The notes below the pieces were generated by a model. That model saw nothing but the letters and a program-made list of their open reading frames with translations. It was not told the DNA's origin and searched no databases. A stretch of 35,367 nucleotides of DNA. It comes from Pseudomonadota bacterium (GTDB taxonomy: Bacteria > Chloroflexota > Ktedonobacteria > Ktedonobacterales > JADMIN01). The first letter of the stretch is position 1; the number at the start of each line of letters is the position of its first letter. The stretch spans positions 1 through 35,367 of the forward strand of contig JAJPIU010000181.1 in NCBI GenBank assembly GCA_021324535.1, in the 5' to 3' direction. Made by a program: the position numbers and the translations under genes. Below, piece after piece: positions 1 to 35,367 of this stretch.

Positions 1-3
1 GCC

Positions 4-1029
4 CTAAAACACGAGCTTGTCGTCGCGCTGGCGGAAGGCCCAGAGCGAGAACTGATACATCGCGAAGAGTTCCAGGCCAAAGGGCAGGTAGCCCAGCCAG
101 CCAGGTAGCGGCATCTCGAAGATGTGCGGCGTCCAGTTCAGGAAGGGGAGGTCATACTCCCATTTGGGCATCGCGTAGTAGTTCCACATCTCCCAGAAAA
201 AGCCACAGGTAATCGCCGCAAGGGGCAGCGCGATCATGAAACGCAGATCGCCCGCCAGCACATGCCCCAGCGCCGAGCGCCGCCCCAGCAGGTTGTTCAG
301 CGGATCGAGGATCAACACCAGGCAGATCCACACCAGCGGATAGGCATACCTGGGGAAGAGCAGTGGCGCGATGAGCGTGACCACGCCAAGCGCGATCAAT
401 CCTATTGCCAGCGGATGCGGCGCCCGCACACCCAGATCATTTGGCGCCAGTCGTGGGCGCAGCGCCTTGAAGCCAGTGAAGAGTTCGGCCATCTCCAAAA
501 ATGCGGGCAGCACCGTGGCGAAGTCAATCGTCTGGATGGCAATGCGCGTCACCGGGTTTGCGTAGGAGGCGTCGAAGAGGTAAACCCAGTTGTGGACGAA
601 CATATTGAACCACTCGAAGACCCACCAGAACACGGCGGAAAACGCGAACGTGACGATGAAACGTCCAGGTGTGCGCGTCAGCAGCGAGGAGCCATGCCGC
701 GCCACGTTGACGCCGTCAAGCGTGATGATCAGCCCGAACCACAGCGGGAAGAAGGTGAACGGCCAGGGACCAACGCGCGCCCAGGAGGAGTACCAACTGA
801 GCAGCGAGAGCGCCACGCCCAGGTACGTATACAGTGGTGGGAAATGCCCGAACAGCGGACGAATCGCCCAGCCGATGAGGGGTGACGCCATCCGCTCGCG
901 CGCCTGGGCCACCAGCGACGCAGTATCCGTTGTTGTCAGTGTAGTCGGCGCTTCGCTGGCCGACTGCGTAGCTACCGTATAGTGTGAGCCGTGTTGGGTT
1001 GTCTGTTCCGCCTGCTCTATCTGCGCCAT
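4..1029 (-). CDS. Polytopic membrane protein of unknown function with an internal duplication
   Basis: I do not recognise this family. The start is the ATG at 1029, preceded by an AGAGGGG ribosome site; the open frame continues upstream but without one. The 341-residue product has a polar Thr/Ser-rich N-terminus (1-50) and about eight hydrophobic segments. Two halves look alike: residues about 99-150 and 238-291 both run LI-LD-x-x-N, then R-x-S-x-L, then an R-F hydrophobic helix ending in an aromatic/acid cluster (FEWFN, E139/N142; WEMWN, E280/N283) and W-x-Y. This suggests a duplicated bundle with paired Glu/Asn residues facing each other in the membrane. No transporter or enzyme signature was seen. 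It is oriented like the P450 behind it but lies 446 bases away from it, so it is probably transcribed alone. Confidence 0.8.
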   Translation of the reverse strand: MAQIEQAEQTTQHGSHYTVATQSASEAPTTLTTTDTASLVAQARERMASPLIGWAIRPLFGHFPPLYTYLGVALSLLSWYSSWARVGPWPFTFFPLWFGLIITLDGVNVARHGSSLLTRTPGRFIVTFAFSAVFWWVFEWFNMFVHNWVYLFDASYANPVTRIAIQTIDFATVLPAFLEMAELFTGFKALRPRLAPNDLGVRAPHPLAIGLIALGVVTLIAPLLFPRYAYPLVWICLVLILDPLNNLLGRRSALGHVLAGDLRFMIALPLAAITCGFFWEMWNYYAMPKWEYDLPFLNWTPHIFEMPLPGWLGYLPFGLELFAMYQFSLWAFRQRDDKLVF

Positions 1030-1475
1030 GATCGCGTGTCCCCTCTGTTCCCAAAGGCCAGATGTCGGGCGGCGCTCAACCGTCAACCGCCCGGCAATAT
1101 CGCTGTTCAGAACTATAGGACGCCGACTGGCTGTGACACAAGATGATCGGCGTTTCTGCCGACTCGGAATGAGAGAGGGAAACCGCAACATCCGATCATA
1201 CCACTCGTCGCGGTTCCTCCAATCAAAGACATCAACGAGGAACCCAGCGATTTGGCCAGTACTGTATTTCCCCTGGAAACGAGGAACACGCCAGGGCTGT
1301 GTTCGCCAGCCAGGAAACACGGGTTCGTGGCGCTGTCAGGTGAAATGATAGCATTTACGTTGCTGTCGCTAGCAGATGACGCCGCATGGATGATCCCATA
1401 CTATCCGGGCGCGCGAAGACAACGCCCGTCTGCGTCAGGCGTTGTCCCGTGTCCCGCATTGAGTCGCGAATGAGG
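1030..1475. other. Gap between the membrane protein and P450 genes
   Basis: This 446-base stretch holds the candidate promoter at 1112-1141. The rest (about 1142-1475) contains no gene I can support; open frames there lack ribosome sites and protein-like composition. No clear terminator was seen. Confidence 0.5.
1112..1141 (-). promoter_or_regulatory. Candidate promoter of the membrane protein gene
   Basis: Read on the minus strand, TTGTGT (1141-1136) and TATAGT (1117-1112) are 18 bases apart and point at the start at 1029. The -10 is good and the -35 keeps only TTG, so this is a moderate prediction. Confidence 0.4.
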
Positions 1476-2753
1476 TTATATCTCCACTGGCAAGGCCAAC
1501 AGCCCCCGGAAGACCACGCTTGGCTGCCACTCAAGCTCCTCCTCAGCGATGGCCAGGCGTGGATGCGGGAAGCGTTGCGTCAGTCCCCGGAAGACGATCT
1601 CCGCCTCCAGGCGGGCAAGCGGTGCGCCCAGACAGAAATGGATGCCCTGGCCAAACGAAAGGATGCGATTCTCCGGGCGGCCCACGTCGAGTTTGTTGGG
1701 GTCGGCGTAGTAGTCGGGGTCGCGGTTGGCCGCCGCCAGCAGAATCGTCAGATGTTGGCCCGCCTCCACCTTCACATCACCCAGGGGTATCTCCTCACGC
1801 ACACGCCGCCCCGTCAGTTGCACCGGCGGATCGTAGCGCAGCAGTTCGGCGACGGCGCCTGGAATCAGCGATGGATCGTCTACGAGGCGCTGGTATTCCG
1901 AGGGCTGGCGAAGCAGCGCCAGCATGCCATTGCCGATCAGATGGGTGGTGGTGCCATGCCCCGCCGCCAGCACCAGCACCAGGTTCGCCAGCAGTTCATC
2001 CTCGGTCAGCTTGTCGTCGCGTTCGTGCGCCGTCAGCATTGCCTGCAAGAGGTCGTCGCGGGGCTCGACATGCCGACGTGCGATGATCTCGCGGAAGTAG
2101 TCCATAAAGTCAGAGACGCCCTGGATCGCATGTAACACCTCCTCCATCGAGAGCGTTGAGCTATCGAGGAAGCCGCCGAAGTCGGACGCCCATTGGATAA
2201 ACTTATCGCGATCCTCCGGCGGCACGCCCAGCATCTCGGCGATCACAATGGCAGGCAGCGGATAAGCCAGGTCTTCGATCACCTCCATCTTGCCCGCCCG
2301 CTCAATGGCGTCGAGCCGCTCGTTCGTCAGTTCGGTGATACGCGGACGCATGTTTTCGACCATGCGCGGCGTAAACGCTTTGTTGATCAGCCCACGCAGG
2401 CGTGTGTGGTCAGGTGGATCTATAAAGAGCAACTGGTGGGGCATGGCGCGGAAGACTCGCTCAACCGCCGTCCTGAACTGTTCCGGCGCCCAATCAAACG
2501 AGGGAGGCGCTTCGAGCCGCTCAGCAGCCACACGCGGATCACGCAGCGCCGTTGTCACCAGATGATGGCTCATCACAGCCCAGCCGCCCTGATTGCCAGC
2601 CGCCTCATCCCAGAAGATCGCCCCACGCTCGCGCATCCGGTCATAGAGTGGATAAGGGTTGGCGCGTATCTTTGGGTCGCGTAGATCTCCAATGCCGGGC
2701 AGGTGTTGTTGCTGCGTCGTCTGCGCCGTCTGCGCCGTCTGCTCTTGTGCCAT
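1476..2753 (-). CDS. Cytochrome P450 monooxygenase
   Basis: A 425-residue soluble bacterial P450. The ATG at 2753 is chosen because GGAGGA lies nine bases before it; an upstream in-frame ATG (2810) lacks this. Visible motifs: I-helix AGHGTTT (264-270), ExxR (E303-R306) and the heme loop FGQGIHFCLG with ligand Cys374. The family inserts one oxygen atom into an organic substrate using electrons from ferredoxin; no ferredoxin or reductase gene is adjacent, so the redox partner must be elsewhere. Odd point: the usual Asp/Glu of the A-G-x-[DE]-T motif is Gly267, with Thr268 kept. The substrate cannot be deduced. The N-terminus is Gln/Thr-rich. Confidence 0.95.
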   Translation of the reverse strand: MAQEQTAQTAQTTQQQHLPGIGDLRDPKIRANPYPLYDRMRERGAIFWDEAAGNQGGWAVMSHHLVTTALRDPRVAAERLEAPPSFDWAPEQFRTAVERVFRAMPHQLLFIDPPDHTRLRGLINKAFTPRMVENMRPRITELTNERLDAIERAGKMEVIEDLAYPLPAIVIAEMLGVPPEDRDKFIQWASDFGGFLDSSTLSMEEVLHAIQGVSDFMDYFREIIARRHVEPRDDLLQAMLTAHERDDKLTEDELLANLVLVLAAGHGTTTHLIGNGMLALLRQPSEYQRLVDDPSLIPGAVAELLRYDPPVQLTGRRVREEIPLGDVKVEAGQHLTILLAAANRDPDYYADPNKLDVGRPENRILSFGQGIHFCLGAPLARLEAEIVFRGLTQRFPHPRLAIAEEELEWQPSVVFRGLLALPVEI

Positions 2754-2808
2754 AGTGAGGTGTCCTCCGTGCATGAAAAGGCGCATCTTCCGCGTCGTCT
2801 CTGCTGAC

Positions 2809-2838
2809 ATTCTATCCGTTTTGGGAAACTGCTGTCGA
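2809..2838 (-). promoter_or_regulatory. Candidate promoter of the P450 gene
   Basis: On the minus strand, TCGACA (2838-2833, five of six consensus bases) is followed after 18 bases by TAGAAT (2814-2809), leaving a leader of about 50 bases to the ATG at 2753. Confidence 0.5.
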
Positions 2839-2946
2839 ATGCGCCGTCACAGAGAACAGACGCGCATGTTACGCTTACCCATCGCCTTGTGGGTTGTGTG
2901 TATCGGTTTGACCATGTGGCGCTCCTCGTTTCGCGCTTGCCTAGCT

Positions 2947-5432
<2,486 letters not shown>

Positions 5433-5477
5433 CGGCGCAACACCCATTTCGTGGGACTGTAGCGGAGGCGCGGGACA

Positions 5478-6011
5478 ATGCAACAGGAGCGCAGGGAATT
5501 GAAGCGAATCACGAACCAGCCGACCACGTTTGGCGCGCTGGCGTTGCGCGCTGGTGTGCAGAGCGTCTCTGCGCCCACACTTAGCCGTCGCCGCCCTGTC
5601 GCCGCCACGCGCCCACAGCGTCTCACGCCGCGCCAACTGATCGCCGACCAGCATATTCTCATTGTCGAAGATGATACGCGCGTGGCGGATGTGCTGCGCA
5701 CGGCGCTCGAACTCGAAAACGAGGCTCGCTGGGCGGTGCATATCGCGCACGAAGGCGCGCACGCGCTTGATCTGGCTGGCCTGACGACGCCACAGGTGGT
5801 GCTGCTGGATGTGAGCCTGCCCGATCTCGACGGCGCTGAGGTCTATCGCCGGTTGCGCGCCAATCCCAAAACGCAGGCCACGCGCGTGCTCTTCCTCACG
5901 GCTGCCACTTCACACGATCTCCATCAACGTGGCATTGATGGCGGTGTGTTGATCCGCAAACCGTTCGACGTGCAGGAGGTCGTGCGGCTGGTGCGCGCGC
6001 TGCTGGGGTAG
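5478..6011 (+). CDS. Single-domain response regulator (CheY-like receiver)
   Basis: The 177-residue protein has a basic N-terminal tail (1-55) followed by one receiver domain and nothing else. The acidic pocket is VEDD (E64-D66), the phospho-acceptor is D111 in LLDVSLPDLDG, the switch Thr is T141 in FLTAAT, and the conserved Lys is K161 in RKPF. With no output domain, it probably acts by protein-protein contact or as a phosphorelay intermediate; no histidine kinase is near. The start is the ATG at 5478 with GGAGG nine bases upstream. The basic tail is unusual for stand-alone receivers and may be a localisation or interaction segment. Confidence 0.9.
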   Translation: MQQERRELKRITNQPTTFGALALRAGVQSVSAPTLSRRRPVAATRPQRLTPRQLIADQHILIVEDDTRVADVLRTALELENEARWAVHIAHEGAHALDLAGLTTPQVVLLDVSLPDLDGAEVYRRLRANPKTQATRVLFLTAATSHDLHQRGIDGGVLIRKPFDVQEVVRLVRALLG

Positions 6012-6566
6012 CTGGTGGGCGAAGACGGTGGCGGGCGGTTGAAACCGCGCCTAGGGGCTGCGCCACAAAGGCCGCCTTCGCGGCCTGGAGATCGTAGGGC
6101 AAACAGGATCACCGTTGGGCAAACGACAGTGTATGGCAGGTGACAGGTGAAGATCGAGTAGCGCCGCAGTCCCCTGTGGTTCCGCAATCCATGCCTCATG
6201 GCCTTGACGCCATCCGTAACGAACCAGGCCTGAGGCGAGCGTCAGTCTGCGTAGCGCCCCACTCTGGGCGGCGTGTCTGGTTCGCTCAGTAGTCTCCCGG
6301 CGTGTGAACCTTCTCCTCATCCGATACTGGAACGGTATGCCTTAACTTTTCCCCTACACGCAGCACTCACCGACGAGGACGCTGGCGCTACGGGCTACAA
6401 TAACCGGCCACCCTCACTCCGATGCTCCCATCCACATGCCAATCAGGCAGCGCGACGGTGTACAATGAGTGTGTCTGGCCTGCTCCGCGCAGAACGTAGC
6501 GTAGCCACCTGCAATCATTCATGCTCGTTATCATTCATCTCGGTACACGATAAAGGACGAACCTCC
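6012..6566. other. Gap between the response regulator and helicase genes
   Basis: Besides the repeat at 6030-6088 this 555-base stretch holds a short direct repeat GGGCAAAC (two copies near 6098 and 6118). The helicase frame is open through much of it, but the translation does not resemble the family. I see no RNA gene and no confident promoter. Confidence 0.4.
6030..6088 (+). repeat. REP-like dispersed repeat, copy 1
   Basis: Two hairpins in tandem: GCGGTT-ga-AACCGC and AGGCCGC-cttc-GCGGCCT (6069-6086), joined by CCTAGGGGCTGCGCCACA. The same arrangement recurs at 14205-14259 and, inverted, at 18204-18273. It lies 18 bases after the response regulator stop and could also end its transcript. 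Confidence 0.75.
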
Positions 6567-9500
6567 ATGACGGCCCCTCACGATCCCAGGAATCCTGGCG
6601 CGCCTGACACCCTAAGCCAGTATCTTCCGCCAGAGCAGCAAGAGAAGGCTGAGCGGCTGCTGGATGGGCTGAACGAGCCGCAGCGCCAGGCCGTCACCAC
6701 AACTGATGGGCCGGTATTGGTGCTCGCCGGGCCAGGTAGCGGGAAAACGAGAGTTATCACTCATCGCATCGCCTATCTCGTCGAGGTAAAGAATGTGTTG
6801 CCGTGGAACATCCTGGCCGTCACCTTCACCAACAAGGCCGCCAAAGAGATGCGCGACCGCCTGGAAAAGCTGATCGGCTCTCCCGCCAAAGACCTGGTGG
6901 TTGGCACCTTCCACTCGATCTGCTCACGCATCCTTCGCCGCGAAGCCAATCAGGCGATGCTGGGCATTGATGGCAACTTCACCATCTACGACGACGACGA
7001 TCAGATCAAGTTGGTAGGCTCCATCCTCGACGAGATGAACTTTGATAGGAAGATGTTCGCGCCGCGCGCCATCCACGGCTACATCTCGCGCGCCAAAAAC
7101 GATTTGCTTAGCCCGGCGCAGTACAAGGATAGCGTCAACACCTATCGTGAGGAGATCGCCGCCCGCGTCTATGTGCGCTACGACCAACTGCTGCGCGAAC
7201 GCAACGCGGTAGACTTCGACGATCTGATCCTGCTGACCTACCAGCTCTGGCTGCGCAATCCCGACATCCTCCAGCAATATCAGCGGCGCTACCGCTACAT
7301 CCACGTTGACGAGTTCCAGGACACGAACAAGGCGCAATACGAACTGGTGAAGCTGCTGGCGGGCGGCACAACCGAGACGCCTGGGTCTCGCAACATCTGT
7401 GCGGTGGGCGACGACGATCAATGCCTGCTCGAAGGTACGCTGATCACGATGGCCGACGGCTCAGAGCGCCCCATCGAAAGCGTGCAAGCAGGTGAGCTTG
7501 TGCTGTCCGGCTATGGCAGCGGCGATTTTCGTCCCGCGCGTGTGCTCGCGGTAGCGAAGCGTGAACGAGTGGGCGATGGGATCGCCATCACAACACGCAA
7601 CGGGCGTCGCTTAATCAGCACGCCGGAGCATATGCACTTCGCTGGGTATCGCTTTGGCGTCACCCCACAAATGTATTTCACCTATCTGATGTATAAGCGG
7701 GGGACGGGATACCGAATTGGGACTTCTCAAGTCTACACACAAGGTCAGATCAAGCCTACTCTTGGCTTTCTTCAACACGCTCGTCACGAACATGCGGATG
7801 CGGTTTGGGCTATCTCTCTCCACGAAAATGAGAATGAGGCAAGGGTTGACGAGTACATCCTTTCACTGCGCTATGGTATACCAACTTTGCCTTTTGTCCC
7901 ACGAAAGGGCGGATCTCTACATGGCTTGGTGCATGATGAGCAGTATATCGGGCGAGTTTATAAGGCAATAGATTCGGCTTCTGGCGCGTTGCGGCTACTT
8001 GCGGATCATGGATTACAACCTGCGCATCCTCATCATCACCCACACTCGCGTGATTCCAAGCGACTTCACTTAATCATCACCCTCTGCGGCGATAGGCGGG
8101 GCGCCACGCCCATGCACCGTATCTCAATTGTGGGCAATGATCCACGGGCGCGCGAGATACTTCACTCGCTGGGATTGAGCGTGCGGCTGGCAAAAAAAGG
8201 CTCTGCAAGCTGGCGTTTCGAGTTCGCGAACAAGAGCATGGCGGCGCTCTTCACCATCGCGGATCGTATCAGCCAGGCGTTGGATGTTGACACCATCTAC
8301 ACCGCGCGGCTGGGCAGAAACGATGGAGCGATTATCGAAAGCAACTCGCTCCCATTTCTCCCCGCTGCCTCGGTGCGTAGGGGCATGGCGATGTTCGATA
8401 GCCAGGGCGGATTTGATCTTGTTGAGCGTGTGGAAACGATCCCCCTAGATGCGGCGGTTTATGACCTGAATATCGAGGGGACACACAATTTCATCGCCAA
8501 CGGGATCGTGACCCACAACTCGATCTACGCCTGGCGTGGCGCCATTCCCCAGGTGGTGCGCGACTTCCAGCAGGACTTCCCTTCCACGCGCATCGTGCTG
8601 TTAGAGCAGAACTATCGCTCTACCCAGATGATCCTCGACGCGGCGCATGGCGTGGTCAGACGCAACAGCGGGCGCAAAGACAAGAAGCTGTGGACGGAAC
8701 GCAGCGGCGGCGAGCAGATCATCCTTCATGAAGCCTACGATGAGAGCGAAGAGGGCGCCTACGTCGTCAACGAGATCAAGCGGCTGGTGGGACGGCATGG
8801 CTTCTCACTGGATGACTTCGCGGTGATGTATCGCACGAATGCTCAATCACGCGCTTTGGAAGAGCAGTTCATCCGGGGCGGCCTCAAATATGTCGTGGTA
8901 GGCAGCCGCAAGTTCTACGAGCGCAAAGAGATACGCGACACGCTGGCCTATCTGCGGCTGCTCTACAATCCCGCCGACCAGGTGGCGTTTGAGCGCATCG
9001 TCAACGTGCCCTCGCGCAAGATCGGCCAGAAGACCGTCAACGAGTTTCTGGGTTGGGCTCGTGAACAGGGCGAACAGCCGCTGGACGCGCTGGCGCACAT
9101 AGACGATCATCCCACGCTGGCTACGGCAGGTAAGAAGGCGCTCAAAGGCTTCTATGGGCTGATCACCCAGTTGCGCGAACTGGCCCAGGAGCAGCCGCTG
9201 CCCATCCTGATCGACTTCCTGCTGGCGCAGAGTGGCTACGCGGCGGAGCTACGCGATGGCACAGAGGAGGGCGAGGAACGCTGGCGCAACGTCTTGGAAC
9301 TCCGGCGCGTGGCCGAGGACTACGGCGAGATCGATCCTGAAACAGCGTTGGCCCTCTTCCTGGAGCAGGTGGCGCTGGTGGGTGGCGCCGACACCACACA
9401 GACCAGCAGTGAAGATGGCTCGCTCGTGCAGGGTCAGCAAGAGCCAGCCGTCACGCTGATCACGCTGCACGCCGCCAAAGGGTTGGAGTATCCAGTCGTC

Positions 9501-10181
9501 TTCCTGGTAGGGATGGAAGAGGGCGTCTTGCCGCACAGCCGTTCGCTGGATAAGCAAGAGGAGCTGGAAGAGGAGCGACGGTTGACGTATGTGGGTATCA
9601 CCCGCGCGATGAAACGGCTGTATCTTGTGCGCGCCTTCCGCCGCTCATTCTTCGGTGGCTCCATGCAGACGCAAGAACCGTCCCGCTTCCTACGTGAGAT
9701 TCCCGCCGAGGCGATCACCTTCTCGCGCCAACCCATGCGCCAGGATGACCGCGAGGGGAGCACAGGGCGTAGCAATGGCAGGCGGAGCGGCGTCGAACGC
9801 GAGCAAGGCGCTGGCAGGGGCAAAATCCTCCGCCCGGCGTTTGGCCAGCCACGCGAGAGACAGCCGGAACGGTCAGGCGTGCCCAGTCGAGGCGGCGCCA
9901 CACCCACGCCCTTCCGCCCTTCGACGCAGCGCAGCAACAACGGCTGGGGCGAACTACCGCCCACTGAATCGTCGGACGATGAGAGCGCAGCAGCGCCCAC
10001 GCCGCCCGCTGATTTCAAGCCAGGAGACAAGGTAGCTCATCGCCACTTCGGGCGTGGCACAATCCTCAAGGTGACGCGCAACGCCGATTCGACAGTGGTG
10101 GATGTCCTCTTCGAGAATCTGGCGGCGGGCAAGAAAACGCTTGATCTGGCCTTCGCCAACTTGCAGAAGATCGGGGAGTAG
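6567..10181 (+). CDS. pcrA: PcrA/UvrD-type ATP-dependent DNA helicase with an intein
   Basis: A superfamily 1A 3'-5' helicase used in repair and in clearing replication-transcription conflicts. The ATG at 6567 is preceded by AAAGGA; upstream in-frame codons lack a ribosome site. The precursor is 1204 residues, and 838 after removal of the intein (residues 286-651). Motifs: Walker A GPGSGKT (about 54-60), DEFQD (motif II), GDDDQ/SIYAWRG (motif III, split by the intein), QNYRS (IV), TLHAAKGLEYPVVF (V) and RRLTYVGITRA (VI). After a basic Arg/Gly/Ser-rich linker, the C-terminus PGDKVAHRHFGRGTI is the Tudor-like RNA polymerase-binding domain of PcrA, which favours PcrA over E. coli-type Rep. ATP hydrolysis needs splicing, because the insertion breaks motif III. 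Confidence 0.96.
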   Translation: MTAPHDPRNPGAPDTLSQYLPPEQQEKAERLLDGLNEPQRQAVTTTDGPVLVLAGPGSGKTRVITHRIAYLVEVKNVLPWNILAVTFTNKAAKEMRDRLEKLIGSPAKDLVVGTFHSICSRILRREANQAMLGIDGNFTIYDDDDQIKLVGSILDEMNFDRKMFAPRAIHGYISRAKNDLLSPAQYKDSVNTYREEIAARVYVRYDQLLRERNAVDFDDLILLTYQLWLRNPDILQQYQRRYRYIHVDEFQDTNKAQYELVKLLAGGTTETPGSRNICAVGDDDQCLLEGTLITMADGSERPIESVQAGELVLSGYGSGDFRPARVLAVAKRERVGDGIAITTRNGRRLISTPEHMHFAGYRFGVTPQMYFTYLMYKRGTGYRIGTSQVYTQGQIKPTLGFLQHARHEHADAVWAISLHENENEARVDEYILSLRYGIPTLPFVPRKGGSLHGLVHDEQYIGRVYKAIDSASGALRLLADHGLQPAHPHHHPHSRDSKRLHLIITLCGDRRGATPMHRISIVGNDPRAREILHSLGLSVRLAKKGSASWRFEFANKSMAALFTIADRISQALDVDTIYTARLGRNDGAIIESNSLPFLPAASVRRGMAMFDSQGGFDLVERVETIPLDAAVYDLNIEGTHNFIANGIVTHNSIYAWRGAIPQVVRDFQQDFPSTRIVLLEQNYRSTQMILDAAHGVVRRNSGRKDKKLWTERSGGEQIILHEAYDESEEGAYVVNEIKRLVGRHGFSLDDFAVMYRTNAQSRALEEQFIRGGLKYVVVGSRKFYERKEIRDTLAYLRLLYNPADQVAFERIVNVPSRKIGQKTVNEFLGWAREQGEQPLDALAHIDDHPTLATAGKKALKGFYGLITQLRELAQEQPLPILIDFLLAQSGYAAELRDGTEEGEERWRNVLELRRVAEDYGEIDPETALALFLEQVALVGGADTTQTSSEDGSLVQGQQEPAVTLITLHAAKGLEYPVVFLVGMEEGVLPHSRSLDKQEELEEERRLTYVGITRAMKRLYLVRAFRRSFFGGSMQTQEPSRFLREIPAEAITFSRQPMRQDDREGSTGRSNGRRSGVEREQGAGRGKILRPAFGQPRERQPERSGVPSRGGATPTPFRPSTQRSNNGWGELPPTESSDDESAAAPTPPADFKPGDKVAHRHFGRGTILKVTRNADSTVVDVLFENLAAGKKTLDLAFANLQKIGE
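7422..8519 (+). mobile_element. Intein in the helicase (motif III site)
   Basis: A 366-residue in-frame protein insertion. Splicing residues are visible: Cys1 of CLLEGTLITMADG (block A), TPEH in block B (ISTPEHMHF), block F VYDLNIEGTHNFIANG, and terminal His-Asn of IVTHN followed by Ser+1 of the host (SIYAWRG). All residues for standard splicing are present, so it should be active. The middle about 200 residues (YILSLRYGIPT, then LLADHGL and a His-rich loop) resemble the linker/endonuclease region of other helicase inteins, but I see no clean LAGLIDADG dodecapeptide, so homing activity is doubtful. The middle (about 7650-8000) looks AT-richer than the helicase, in keeping with separate ancestry. 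Confidence 0.95.
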
Positions 10182-10190
10182 CCCCACCGT

Positions 10191-10221
10191 CCCGTCATTG
10201 ACCCCTCCCCCGCATGACGGG
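10191..10221. terminator. Hairpin terminator between convergent genes
   Basis: CCCGTCAT (10191-10198) pairs with ATGACGGG (10214-10221) across a C-rich loop. It lies between the helicase stop and the stop of the TIR-vWA gene and could serve both directions. There is no T-run. Confidence 0.5.
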
Positions 10222-10246
10222 AGAGGGACTACACTAATGATTCTCC

Positions 10247-11398
10247 TTATGAGAGCGTAAATGGAGGCGGTGGGAGTGAGAGAGTAGCGTCCTGGATTTG
10301 CCGCGCAAGTACGCCAAAGGCTTTTCGTATCGCCTGTGGCGTAAACTCTCGTATGAATACCACTTCCCGACAGATCTGCCTGAGAATATCCAGGTTTGCT
10401 TGCGGCCCACAACCAACACCATAGAATGCCCCTATCTTATTGGCCTGCTCATAGTTGATTTCCAGGGAATATTGACGCCAATCCGCCCCATCGGTTGGAT
10501 CGCCATCAGTTAGAAGGAACACATAGGCTTGCTCAGCACTGTTCGTTTGAGCAAGTTCATCCTTTAACACCTTCAAAGCGCCTCCGAGCGATGTTCCCTC
10601 CTCTCCATGCAAGTTATTGGCGGTAACAATAGGGGGGACAAATGAAGAAAGCGGTGTCAATGGCGCAAAGTCAACTCGATACGAGAATGTAATGATGCCT
10701 ACGCTCACACCTCCGCGATCATGAAGGTTACAAACTAATTCGTTATAGAGTGTTCTAACCCCATTATTGACGGCGGCGATCGGTTCGCCTTTCATTGAAA
10801 CAGATGTATCTAGGAGGAGATACACAGGAACTTTTTTCAGGGCAACCATAGGCGCCATGTTATGATCAGGTGCAGCAGAATCATGTGCACGATTCGTTTG
10901 CGCCGTGTTTTCGAGGGGTTGCAATGTAAGCTCAGGAGATTTTTGTGGGGGTGGTAGAACATCACCTAGTTGAGCAATAGCACGAAGGGTCTCACTTACC
11001 ATTTGATAAAAGGGTAGGGGCGAATTGTCAGGCCCAGCCACGCGCGGGAAAGGTAATAAGAAAGGCCATCCCTGCGTATAATCATGCAATTCGAGCCGCT
11101 CCAAAACAACGGGTATGATGAGGCGAGGAAGAGTAGGATCATAGAGGCGCAGATAATTTGCGACATCAAATTCAGTGAACACATAATTTGAATTCAAAGC
11201 CGCTTTTGACAAGAGAAGTATGAACACTTGTCGCCTCTGCAACTCTGGCGCAATTATTTGAGAGATTGTACTCCCATACGGATTATCATGATCGAAGTAC
11301 CATGCGTCAATCTGAGCCTCTCGAAGCGCAGCCGCAAACCGATCACAAAACGCGCGATCTTTTGTACTATAGCTTATAAAAGCCAACGGCGTGGACAT
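10247..11398 (-). CDS. TIR domain-von Willebrand factor A fusion protein
   Basis: A 383-residue soluble protein. Residues 1-120 form a TIR domain: FISYSTKD at the start, then LLLSKAALNSNYVFTEF, where Glu76 sits at the position of the catalytic Glu of NAD+-cleaving TIR proteins. A linker (about 145-188) leads to a vWA domain resembling TerY: VYLLLDTSVSMKGEPI with MIDAS residues D197, S199 and S201, Thr269 in GTSLGGAL, and D298 in LLTDGDPTD. All metal-site positions are present. The vWA part should bind a protein partner through a metal ion, and TIR domains in bacteria commonly degrade NAD+ or make signalling nucleotides in anti-phage immunity; that role here is inferred. The gene stands alone, is AT-richer than its neighbours and is probably acquired. 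Start ATG 11398 has GAGG upstream. Confidence 0.9.
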   Translation of the reverse strand: MSTPLAFISYSTKDRAFCDRFAAALREAQIDAWYFDHDNPYGSTISQIIAPELQRRQVFILLLSKAALNSNYVFTEFDVANYLRLYDPTLPRLIIPVVLERLELHDYTQGWPFLLPFPRVAGPDNSPLPFYQMVSETLRAIAQLGDVLPPPQKSPELTLQPLENTAQTNRAHDSAAPDHNMAPMVALKKVPVYLLLDTSVSMKGEPIAAVNNGVRTLYNELVCNLHDRGGVSVGIITFSYRVDFAPLTPLSSFVPPIVTANNLHGEEGTSLGGALKVLKDELAQTNSAEQAYVFLLTDGDPTDGADWRQYSLEINYEQANKIGAFYGVGCGPQANLDILRQICREVVFIREFTPQAIRKAFGVLARQIQDATLSLPPPPFTLS

Positions 11399-11445
11399 GG
11401 CTGCCTCGTTTCCCGATCAGAGGTTGAATTGCTATTGTGGTGCGC

Positions 11446-11454
11446 ATTATAGCA
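11446..11454 (-). promoter_or_regulatory. Extended -10 promoter of the TIR-vWA gene
   Basis: Read on the minus strand, TGC-TATAAT (11454-11446) lies about 50 bases before the ATG at 11398; no good -35 was found, as expected for an extended -10 type. The same AT-rich 80 bases also carry the start region of the divergent glycosyltransferase gene. Confidence 0.5.
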
Positions 11455-11480
11455 CAAAAGAATTAAACGGAGTAGGAATA

Positions 11481-12623
11481 ATGCGCGTGACGATTGACTA
11501 CACGGCGGCGATTGCGCAGGGCGCGGGCATCGGGCGCTACACACGCAGCCTCGTCGCCGCGCTCGCCCGCGTTGATTCCGACGCGCTCTACACCCTCTTC
11601 TCAGTTGAGCGGCCCACCGCTGAACGTGGCTTCCCCGCCGCCCACGACGCGCCAAATATGCGTCCGCGCATCTGGCCGGTTGGCGTGCGCTACGCCAACG
11701 CGATCTGGCAACGGGCGCGCCTGCCCTTGCCAGTAGAACTGGTTGCCGGGCGCGCCAATGTCTTTCATGGGCCAGATTTCACACTGCCGCTTGCGCTGTT
11801 CGCACACCGCGTCGTCACCATCCATGACCTTGCCTTTCTCACGCATCCGCAGTATGCCTTCCCCAAGTTGGCGGCGTATCTTGGCCGCGTCGTCCCGCGT
11901 ACCGTGCGCGCCGCCGATCACATCATCGCCGTCTCTCAGTGCACCGCAGACGATCTGGCCCAGCGGCTTGGCGTTGCGCCAGAGAAGATCAGCGTGATCC
12001 CCATCGGCGTTGATCCCGGCGTGCGGCGCGTCGAAGATCAGGCACGCATCATGGAACTTGAGACGCGTTACGGGCTGACACACCCCTTTATCCTGGCGGT
12101 CAGCACCATCGAGCCGCGCAAGAACTATGAGGGGCTGATCGCTGCCTTTGCGCAGGCGCGCCAATCGCCGGATGGGCCACGGATGCTGGTGATCGCCGGT
12201 CGCAAGGGCTGGCTCTATGATGGAGTATTCGAAGCTGTGCGCCAGTTTGGCGTGCAAGATAGCGTCAGGTTTCTGGATTATGTGCCCGATGAGGAGTTGC
12301 CAGTACTCTACACAGCGGCGGATGCGCTGGCTATGCCGTCGTTCTATGAGGGCTTTGGCATTCCAGTGATTGAAGCGATGGCTTGTGGCACGTCGGTCAT
12401 CTGTAGCACGGGCGGCGCGCTGCCGGAGGTGGCGGGCGACGCCGCGCTCACCGTCGCGCCGGAGGATCGCGATGGCCTCGCCAATGCGCTGGTTCGCGTG
12501 GTAAGCGATTCCGCCCTGCGCGAGGAACTCTGTCGTAAGGGCTATGCGCGCGCCCAACGCTACAGTTGGGATGACGCCGCACGCGCGCATGTGGAGGTGT
12601 ATAGGAGGATGGCGAAGAGATAG
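11481..12623 (+). CDS. Glycosyltransferase family 4 (GT-B fold)
   Basis: A 380-residue cytoplasmic glycosyltransferase. The N-terminal acceptor domain starts MRVTIDYTAAIAQGAGIGRYTRSL, shortened here to the GIGRY glycine loop. The C-terminal nucleotide-sugar domain has IEPRKNYEGLI and the EX7E signature EGFGIPVIE, followed by GG-ALPEVAGDAAL. It would add one sugar, often mannose, to a cell-envelope glycan or lipid with retention; the exact substrate cannot be seen. The start is ATG 11481 with CGGAGTAGG before it; the frame is open 90 bases upstream into the TIR-vWA promoter but with no ribosome site. It ends one base from the convergent DedA gene. Confidence 0.93.
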   Translation: MRVTIDYTAAIAQGAGIGRYTRSLVAALARVDSDALYTLFSVERPTAERGFPAAHDAPNMRPRIWPVGVRYANAIWQRARLPLPVELVAGRANVFHGPDFTLPLALFAHRVVTIHDLAFLTHPQYAFPKLAAYLGRVVPRTVRAADHIIAVSQCTADDLAQRLGVAPEKISVIPIGVDPGVRRVEDQARIMELETRYGLTHPFILAVSTIEPRKNYEGLIAAFAQARQSPDGPRMLVIAGRKGWLYDGVFEAVRQFGVQDSVRFLDYVPDEELPVLYTAADALAMPSFYEGFGIPVIEAMACGTSVICSTGGALPEVAGDAALTVAPEDRDGLANALVRVVSDSALREELCRKGYARAQRYSWDDAARAHVEVYRRMAKR

Positions 12624-12624
12624 G

Positions 12625-13335
12625 CTATCGCATGCCATCGCCAGCGGTCGTCCTCTCATGTGGCACACTTTCCTCGTCTGCCAGCGGATCGTTCTGGCTT
12701 GCTGCTTCCAGCTTCGCCCGGTTGGCGCGGCGGCGCTGCCAGACCACAAAGCCGATAATGGCGACAATCACGACGATCAGTACACTGGTTCCACCGATGC
12801 CCAGCACGTTGAGCACCGTGCCCAGCAGCGGGAGATTGTGGCCGAGGAAGTAGCCGAGCAGGCCATAGGCGATAGCCCAGACGATACCGCCTGCTGCGTT
12901 CCAGATGAGAAAGAGCGGCCAGGGCATGCGGTTCACGCCTGCCAGAAAGGCTACCCATGTGCGCAAGAGCGAGAAGAACCGCCCAAAGAAGACGGTTTTA
13001 TCACCGTGGCGTTGAAAGTATTTCTGGGCATAGGCAAGCGTCGGCTCGGCAACCTTTTCGATATGAAAGAAACGCAGGATGCGCCTGAGCAGGGGATAGC
13101 CGCCGTAGCGCCCGATGCTATAGCCGGTATTGTCGCCAAGAATCGCTCCTGCGGCTGCGAAGACAATCACCAGAATGATGTTCAGCCGACCGCCTGTTCC
13201 CGCGTAGATCGCGCCCGCCAGCAGCGATGTCTCGCCGGGGAAGGGGACGCCCATCGCCTCCAGTGCGACGGCGCCAAGGATGACCCAGTAGCCATAATTC
13301 AGGATGGCCTGATTCAGCCAGATGGGAATCGTCAT
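12625..13335 (-). CDS. DedA/VTT-family membrane protein
   Basis: A 236-residue membrane protein of the DedA family, whose members move lipid carriers such as undecaprenyl phosphate or phospholipids across the membrane. Family marks: VPFPGETSLLAGAIYAG near the N-terminus, GAILGDNTGYSIGRYGG, then FFGRFFSLLRTWVAFLAG with the conserved Arg residues, and GGIVWAIAYGLLGYFLG. About five hydrophobic segments and a charged cytoplasmic tail with RRRANRAK. Start ATG 13335 has AAAGGATG upstream. It sits opposite the glycosyltransferase gene, and an envelope role for both would fit, though they are not co-transcribed. Confidence 0.94.
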   Translation of the reverse strand: MTIPIWLNQAILNYGYWVILGAVALEAMGVPFPGETSLLAGAIYAGTGGRLNIILVIVFAAAGAILGDNTGYSIGRYGGYPLLRRILRFFHIEKVAEPTLAYAQKYFQRHGDKTVFFGRFFSLLRTWVAFLAGVNRMPWPLFLIWNAAGGIVWAIAYGLLGYFLGHNLPLLGTVLNVLGIGGTSVLIVVIVAIIGFVVWQRRRANRAKLEAASQNDPLADEESVPHERTTAGDGMR

Positions 13336-13365
13336 CGGGCGGCATCCTTTCTTACCTACCCCCGG

Positions 13366-13387
13366 CCCCTCCCATAGATGGGAAGGG
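13366..13387. repeat. CCCCTCCCAT hairpin repeat
   Basis: CCCCTCCCAT (13366-13375) pairs, with one mismatch, to ATGGGAAGGG (13378-13387) across AG. It lies between the DedA start and the hydrolase stop, so it may end the hydrolase transcript. Related hairpins occur at 10201-10226, 14549-14575 and 17959-17980. Confidence 0.55.
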
Positions 13388-13474
13388 AAAATGGGGCGTT
13401 GCAGTATGCCTGCGCTCCCTGTCTTGCCGACTCACTGGCGAGATGTATTCTTTACGCCAGGGAAGCATTGACGG

Positions 13475-14182
13475 TTACGCAGATTGTAGCCACTCGTCGA
13501 GCGCCTGCGCCAGCGTTTCGGGCGCCTCGATGGGTAGGTAGTGGCCCGCGCCTGGGATCACTTTTGCCTGCGCGTTGGGCATACGCTCAGCCAGGAAGGT
13601 AGCGTATTTGGGCGGCGTCAGGCGATCCTCGGCGCCCACCAGCGCCAACGTTGGCTGGCTGATGCTGGGCAGTTCAGCCGTCATGTCGAAGCCGTCGCAC
13701 GCCGCTAGATCGCGGTAGAGCATCTCCGGCGCGGTGGCCGGGCGCTGCGCGAAGTAGCTCGCCGCCTGCTCAGCGTGTTCGGGTGCGAAGCCAAGCGTGA
13801 CCAGTTCGCGTCCTGCGGCCTGCGGATCGCTCTGGGCCTTTGCCAGCAACGCGGGAAGCACACGCAGCCGCGCGCCGCCGCCCACCAGCGCCACTCGCCT
13901 GACCAGCGCAGGCGCATCCACCGCAAGACGAAGCGCAATCGCGGCGCCAAGCGAATGCCCCACCAGACACGCCGTCTGCACGCCACGCCGCGCCAGTTCC
14001 TCGCGCACGGCGGCTGCATAGTTGGCTACGCTCATCTGCGCCGGGCCGGGCGAATCCGCCAGCGCGCCATGCCCCGGCAGATCGAGCGCCAGCGTCGTGT
14101 AGGCGGTCAAATGGGGCAGCGTCATTCGCCACAGATATGCGCTATCATCTGACCCATGGATGAACACCAGCGTCTCGTTCAT
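13475..14182 (-). CDS. Alpha/beta-fold hydrolase
   Basis: A 235-residue soluble hydrolase. The oxyanion segment FIHGSDDS is at the N-terminus, the nucleophile is Ser in VGHSLGAA (near residue 97), the acid is Asp in GAEDRLTPP and the base is His in GAGHYLPIE, so the triad is complete. The overall form resembles esterases, lactonases and haloperoxidase-like enzymes; the substrate is not predictable. Start ATG 14182 has AGGAGGAAT just upstream. A REP-like repeat begins 22 bases upstream of the start, in the untranslated leader or promoter. The adjacent oxidoreductase gene has the same orientation but is 402 bases away. Confidence 0.92.
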   Translation of the reverse strand: MNETLVFIHGSDDSAYLWRMTLPHLTAYTTLALDLPGHGALADSPGPAQMSVANYAAAVREELARRGVQTACLVGHSLGAAIALRLAVDAPALVRRVALVGGGARLRVLPALLAKAQSDPQAAGRELVTLGFAPEHAEQAASYFAQRPATAPEMLYRDLAACDGFDMTAELPSISQPTLALVGAEDRLTPPKYATFLAERMPNAQAKVIPGAGHYLPIEAPETLAQALDEWLQSA

Positions 14183-14204
14183 GGGTGTATTCCTCCTGTG
14201 AGCA

Positions 14205-14259
14205 GGCGGGCGATTGAAATCGCGCCTAGGGGCTGCGCCACAAAGGCCGCCTGCGCGGA
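14205..14259 (+). repeat. REP-like dispersed repeat, copy 2
   Basis: Same layout as copy 1: GCGGGCGATTGAAATCGCGC hairpin, CCTAGGGGCTGCGCCACAAAGG spacer region, then a weaker second hairpin GGCCGCCTGCGCGG. The loop and stem changes are partly compensated (GCGATT pairs with AATCGC), so the hairpin is preserved. Confidence 0.7.
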
Positions 14260-14548
14260 CTCTTCCCTACGCCAAACGGAATCGCTTTCCGGTAAGTTAT
14301 ACATCTTGCCAGAGGATGAACGTCGGGCAAGTACCGCTGCTGTCTCTGGCGGCATGTGTCGCAGCATTTCACAATGTCGGCCATGTGCGATGGGCGCTGG
14401 AAAGGAATCGTAGGGTGAAAATGATTGCGATTGACAAGGGCAGGCGGGCGTATGTCTCGCCATGCGCGATCCCGCTTGCCCCATTGCCCGTTGACGTGCA
14501 TGCCTCGCTCGTTTCGCAGCACAGCGCCTGCCCCTTCACGCGCTTCAT

Positions 14549-14575
14549 CCCCTCTTCCCAATAGATAGGAAGGAG
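14549..14575. repeat. C-rich hairpin repeat, divergent copy
   Basis: CCCCTCTTCCCAATAGATAG followed by GAAGGAGG folds into an imperfect hairpin akin to the one at 13366-13387. It lies just downstream of the minus-strand oxidoreductase stop (14585) and could terminate that transcript. Confidence 0.4.
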
Positions 14576-14584
14576 GCAAGGTAG

Positions 14585-15844
14585 TTAGATGTGTCTGCCC
14601 AGCAACGCCGCCAGTTGTTCGCCCGCCTGACGGCCAAGCGCCATCCCTGGTAACACACCCTGCGCGCCCAGGCCGACCACCGTCAGCCCTGGCGCATCAT
14701 CTGACGCGCCGCCATCTGCGACGGGCTGTATGCCCGGTAGCATATTGGAGGCCGTGTCTATATCTACCGCCCAGGCGTAGTGTGGCTGGCGCGTGGCAAG
14801 CTCCGGAAGCCAGCGTCGCGCCGCCTCGGCCATCCGCTTGTGATAGGCCACGTCGCGCTCACTGGCGCCCACACGCCCGTAGCGGCCGCCGCTCACCACC
14901 ATCCGCCCATCCCCCGCGCGATAGTCGTAGTAGACATACGGCGCAGCGTCCCAGAACAGCGGGAAGTCGTCAGGCAGATCGGCCAGGAAGGCAAGCGCGT
15001 AGAGCCGTGCGCTGGGGGCGGCGGTTGGGCCAACCGCGTCTATCAGTCCGCGCGCATGGATGATCGTGGTTGGCTGCCCATCGCGTCCGGCGATCTCGAC
15101 GCGCCAACCGGTTTGGCCGCGCTTCTTGTCGGCGATTGTGCGCGCCGTCACCCGCACATTGCCCGCTAGCGTCGCCCTGGCTTTGCGTGCGCGCTGGGCC
15201 AGCGTCGCCAGCAGTGTCCACGGGTGAATGCGTCCCTCATCGGGCAGCCAGAGCGCGGCGGTCACGTCATGGGTATCGAGCCTGCCGCCGGTCGCCTCGG
15301 CCACCTGATACGCAGTCCACACATCCGCGCGCAGCCCCACCGCCTGGCGAGTGCGCGCCTCGCTGGCGACCCGCTTCGCTGCCGTCTGGCTTGTAGCGAT
15401 GCTGAGCGCGCCCGTTTGTTTCGCGTTGAGCAGTGAGTGAGGCTGCCGCGCCTCGGCGATCAGATCGAGCAGGATGCGTGTGGTTTCCGGCCAGAGCGCG
15501 GCCACCGGCGACCCTGGTTCCAATTCGGAAAGCGGCGCGTTTGCCCCCGCGCTGAGGATGCCTGCGTTACGCCCCGACGCGCCCGCACCGAGCCGTGGGG
15601 CCGCCTCCACCAGCAGCGTGCGCAGCCCAGCGGCTGCCGTCGCCTGGGCTGCGCTGAGGCCCGTCACGCCGCCGCCGATCACGACGACATCTACGGCAGG
15701 CTGTGCGCCATCGCTATTGAGCGCAGCCAGGCTCTCTTCAAGGGATGCCAGTTCCAGCAGTTCGAGCGCCTGCGGGCTGACGGTATCGCGCCAGGGCGCA
15801 TCGGCAATATGCGCTTTTGATGTGGTAGTAAGCGTCTTGGGCAT
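14585..15844 (-). CDS. FAD-dependent oxidoreductase (DAO family)
   Basis: A 419-residue flavoenzyme of the D-amino acid oxidase/glycine oxidase-like family. The FAD-binding Rossmann motif VVVIGGGVTGLSAA is near residue 54, followed by GAGASGRNAGILSAG, typical of the family, and a C-terminal FAD contact GLTVVGLGAQGVLPGMALGR, here cut to its key glycines. The substrate domain includes YVYYDYRAGDGRMVVSGGRYG. It should oxidise an amine or amino acid, passing electrons to oxygen or a quinone; the substrate cannot be read. Start ATG 15844 is preceded by GAAGGATAG. The N-terminal 45 residues before the Rossmann motif include an LE-rich helix seen in many such oxidases. Confidence 0.92.
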   Translation of the reverse strand: MPKTLTTTSKAHIADAPWRDTVSPQALELLELASLEESLAALNSDGAQPAVDVVVIGGGVTGLSAAQATAAAGLRTLLVEAAPRLGAGASGRNAGILSAGANAPLSELEPGSPVAALWPETTRILLDLIAEARQPHSLLNAKQTGALSIATSQTAAKRVASEARTRQAVGLRADVWTAYQVAEATGGRLDTHDVTAALWLPDEGRIHPWTLLATLAQRARKARATLAGNVRVTARTIADKKRGQTGWRVEIAGRDGQPTTIIHARGLIDAVGPTAAPSARLYALAFLADLPDDFPLFWDAAPYVYYDYRAGDGRMVVSGGRYGRVGASERDVAYHKRMAEAARRWLPELATRQPHYAWAVDIDTASNMLPGIQPVADGGASDDAPGLTVVGLGAQGVLPGMALGRQAGEQLAALLGRHI

Positions 15845-16020
15845 AGTCTATCCTTCGGCGGCATGGTTGTACACAGTTTACTGAGCAGTCTATATCAAAG
15901 ACGAGTGGGACGGCTATGGCCAGAGAAGCCAGAAAAGTATAGCGTCTCTCGGCTGTTCAGGATAATCCCTGAGGCTATTGTCATGCCGCTGTTAGCCATA
16001 TTTTGGCGTCGCACGCGCGT

Positions 16021-16064
16021 ATATGCTACGTTTTCTACTGATGACAACGCATATGCCACCTTTT
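16021..16064 (+). promoter_or_regulatory. Spaced direct repeats upstream of the ABC exporter operon
   Basis: ATATGCTACGTTTT (16021-16034) and ATATGCCACCTTTT (16051-16064) match at 12 of 14 positions and begin exactly 30 bases apart, about three helical turns. Two TTGATC copies follow at 16063 and 16073. This looks like a tandem operator or activator site before the ATG at 16113; no regulator is adjacent. Confidence 0.35.
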
Positions 16065-16112
16065 GATCAGCGTTGATCGGATTGAGGCGGCGATAGGGAT
16101 TGTGACACTATT

Positions 16113-17186
16113 ATGAGTTCAGCACATACACGCGCCGAGTCGGCCAAAACGCGCCGCAACGCCACACCGCCTACGCAGGCAAGCGCGGCCACGAAAAGCA
16201 ACGACGCGCTAACTGCGAGCGCGCAAGGCGTCGGCGTTTCCAGCGTTTCGGGCGCAAAGCGTGGCGAGGCGGCCATTTCTGTTTCGCATCTGGTGAAACG
16301 CTATGGAGAGCATCTTGCCGTCAACGACCTCTCGTTCGAGGTTGCGCCTGGGGAGATATTCGCGCTGCTGGGGCCAAACGGCGCGGGCAAAACTACCACT
16401 GTCGAGATACTCGAAGGCTATCGCAAGACGGATCGCGGCGAGGCGCGCGTGTTGGGACTCGATCCCCAGCGCGATGGCGCAACCCTCAGGCCGCAGATCG
16501 GCGTGATGCTCCAGCAGGATGGCCTGTATCCCACCATGCGCGCGGGCGAGGTATTGGCGCTCTTCGCCAGCTACTTCAACGATCCCGCCGATCCCAACGC
16601 GCTGATGACGCTGGTGGGCCTGGAAGACGCCGCAAAGACACGTTGCCGTCAGCTTTCCGGTGGTCAGAAGCGGCGGCTGGCTCTAGCGGTGGCCCTCGTG
16701 GGCAAGCCGCGCCTGCTCTTCCTGGACGAGCCGACGACCGGCATGGATCCCCAGGCGCGTCGCGCCACCTGGGACATCATCCGCAATCTCAAAGAGCAAG
16801 GCGCCACCATCTTGCTGACCACGCATTTCATGGATGAGGCGGAGCGGCTGGCCGACCGCATCGCCATCATAGACGACGGCCAACTGCTCGCACTCGACAC
16901 GCCTGCCGGGCTGACCACCAGCCAATCCACTACCACAACCGAGGTACGCATCCGCGCCAAAACGCCTCTCGATGCGTCTGCTTTGGGTCGGCTGGACGCT
17001 GTGCGCAACGTGCGCGCCGAGCCGTCGGAAGGCTATGCGCTGGAGACCGGCGACGCGCGTGCCCTGCTGGTGGAGCTTGCCACCTGGGCGCGCGACACAC
17101 ATATTGACCTGACCGAGATTCGGATTGGCCGCGCCTCGCTCGAAGATGTCTTCCTGCGGCTGACCGGAAAGGAAATGAGAGAGTGA
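16113..17186 (+). CDS. ABC exporter ATP-binding protein (DrrA-like)
   Basis: The 357-residue nucleotide-binding subunit powers the permease encoded next. Walker A GPNGAGKT (87-94), Q-loop LQQDGLYP (133-140), signature LSGGQ (181-185), Walker B LLFLDEP (201-207) and H-loop His238 are all intact. The C-terminal about 100 residues (EVRIRAKTPLDAS onwards, ending LEDVFLRLTGKEMRE) are the extension of DrrA/CcmA-type exporters of drugs and lipids. Odd: a 52-residue Ala/Thr/Ser-rich N-terminal tail before the domain; it lacks a strong ribosome site at ATG 16113, so a later non-ATG start is possible. The stop overlaps the permease start by GTGA. Confidence 0.93.
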   Translation: MSSAHTRAESAKTRRNATPPTQASAATKSNDALTASAQGVGVSSVSGAKRGEAAISVSHLVKRYGEHLAVNDLSFEVAPGEIFALLGPNGAGKTTTVEILEGYRKTDRGEARVLGLDPQRDGATLRPQIGVMLQQDGLYPTMRAGEVLALFASYFNDPADPNALMTLVGLEDAAKTRCRQLSGGQKRRLALAVALVGKPRLLFLDEPTTGMDPQARRATWDIIRNLKEQGATILLTTHFMDEAERLADRIAIIDDGQLLALDTPAGLTTSQSTTTTEVRIRAKTPLDASALGRLDAVRNVRAEPSEGYALETGDARALLVELATWARDTHIDLTEIRIGRASLEDVFLRLTGKEMRE

Positions 17187-17947
17187 GCGCCCCAACAACT
17201 TCCACACCCACGACGACAACTTCTGCTGCGTCCTTCTGGCGTATCACGCTAGCGCAGACGCGCGCCGAACTGCTGATGACACTACGACGTGGCGAGAGCC
17301 TGCTTGTCACCATCTTTATTCCAACGATCCTGCTGATTGCGTTTGCCTCGCTCAACATCACCAAAGTTGGGATAACCTTTCTCCTTCCGGGCGTGTTGGC
17401 GCTGGCGATCATGTCCACCGGCATGGTCAGCCTGGGCATCGCCACCGCCTACGAACGCTACTATGGCGTACTGAAACGCCTGGGCGCCTCGCCGCTCTCG
17501 CGAACTGAGTTGATCCTGGCAAAGTCGCTTTCCGTGCTGGCGGTGGAGATTGGCCAGGTGATCGTACTCACGCTGATCGGCGCGATCTTCTATGGCTGGC
17601 GGCCCTCCGGCTCGTTCTTCGCCTTCGTCGTGATCTTGCTGCTGGGGTCGCTCGCCTTTGCCAGCCTGGGGCTGCTGATGGCGGGTGCGCTCCGGGCCGA
17701 GGCGACTCTGGCGGGCGCAAATGGATTGCTGCTGGTTCTCACCATCTTCGGCGGCAGTATCGTCCCCGCCAGCGCATGGCCGGGTTGGCTGGCCACCATT
17801 ATCAATCTGCTGCCTTCTGCCGCATTAACCGACGCGTTCTATGGTTCACTCACTCCCAGTGGTGTCTCGCTGGGCAGCCTGATCCTGCTGATCATCTGGG
17901 CGGCGATCTTCCTGGGCGCGACGATCTACACCTTCAAATGGGAGTAG
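17183..17947 (+). CDS. ABC-2 type transporter permease
   Basis: A 254-residue membrane subunit with about six hydrophobic segments, partner of the ATP-binding protein just upstream. It starts at GTG 17183, overlapping the previous stop in GTGA, so translation is coupled. Family marks: the ERYYGVLKRLGASPLSR loop between helices 2 and 3 (coupling helix region of ABC-2 permeases), and GLLMAGALRAEATLAGANGL, here limited to its core, then PASAWPGWLATIINLLPSAA. The pair would export a hydrophobic compound, lipid or antibiotic; the cargo is unknown. Confidence 0.92.
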   Translation: MSAPTTSTPTTTTSAASFWRITLAQTRAELLMTLRRGESLLVTIFIPTILLIAFASLNITKVGITFLLPGVLALAIMSTGMVSLGIATAYERYYGVLKRLGASPLSRTELILAKSLSVLAVEIGQVIVLTLIGAIFYGWRPSGSFFAFVVILLLGSLAFASLGLLMAGALRAEATLAGANGLLLVLTIFGGSIVPASAWPGWLATIINLLPSAALTDAFYGSLTPSGVSLGSLILLIIWAAIFLGATIYTFKWE

Positions 17948-17958
17948 CTCTCTTTTCC

Positions 17959-17980
17959 CCCTCCCCGTGTGGGGGAGGGG
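17959..17980. terminator. C/G-rich hairpin after the ABC exporter operon
   Basis: CCCCCTCCCC, a GTGT loop and GGGGAGGGGG-like arm form a strong hairpin 12 bases after the permease stop. It belongs to the C-rich hairpin family found at other gene ends in the window. Confidence 0.55.
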
Positions 17981-18009
17981 GCCAGGGGGAGAGGTTGCAG
18001 CCAGCTACG

Positions 18010-18039
18010 TTGACACATGATGGGCGCTACGGCTAAAAT
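18010..18039 (+). promoter_or_regulatory. Strong promoter of the etf operon
   Basis: TTGACA (18010-18015, full consensus) and TAAAAT (18034-18039) are 18 bases apart. It implies a leader of about 285 bases before etfB. Confidence 0.6.
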
Positions 18040-18057
18040 GGCAATAGACTTATGCCA

Positions 18058-18066
18058 TGCTATACT
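18058..18066 (+). promoter_or_regulatory. Second, extended -10 promoter of the etf operon
   Basis: TGC-TATACT (18058-18066) lies just downstream of the first promoter; no good -35 is seen. A tandem promoter arrangement is plausible. Confidence 0.4.
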
Positions 18067-18203
18067 CGCGTGTCTTCTGGGCACATCCCGTGACGTCGCG
18101 CATTCCCAAGCGGACAACGGCGTTCGCCAACAAAAGCTATCGTGAGCTTCTGGCCTCGCCCGCTCTTCCGTATGTTGATGATGAGTATCGGACAATTCGA
18201 CGT

Positions 18204-18273
18204 CAAGCCCGCGAAGGCGGGCTTCGTGGCGAAGTGTAGCGAAGCCCTTAGGCGCGGCTTGAGCCGCCCGCCG
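18204..18273 (-). repeat. REP-like dispersed repeat, copy 3 (inverted)
   Basis: Inverted relative to copies 1 and 2. The hairpin AAGCCCGC-gaag-GCGGGCTT (18205-18224) corresponds to the second hairpin, and GCGCGGCTTGAGCCGC to the first. It lies in the etf leader. Confidence 0.7.
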
Positions 18274-18330
18274 TCCTCGTCCGCTACTCATCCTACGCTA
18301 TCCACAAACCACAACCTGGAGGAAAACCCG

Positions 18331-19110
18331 GTGAAGATCGTCGTCTGCATGAAGGAAACGCCGTCCACAACGGTCGAGAAATCCTTCGGCCCTGATATGC
18401 GCATCGAGCGACGCAAAGAAGACGCTGTGATCAACCCCTTCGATGAATACACCATCGAAGAGGGACTACGGCAGCAAGAGAAACACGCTGGCAGCGAGGT
18501 GATTGCGCTGTGCATGGGGCCAGCCACTGCCACTGATAACATCCGCCGGGCGCTGGCGATGGGCGCTGATCGCGGCGTCCTTGTGACCGATCCCGCGCTG
18601 GCAGGCTCCGACGCGATTGGCACGGCGCGCGTGCTAGCCGCCGCACTCAAGCAGATCGGCTTCGACCTCGCGCTCTTTGGCAGCGCCGCCGCAGACGCCT
18701 ATGGCGGCGTGGTGCCCAGCGCCGTCGCGGAGTTCCTGGGCATGCCACTGCTCTCGTTCGCTGGCAAGCTGGATATTGACGGCTCCACGGCGCGCATCGA
18801 GCGGCAGGCCGAGGTGGGTTATCAGGTAGCCGAGGCGTCCATGCCTGCGCTGGTGAGCGTGGTCAAGTCCATCAACGAGCCGCGCTACCCCTCGATGAAA
18901 GGTATCATGCAGGCCAAGAAGAAGCCGATTGATACGCTGACGCTGGCCAACCTGGGGTTGGACGCCGACACAGTGGGCGCTGCGGGCGCACGCGAAGAGG
19001 CCCTCAGCGCGGAGAAGGTGACGGCGCAGCGCAAGGGCGAGATCTACATGGGCAATGAGGGAGCGGCGGATCGCATCGTGGCCTTCCTCGTGGAACAGAA
19101 GGTGCTCTAA
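18331..19110 (+). CDS. etfB: Electron transfer flavoprotein beta subunit
   Basis: A 259-residue subunit of ETF, the soluble carrier that takes electrons from acyl-CoA and other dehydrogenases. Start GTG 18331 has GGAGG eight bases upstream and gives the family N-terminus [12 protein letters not shown]. Family marks: [34 protein letters not shown] (shortened to its MGADRG core), [26 protein letters not shown]-type segment (the conserved recognition loop) and a C-terminal tail. EtfB binds AMP or, in bifurcating types, a second FAD. It is co-transcribed with etfA two bases downstream. Confidence 0.96.
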
Positions 19111-19112
19111 AT

Positions 19113-20153
19113 ATGGCAAACGATGTATGGGCGTTGGCGGAGATCAGCAATGGCAAGCTGGCGGGCATCTCGCTTCAGCTTGCCAGCAAAGCGGCTGATC
19201 TGGCGAACCAGCTTGGTGGCTCTTCGGCGGCGGTGGCGATGGGAACAAACACCCAGGCCGCCGCGCAGGAGCTTGGCGATTGCGGGGTCAAGACGGTCTA
19301 CGCCTCGGAAGGAACGGTCTACGATGAGTATCTGGTTCAGCCGCATGTCGAGACGTTGGCAGCGCTGATCCAGCAGCATCAGCCGTCGCTCGTGCTCTTC
19401 GGCGCCACGAACTATGGGCGCGATGTGGCGGCTCGCCTTGCCGCGCGTTTGGGTCTGGGCATCGAGTACAACGTCGGCGAGGTCACGCTGGACGGCGGGA
19501 ATGTCGTTATGACGATCACGGCCTTTGGCGGTTCGCAATCGGTCAAGGCGACGTTCAAGGGCGAGGGAACACGCCTGCTTGGCGCGCGCCAGAACGCCTT
19601 CCCCACCGTGCGCGTGGGCGGCTCGGCCAGCGTTGAAAACGTCCCGGCGCCGGCTGCCCCCAAGCAGGGCGCGAAGCTGAGCGGCCCCTTTGGCGCCGAG
19701 GGCGCGACGGCGGCAGGCCACCTGGGCAAGGCGCCCGATGGGCATGATATCTGGCTGCCAGCCGTCACCACCGCCAAGCTTGAGGAGGCGCAGATCATCG
19801 TTTCCGGCGGACGCGGTGTTGGCGGGCCTGCGGGCTTCGAGCAGATCGAGGCGCTGGCTACTGCGCTTGGCGCAAGCATGGGCGCCTCACGCGCCGCCGT
19901 TGACGCCGGATGGATTCCCTACGAGCGGCAGGTGGGCCAGACGGGCAAGACAGTCAAGCCGACGGTGTATATCGCCTGTGGCATCTCCGGCGCAGTGCAA
20001 CACAAAGCAGGCATGGGCACATCGGGCCTGATCATCGCCATCAACAAAGACAAAGAGGCGCCGATCTTCGGCTTCTGCGATCTGGGCGTGGTAGCCGATC
20101 TCAACGTGGTTGTGCCGCAGTTGACGGCGCTGGTCAAGCAGCGCAGAGGGTAG
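19113..20153 (+). CDS. etfA: Electron transfer flavoprotein alpha subunit
   Basis: A 346-residue subunit that carries the FAD of ETF. ATG 19113 follows the etfB stop by two bases. The C-terminal FAD domain is clear: [30 protein letters not shown]-type motif (about 255-275), [14 protein letters not shown] and [22 protein letters not shown]. The ETF passes electrons to the membrane protein encoded just downstream. A hairpin (20169-20192) separates etfA from that gene. Confidence 0.96.
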
Positions 20154-20168
20154 GTTGTCCATAGCAGC

Positions 20169-20192
20169 GGCGGGCGGGTGAACCCGCCCGCC
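20169..20192. repeat. Perfect hairpin between etfA and the oxidoreductase gene
   Basis: GGCGGGCGGG (20169-20178) pairs fully with CCCGCCCGCC (20183-20192) across TGAA. The loop and stem echo the first hairpin of the REP-like family, so this may be a half copy. With no T-run it may act as an attenuator or 3'-end stabiliser that sets etfBA above the downstream gene. Confidence 0.6.
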
Positions 20193-20240
20193 TATCTCGG
20201 CTAGACGTAGCTTATCGGTTGTCTTAAAGGAGCGGTTGCT

Positions 20241-22394
20241 ATGCTTCCACCGTTCATGCCGTCAGGCGGGCTGATCGGCGCGATCATCTTTGGCATTGTC
20301 CTGGTGGTCGCGTGGGTAGCCTTTGGCCTGCGTATTCGCAAGCTGGTGCGGATGTTGCTTGCGGGGCGGCCAGAAAACCGCTTCGACCGCCTGGGCGACC
20401 GCATCAAATATTTCACCCTGATGGTGCTTGGGCAGCGCGGCGTGCTGCGCGATCCGTTGCCTGGGATCGCCCACTTTTTCACGTTCTGGGGCTTTATCAT
20501 CATCCAGATTGACGCGCTCAACCTCTGGGCGATGGGACTGGGCTTCCAGATACCCATTATCAGCAGCAAACCCTTCGCCGCCATTCTGGACTTCTTCATT
20601 TTCATGGCTGCCGTCGCGTTGATCGCCTTTACCTATCGGCGCCTGGTGATGCGACCACGCCAGTTGCAAAGCCAGACCCACGGCATGGCCGACGCCTACA
20701 CTATCCTGATCCTTATCGCGCTGGTACTCGTCACGCTCTTCTTCTTCGAGGTCTTCGCCTATGTCGCCACCGGCGGCGCGGCGTGGTCGGTGTTTGGCGC
20801 GCTGCTCAATCCGGCGTTTGGCGGGATGAACGCCCGCACGGCGCTGGCGCTGGCTGATGTGGCGTGGTGGGGTAACGTGCTGACGGTGCTTGGCTTCCTG
20901 GTCTACCTGCCCAACTCCAAGCACCTTCACCTGATCGCCACGCCGTTCAATGTCTTTTTCCGCAACTATGCCCCGATGGGCGCCCTTCAGATCATCCCCA
21001 ACATCGAAGAGCGCGAAGACTACGGCGTGCACAAAGTCGAGCAGTTTACCTGGAAACAACTGCTGGATGGCTACGCCTGCACGGAGTGTGGCCGTTGCAA
21101 TAGCGTCTGCCCCGCGCTAGCCACCGACAAGCCGCTCTGGCCGAAGGAGATCATCCTGGGCGTGCGCGAAGAGTTGTACTCGCAGGGAAACATCCTCCTG
21201 GTGGGCGCTGGCGCAGCCGAGGAGGCGGCCAAGCATGAGCCGATGGTGGGCGGCCTGATCAAAGAGGAATCGCTCTGGGCCTGCACGAACTGCGGCGCGT
21301 GCGTGGAGATCTGCCCGGTCTCCATCGAGCATGTGCAGAAGATTGATGACATGCGGCGCTATCTGGTTATGGAGGAGAGCAACTTCCCGCAGGAGGTGAC
21401 GCCGCTCTTCAATAATCTGGAGCGTAACCAGAATCCCTGGGAGATCAGCAACGACACGCGGGCGAACTGGGCACGCGGTATGAACATTCCCACGCTTGCC
21501 GAAGACCCCGATGTGGAGGTGCTCTACTGGGTTGGCTGCATGGGATCGTTCGATGCGCGCAACCAGAAGGTGGCGACGGCCTTCGCGAAGGTGATGCAGG
21601 CAGCGGGTGTGCGCTTCGGCATCCTGGGGCCTGAGGAAAGCTGCACCGGCGATCCGGCGCGACGCATCGGCAACGAATACCTCTGGCAGATGCTCGCCCA
21701 GCAAAATATCGAAGTCCTCAACGGCTACGGCTTCGGCAAGGGCGGCGAGGCGAAAACCGAAGCCAACGGGACAAACGGCGCGACCAGCAGCAACGGCGCA
21801 ACCGCCACGGCGCCTTCGGGCGTGGGCGTGGAGCCGGGACGCGCCTATAACGTGAAGACGGTGGTAGCCACCTGCCCGCACTGCTTCAACACGATCAAGA
21901 ATGAGTACCCGCAGCTTGGCGGAAACTTCGAGGTGATTCACCATACGGAGTTCATTGACCGACTGATCTCAACCGGCCAGCTCAAACTCCCCGCCGGCTT
22001 CGACCGCCGCAAGCTGACCTATCACGACCCCTGCTTCATCGGCCGCTGGAACGGTGTCTACGACCAGCCGCGCCGTGTGCTGAACGTGATCAACAGCGAG
22101 GGCGTGACAGAGATGCGCCGCAACCGCAACCGCTCCTTCTGCTGTGGCGGCGGCGGTGGACGCGCCTGGATGGAAGAGAAGATCGGTAAGCGCATCAACA
22201 ATACGCGCGTGCAGGAGGCGATGGACACTGGCGCCGACGCGCTTGCCGCCGCCTGCCCCTTCTGCATCTCGATGTTTGAGGATGGCATCAAAGCCGTCGG
22301 CGCAACCGACAACTTTGGCGTCGAAGACATCTCCGAGATTCTTGCCCGCGCGCTCGAAGCGCAGCCGGTGGCCGCCGCTCAGGCAGAGGCATAG
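20241..22394 (+). CDS. EtfAB:menaquinone oxidoreductase-like membrane Fe-S protein
   Basis: A 717-residue fusion: N-terminal membrane domain (about 1-250, roughly six helices, with histidines such as H78 that could bind heme b), a 2[4Fe-4S] ferredoxin domain (CTECGRC...C near 280 and CTNCGAC...CP near 348) and two CCG domains as in HdrB/GlpC (from about 432, and CCGGGGGRAW near 634 with CPFC near 672). This is the layout of EMO, which moves electrons from reduced ETF to menaquinone. Position directly after etfBA supports that. In the first CCG domain the usual CCG is CTG (SCTGDPARR). A Gly/Thr/Asn-rich loop of about 30 residues is inserted before CPHC. ATG 20241 has AAAGGAG upstream. Confidence 0.9.
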   Translation: MLPPFMPSGGLIGAIIFGIVLVVAWVAFGLRIRKLVRMLLAGRPENRFDRLGDRIKYFTLMVLGQRGVLRDPLPGIAHFFTFWGFIIIQIDALNLWAMGLGFQIPIISSKPFAAILDFFIFMAAVALIAFTYRRLVMRPRQLQSQTHGMADAYTILILIALVLVTLFFFEVFAYVATGGAAWSVFGALLNPAFGGMNARTALALADVAWWGNVLTVLGFLVYLPNSKHLHLIATPFNVFFRNYAPMGALQIIPNIEEREDYGVHKVEQFTWKQLLDGYACTECGRCNSVCPALATDKPLWPKEIILGVREELYSQGNILLVGAGAAEEAAKHEPMVGGLIKEESLWACTNCGACVEICPVSIEHVQKIDDMRRYLVMEESNFPQEVTPLFNNLERNQNPWEISNDTRANWARGMNIPTLAEDPDVEVLYWVGCMGSFDARNQKVATAFAKVMQAAGVRFGILGPEESCTGDPARRIGNEYLWQMLAQQNIEVLNGYGFGKGGEAKTEANGTNGATSSNGATATAPSGVGVEPGRAYNVKTVVATCPHCFNTIKNEYPQLGGNFEVIHHTEFIDRLISTGQLKLPAGFDRRKLTYHDPCFIGRWNGVYDQPRRVLNVINSEGVTEMRRNRNRSFCCGGGGGRAWMEEKIGKRINNTRVQEAMDTGADALAAACPFCISMFEDGIKAVGATDNFGVEDISEILARALEAQPVAAAQAEA

Positions 22395-22410
22395 CGCGAT
22401 CACTATAGGA

Positions 22411-22432
22411 GAAGGGTAGCATGCTACCCTTC
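22411..22432. terminator. Perfect palindrome terminator between convergent genes
   Basis: GAAGGGTAGC followed by ATGCTACCCTTC is a perfect 22-base palindrome lying 16 bases after the oxidoreductase stop and three bases before the opposing stop at 22436. It likely acts in both directions. Confidence 0.7.
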
Positions 22433-22435
22433 TTC

Positions 22436-23035
22436 CTACCTCACAGGAGCATGCTCCGGCGATTTGTCAACCGAACCGACGACTTGCTCCATGATGTAAT
22501 CCACCATATCGTTGATATTGTTCTTATTTCGTGGCGCGGTTCCCGGTTTATGCGCCTGGACAATGCTCACGGCTTCGCGCAGGTCGCGCTGTGTTCCACG
22601 CACAAGCACAGCGCGCAACTGATGCTCGCCATATTCCCACACAAGGGCATACGGATCAAACGTGCGATAGGGATTGTAGTCCTCCGGTTTTCCCGCACGA
22701 ATAGGAACAGGCGCAGGGCCAAGATCAAGCGTTGAACTTCTCCCAGCCGCACGAGGTGTACCACCACTAAGCGATGCGATCTCCTGGTACTTCTCGTTCA
22801 CGGTATTTCGCAAGTCAACATCTGCGGCCAACCGCTCATAAACGGCCTCGAGTACAGCCGTGACTGCTGCTTTCTCACCTTCATCCGGTATCCCAAGAGC
22901 GACGAGAATGCCTTTTGTTGCCAGTTTGTTCCTCTGGGTTGCGGACATTGGCTTGGGTGGCTTGGGTGGTTTAGGCGCCTTTGGAAGCTTGGGTTTAGGC
23001 GCTGTCTGCGCTCTGGGCTTTCGTGTTGCCGCCAT
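22436..23035 (-). CDS. Small Lys/Pro-rich protein, companion of the nuclease-ParA gene
   Basis: I do not recognise this 199-residue protein. The N-terminus (1-30) is a basic Lys/Pro-rich tail (KPPKPPKPP), then a helical part (about 35-85: ATKGILVALGIPDEGEKAAV), then a region with YNPYRTFDPYALVWEYGEHQLRAVL-like content and a C-terminal helix. Start ATG 23035 has GGAGGAGGG upstream. It lies 61 bases after the nuclease-ParA gene on the same strand, so the two probably form an operon. By position it could be the DNA-binding or adaptor partner of the ParA-type ATPase, like ParB or small partition proteins, but no HTH is evident. Base composition is AT-richer than flanking genes. Confidence 0.75.
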   Translation of the reverse strand: MAATRKPRAQTAPKPKLPKAPKPPKPPKPMSATQRNKLATKGILVALGIPDEGEKAAVTAVLEAVYERLAADVDLRNTVNEKYQEIASLSGGTPRAAGRSSTLDLGPAPVPIRAGKPEDYNPYRTFDPYALVWEYGEHQLRAVLVRGTQRDLREAVSIVQAHKPGTAPRNKNNINDMVDYIMEQVVGSVDKSPEHAPVR

Positions 23036-23096
23036 TCTGTTGTTCCCTCCTCCGCGCATGGACAGTGCGCACTTGACTCTTGATACTTCAGACGTA

Positions 23097-24437
23097 TTAT
23101 TTCTGGCTTTGGCGCTTCGACTGAACAAGTTGTGCTACCTCATCCGCTAATGCTGCATATGCGGCAGCCCCTCTTGTCTTGGCTCCAGGCTCCAATGAGT
23201 CCAATTGGTTATCAAATGGAATCCGAGAGGTGAACGGGTATCCACCAAATTCTTGGAGACTGCCTTGAATTGCTCCCGGAAGATCAATCTCCACGAATCG
23301 CTTTGTGAGCTCCAGTGTATCCCAATGGGTGACGGCTGTACCCAAAAATCGCCCTTTTGTGCCAGTCAGAGCATCCATTGTGCGCAATGTCAAGAGCATA
23401 TTCCGCGTGCCAGAAAGAGATGCAGGCCGTGGCCGTACAGGAGCAAGTACGAAGTCAGCGGCTGCTAAACCTGCACGAGTGAAGACAGACATAGCGGGTG
23501 GAGTATCGAGAATAATCCAATCTGGCGTTCCTCCAAGATTCGCTATCATGTTATGCCGCAACGCATGTATATCGTGAATAACTTGCGTCTCAATGTCTGG
23601 GCGACCGGCGCCGCCCACGTCACGTAGTGTCAAGAAAGGATCGGAGGGGATGAGGCTTACCCCTGGAGTTTCCGTTGGGATGATGAGCTCTGCAAGTGGC
23701 TTCTTGCCCGAAAAGTAATGGACGATACTTTGGAGCTGAAAGCCTTGGTTACTCGCTGATCCCAATTGGTGTGGGATACATCGCTCAGTAAGATTACCCT
23801 GTCCGTCAAAGTCGATCAAGAGCACTCGTTTGCCTTGTCGCGCATATTCGACACCAAGGTAGTAGGCTGTCGTCGTTTTGCCTACTCCGCCTTTATTATT
23901 TGCAACCGCAAGGATGGTTGCGCCACCAGTGATACGAGTCGGCGTATTATTTCGTCCCGCAAAAAACTCCGGAGAGAGCGCCGAGATCACAGCATCGTCA
24001 TCATGGCGCGAACCTTGAATATAGGTGATGTATCGAATGAGTTGGGAGCCGTTTATGAGATAAACGCGCTTCCCCTCGGATTCTGCCATATCGTGAGCTG
24101 TGTCTTTGAAGTCGCCAGTCGTAATGACAAACGGTTTGACGCTTGGCTTACTGACGACGCTAGCGCCGCGCACATGCTGAACTACAGAAGCCGCTACCAA
24201 ATTGTCGTGGGCGTACCGCTTGCATTCAACCCCACCAAAGGTGCGCGTGCTTCCTGGCGCCCTGAACTCGAGATCAACTCCCCTAAGCCAATGCGGCCCA
24301 ACTTCCTTCACATCATAACCTGCTCGCCTGAGTACATAGGCAACAAATTTCTCAAAGGCCTGTGATGAGAGTGAATGCATTGCCTCAACCGTTGGGTGAT
24401 TGAAGAGTTCCGCAAATCTTGCTGGCTCTGCTGACAT
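23097..24437 (-). CDS. Mrr-like restriction nuclease domain fused to ParA-family ATPase
   Basis: A 446-residue fusion. Residues about 22-138 match the Mrr_cat nuclease fold: AFEKFVAYVLRRAGYDV (E29), GVDLEF (D55), VECKRY (E71, K73, the D...ExK core) and VITTGDF, a conserved Mrr-type segment. From about 174 a ParA/MinD-type ATPase follows: NNKGGVGKTTT with signature Lys182 and P-loop Lys187, LLIDFDGQGN (D209, D211) and WIILDTPPA. Both active sites look intact. Mrr domains cut DNA, often modified or foreign; ParA ATPases dimerise on DNA with ATP. A joint role in defence or in plasmid/island maintenance is inferred. Start ATG 24437, with an AAGGGTAGG site. No integrase or methylase is near. Confidence 0.9.
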   Translation of the reverse strand: MSAEPARFAELFNHPTVEAMHSLSSQAFEKFVAYVLRRAGYDVKEVGPHWLRGVDLEFRAPGSTRTFGGVECKRYAHDNLVAASVVQHVRGASVVSKPSVKPFVITTGDFKDTAHDMAESEGKRVYLINGSQLIRYITYIQGSRHDDDAVISALSPEFFAGRNNTPTRITGGATILAVANNKGGVGKTTTAYYLGVEYARQGKRVLLIDFDGQGNLTERCIPHQLGSASNQGFQLQSIVHYFSGKKPLAELIIPTETPGVSLIPSDPFLTLRDVGGAGRPDIETQVIHDIHALRHNMIANLGGTPDWIILDTPPAMSVFTRAGLAAADFVLAPVRPRPASLSGTRNMLLTLRTMDALTGTKGRFLGTAVTHWDTLELTKRFVEIDLPGAIQGSLQEFGGYPFTSRIPFDNQLDSLEPGAKTRGAAAYAALADEVAQLVQSKRQSQK

Positions 24438-24759
24438 AACCTACCCTTTCTTTGCTCAGTCGCATACTGTTATCTCGTCCACTCACTGGTGAATAGGAGC
24501 AGTATAGCATGACTCTCACCTCTCTACAATATGGTTCTGCTGAATGCTTGCGGCTCAAGAGACAGTATTTTGGCCGAGCACATTGAAGATGTGATTGGTT
24601 AAGGAGGAGCAGGCATTTTCACCATGCACATGTGGTACACTGGAGCATCAGTTCACGAGAAAGGCAGGCGCTGCAATTGCCGCAGGGCTTGTAGACTTCT
24701 ATAAACACAACCTCTGGGCGTGTGGGCCTACGACGAGACAATGAGAGGATAGCGCCACC
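24438..24759. other. Gap upstream of the nuclease-ParA gene
   Basis: It holds the minus-strand promoter at 24501-24529 and the leader of the zinc-ribbon remnant. A 26-codon frame from 24623 is Cys/Arg-rich but has a badly spaced ribosome site. Nothing else was recognised. Confidence 0.4.
24501..24529 (-). promoter_or_regulatory. Promoter of the nuclease-ParA operon
   Basis: On the minus strand TTGTAG (24529-24524), a 17-base spacer and TGC-TATACT (24509-24501) form a good extended -10 promoter about 65 bases before the ATG at 24437. Confidence 0.55.
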
Positions 24760-25117
24760 GTGTTTAACGTATGTCCCCAGTGCGGGGAATACTCCGTTGA
24801 GAAAACTATCGATCCTGCTGGCCCGTATGCTGTCTGTCCCTTCTGCGGCCATCCACATCCCTTTCTTCAGCAGCCGTTTTTTTTCGACCTTGTACTATTT
24901 GGCGCTGGTCTGTGATGATACCCTGATCCAAGAGCGTTTGCAGCTTCGACCTTCATGGCGGGAATCCGGTTCAAGCGATGTCATTAAGCGCATGATTCGC
25001 TTCAATCGCTTGCTGAAAGAGCATGCGGCAACGATGCAGCCGCCAATGGCGCTGTATGACACGAGCAACCAATCAATACGTGAGACGGCCGAAGCGGTTG
25101 CCCCAATGGATACGTGA
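24760..25117 (+). pseudogene. Remnant of a zinc-ribbon ATPase/kinase gene
   Basis: Starting at GTG 24760 (AGAGGA upstream) one frame reads 51 residues with a four-Cys zinc ribbon (VCPQCGEYS...AVCPFCGHPHPF) and stops at 24913. A second frame, from about 24884 to 25117, continues as LALVCDDTLIQERLQLRPSW ... PPMALYDTSNQSIRETAE, which reads like the C-terminus of a P-loop nucleoside-kinase-like ATPase, with the LYDT segment near the end. From memory, a family joins just such a ribbon to such an ATPase; here the roughly 100-residue core with the P-loop is absent and the frames do not match, so I take it as an internal deletion plus frameshift. Alternatively the 51-residue ribbon could be a small expressed protein. 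Confidence 0.55.
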
Positions 25118-25123
25118 CCGACT

Positions 25124-28100
25124 CTAGTTCGCGCAGGTGTTTGATGGGCCGCAATAGACCGATTTGCCGCCGACCACCAGCAATACGGTGGTCGTCGCGA
25201 CGGGGGCTGACGCCGAGGCGTTCAGGTTAGGCGTCAGCTTCAAGATGGCGAGCGATTTCTGTGTTTGATCGCCGTTCAGGCTGAAGCTGATCAACCCACT
25301 TATCCCCTGAAACCCTTGCTGTTTATTGTTTCCGAGTAGGCTCGAACGTACCTGCGTCAGTGTGGGATAGATTATGGCTGTGGTTTGCCCTGGGGATGGG
25401 CTTGACTGTTTTCCTGGTGTCCCCGTCTGCCCATTGATGGGCGTCGCCTCAGCCAGCAACGTCACGGCGTCATACGCCAGGACACTCCCTGGATCGGGAT
25501 TGAGCAGCCCGCTGGGAATGCCGCTTTGCCCAAACACGCTGAGATAGTTTTGGTCGTAAAGCACCTGGTTTTGGTTTGGGTCGCCAACCGCGGCTGGCTC
25601 GAAGGCGTCGGCAAGCGCGGTGACATAGAGATCACCAAAGATGGAGGGATTCTGGCGCGCCACCTGCGCCAGCGGATCGGTTCCCTCTCCAAAGAGCGCG
25701 GGAGTATCGGCCTCAGCCCCTGCCAGCATGTGGTATGATACGCCAAGATGGTAGGCCGCTTGTGCTATGCCAACCGTATCTTGATCCGTCCCAGCGATGA
25801 ACAACAAGCTGGCGTTTTGTTTCTGCGCGACCTGCGCGGCTGCGGAGTAGCTGGCGTTATTTCCCTGCGTGACGCTCACATGGGCGACGATCCTGGCGCC
25901 GGTCTGTTGGTTGGCGCTTACTTCTTTGGCGAACCCCTGCGCCAGGGCAACGCTCACTGGGTCTTGTTCGTCAACCGCCAGCGCGATCTGGGTGTAGCCA
26001 AGCTGCTGTGATTGGATAACGGCGTCGGCAAGCTCACTGCCCTGTGTGACGACCGAAGGAACAATGGCAAAGTAGTTTCCTCCCATGGCGCCGCCAGTGG
26101 GAGTAGGCGTTGTGGTTGCGCTGGACGTTGACATTGCCAGCTCATCGAGGCCAACCGCTGTACCAATGACCGGTAAACCAATGCTTTGCATCGCCGTCAC
26201 CGCCGCCTGCGCCTGAGCAATTTCCGGCCAACTGATCAGCCCGACGATATGTTGGGGGTTGCCATTGTTAATCTGTGCGGCTAGTAATCTGGCGACAGCG
26301 GAGACACCGCTCGCATCCGGGCCGGAGTTGACGATCAGGATACGCGCCTGAACGCCATCCGGCAGCAGCTGGGAATTATTGATGATTTCTTGCGCCAGAT
26401 AGGCGCCCTGCAATTGGTCGCGCGCATCCACATCGAGGTCGGTTGGCCCGCTCGTACTGTTACCGCTGAAGGCGACGCCGACCGCGAACGTCACATAGGG
26501 CGCATGGTGGAGCACAATCGCAAGGTCGGCGACGTAGATCGCCGCCTCGGCGTCGCTAATATCCATCGAGACTGCCTGATGATAGTCATTCAGGGCCGTT
26601 TGTTGGTCGCCAACCGCCAAAGCGCGCACGGCCTCTTCTTTTAGGTTTGCGTCAGGCTGTTGTTTGTCGAAGACGAACTCGCCCGCGCTGATCCCGATTC
26701 CCTGTTGCTGGTAGAGCACAACACCTGGATTGGGCGTTGGCCCGGTGTTCGCCGGTGGGGCCATGTGGTTTGCCCCGCGCTGCGAATAGGCGACAAGACC
26801 CGCGCCTACCAACGCGATTAGCACGAAGATGACAGCTACCAGAAAAAACGGATTTTGCGAGAGGGCGCCTGCCCGTCGCCCTCTCTGTGCGCCTGAGGCG
26901 CTCTCACCCAGACGCGCCGCCACAGCCTCATCGAGATCAGGCAATACTCCCGTCAGGCCCGTGCCCAAGCGTGGGTCTGAGGCGCGTCCGGGGGTGCGTG
27001 TCATCAACGACGCCAGCGCCCGCCGCATTTCATCGAGCGTGAGGAAACGCTGCGAGGCGGATGGGCGTGTGGCGCGATTGACGATCTCCTCAAACTCTAG
27101 CGAGAGCGTGGGATTGACCCGCCGCATCATCTGCGTGGAGCCTGCGTCAGACTGCCGCCAGGGGGGAATCCCGGTCGCCATGTGACGCATCATCATCCCT
27201 AGCGCATACATATCTGAGCGTGAAGTCACCTGGCCGCGTGCCTGTTCGGGCGCAGCGTATCCCGGAACGCCGCTTGGCCCCATCACAGCATTGGTAGCGC
27301 CATCGGCGGTCGCCAACACGTTTGGAGAGATTCCAACCAGTGTGACGCTGCCATTGGGGCGAAGAATGACGTGCATGGGGCTGAGCGCGCCGTGCGGCAG
27401 TGGCGGGCGGCCCTCGGCAAGGCCGAGTAGCGCCTCGATGATGCGCAGAGTATACTCAACGACCGTACGTTCCGCCAGCGGGCCGCGCGCCCGCTGGATA
27501 CGGTCATTGAGAAGATCGCCGGTTGGCTCCTCAAATACCAGAAAATGGCGCCCGTTCTCGGTGAAGCTATCAATGACCTGTGCCGCCACCCCAGGAGGGA
27601 TGGCGCGGAGACGCCCGGCGATCAAAATGCGGCGGCGCTCGATAGCCTCGGCGTTGTTCATCGGCGAAGCGGCATAGCCTTCCTGTCCGTGCAGGGGAAG
27701 TTCCTGAATGAGTACGCTGGCGCTGGGTGTGTCGCTATCACTGGCGATCATCAAGGGCCAGGCGCTCTCCGGCCCGTTCATCGGCGTCCCACCAGGGGTG
27801 GCGTCGAAGCGCCGCAGCAGGCGGTAGCGTCCTCCTCTGAGGATGGCGCTCGGTTGAAGGGTGGGCGCATGCGCAGCGGGCGTATTTGTCAAAGGAGGAT
27901 ACTTAGGCATGGGGGGTATCCTCTGGGGAGCTCTCGGTGGAATGGGCGCGGCGCCTGGCTGAGGAGCCGATGGCGGCGCGAAGAGCGCATCGGACGGAAA
28001 ACGCTGTGGCGTTCGAGGAGGCATGCCCGCGCCGCTTTCCCCTGATGCGCCTGGGCGTCCGTTGGGTAGATTGGGGTTATTGAGTGCATTAAGAGAAATA

Positions 28101-28921
28101 GCGCCCATCCATTCACCCTGTTGGGAGTCAGGGATGCGCCCTGACTGCCCCAGCGGCTCGGTGGGCTGGCGAGGTCGCTCAGGGATCAGGCGCGGTGGGA
28201 AAGCTCGCCCTTGCTGCGCGTTTCCGTTGGACGTATCGGGCATACTGGGCATATTGGGCGCGCCAGGCATGTTGGGCGCGTTGGGAGCCAGTCCCGGTCT
28301 GATGGGGACACCGTAGCCTGGCGTCTGGCCGATATCGGGCTGGTAGCCGGATTGAAGCGGTGGTTGCGGTTGCGGGCCTGGGTACGGCGCGTGCGGCGCG
28401 TCGGCGCCGGGCAGCCGCCCATGCGCGTGCAACGCCTGGGCCAGCCAGGGCGGCGGATTGTCATCCGGCGAGAAGGCGGGAGCGCCTGGCGCCCCAGGTT
28501 GCGCCGACGGAGATGGCTCATCAGATGGGCGCGCCTGCGGCGACTGAAGTGGTTGGGGGAATGCAGGCGATGCAGGGGATGCGGATGATGGCCGCGATGG
28601 CGGCGTCGCGGTTTGCGTAGGCGCTTGTGGCGGCGGCAGGGCAGGCTGCGCGTCGGGCTGGCGCTCTTCTGGCGGTTCAGCCGGTTGATCCATGACCGCC
28701 AGCCGGGCAGGGTCTGGCGCGCCGGGTTCTTCGCGCCAGGTCGCCTCCACAGGCTCGGCGCTGCTTCCCAGTGGGGAGGAGTAGGGCGCACGGTGTGGCG
28801 CCGGATGGCCTGCGTTTCCTGTAGGCGCCTGCATGCCGTCGGGCTGGATGAGCGCTTGCCCACATCGCAGGCACGTTTCTTGTCCCTGTTCATTGATCTG
28901 CCCACATCGCGGACACTTCAT
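25124..28921 (-). CDS. Zinc ribbon-pseudokinase-transmembrane periplasmic-binding receptor
   Basis: A 1265-residue single-pass receptor. In order: zinc ribbon (C3, C6, C17, C20), a very long Pro/Gln/Ala-rich linker (about 25-355), a protein kinase-like domain (about 360-660), one membrane helix (about 687-712, NPFFLVAVIFVLIALVGAGL), then an extracytoplasmic domain of the type 1 periplasmic-binding (Leu/Ile/Val-receptor) fold (about 800-1260: YVTFAVGVAF, GAYLAQEIIN, VGLISWPEIAQAQ, LLFIAGTDQD). The kinase lacks its catalytic residues: HGALSP replaces HRDLKP, LVGIS replaces DFG, and the VAIK Lys appears lost (VLIQEL); APEQARG is kept. So it is likely a pseudokinase that binds rather than phosphorylates. 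Start ATG 28921 with AGGGGG upstream. Confidence 0.9.
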   Translation of the reverse strand: MKCPRCGQINEQGQETCLRCGQALIQPDGMQAPTGNAGHPAPHRAPYSSPLGSSAEPVEATWREEPGAPDPARLAVMDQPAEPPEERQPDAQPALPPPQAPTQTATPPSRPSSASPASPAFPQPLQSPQARPSDEPSPSAQPGAPGAPAFSPDDNPPPWLAQALHAHGRLPGADAPHAPYPGPQPQPPLQSGYQPDIGQTPGYGVPIRPGLAPNAPNMPGAPNMPSMPDTSNGNAQQGRAFPPRLIPERPRQPTEPLGQSGRIPDSQQGEWMGAISLNALNNPNLPNGRPGASGESGAGMPPRTPQRFPSDALFAPPSAPQPGAAPIPPRAPQRIPPMPKYPPLTNTPAAHAPTLQPSAILRGGRYRLLRRFDATPGGTPMNGPESAWPLMIASDSDTPSASVLIQELPLHGQEGYAASPMNNAEAIERRRILIAGRLRAIPPGVAAQVIDSFTENGRHFLVFEEPTGDLLNDRIQRARGPLAERTVVEYTLRIIEALLGLAEGRPPLPHGALSPMHVILRPNGSVTLVGISPNVLATADGATNAVMGPSGVPGYAAPEQARGQVTSRSDMYALGMMMRHMATGIPPWRQSDAGSTQMMRRVNPTLSLEFEEIVNRATRPSASQRFLTLDEMRRALASLMTRTPGRASDPRLGTGLTGVLPDLDEAVAARLGESASGAQRGRRAGALSQNPFFLVAVIFVLIALVGAGLVAYSQRGANHMAPPANTGPTPNPGVVLYQQQGIGISAGEFVFDKQQPDANLKEEAVRALAVGDQQTALNDYHQAVSMDISDAEAAIYVADLAIVLHHAPYVTFAVGVAFSGNSTSGPTDLDVDARDQLQGAYLAQEIINNSQLLPDGVQARILIVNSGPDASGVSAVARLLAAQINNGNPQHIVGLISWPEIAQAQAAVTAMQSIGLPVIGTAVGLDELAMSTSSATTTPTPTGGAMGGNYFAIVPSVVTQGSELADAVIQSQQLGYTQIALAVDEQDPVSVALAQGFAKEVSANQQTGARIVAHVSVTQGNNASYSAAAQVAQKQNASLLFIAGTDQDTVGIAQAAYHLGVSYHMLAGAEADTPALFGEGTDPLAQVARQNPSIFGDLYVTALADAFEPAAVGDPNQNQVLYDQNYLSVFGQSGIPSGLLNPDPGSVLAYDAVTLLAEATPINGQTGTPGKQSSPSPGQTTAIIYPTLTQVRSSLLGNNKQQGFQGISGLISFSLNGDQTQKSLAILKLTPNLNASASAPVATTTVLLVVGGKSVYCGPSNTCAN

Positions 28922-29161
28922 CTTTGGCCCCCTACTGCCGCCTACCATACTGGCGTTATTCCTGCGTGCGCTACCCCCATTGTACGCGCATGCGCTATAG
29001 TTCTCAACGTACATCTCCATCGTTCTGTCTTCGGTGAAGATACGATCTTTTGCGCCCCTGTGCTCTCATACCAGCGTATATGGCTATATCTTCGTCGTCA
29101 GCCATTGGCGCCAGGGCAAGAGCTGTAATGGCGCACCCTTTTTCTCGGAGTATTTTCTTCT

Positions 29162-29920
29162 ATGGACACGTCCTCTGTCATTATTCCCCCTCCTTCGCCC
29201 GCCGTTGAACGCAGCACGGTCGCGGCGACGATGGACTGGCTCTGGAAGGATACATTTGGCCGCGTGGTTCCCTTTGCGGTCGCGGCGGGTATCTATGCGA
29301 AGATGACCGGCGAGGGAGCAGCGGGGGTTGGCCTACCACGCTCGACCGCTCGTCAACTGTTTCGCGACGCCGCGCTGGGGAGCGCGATTGGCGTGCCGCT
29401 GATGGGGCTGGCTATCGCGTTTCGCGGCTGGGTCGCCCCCCGTTATCGCCTGCCCACCCCTGCGGATCAGGCGCTACAAACGACGTTTTATCTGGCGGTG
29501 AACGCGCCCGCCGAAGAGTTGTTCTGGCGCGGCTTCTTGCAGACGCTGGCGATACGCTCGGTTGGGCGCGTGCGGCGCTGGCTCTGGGGCGTAGCACGTC
29601 GAAAACAGCCAGCCGCGCGGCATGGCGCCCAGGAAGGCGCCGTAGAACAGACCACTGGCGAAGCTGTGGACGCGGCGCTGGGGTGGGCAATCACGACAGC
29701 GGTGTTTGGCGCGTACCACCGGCTGGGTGGCTGGAGCTGGCGCTCGATTGCAGGGGTGACAGCGGCAGGCGGCGTGTTTGGCGCGGTCTATCTGGCACAA
29801 CGCAAACGCCGCTCACTTGTGCCCTCAATCATCATCCATGGGCTGGCGACGGCCGGCTTTCTCAGTTGGGGAGACGCTGCGCTGCATGCGTTCCAGCGGG
29901 CGCGGCGAACCACAACATGA
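29162..29920 (+). CDS. CPBP-family intramembrane metalloprotease
   Basis: A 252-residue membrane protein with the CPBP/CAAX protease-like signature: EELFWRG (E118, E119, R123), His186 in FGAYHRLGG and His226 in IIIHGLATAGF, the expected metal and catalytic residues. About six hydrophobic segments. Bacterial members act in bacteriocin self-immunity, protein processing or signalling; the target here is unknown. A charged loop of about 30 residues (RRKQPAARHGAQEGAVEQTT) sits between the first and second motifs. ATG 29162 has GGAG 12 bases upstream. It is divergent from the receptor gene and ends about 135 bases before the TetR gene. Confidence 0.9.
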   Translation: MDTSSVIIPPPSPAVERSTVAATMDWLWKDTFGRVVPFAVAAGIYAKMTGEGAAGVGLPRSTARQLFRDAALGSAIGVPLMGLAIAFRGWVAPRYRLPTPADQALQTTFYLAVNAPAEELFWRGFLQTLAIRSVGRVRRWLWGVARRKQPAARHGAQEGAVEQTTGEAVDAALGWAITTAVFGAYHRLGGWSWRSIAGVTAAGGVFGAVYLAQRKRRSLVPSIIIHGLATAGFLSWGDAALHAFQRARRTTT

Positions 29921-29994
29921 CCACATAGAGCTACGCCCTCCCATCTTCCACAACATTGACAGCCGTGCGTGTGTCTCCCACCTGAGTCTGCCCC

Positions 29995-30023
29995 TTGACT
30001 GGATGATCAATCAAGTGTATACT
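29995..30023 (+). promoter_or_regulatory. Promoter of the tetR operon
   Basis: TTGACT (29995-30000), a 17-base spacer and TATACT (30018-30023) give a near-consensus promoter that points at the ATG at 30055. Confidence 0.75.
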
Positions 30024-30044
30024 CTTGACTGATCGATCAATCAG
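29995..30044 (+). promoter_or_regulatory. Tandem TetR operators
   Basis: TTGACTGGATGATCAATCAA (29995-30014) and TTGACTGATCGATCAATCAG (30025-30044) are two near-palindromic copies of one site, set 30 bases apart. The first covers the -35 and spacer, the second the transcription start. This fits autorepression by the TetR protein encoded next. Confidence 0.6.
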
Positions 30045-30054
30045 GAGCTACAGC

Positions 30055-30750
30055 ATGAATGAGACAAACACGAAGCCAGACCTGTATGCTCATGCTAGCC
30101 AGCCTGAGCCAGATGAGCAGGATGAGTCGGATTCACGGAGAACTCGCCGCGAGCAGATTCTAGACGCTGCCTTCGATGAGTTTGCGGAGGCGGGCTATCA
30201 GGGCGCGACAATCAAGCGTATTGCTCAACGGTCGCGACTCAAGTCGCAAGCGTTGATCTACTGGTATTTCCCTACGAAAGAGGCGCTCTTTCAGTCCGTG
30301 CTGGATCGCCTGCCCATTGTGCGCGCCATACTCGAGCCTGCTTCACTGCTCGATATGCCACCGGAAGAGGCGTTGCCCATGCTAGGGCGCGCCTATCTTG
30401 CCACATCTGAGCGACCGGGCGTGCCGCGCATCCTGCGACTGATCGTCCCTGAAGTGATCAGGCGGCCTGAGATCGCTGACTTGGTGAGCAGACAAGTGAT
30501 CATGCGAATCCTCGACTTTCTGAAAGTGTACCTCACCAGACAGATCGAACTTGGGCGATTACGCCCGCACGACGTGCGCGCTGGCGCCAGAGCGTTCATG
30601 GGAATGCTGTTACCTCAACTGGGAGGCAAGCTGCTCTTGCCCGCGCTACAACAAGACGGCCTGACGGATGAGGAACACATCACGGCGATTGTCGCCATTT
30701 TTCTTCATGGCCTTCAGCCTGATCGTCCAGAGAAGGAGCACACCACATGA
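30055..30750 (+). CDS. TetR family transcriptional regulator
   Basis: A 231-residue repressor-type protein. The N-terminal HTH is textbook: RREQILDAAFDEFAEAGYQG, then ATIKRIAQRSRLKSQALIYWYFPTKEALF-type segment (HTH about 51-73). An acidic 28-residue tail precedes the HTH. The C-terminal ligand domain is variable, so the ligand cannot be named. Start ATG 30055 is chosen because AGGAG is just upstream; the frame is open 30 bases further, but that lies in the operator. It overlaps the membrane protein gene by ATGA, and that gene is the likely target along with its own promoter. Confidence 0.94.
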   Translation: MNETNTKPDLYAHASQPEPDEQDESDSRRTRREQILDAAFDEFAEAGYQGATIKRIAQRSRLKSQALIYWYFPTKEALFQSVLDRLPIVRAILEPASLLDMPPEEALPMLGRAYLATSERPGVPRILRLIVPEVIRRPEIADLVSRQVIMRILDFLKVYLTRQIELGRLRPHDVRAGARAFMGMLLPQLGGKLLLPALQQDGLTDEEHITAIVAIFLHGLQPDRPEKEHTT

Positions 30751-31313
30751 GTCTCTATACCCTCGCCTTGTTTACGCATATTCTTGGCGCGATTGGTGTG
30801 TTTGTTGGTGTTGGTATGTGGCTATTTGGCGCGCTTGGCTGGCGGCTAGCGCAACGAGTCGAGCAAGCGCGTCTCATCGCTGGACTGGTCACGCTGGCAG
30901 GAAATCTTGCTGTCGGGAGCATTTTGCTTCTGATCATCGCGGGTCTCTACATGGCGTTGACCACCTGGGGGCTTGAGGTTCCCTGGCTAGATGTCGCAAC
31001 AGGGAGCTTCCTGCTGTTGGCGCCGTTTGGTGTCTTCCTGATCGACCGCCGGGTCAAGGCCATCGCCGCGCAGTCGCGGGCCGAACCGGATGGGCCACTC
31101 TCCATGGCATTCGCAGCCCGCCTCACTGATCCGGTGATGAGCCTGGCGCTCCGGGTGTATTTTGCAGTGCTATTGGGGATTGTCTTCCTGATGACGACGA
31201 AGCCGCTGCAATGGGCCGTTGCTCTTTTGGCCATCGGAATCGCCCTGGCGTTAGGGGTGTTGGCGAGTCTTCCGCTGTTTGTTCGGAAGCACGCGCGCGT
31301 ATCATCCAAATAA
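30747..31313 (+). CDS. DUF2269-like integral membrane protein
   Basis: A 188-residue protein with four to five hydrophobic helices, starting LYTLALFTHILGAIGVFVGVG, and resembling the DUF2269 family (predicted integral membrane proteins). The conserved HILGA and a long polar loop with DRRVKA and a second helix pair are visible. Function is unknown. The ATG overlaps the TetR stop (ATGA), so it is translationally coupled and probably controlled by that repressor and its inducer. It ends 26 bases from the convergent hydrolase gene with no clear terminator between them. Confidence 0.8.
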   Translation: MSLYTLALFTHILGAIGVFVGVGMWLFGALGWRLAQRVEQARLIAGLVTLAGNLAVGSILLLIIAGLYMALTTWGLEVPWLDVATGSFLLLAPFGVFLIDRRVKAIAAQSRAEPDGPLSMAFAARLTDPVMSLALRVYFAVLLGIVFLMTTKPLQWAVALLAIGIALALGVLASLPLFVRKHARVSSK

Positions 31314-31339
31314 CTCGCTGAGAAACCTCTCTCTGCTGT

Positions 31340-32470
31340 TCAAGCCAGCGGTGAGGTATACCAGTGATGGAGCGTCTGGGCCGCAGGCAGCCAGTTTGGC
31401 TCGAAGGTGGGCACCGACCAGCCCCAGAAGTAGATGCCCTCGATCAGAGGATCGGCGATGACGTTTTGCAGCGCCGCGTCGTAGGCCGCTGCCTGCTCAA
31501 TCGGATCGTGCGGCGCGGGTGTGGTGTCCTTGAAGGGATAGAAGGTGGCGTCGGCGCTGTTGCGATACGCGATCTCTGAGATCAGGACGGGCTTGCCCAC
31601 ACGCAGCGCCAGCAGGTCGAGCCGCCGCCGCACAATGGAACGCCACAAGCCGGGGAGCAGCGCGGGCGCGATATGTTCACGTTTGGGCGCGAGCGAGAGA
31701 TATTCCGAGACGCCAATCGCCGCCAGCGCAGGGTTGCGCATCCAATCGGGCGAGGGCGCATCGAGGGTTGACCAGTTCATGTCATACGTGAGGCGCCCAT
31801 GGTAAAGCGCGTGCGCTTTGGCGATCAAAGTGTTCCAGAGCGCGGCAGGCTCCTGTTCAAGCATAGTCAGCTCTGTGCCGATGGCCACCTGATCGGCGTG
31901 TGCGCGCTGCGCGGCGGCGATATAGGGAGCATACGCACGCCAGTAGTTGGCGAACCAGGTCTGCGCGTCGGCGAGCGACCCAAAGTGAATGTAGCCCGAC
32001 CAGATATTTTGTCCCACGCTGATCAGCGGCACGATGAAGACCTTATAGCCCATTTTGTGCGCTCGCATGATGCCTTCATAGATGCTCTGCGGCGTCGGTG
32101 TGTAGGAGACCGAACCAACGTCTGTGGCGTCGGGCGCGGCCTGTGCAAGGTTGACGGTGATCTCCACCCAGTGCGCCGCCGTTTGCTGTTGAATCTCTCC
32201 CAGCCCGAACGCGAAGTTATGATCGGTTTTACCATACGCCTGCTCGCCCCACTGTGGGAAGACGATGCCTGTCTGGAAGGCGGGACGCTGATAGTGTACC
32301 GACGGCGTGGGAAGCGGGCCGGTGATCGCCGCCACCACAGCCAGTGGGCTGGAGTTCGTCAGCAGCAGCCATTCCAGCGAGACGCCCAGCACAATCAAGA
32401 GCATGATGGGTAGCCCTTTGCGTGCGAATCCTTTCAAAAAGGCGGTGATCGCTGCCACTGTTTCCTCCAT
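31340..32470 (-). CDS. GH113-like glycoside hydrolase (beta-mannanase type)
   Basis: A 376-residue protein with an N-terminal membrane anchor (about 19-38, PIMLLIVLGVSLEWLLL) and a catalytic TIM barrel outside. The pair of acids fits clan GH-A: acid/base Glu200 in IGTELTM and nucleophile Glu299 in LISEIAYR, as in GH113 beta-1,4-mannanases; the Trp-rich FWGWS strand near the C-terminus also fits. The family cuts beta-mannan; the true substrate here may be a mannosyl cell-envelope glycan. It is transcribed after the glycosyltransferase gene, 18 bases away, suggesting an operon. ATG 32470 lacks a strong ribosome site, so coupling is possible. Confidence 0.78.
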   Translation of the reverse strand: MEETVAAITAFLKGFARKGLPIMLLIVLGVSLEWLLLTNSSPLAVVAAITGPLPTPSVHYQRPAFQTGIVFPQWGEQAYGKTDHNFAFGLGEIQQQTAAHWVEITVNLAQAAPDATDVGSVSYTPTPQSIYEGIMRAHKMGYKVFIVPLISVGQNIWSGYIHFGSLADAQTWFANYWRAYAPYIAAAQRAHADQVAIGTELTMLEQEPAALWNTLIAKAHALYHGRLTYDMNWSTLDAPSPDWMRNPALAAIGVSEYLSLAPKREHIAPALLPGLWRSIVRRRLDLLALRVGKPVLISEIAYRNSADATFYPFKDTTPAPHDPIEQAAAYDAALQNVIADPLIEGIYFWGWSVPTFEPNWLPAAQTLHHWYTSPLA

Positions 32471-32488
32471 GTCGCTGTCTCTGCGCCT

Positions 32489-34543
32489 TTATCCCGCGCT
32501 GGCGCCAGCCACCTGATGCGTCGCCGCAGTAAGAACCGACAACTCCTCAGACTGATCAGACGATTGCGACATGGGCGCGGTCAAGCTCGGCTTGCGAATC
32601 ACAAAGAAGCCCTTGCTTGGCGCGAGGCTATAGAGCACACTGACCGCTTCGAGCAACGCGAACCAGATGTAGCAGAGGGTCATCGCCCACGCCGACACCC
32701 GCTCCATTGTGCGCGCTGCCAGCCAGCGCGCCGCCTGCCCAAATGTGAGTGGCGCGGCAGGGGCTATGCCGCCCTGCGCAACCCGCAGGTGGCGGGTCGC
32801 CTGCACATGCGCGCCCTGCAAATACGCCAGCACAAACGTCGCCCAGGCGAAATCCGCTGGCAGGCGCATCCACGCGAAGGGGGCGATATGCGCGAAGAGC
32901 GCAGCCACCGCCACGAGGAACGGCAAAAAGGAGACCTGCCAGAGAACAGTGAACGTGGCGAGGCAGAGGCGATAGCGCCAGGGAACCGTGCTGTCGCTGA
33001 TGACATTGCGAATGCCGGTCAGCCAGCGCGCCCGTTGCCCCACGAAGTCGTAAACGCGCTGGGGCGGCTGTTCACAGAGGTAGCCATCCACCCAGCCGAA
33101 GCGGTAGCCCCGCGCCCATGCGCGCAGCGCCCAGGCGGCGTCTTCTGTCAGCGAGAGGCGTGGCCCCACGTCAAACGAAAGCCGCCGGTCGTCATCCCCC
33201 CGCACGAGGATATACGAGCCATGCACTCCGAAGAGTGGCGCGCCCAGGGCATATTGCAGGCGGAAGCGTCCCAGGTCATCGGCAGTGCGGAGGGCGTCGG
33301 CGCCGCGAAAAAACCATGCGCCTCCCTGGTAGAGGATCGCGCCCTGACCAATCAACCGCGCCGGTTTGCGCGCCTGGCTGGCGCGCTCGGCGCGCGCGAT
33401 GAAGCGATAGACTCCGGCAAGCATCCCTGGCGTGATGGCGCTTTCTTCATCGAGGTAGAGATACCAGTCTTCGGGCTGTGGCGCGGCGAGCGATTGGGCG
33501 TAGGTGAGCGCCCGCGCCTTGAAGCGTGAACCTGCCGGTGTCGTGTAGCCTTCGGGCACGACGATCACCTGTACCACGCCTTCTGGGCGCGCCTCGGCTG
33601 GCGGTTCGGGCAGGCTGATGGCGCGCTCGCTGATCACCTCGATGCTGTAGGGGGCGATGGCCTTGCCAACCGCATGCGCGTAGGCGACCATCGTCCGATG
33701 GGCGGCGTCAATGCTGGCCCGCAACACCTCTTCGTTCTCGCCGCGTGTCACATAGCGCAGGATCAGCCGCGCCGGACGTTGCGCCATTCGCTCTGTGTGG
33801 TGCGATTTTGTGCGGCGATGAGCGGGCGTCGTAGGACTGCTCTGCGTGGGGGTAGGAGCCGTCACCCAGGGCCAGGGCGCGGCCTCAGGCGATGGCGGAC
33901 GACGAGGAACCTCGGCGAAGACGAACCAGCCCAGCCAGAGCGCCACCGCCAGCGGAACCGGCGTCAACCAGATCAACTCAGCCCATTGCACGGCATGTTG
34001 CCAGCTCGTGGGGTGGGCAGGCACGGCGCCAAGCAGACTTTGCAGCCAGAAGAGCGCAGCGCCAAGCGCTATCGTCATCGCGATCAGCCAGGCGCGATAG
34101 ACCCATGGCGCGATGAGCGGATAGGCGCGATCCGCCAGCGCGATCAGGCTACGCGCCAGTGACGAGTATGTGGCGCGCCTGACAGTGGCGATTGAGCCAA
34201 TTGCGCCAGTCGGGCCGATGGATACGGCAGGAGATGGCTGATACGCAACCGAGCGTGGTTCGAATGAGTTGTGTAGCGCAAGAGGGGATGTGATGGATGC
34301 GCCGACCAGTTGTGCGCTCTTCGCAGGCTTCACTGGTCGCGTTACTGGTCTCTTCTCTGGTCGCGTTTCACGCGCGTTCCGCGTCGCCACTGCGAAAGAC
34401 ACGGAAGACGCTACTTGGGCTGAAGCGCGCGCCGGGTGTGTCGCCTGAGATTTCTGAGATTTCTTGGCTGACTTGGATTGCTCCGCTTGCCTGGGCTGGC
34501 CGCCGCGCGAACGCCGAGTCTTCCTGCTTGCCAGCTGCCCCAC
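32489..34543 (-). CDS. Egghead-like family 2 glycosyltransferase
   Basis: A 684-residue membrane glycosyltransferase. A basic low-complexity tail (about 1-130) precedes two helices (140-172 and 188-212), the GT2 domain and a C-terminal membrane part. GT2 marks: ILRYVTRGENEEVLRASIDA, YLDEES (near 361, DxD equivalent), IGQGAILY, ADDLGRFRLQY, GVHGSYILVR, TEDAAWALRA (near 467) and QRARWLTG (near 502). The order matches animal Egghead/BRE-3 beta-1,4-mannosyltransferases, which add mannose to a lipid-linked sugar. With the GH113-like gene next to it, a beta-mannosyl glycan is a reasonable guess. Start GTG 34543 has a weak AGGTGG site; no better upstream start exists. Confidence 0.9.
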   Translation of the reverse strand: MGQLASRKTRRSRGGQPRQAEQSKSAKKSQKSQATHPARASAQVASSVSFAVATRNARETRPEKRPVTRPVKPAKSAQLVGASITSPLALHNSFEPRSVAYQPSPAVSIGPTGAIGSIATVRRATYSSLARSLIALADRAYPLIAPWVYRAWLIAMTIALGAALFWLQSLLGAVPAHPTSWQHAVQWAELIWLTPVPLAVALWLGWFVFAEVPRRPPSPEAAPWPWVTAPTPTQSSPTTPAHRRTKSHHTERMAQRPARLILRYVTRGENEEVLRASIDAAHRTMVAYAHAVGKAIAPYSIEVISERAISLPEPPAEARPEGVVQVIVVPEGYTTPAGSRFKARALTYAQSLAAPQPEDWYLYLDEESAITPGMLAGVYRFIARAERASQARKPARLIGQGAILYQGGAWFFRGADALRTADDLGRFRLQYALGAPLFGVHGSYILVRGDDDRRLSFDVGPRLSLTEDAAWALRAWARGYRFGWVDGYLCEQPPQRVYDFVGQRARWLTGIRNVISDSTVPWRYRLCLATFTVLWQVSFLPFLVAVAALFAHIAPFAWMRLPADFAWATFVLAYLQGAHVQATRHLRVAQGGIAPAAPLTFGQAARWLAARTMERVSAWAMTLCYIWFALLEAVSVLYSLAPSKGFFVIRKPSLTAPMSQSSDQSEELSVLTAATHQVAGASAG

Positions 34544-34592
34544 TTCTGAACCACCTGTCGTCTCGCTGCCATGTCGTGATGATCCTCACTAC

Positions 34593-34622
34593 ATTGTATC
34601 GCTAGCGATGGGATGTTGTCGA
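34593..34622 (-). promoter_or_regulatory. Promoter of the glycosyltransferase-hydrolase pair, with a palindrome in the spacer
   Basis: On the minus strand TCGACA (34622-34617), an 18-base spacer and TACAAT (34598-34593). The spacer contains the perfect palindrome ATCGCTAGCGAT (34598-34609), a possible repressor site. The -35 and spacing match the P450 promoter. Confidence 0.5.
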
Positions 34623-34735
34623 GAAATTGCCGAAGCGCATCGAAAGAATCCGGTATATTTTCGGTTGTGAACACATGAACATTCTCCGCTGTTGGGAAGA
34701 GTGACTGCAAAGATCGTTCCAAATCTCCATGCGCA

Positions 34736-34764
34736 TTGACGTTGCGCGCTGAGCCGCCTATACT
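34736..34764 (+). promoter_or_regulatory. Promoter of the zinc-ribbon gene at the window edge
   Basis: TTGACG (34736-34741), a 17-base spacer and TATACT (34759-34764) form a strong promoter with a leader of about 110 bases before the ATG at 34883. Confidence 0.65.
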
Positions 34765-34882
34765 CAAAGGGCACGCTATCCACCTATGGGACGCCTGCAT
34801 CCTGCCAGGGACACAGCGTGACAAGATGGCGAGTTTGATTTCTCTCCCCAGCGAGCTAGCCAGGGCCAAAGGAGTATACAGA

Positions 34883-35367
34883 ATGGGCGCCAAAGTCAAA
34901 ATGAAGTGTCCGCGTTGTCATAAGATGTTTAGGGCAGCAAACCCCAGGCAGAATCTCTGTGATGAGTGCGCCGCAAAAGAACGCAAAGAGCGTGCGGCGC
35001 GGGCCGCCGGAAAGGCAGCCTCGGACAAGACCGCTTCCCAGGCGCCCAAAGCTGTCACGCCGCCGAAGATCACCGGCCCTGGCGCCGGGATTCTCGTGCC
35101 GGGCATGACGCCTCCCGTGTCTGATGCGCCCCCACCGGAGCTTGGCCCACTGGGAGCAGCCGCCCGCCGCCAGGAAGAGATTGCTCGACGCGCCGATCAT
35201 TCTCAGCAGCGAACCGGACTGGGACGACCGCAGCACACCCCTGAGCCAATACATTCTGCGCCTCCTGGGTCACAAGGAATCGCTGCGCTACGAGCGACGC
35301 AGCCACAGCATCAGCCACAGACGCAGCAAGCGTCCCAACAGCAAGCGCCCCAACAGCAAGCGCCCCA
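34883..35367 (+). CDS. Zinc-ribbon, glutamine-rich protein, cut by the window end
   Basis: Starts at ATG 34883 with GGAG eight bases upstream and runs open to the window edge (161 codons seen). The N-terminus has two Cys pairs (MKCPRCHKMF ... CDEC), a zinc ribbon, followed by a basic Lys/Ala-rich helix (ERKERAARAAGKAASDK), a Gly/Pro stretch (ITGPGAGILVPGMTPP) and a Gln/Pro/His-rich tail. The last bases are repeats of CAACAGCAAGCGCCC-like units coding QQQAP. The function is unknown; a DNA- or RNA-contact protein is possible. The rest of the gene lies outside. Confidence 0.8.
   Translation, partial: MGAKVKMKCPRCHKMFRAANPRQNLCDECAAKERKERAARAAGKAASDKTASQAPKAVTPPKITGPGAGILVPGMTPPVSDAPPPELGPLGAAARRQEEIARRADHSQQRTGLGRPQHTPEPIHSAPPGSQGIAALRATQPQHQPQTQQASQQQAPQQQAP

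Follow-up and report, generated by a model that had tools for sequence, protein, structure and literature searches.

We found that the 35,367-nucleotide stretch of DNA analysed here (the window) encodes a two-gene module in which an Mrr-like nuclease domain is fused to a ParA ATPase and is followed by a small basic companion, probably a ParA partner. The module is not a plasmid par locus and corresponds to no named defence system in the libraries searched. Mrr-NTPase fusions (of McrB type) and ParA-partner pairs are known separately, but an Mrr-ParA fusion with this partner is absent from the libraries and papers searched. The two-gene arrangement represents more than chance, because it recurs in other genomes at about 35% identity. 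We tentatively favour the view that it is an accessory, horizontally exchanged module of biological conflict, directed most likely against foreign DNA. The features of the locus are listed in Table 1.

Table 1. Features of the module and its surroundings; positions refer to the window unless a locus is named
Feature	Position	Strand	Basis
Mrr-like nuclease domain–ParA ATPase fusion, 446 aa	23097..24437	-	ORF, Pfam, homologues in 10 genomes, AlphaFold model
Mrr_cat domain, residues 21-136	24030..24377	-	Pfam PF04471, E 3.1e-16
Catalytic codons E29, D55, E71, K73	24351-24353, 24273-24275, 24225-24227, 24219-24221	-	Alignment of family members
ParA ATPase domain, residues 174-439	23121..23918	-	AAA_31, conserved columns, Soj structures
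Deviant Walker A NNKGGVGKTTT: K182, K187	23892-23894, 23877-23879	-	Alignment of family members
Walker A' D209/D211; Walker B D311			Conserved columns in family alignment
R321 codon, family-specific Arg after Walker B	23475..23477	-	Motif comparison; invariant in family alignment
Companion, 199 aa, pI 9.7, probable ParA partner	22436..23035	-	ORF, homologues beside stand-alone ParAs
Ribosome-binding site of companion, GGAGGAGGG	23045..23053	-	Sequence
Companion helices, residues 32-89; C-terminal four-helix domain, residues 128-189			Predicted structure
Perfect 24-bp palindrome AGAAGGGTAGCATGCTACCCTTCT, probable shared terminator hairpin	22410..22433	.	Between converging genes
Left flank: ETF beta, ETF alpha, Fe-S oxidoreductase	18142..22394	+	Order kept in most relatives examined
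TIR-FGE-sulfatase genes	L050:4748-5944 and L052:1924-3198		Directly upstream of lost-site fusions

The fusion protein

A Pfam search recognised both Mrr_cat (60 bits, against a cut-off of 21) and a ParA-type ATPase (AAA_31, residues 174-354, 108.5 bits, E 4.7e-31) in a single protein, in agreement with the initial annotation, which had proposed the fusion from the sequence and expected Mrr_cat within residues 22-138. The residues that it had named (E29, D55, E71, K73, K182 and K187) all align at the claimed positions, and the first four form the PD-(E/Q)xK site of Mrr_cat. The KGGxxK[TS], Walker A' and Walker B motifs are all present and are invariant or nearly so across the family. Pfam returned nuclease-type and P-loop ATPase families only, and no reader domain for modified DNA (winged helix, SRA, RAMA or EVE) was found in the fusion. 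The AlphaFold model has a pLDDT of 86, and its ParA half resembles Soj/ParA structures with an E-value of about 1e-16 and a TM-score of about 0.8 of the target, the best Foldseek structures being 8ray, 2bek and 6iub.

The companion protein

The 199-residue companion annotated on the same strand was confirmed, and its start is supported because the ribosome-binding site precedes the ATG. Its first 40 residues contain 11 K/R and no D/E, a bias that is less extreme in other members. In the AlphaFold model (mean pLDDT 85), the N-terminus is disordered and precedes a segment of three helices and a C-terminal domain of four. The companion had no match in Pfam, NCBIfam or PADLOC, and a Foldseek search of the PDB with its model gave nothing with E < 1 (best E 2). 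The guess from the sequence that it may have a known DNA-binding fold (SAP, Rho-N or helix-extended-loop-helix) gained no support from Pfam in any of 29 members, nor from Foldseek at E < 1.

As to whether the companion is always present, it lies directly downstream of 12 of the 13 near-full-length fusions, mostly overlapping the fusion stop codon, and is missing only at L049. The diverged fusion L128 is followed by an ORF whose C-terminal end appears similar by eye. The companion profile also detected genes adjoining unfused ParAs in the same two families, with E-values of 1e-4 to 1e-7. These partners and the companion have a common C-terminal domain, which begins with D-P-(Y/F) and contains a G and conserved leucines. 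Because the diverged homologues adjoin two conserved types of stand-alone ParA in the same genomes, the sequence comparison indicates that the companion is probably a ParA partner. ParA partners act via a positively charged, disordered N-terminus (PMC10241942). Of the 47 genomes of the class, 46 also have a canonical ParB, and the companion is therefore no replacement for it.

Stand-alone ParA pairs and phylogeny of the ATPase

Type I stand-alone ParAs (about 264 aa) occur with a partner at L119, L120, L121, L135 and L136, and type II ParAs (about 287 aa) at L122-L127 and L129-L132. In the window's genome, the type I pair lies upstream of rnpA-yidD-yidC-jag (G000:C229); at each of the three type II loci examined, the pair adjoins a DUF6884 gene. 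The idea that type I ParA had replaced parAB close to the origin was rejected, as the canonical ParA-ParB of the host is encoded elsewhere in the genome (G000:C148), on a contig separate from the module.

A maximum-likelihood tree of 59 ParA domains unites 15 fusions in a single clade (support 100/99). This clade groups with type I ParA (98/96), and the type II and canonical ParAs fall on the opposite side. The tree places the fusion ATPase as a fast-evolving sister of type I ParA and not of the canonical ParA beside ParB; terminal branches measure 0.26-1.6 substitutions per column in the fusions versus 0.04-0.4 in type I. Fusions of families f1 and f3 are intermixed in the clade, and the window's copy groups with three f3 genomes. 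The placement of L128 within the same larger group is unsure because of its very long branch. After Walker B, every fused ParA whose motif was read, L128 included, has an arginine (R321 in the window's protein), mostly within T-R-x-A, whereas none of the unfused ParAs read for this motif has it and they carry T-(L/V/I/Q)-N. R321 possibly contacts the nuclease domain or the dimer partner.

Distribution and accessory behaviour

At a threshold of E <= 1e-60, the fusion was found in 10 of the 47 genomes that represent the class. All ten belong to two families, f1 (5 of 11 genomes) and f3 (5 of 6); the 29 members of f2 gave no match, and neither did f4. The fusion-companion pair is present in up to three copies per genome. 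In a 301-genome sample of the phylum, the matches listed added only unfused ParAs, except for one very diverged f3 fusion (L128, in G017:C88). One pattern scan of 84,980 named species, of a type that detects close relatives only, gave only ParA-level (unfused) matches. No full-length fusion was found in the plasmid, phage and IMG/VR collections, and a phage or viral origin was rejected, with no such fusion among viral contigs or phage records. Literature searches for an Mrr-ParA system returned nothing relevant.

The initial annotation had placed the pair in an AT-richer accessory stretch, and both the composition and the accessory character are supported. The module has 52.6% GC, compared with 61.4% in the remaining window. 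Fusion operons were 8-19 points poorer in GC than their flanks at 12 of 14 loci, the exceptions being L045, whose contig is AT-rich throughout, and L049; in five stand-alone ParA pairs, GC equals that of the flanks. The fusion copies occupy unrelated genomic sites. At the site corresponding to that in the window, beside the ETF/Fe-S flank, the fusion was absent in all 12 relatives compared, in one of which (L258) the Fe-S gene alone was found. Two copies have decayed, L051 by an internal deletion with a broken companion and L054 by truncation of the fusion. A second companion gene in the window's own genome, at L058 (G000:C59, 3627-4148), lies behind a short remnant of a ParA C-terminus and is a decayed copy of the module. 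Taken together, the GC-poor operons, the absence beside the flank in relatives and the decayed copies are characteristic of an accessory gene that is exchanged. No plasmid replication or transfer genes were seen beside the fusion copies.

Genomic context

The neighbours of the fusions are mainly housekeeping genes (H+-pyrophosphatase, AIR carboxylase, DUF2298, Na+/H+ exchanger and oxidoreductases), with transposase genes near L041 and L051. Among the neighbours examined, no known defence gene flanks most copies, and no MoxR gene was seen. The fusions at L050 (G019) and L052 (G015) are each immediately preceded on their own strand by a TIR-FGE-sulfatase gene, separated from them by about 43 and 128 bases, respectively. 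At L052 the TIR match is weak, as its 19 bits fall short of the cut-off of 28. The two fusions share only 34% identity, and both have lost the nuclease site. Binding of invader molecules has been proposed for FGS (formylglycine-generating-enzyme-like) domains (PMC8195603). Together with Mrr-like and MinD/ParA-like domains, they appear among the effectors listed for conflict systems that occur in Chloroflexi as well (PMC7159879).

The perfect palindrome described at the end of the pair is indeed found just past the two genes. It occurs once in the genome, even at up to 3 mismatches, and is therefore more plausibly a terminator hairpin, probably one common to the converging genes, than a binding site that recurs. 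The promoter attributed to the pair was not recovered: a scan for sigma-70-type sites on the minus strand upstream of the gene found none, and the regional counts equalled those of shuffled sequence.

To the right of the module, the window encodes a 1298-aa protein with kinase and ANF-receptor domains (25124-29020, minus strand), the gene of which does not adjoin the Fe-S gene in the relatives examined. A TIR-vWA protein (10247-11398, minus strand; TIR_2 2e-15, VWA_2 2e-8) is encoded in a second GC-poor dip (47% GC) about 11.7 kb from the module, and is a probable further conflict gene within the window. Elsewhere in the same genome, a separate 240-aa Mrr_cat protein without ParA is encoded at L059:2276-2998 (G000:C38; Pfam 5e-11).

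Comparison with known systems

The fusion shares the ATPase fold and all motifs with Soj/ParA of ParABS, but it has an N-terminal nuclease domain and belongs to a different ParA clade. Its companion is unrelated to ParB by profile, and no parS-like site was found. No ParB adjoins the module: the companion has no NCBIfam or Pfam match, and the ParB of the genome is on another contig. Nor is there a centromere of iterons or repeated palindromes, as positions 22300-25200 contain no direct repeats and the palindrome is single-copy. A plasmid partition locus was thus rejected, with no ParB, iterons, repeated palindromes or plasmid homologues found; the fusions do not sit in plasmid par loci, a placement that would have spoken against the initial annotation. 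Its suggestion of an island-maintenance module has no direct support, as neither centromere-like repeats nor ParB nor recognised island genes were found next door. McdA-McdB, PpfA-TlpT and similar orphan positioning systems likewise combine a ParA with a partner whose disordered N-terminus is positively charged (PMC10241942; PMC9178275). However, the companion described here resembles no library family or PDB entry, the ATPase bears a nuclease, and there is no cargo operon.

Among nuclease systems, Mrr-type and Mrr_cat-NTPase type IV enzymes share the Mrr_cat domain, and Mrr_cat-NTPase fusions with winged-helix or RAMA readers provide a precedent (PMC11037411). The module differs in having ParA instead of an McrB-like NTPase, in lacking a modified-base reader and in possessing a companion gene. 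Zorya ZorD, a SWI2/SNF2 helicase with a C-terminal Mrr-like nuclease, likewise couples such a nuclease to an ATPase, but the ATPase is of a different class, the ZorD match in PADLOC is weak and covers the nuclease domain only, and no ZorA/ZorB-type gene occurs among the neighbours examined. The NTP-dependent conflict systems of Kaur et al. 2020 (PMC7159879) contain Mrr-like, MinD/ParA-like and FGS modules, reminiscent of the TIR-FGE genes beside two fusions. Their MinD/ParA domains, however, are predicted to be inactive and are coupled to vWA-MoxR cores, whereas the fusions keep their ATPase motifs intact and no vWA-MoxR core was seen in the neighbours examined; the TIR-vWA gene of the window lies about 11.7 kb away. 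No PADLOC protein model was matched over its full length, and only partial nuclease or P-loop hits were obtained (PADLOC-DB 2.0.0, 2023, which later systems postdate). Within the libraries searched, the initial remark that no named system has this architecture is borne out.

Variation of the nuclease site

In the alignment of 13 family members, ExK is intact in three (the window, L041 and L042), three have QxK (L043, L046 and L048), which is the usual Mrr configuration (PMC12707154), three have ExR (L044, L045 and L047), and the site is lost in the remaining four (L049, L050, L052 and L053). Two incomplete copies lie outside the alignment: L051, with its internal deletion, has ExK, and the truncated L054 has ExR. 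The catalytic lysine is thus replaced in 7 of the 13 members, whereas L049 is the only aligned member in which the Walker motifs are not intact. Therefore, ParA and its partner form the constant part of the family, and the proposed ATP-controlled nuclease cannot be the function of the whole family. Mrr_cat is still recognised in members with a lost site, and the fold core (F28, F31, G40, G130, R135, Y136 and Y139) is retained where the catalytic residues vanish. The window's subclade keeps E29/D55/ExK at about 35-40% identity, a level of divergence that suggests selection for the active site.

Possible functions of the module

The conflict reading draws on several observations: the fusion itself, the conservation of the companion and its kinship with ParA partners, the catalytic residues of the window's protein, the accessory behaviour, and the TIR-FGE linkage. 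In such a mechanism, the ParA half would bind DNA non-specifically as an ATP dimer and carry paired Mrr nuclease domains onto it, and dimerisation would bring two Mrr domains together, so that cutting could be gated by the dimer. In the companion, the basic disordered N-terminus would stimulate hydrolysis of ATP and release, and the helical domain at the C-terminus may read a cue or hold cargo. During normal cycling, the nuclease would stay dispersed or off DNA; foreign DNA on which the ATPase cycle stalls would be cut. Where the nuclease is dead, the ParA-partner switch may instead act on a different effector, which in two cases would be the TIR protein encoded directly upstream.

Genomic context and evolution both suggest a role in defence. 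Several points speak against the conflict reading: about half of the family has a changed or lost nuclease site, the PADLOC hits are partial, the neighbours are mostly housekeeping genes with no known defence gene flanking most copies, and no target-recognising domain is known. In addition, the conserved stand-alone ParA-partner pairs suggest an original role in housekeeping and not in immunity. A narrower and rather doubtful version is that the ParA/partner cycle serves as an immune surveillance switch, in which the ATPase would carry the nuclease over the nucleoid, the partner would set the site of stalling, and a decayed nuclease would be followed by rewiring to another effector such as TIR.

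ParA ATPases are positioning and partition motors, and the module might instead position or partition an accessory element or a cell structure, with the Mrr-like domain used for DNA binding or dimerisation and cutting secondary or absent. The far better conservation of the ATPase motifs than of the nuclease site, the retained Mrr fold core, and the partner homologues that belong to stand-alone ParAs without a nuclease would all fit. We nevertheless consider this somewhat unlikely, as no ParB, repeats or multi-copy palindromes lie near the genes, plasmid replication or transfer genes were not seen beside the copies, and the window's subclade retains E29/D55/ExK.

An addiction (toxin-antidote-like) pair, in which the companion restrains a toxic nuclease fusion, is less probable still. 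Its compact operon of mostly overlapping genes is what such a pair would show; the one full-length fusion that lacks a companion (L049, in G001:C288) retains neither its catalytic residues nor the signature lysine of Walker A, and at G000:C59 a companion has outlasted its deleted fusion. However, the informative cases number only one or two, the gene order is effector-first, and a primary role as antidote is contradicted by the companion homologues that work with ParAs lacking a nuclease. A modification-dependent (type IV-like) restriction enzyme with a ParA-like NTPase is very improbable: the Mrr_cat domain, the precedent of reader-bearing Mrr_cat-NTPase fusions and the QxK site of three members are in its favour, but ParA is a dimerising switch and not a translocating McrB-type ring, Pfam found no winged helix, SRA or RAMA reader in the protein, and ExR and dead variants are common.

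With its homologues, the companion constitutes a family of ParA partners that has no match in the sequence or structure libraries used. If the conflict reading holds, the module would illustrate how cell-biology machinery can become a conflict system: a ParA-partner pair specific to this lineage would have been duplicated, would have gained a nuclease and would then have spread as an AT-rich accessory gene. The stand-alone sister pairs in the same genomes provide a natural comparison by which the switch idea can be tested.

Follow-up and report, generated by a model that had tools for sequence, protein, structure and literature searches.

A putative transmembrane receptor of the Ktedonobacterales with a catalytically degenerate kinase fold inside and a Venus-flytrap domain outside

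Described relatives and layout of the receptor

Whether a kinase fold can pass a signal across the membrane without catalysis is a long-standing question, and bacterial pseudokinases are almost unexplored by experiment. Among the described families, the membrane-bound ActPs3 proteins (MviN/MurJ of mycobacteria), mainly actinobacterial, have all three catalytic motifs degraded, and many carry a transmembrane (TM) segment C-terminal to the domain; the motifs of MviN read VALT, LSIDHPSR and Y--, with a deletion in the activation loop (PMC12599244). ActPs1, also mainly actinobacterial, has substitutions in all three catalytic residues and often a C-terminal PQQ_2 domain, while ActPs2 is marked by a beta3 Arg, HRN and an activation-loop insertion of ~250 aa (PMC12599244). 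Bacterial pseudokinases can also bind ATP or catalyse other reactions, as exemplified by SelO, which keeps DYG, and SidJ, in which the VAIK Lys and a DLG are retained (PMC12599244, Table 1). This 2025 review describes no bacterial pseudokinase as the inner half of a ligand-binding receptor (PMC12599244). Outside the bacteria, the natriuretic-peptide receptor guanylyl cyclases combine an ANF_receptor domain outside, one TM segment and a kinase-like domain inside (PMC2754085).

Here we analyse a gene within a window of 35,367 nucleotides, the whole stretch of DNA under study, whose product is predicted to join, from N- to C-terminus, a zinc ribbon, a Pro-rich linker, a kinase fold, one TM helix, a TPR-like hairpin and a type I periplasmic-binding protein (PBP) domain (see the table). 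We consider it very probable that this is a membrane receptor with an external sensor. The open reading frame extends over 25124-29020 and includes an internal ATG at 28921, from which the protein opens with MKCPRCG, just downstream of an AGGGGG; since the ortholog proteins also begin with M-x-C-P-x-C, this start is preferred to that of the longer frame, in agreement with the original prediction. Pfam positions are given below for the 1298-aa form of the protein, and subtracting 33 converts them to the 1265-aa form.

Features of the receptor gene and its divergent neighbour in the window
Feature	Position	Strand	Evidence or remark
Receptor pseudokinase gene, whole	25124..28921	-	1265 aa; ATG start 28921, stop 25124
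N-terminal zinc ribbon (CPRC...CLRC)	28853..28918	-	Pfam and CxxC pairs
Pro-rich cytoplasmic linker, ~325 residues	27860..28834	-	21% Pro
Pseudokinase domain, residues ~355-642	26996..27859	-	Pfam Pkinase, AlphaFold, Foldseek
beta3 ATP-binding Lys site	27704..27706	-	Gln here; VLIQE in place of VAIK
Catalytic loop	27368..27394	-	HGALSPMHV against HRDxKPxxN (HGA-x-S against HRD-x-K)
DFG site	27326..27334	-	GIS here; VGIS against xDFG
Single TM helix, residues ~692-712	26786..26848	-	Hydropathy 2.8 over 21 residues
Extracellular TPR-like helical hairpin, residues ~758-804	26510..26650	-	Model helices 16-27, 31-44 and 49-62
Type I periplasmic-binding (Venus-flytrap) domain	25127..26506	-	ANF_receptor, AlphaFold, Foldseek
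CAAX-type (Rce1-like) membrane protease, divergently transcribed	29162..29920	+	Pfam Rce1-like; putative role in the system

The cytoplasmic parts that precede the kinase fold had both been foreseen in the original prediction. Zn_Ribbon_1 matches residues 35-56 weakly (E 7e-4, under its curated Pfam cut-off). N-termini are available for 20 orthologs, and the pattern CxxC-x10-CxxC recurs in every one of them. The linker is likewise as long and Pro-rich as anticipated; it is long and Pro-rich in two of the three ortholog families, f1 (the window's own) and f3, with a Pro content of 15-23%, and short in the third, f2, with 4-12%. The TM helix is Arg-rich on its kinase side, where a conserved RDARxRR precedes it.

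Loss of the catalytic residues with retention of the structural core

The fold of the inner domain is supported by a Pfam Pkinase match at 481-636 (E 1e-8, above its cut-off) and by an AlphaFold model (pLDDT 83.4, pTM 0.85), for which the top Foldseek PDB matches are the bacterial kinases PknB, Stk1 and PknA. Within this fold APE is retained, the VAIK, HRD and DFG motifs are all degenerate, as the original prediction had stated, and the glycine loop is unconserved and disordered (model residues 34-44, pLDDT under 50).

The extent of this loss was assessed in 23 orthologs, drawn from three families of the Ktedonobacterales. The beta3 Lys, HRD-Arg, HRD-Asp, catalytic-loop Lys, DFG-Asp and DFG-Gly are each kept in 0/23, so that the three residues that mark an active bSTK (beta3 Lys, HRD Asp and DFG Asp) occur in none of them; an ortholog with intact HRD/DFG, the finding that would have spoken against the original prediction, is not among the 23. 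The 24 intact kinase+PBP paralogs used for comparison possess all motifs, and the window genome's own Ser/Thr kinases keep HRD Asp and DFG in 20/20 and the beta3 Lys in 19/19 aligned. In the orthologs, the beta3 position is occupied by Q, R, L, Y, H, A or V, HRD-Arg has become Gly in 23/23, the catalytic-loop Lys is replaced by Ser, Thr or Cys, and the DFG-Asp position may hold G, L, Y, F, N, V, S or H. Structural residues persist: HRD-His and APE-Pro in 23/23, APE-Glu in 22/23, and the alphaF-Asp. Across the ortholog group, the aligned sequences therefore show that every catalytic and ATP/Mg-binding residue has been lost and the structural core retained, and the domain is almost certainly dead as a protein kinase.

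A dead kinase may still be an enzyme of another kind. The fold could have been repurposed for other ATP-dependent chemistry (AMPylation, glutamylation) or for nucleotide binding with migrated residues, for which SelO and SidJ offer precedents (PMC12599244). The dead clade has a conserved HG[AN]x[ST]P where HRDxKP stood, with near variants of HG[AN], and the alphaC Glu is replaced by Arg, Lys, His or Gln in 23/23, most often by the basic Arg (19/23), which points to some constraint on the pocket. Unlike SelO and SidJ, however, none of the 23 orthologs has the metal-binding Asp, whose site is free to vary, and the glycine loop lacks both order and conservation, so that we regard a repurposed enzyme as unlikely. 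Signalling by scaffolding or allostery rather than by other chemistry appears likely.

Nor does the domain appear to be decaying. The dead group is recovered with a support of 100/99 in the kinase tree and again, with an SH-aLRT of 99, in a tree of the PBP domain; because the latter contains no kinase columns and recovers the same group, long-branch attraction is not favoured as the source of this grouping. In five copies of the Thermogemmatispora group, dN/dS of the pseudokinase domain amounts to 0.062, comparable with the 0.074 of their PBP domain and not far from the 0.034 of the intact kinase, which indicates that purifying selection maintains the dead domain in these relatives; the window's own copy sits on a long branch (1.31). 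With the fold kept, the catalytic residues lost and dN/dS near 0.06 in relatives, the domain has the general features of a bacterial pseudokinase. A relic, meaning a decaying kinase receptor without a function of its own, would be consistent with the long branch of the window's copy, with the erosion of its PBP contact residues and with the lack of the gene in some f1 and f2 genomes. Against this, the frame of 1265 codons is intact and full-length clade members are open despite a catalytic loss common to three families, only catalytic residues have gone while structural ones stay, and the low dN/dS in relatives argues strongly against decay; a relic is therefore very improbable. A dead-kinase receptor kept under selection across an order instead suggests signalling without phosphorylation.

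The nearest relatives of the dead clade in both trees are the intact kinase-TM-PBP paralogs of the Ktedonobacterales (for example in Ktedonobacter, Dictyobacter and Thermosporothrix; L039, L041, L046 and L135-L159), which share the order of parts, including the zinc ribbon and the TPR-like hairpin. They keep VVIKEL, HRDIKPANI and VDFGI, all of which the window's clade has lost. Among described pseudokinases, the receptor resembles ActPs3 as a bacterial membrane protein with all three catalytic motifs degraded, but differs in its HG[AN]x[ST]P, its retained APE and HRD-His and its external PBP domain, which is not described for ActPs3. It is set apart from ActPs2 by the variable beta3 position, the Gly in place of HRD-Arg and a loop without such an insertion. 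ActPs1, compared by description, gives a mixed picture: all three catalytic residues are substituted here too, a PQQ domain is absent by Pfam, and the phylum differs. At the HRD site the orthologs have HG[AN] or a near variant where the GLW pseudokinases have GLW, and no ortholog has an Asp at the DFG position, in contrast to the DYD pseudokinases (beta3 Arg, DYD for DFG). CP1 (COG3899-linked) and DLHK (often helicase-linked) lack a TM segment, which is present here, and neither partner domain is detected by Pfam. With the natriuretic-peptide receptors the protein shares an ANF_receptor domain outside, a single TM helix and a kinase-like domain without the catalytic Asp inside; the chain order is nevertheless reversed, with the kinase N-terminal, no cyclase domain is found by Pfam, and the kinase domain is kin to PknB and not to tyrosine kinases. 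The likeness is convergent, and the two are not homologous as systems. The kinase-fold/TM/PBP architecture matches no published bacterial pseudokinase family within the open-access literature searched, in which no description of a bacterial PBP-linked pseudokinase was found. In Streptomyces, a protein type is annotated as kinase plus substrate-binding protein.

The extracellular half

The outer domain has the two-lobed Venus-flytrap fold of type I periplasmic-binding proteins by three approaches: a Pfam ANF_receptor match at 873-1264 (E 9e-6, at its cut-off), an AlphaFold model (pLDDT 85.6, pTM 0.89), and Foldseek, with best matches to the LivK/LivJ/HAAT binding proteins (PDB 3td9, 4obb, 4gnr, 1usg), followed by mGluR/CaSR. 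In binding of the LivJ type, Ser and Thr hold the carboxylate and an acidic residue holds the amino group. In the window's protein these sites read Ile for Ser, Gly for Thr and Ala for Glu/Asp, in an alignment of ~17% identity. Such contact residues are mostly lost in f1 and f3 and kept in part of f2, and the signature GW-P-x-S, GY, GGDALY of the intact paralogs is largely lost in the window's clade. The proposed branched-chain amino-acid receptor domain thus stands as to its fold and does not as to its ligand-contact residues, for which reason the ligand should not be assumed; judging from these residues, the outer domain of f1 and f3 might recognise a different molecule, a protein, or no ligand at all. 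LivJ and LivK (3td9, 4gnr, 1usg) share the fold, whereas here it is tethered to a TM signalling protein, with no adjacent ABC transporter and with the ligand residues replaced. Between the TM helix and the PBP domain lies the TPR-like hairpin, absent from the original prediction, whose profile matches consensus TPR proteins.

Candidate partners and other heads on the same outer module

Altogether we favour, as the probable explanation, a ligand-gated, non-catalytic receptor-scaffold. A Venus-flytrap domain on a TPR-like stalk would be coupled via one TM helix to the dead kinase fold, and the pseudokinase may shift in conformation or in dimer state as ligand binds or is released, and would serve as an allosteric docking platform and not as an enzyme. 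Its likeliest output would be to recruit partners from the cytoplasm in a regulated manner: an active Ser/Thr kinase, FHA proteins, or both. The FHA proteins would read phosphorylated Thr of the Pro-rich linker, after the pattern of MviN-FhaA in mycobacteria. This partner idea is tentative. With 17 matches to FHA and some 34 further Pkinase matches, the genome does hold potential partners. The operon does not reveal them, since the only conserved neighbour around the orthologs is the CAAX protease, and that in f1 only, where it adjoins the gene in 5/5 genomes with flanks, the window included.

The pseudokinase could alternatively be the regulatory subunit of an intact kinase-PBP receptor, on the model of HER3 with HER2. 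The kinase domains of bacterial Ser/Thr kinases are known to dimerise via their N-lobes (PMC12599244), and f2 is rich in intact kinase+PBP paralogs, which frequently stand in tandem arrays. In f1, however, none was found in 11 genomes (completeness 58-91%), whose other PBP matches are only stand-alone LivJ-type proteins; a partner of this type is unsupported for f1, pairing there would need a different kind of kinase, and overall we hold this reading to be improbable. A role in phage defence, prompted by PADLOC matches (PD-T4-6 and others), was set aside, as these extend hardly beyond the kinase fold.

Returning to the receptor-scaffold, we speculate that it may belong to an order-wide set of cell-surface receptors with a pseudokinase as sole cytoplasmic output, acting as adaptor, within a modular repertoire of the Ktedonobacterales in which one Venus-flytrap module sits on intact kinase, pseudokinase, TIR, NB-ARC or AAA/TPR heads. 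If true, bacteria would possess their own counterpart of natriuretic-peptide-like or innate-immunity-like receptors. The intact sister receptors, present in culturable species, are natural controls; together with the shared dead state and the other heads, they make catalysis-free transmembrane signalling directly testable in bacteria. The same outer module is indeed found on heads other than the pseudokinase: a Tengunoibacter member carries an NB-ARC ATPase in its place, yet falls inside the pseudokinase clade of the PBP tree, and a non-phosphorylating output therefore seems to be tolerated on this receptor.

Layout and predicted fold of the receptor

The minus-strand frame of the receptor gene stays open from the stop at 25124 as far as 29020, but translation probably begins at the ATG at 28921, since the N-termini of the orthologs read M-x-C-P-x-C. 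The zinc-ribbon cysteine pairs are kept in 20/20 orthologs with an available N-terminus.

Features of the receptor and of its divergent neighbour (residue numbers refer to the receptor protein)
Feature	Position	Strand	Basis or remark
Receptor protein	1265 aa, start 28921 to stop 25124	-	ORF and ortholog N-termini
Zinc ribbon	residues 2-23	-	Pfam match below threshold
Linker of ~325 residues	between zinc ribbon and kinase	-	pre-kinase part 21% proline
Kinase domain	residues about 355-642	-	Pfam Pkinase E 1e-8, over cut-off
Arg-rich segment	between kinase domain and TM helix	-	
TM helix, single	residues about 692-712	-	
TPR-like hairpin	residues about 758-804	-	first 60 residues of outer part match TPR proteins
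Type I periplasmic-binding domain	after hairpin, through C-terminus	-	Pfam ANF_receptor E 9e-6, at cut-off
Rce1-like CAAX protease	window 29162-29920	+	divergent to receptor gene in f1 (the window's family)

The kinase part, modeled by AlphaFold2 with an alignment of 23 orthologs (pLDDT 83.4, pTM 0.85), shows its elements in the usual bilobal order and a disordered glycine loop; its best Foldseek matches include Staphylococcus Stk1/PknB and mycobacterial PknA, PknF and PknI, with about two thousand further kinase chains. The outer part is predicted (pLDDT 85.6, pTM 0.89) to fold like a branched-chain amino-acid binding protein, matching LivK (3td9), HAAT, LivJ (4gnr) and 1usg, with class C GPCR ectodomains next. 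Pfam, AlphaFold2 and Foldseek thus bear out the original prediction of a kinase fold inside and a periplasmic-binding (PBP) fold outside.

Loss and maintenance in the kinase domain

In the window receptor VAIK reads VLIQE, HRDxKPxxN reads HGALSPMHV and DFG reads GIS, with APE retained, as had been claimed. We extended the census to the 23 orthologs of families f1, f2 and f3 of the order Ktedonobacterales (the dead clade), 24 intact kinase+PBP paralogs and 20 other aligned Ser/Thr kinases of the window's genome, itself a member of this order in f1. No ortholog carries the beta3 Lys, the alphaC Glu (instead Arg 19, Lys 2, His 1, Gln 1), the HRD-Arg (Gly in 23/23), the catalytic-loop Lys (Ser 19, Thr 3, Cys 1) or the DFG-Gly, and the search for orthologs with intact HRD/DFG returned 0/23 for both HRD-Asp (Ala 14, Asn 6, Glu 2, Met 1) and DFG-Asp. 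HRD-His and APE-Pro persist in all 23 and APE-Glu in 22. By contrast, 24/24 of these intact paralogs have every motif, and HRD-Arg, HRD-Asp, Lys, Asn and DFG are all present in the 20 kinases aligned from the genome. Judged by this census, the loss is lineage-wide and specific to catalysis.

The dead receptors group together in the kinase tree (support 100/99) and again in an outer-domain tree free of kinase columns (SH-aLRT 99), where the one exception is a Tengunoibacter protein whose outer domain falls inside the group but carries an NB-ARC head. They occur in 6/11 f1, 6/6 f3 and 12/29 f2 genomes, some copies being cut by contig ends; carriers include Ktedonosporobacter rubrisoli (NZ_CP035758.1), Ktedonobacter robiniae, Ktedonobacter sp. 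SOSP1-85, Thermogemmatispora species, Dictyobacter arantiisoli and isolate brp13. In a phylum-wide sample, no full-length match from outside the class approached the scores of dead-clade members.

Among five Thermogemmatispora-group dead copies, dN/dS is 0.062 for the pseudokinase and 0.074 for the outer domain (0.034 and 0.093 in intact array paralogs); the N-terminal part is less constrained (0.16 in pseudokinases, 0.48 in intact paralogs). Other close pairs give 0.035 (f3), 0.10 (group g8) and 0.29 (group g25, at tiny divergence). These low values, taken from relatives as the window's copy has no close one, show that the dead kinase domain is maintained.

Motif loss is also graded among neighbouring kinase-PBP paralogs in Thermogemmatispora tandem arrays (L051-L055, L059), from intact through changed DFG (VGFSV, VDFSV) and HCDIKPAK to HGDIKPTN with VNLxP; dN/dS is low in the array sets that were measured. 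The same genus holds other pseudokinases without a PBP domain, L174:906-2027 (374 aa, HGSINPETI / IHIPL) and L179:1300-3393 (697 aa, HGLIRPEHI / TNFSI).

Ligand, known systems and candidate partners

The Trp of the first ligand loop is invariant in the outer domains. Intact paralogs keep GW-P-[YF]-S, GY and GGDALY, the signature expected for alpha-amino-acid binding, which the dead clade retains in parts of f2 and mostly not in f1 and f3. The window domain has Ile, Gly and Ala at three aligned contact places (~17% identity); with contact roles taken from general knowledge of LivJ, its lineage's ligand is probably not a branched-chain amino acid.

Natriuretic-peptide receptors likewise combine ANF_receptor, a TM helix and a kinase-like domain in which the catalytic Asp is absent (PMC2754085). 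By analogy, the window receptor would work like their front half, yet it is not a member, since its chain order is reversed and it has no cyclase. None of the published bacterial pseudokinase families ActPs2, ActPs3, GLW, CP1, DYD and DLHK, compared by description, matches motifs plus architecture, and ActPs1 probably does not either, the receptor having all three catalytic residues replaced but no PQQ domain in Pfam and coming from a different phylum. The intact kinase-PBP receptors are its direct relatives.

An external event would shift the TM helix and alter the pseudokinase's conformation or dimer state, which may then recruit or release partners. Precedents are the membrane pseudokinase MviN, which recruits FhaA through its phosphorylated tail, and the scaffold EssB/YukC (PMC12599244). 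About 34 other Pkinase matches and 17 FHA matches lie in the window's genome, so phospho-Thr in the linker could possibly be read by candidate FHA proteins. No intact kinase-PBP receptor was found as a pairing partner in the 11 incomplete f1 genomes. In 5/5 f1 genomes with flanks, the gene for the CAAX-type protease lies next to the receptor gene and points away from it.

Other receptor heads and window genes

The order's outer TPR+PBP module is also fused to TIR, NB-ARC STAND ATPase, AAA_16+TPR and TPR heads (L178:1529-3919, Ktedonosporobacter rubrisoli; L042:1441-4410, Tengunoibacter; L168:652-4536, brp13; L163:1678-4401); the open-access literature searched yielded no description of this modular repertoire. 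An intact kinase+PBP receptor with a zinc ribbon, from another family of the phylum outside the class (L173:971-3631, genome G094), branches close to the base of the PBP tree. Elsewhere in the window, 6273-10181 (+) encodes a PcrA/UvrD helicase whose two halves flank what appears to be an intein (Intein_splicing; weak Hom_end_hint), and the product of 23097-24437 (-) joins an Mrr-type restriction endonuclease domain (residues 21-136) to a ParA/MinD-like ATPase (174-354), an unusual combination.
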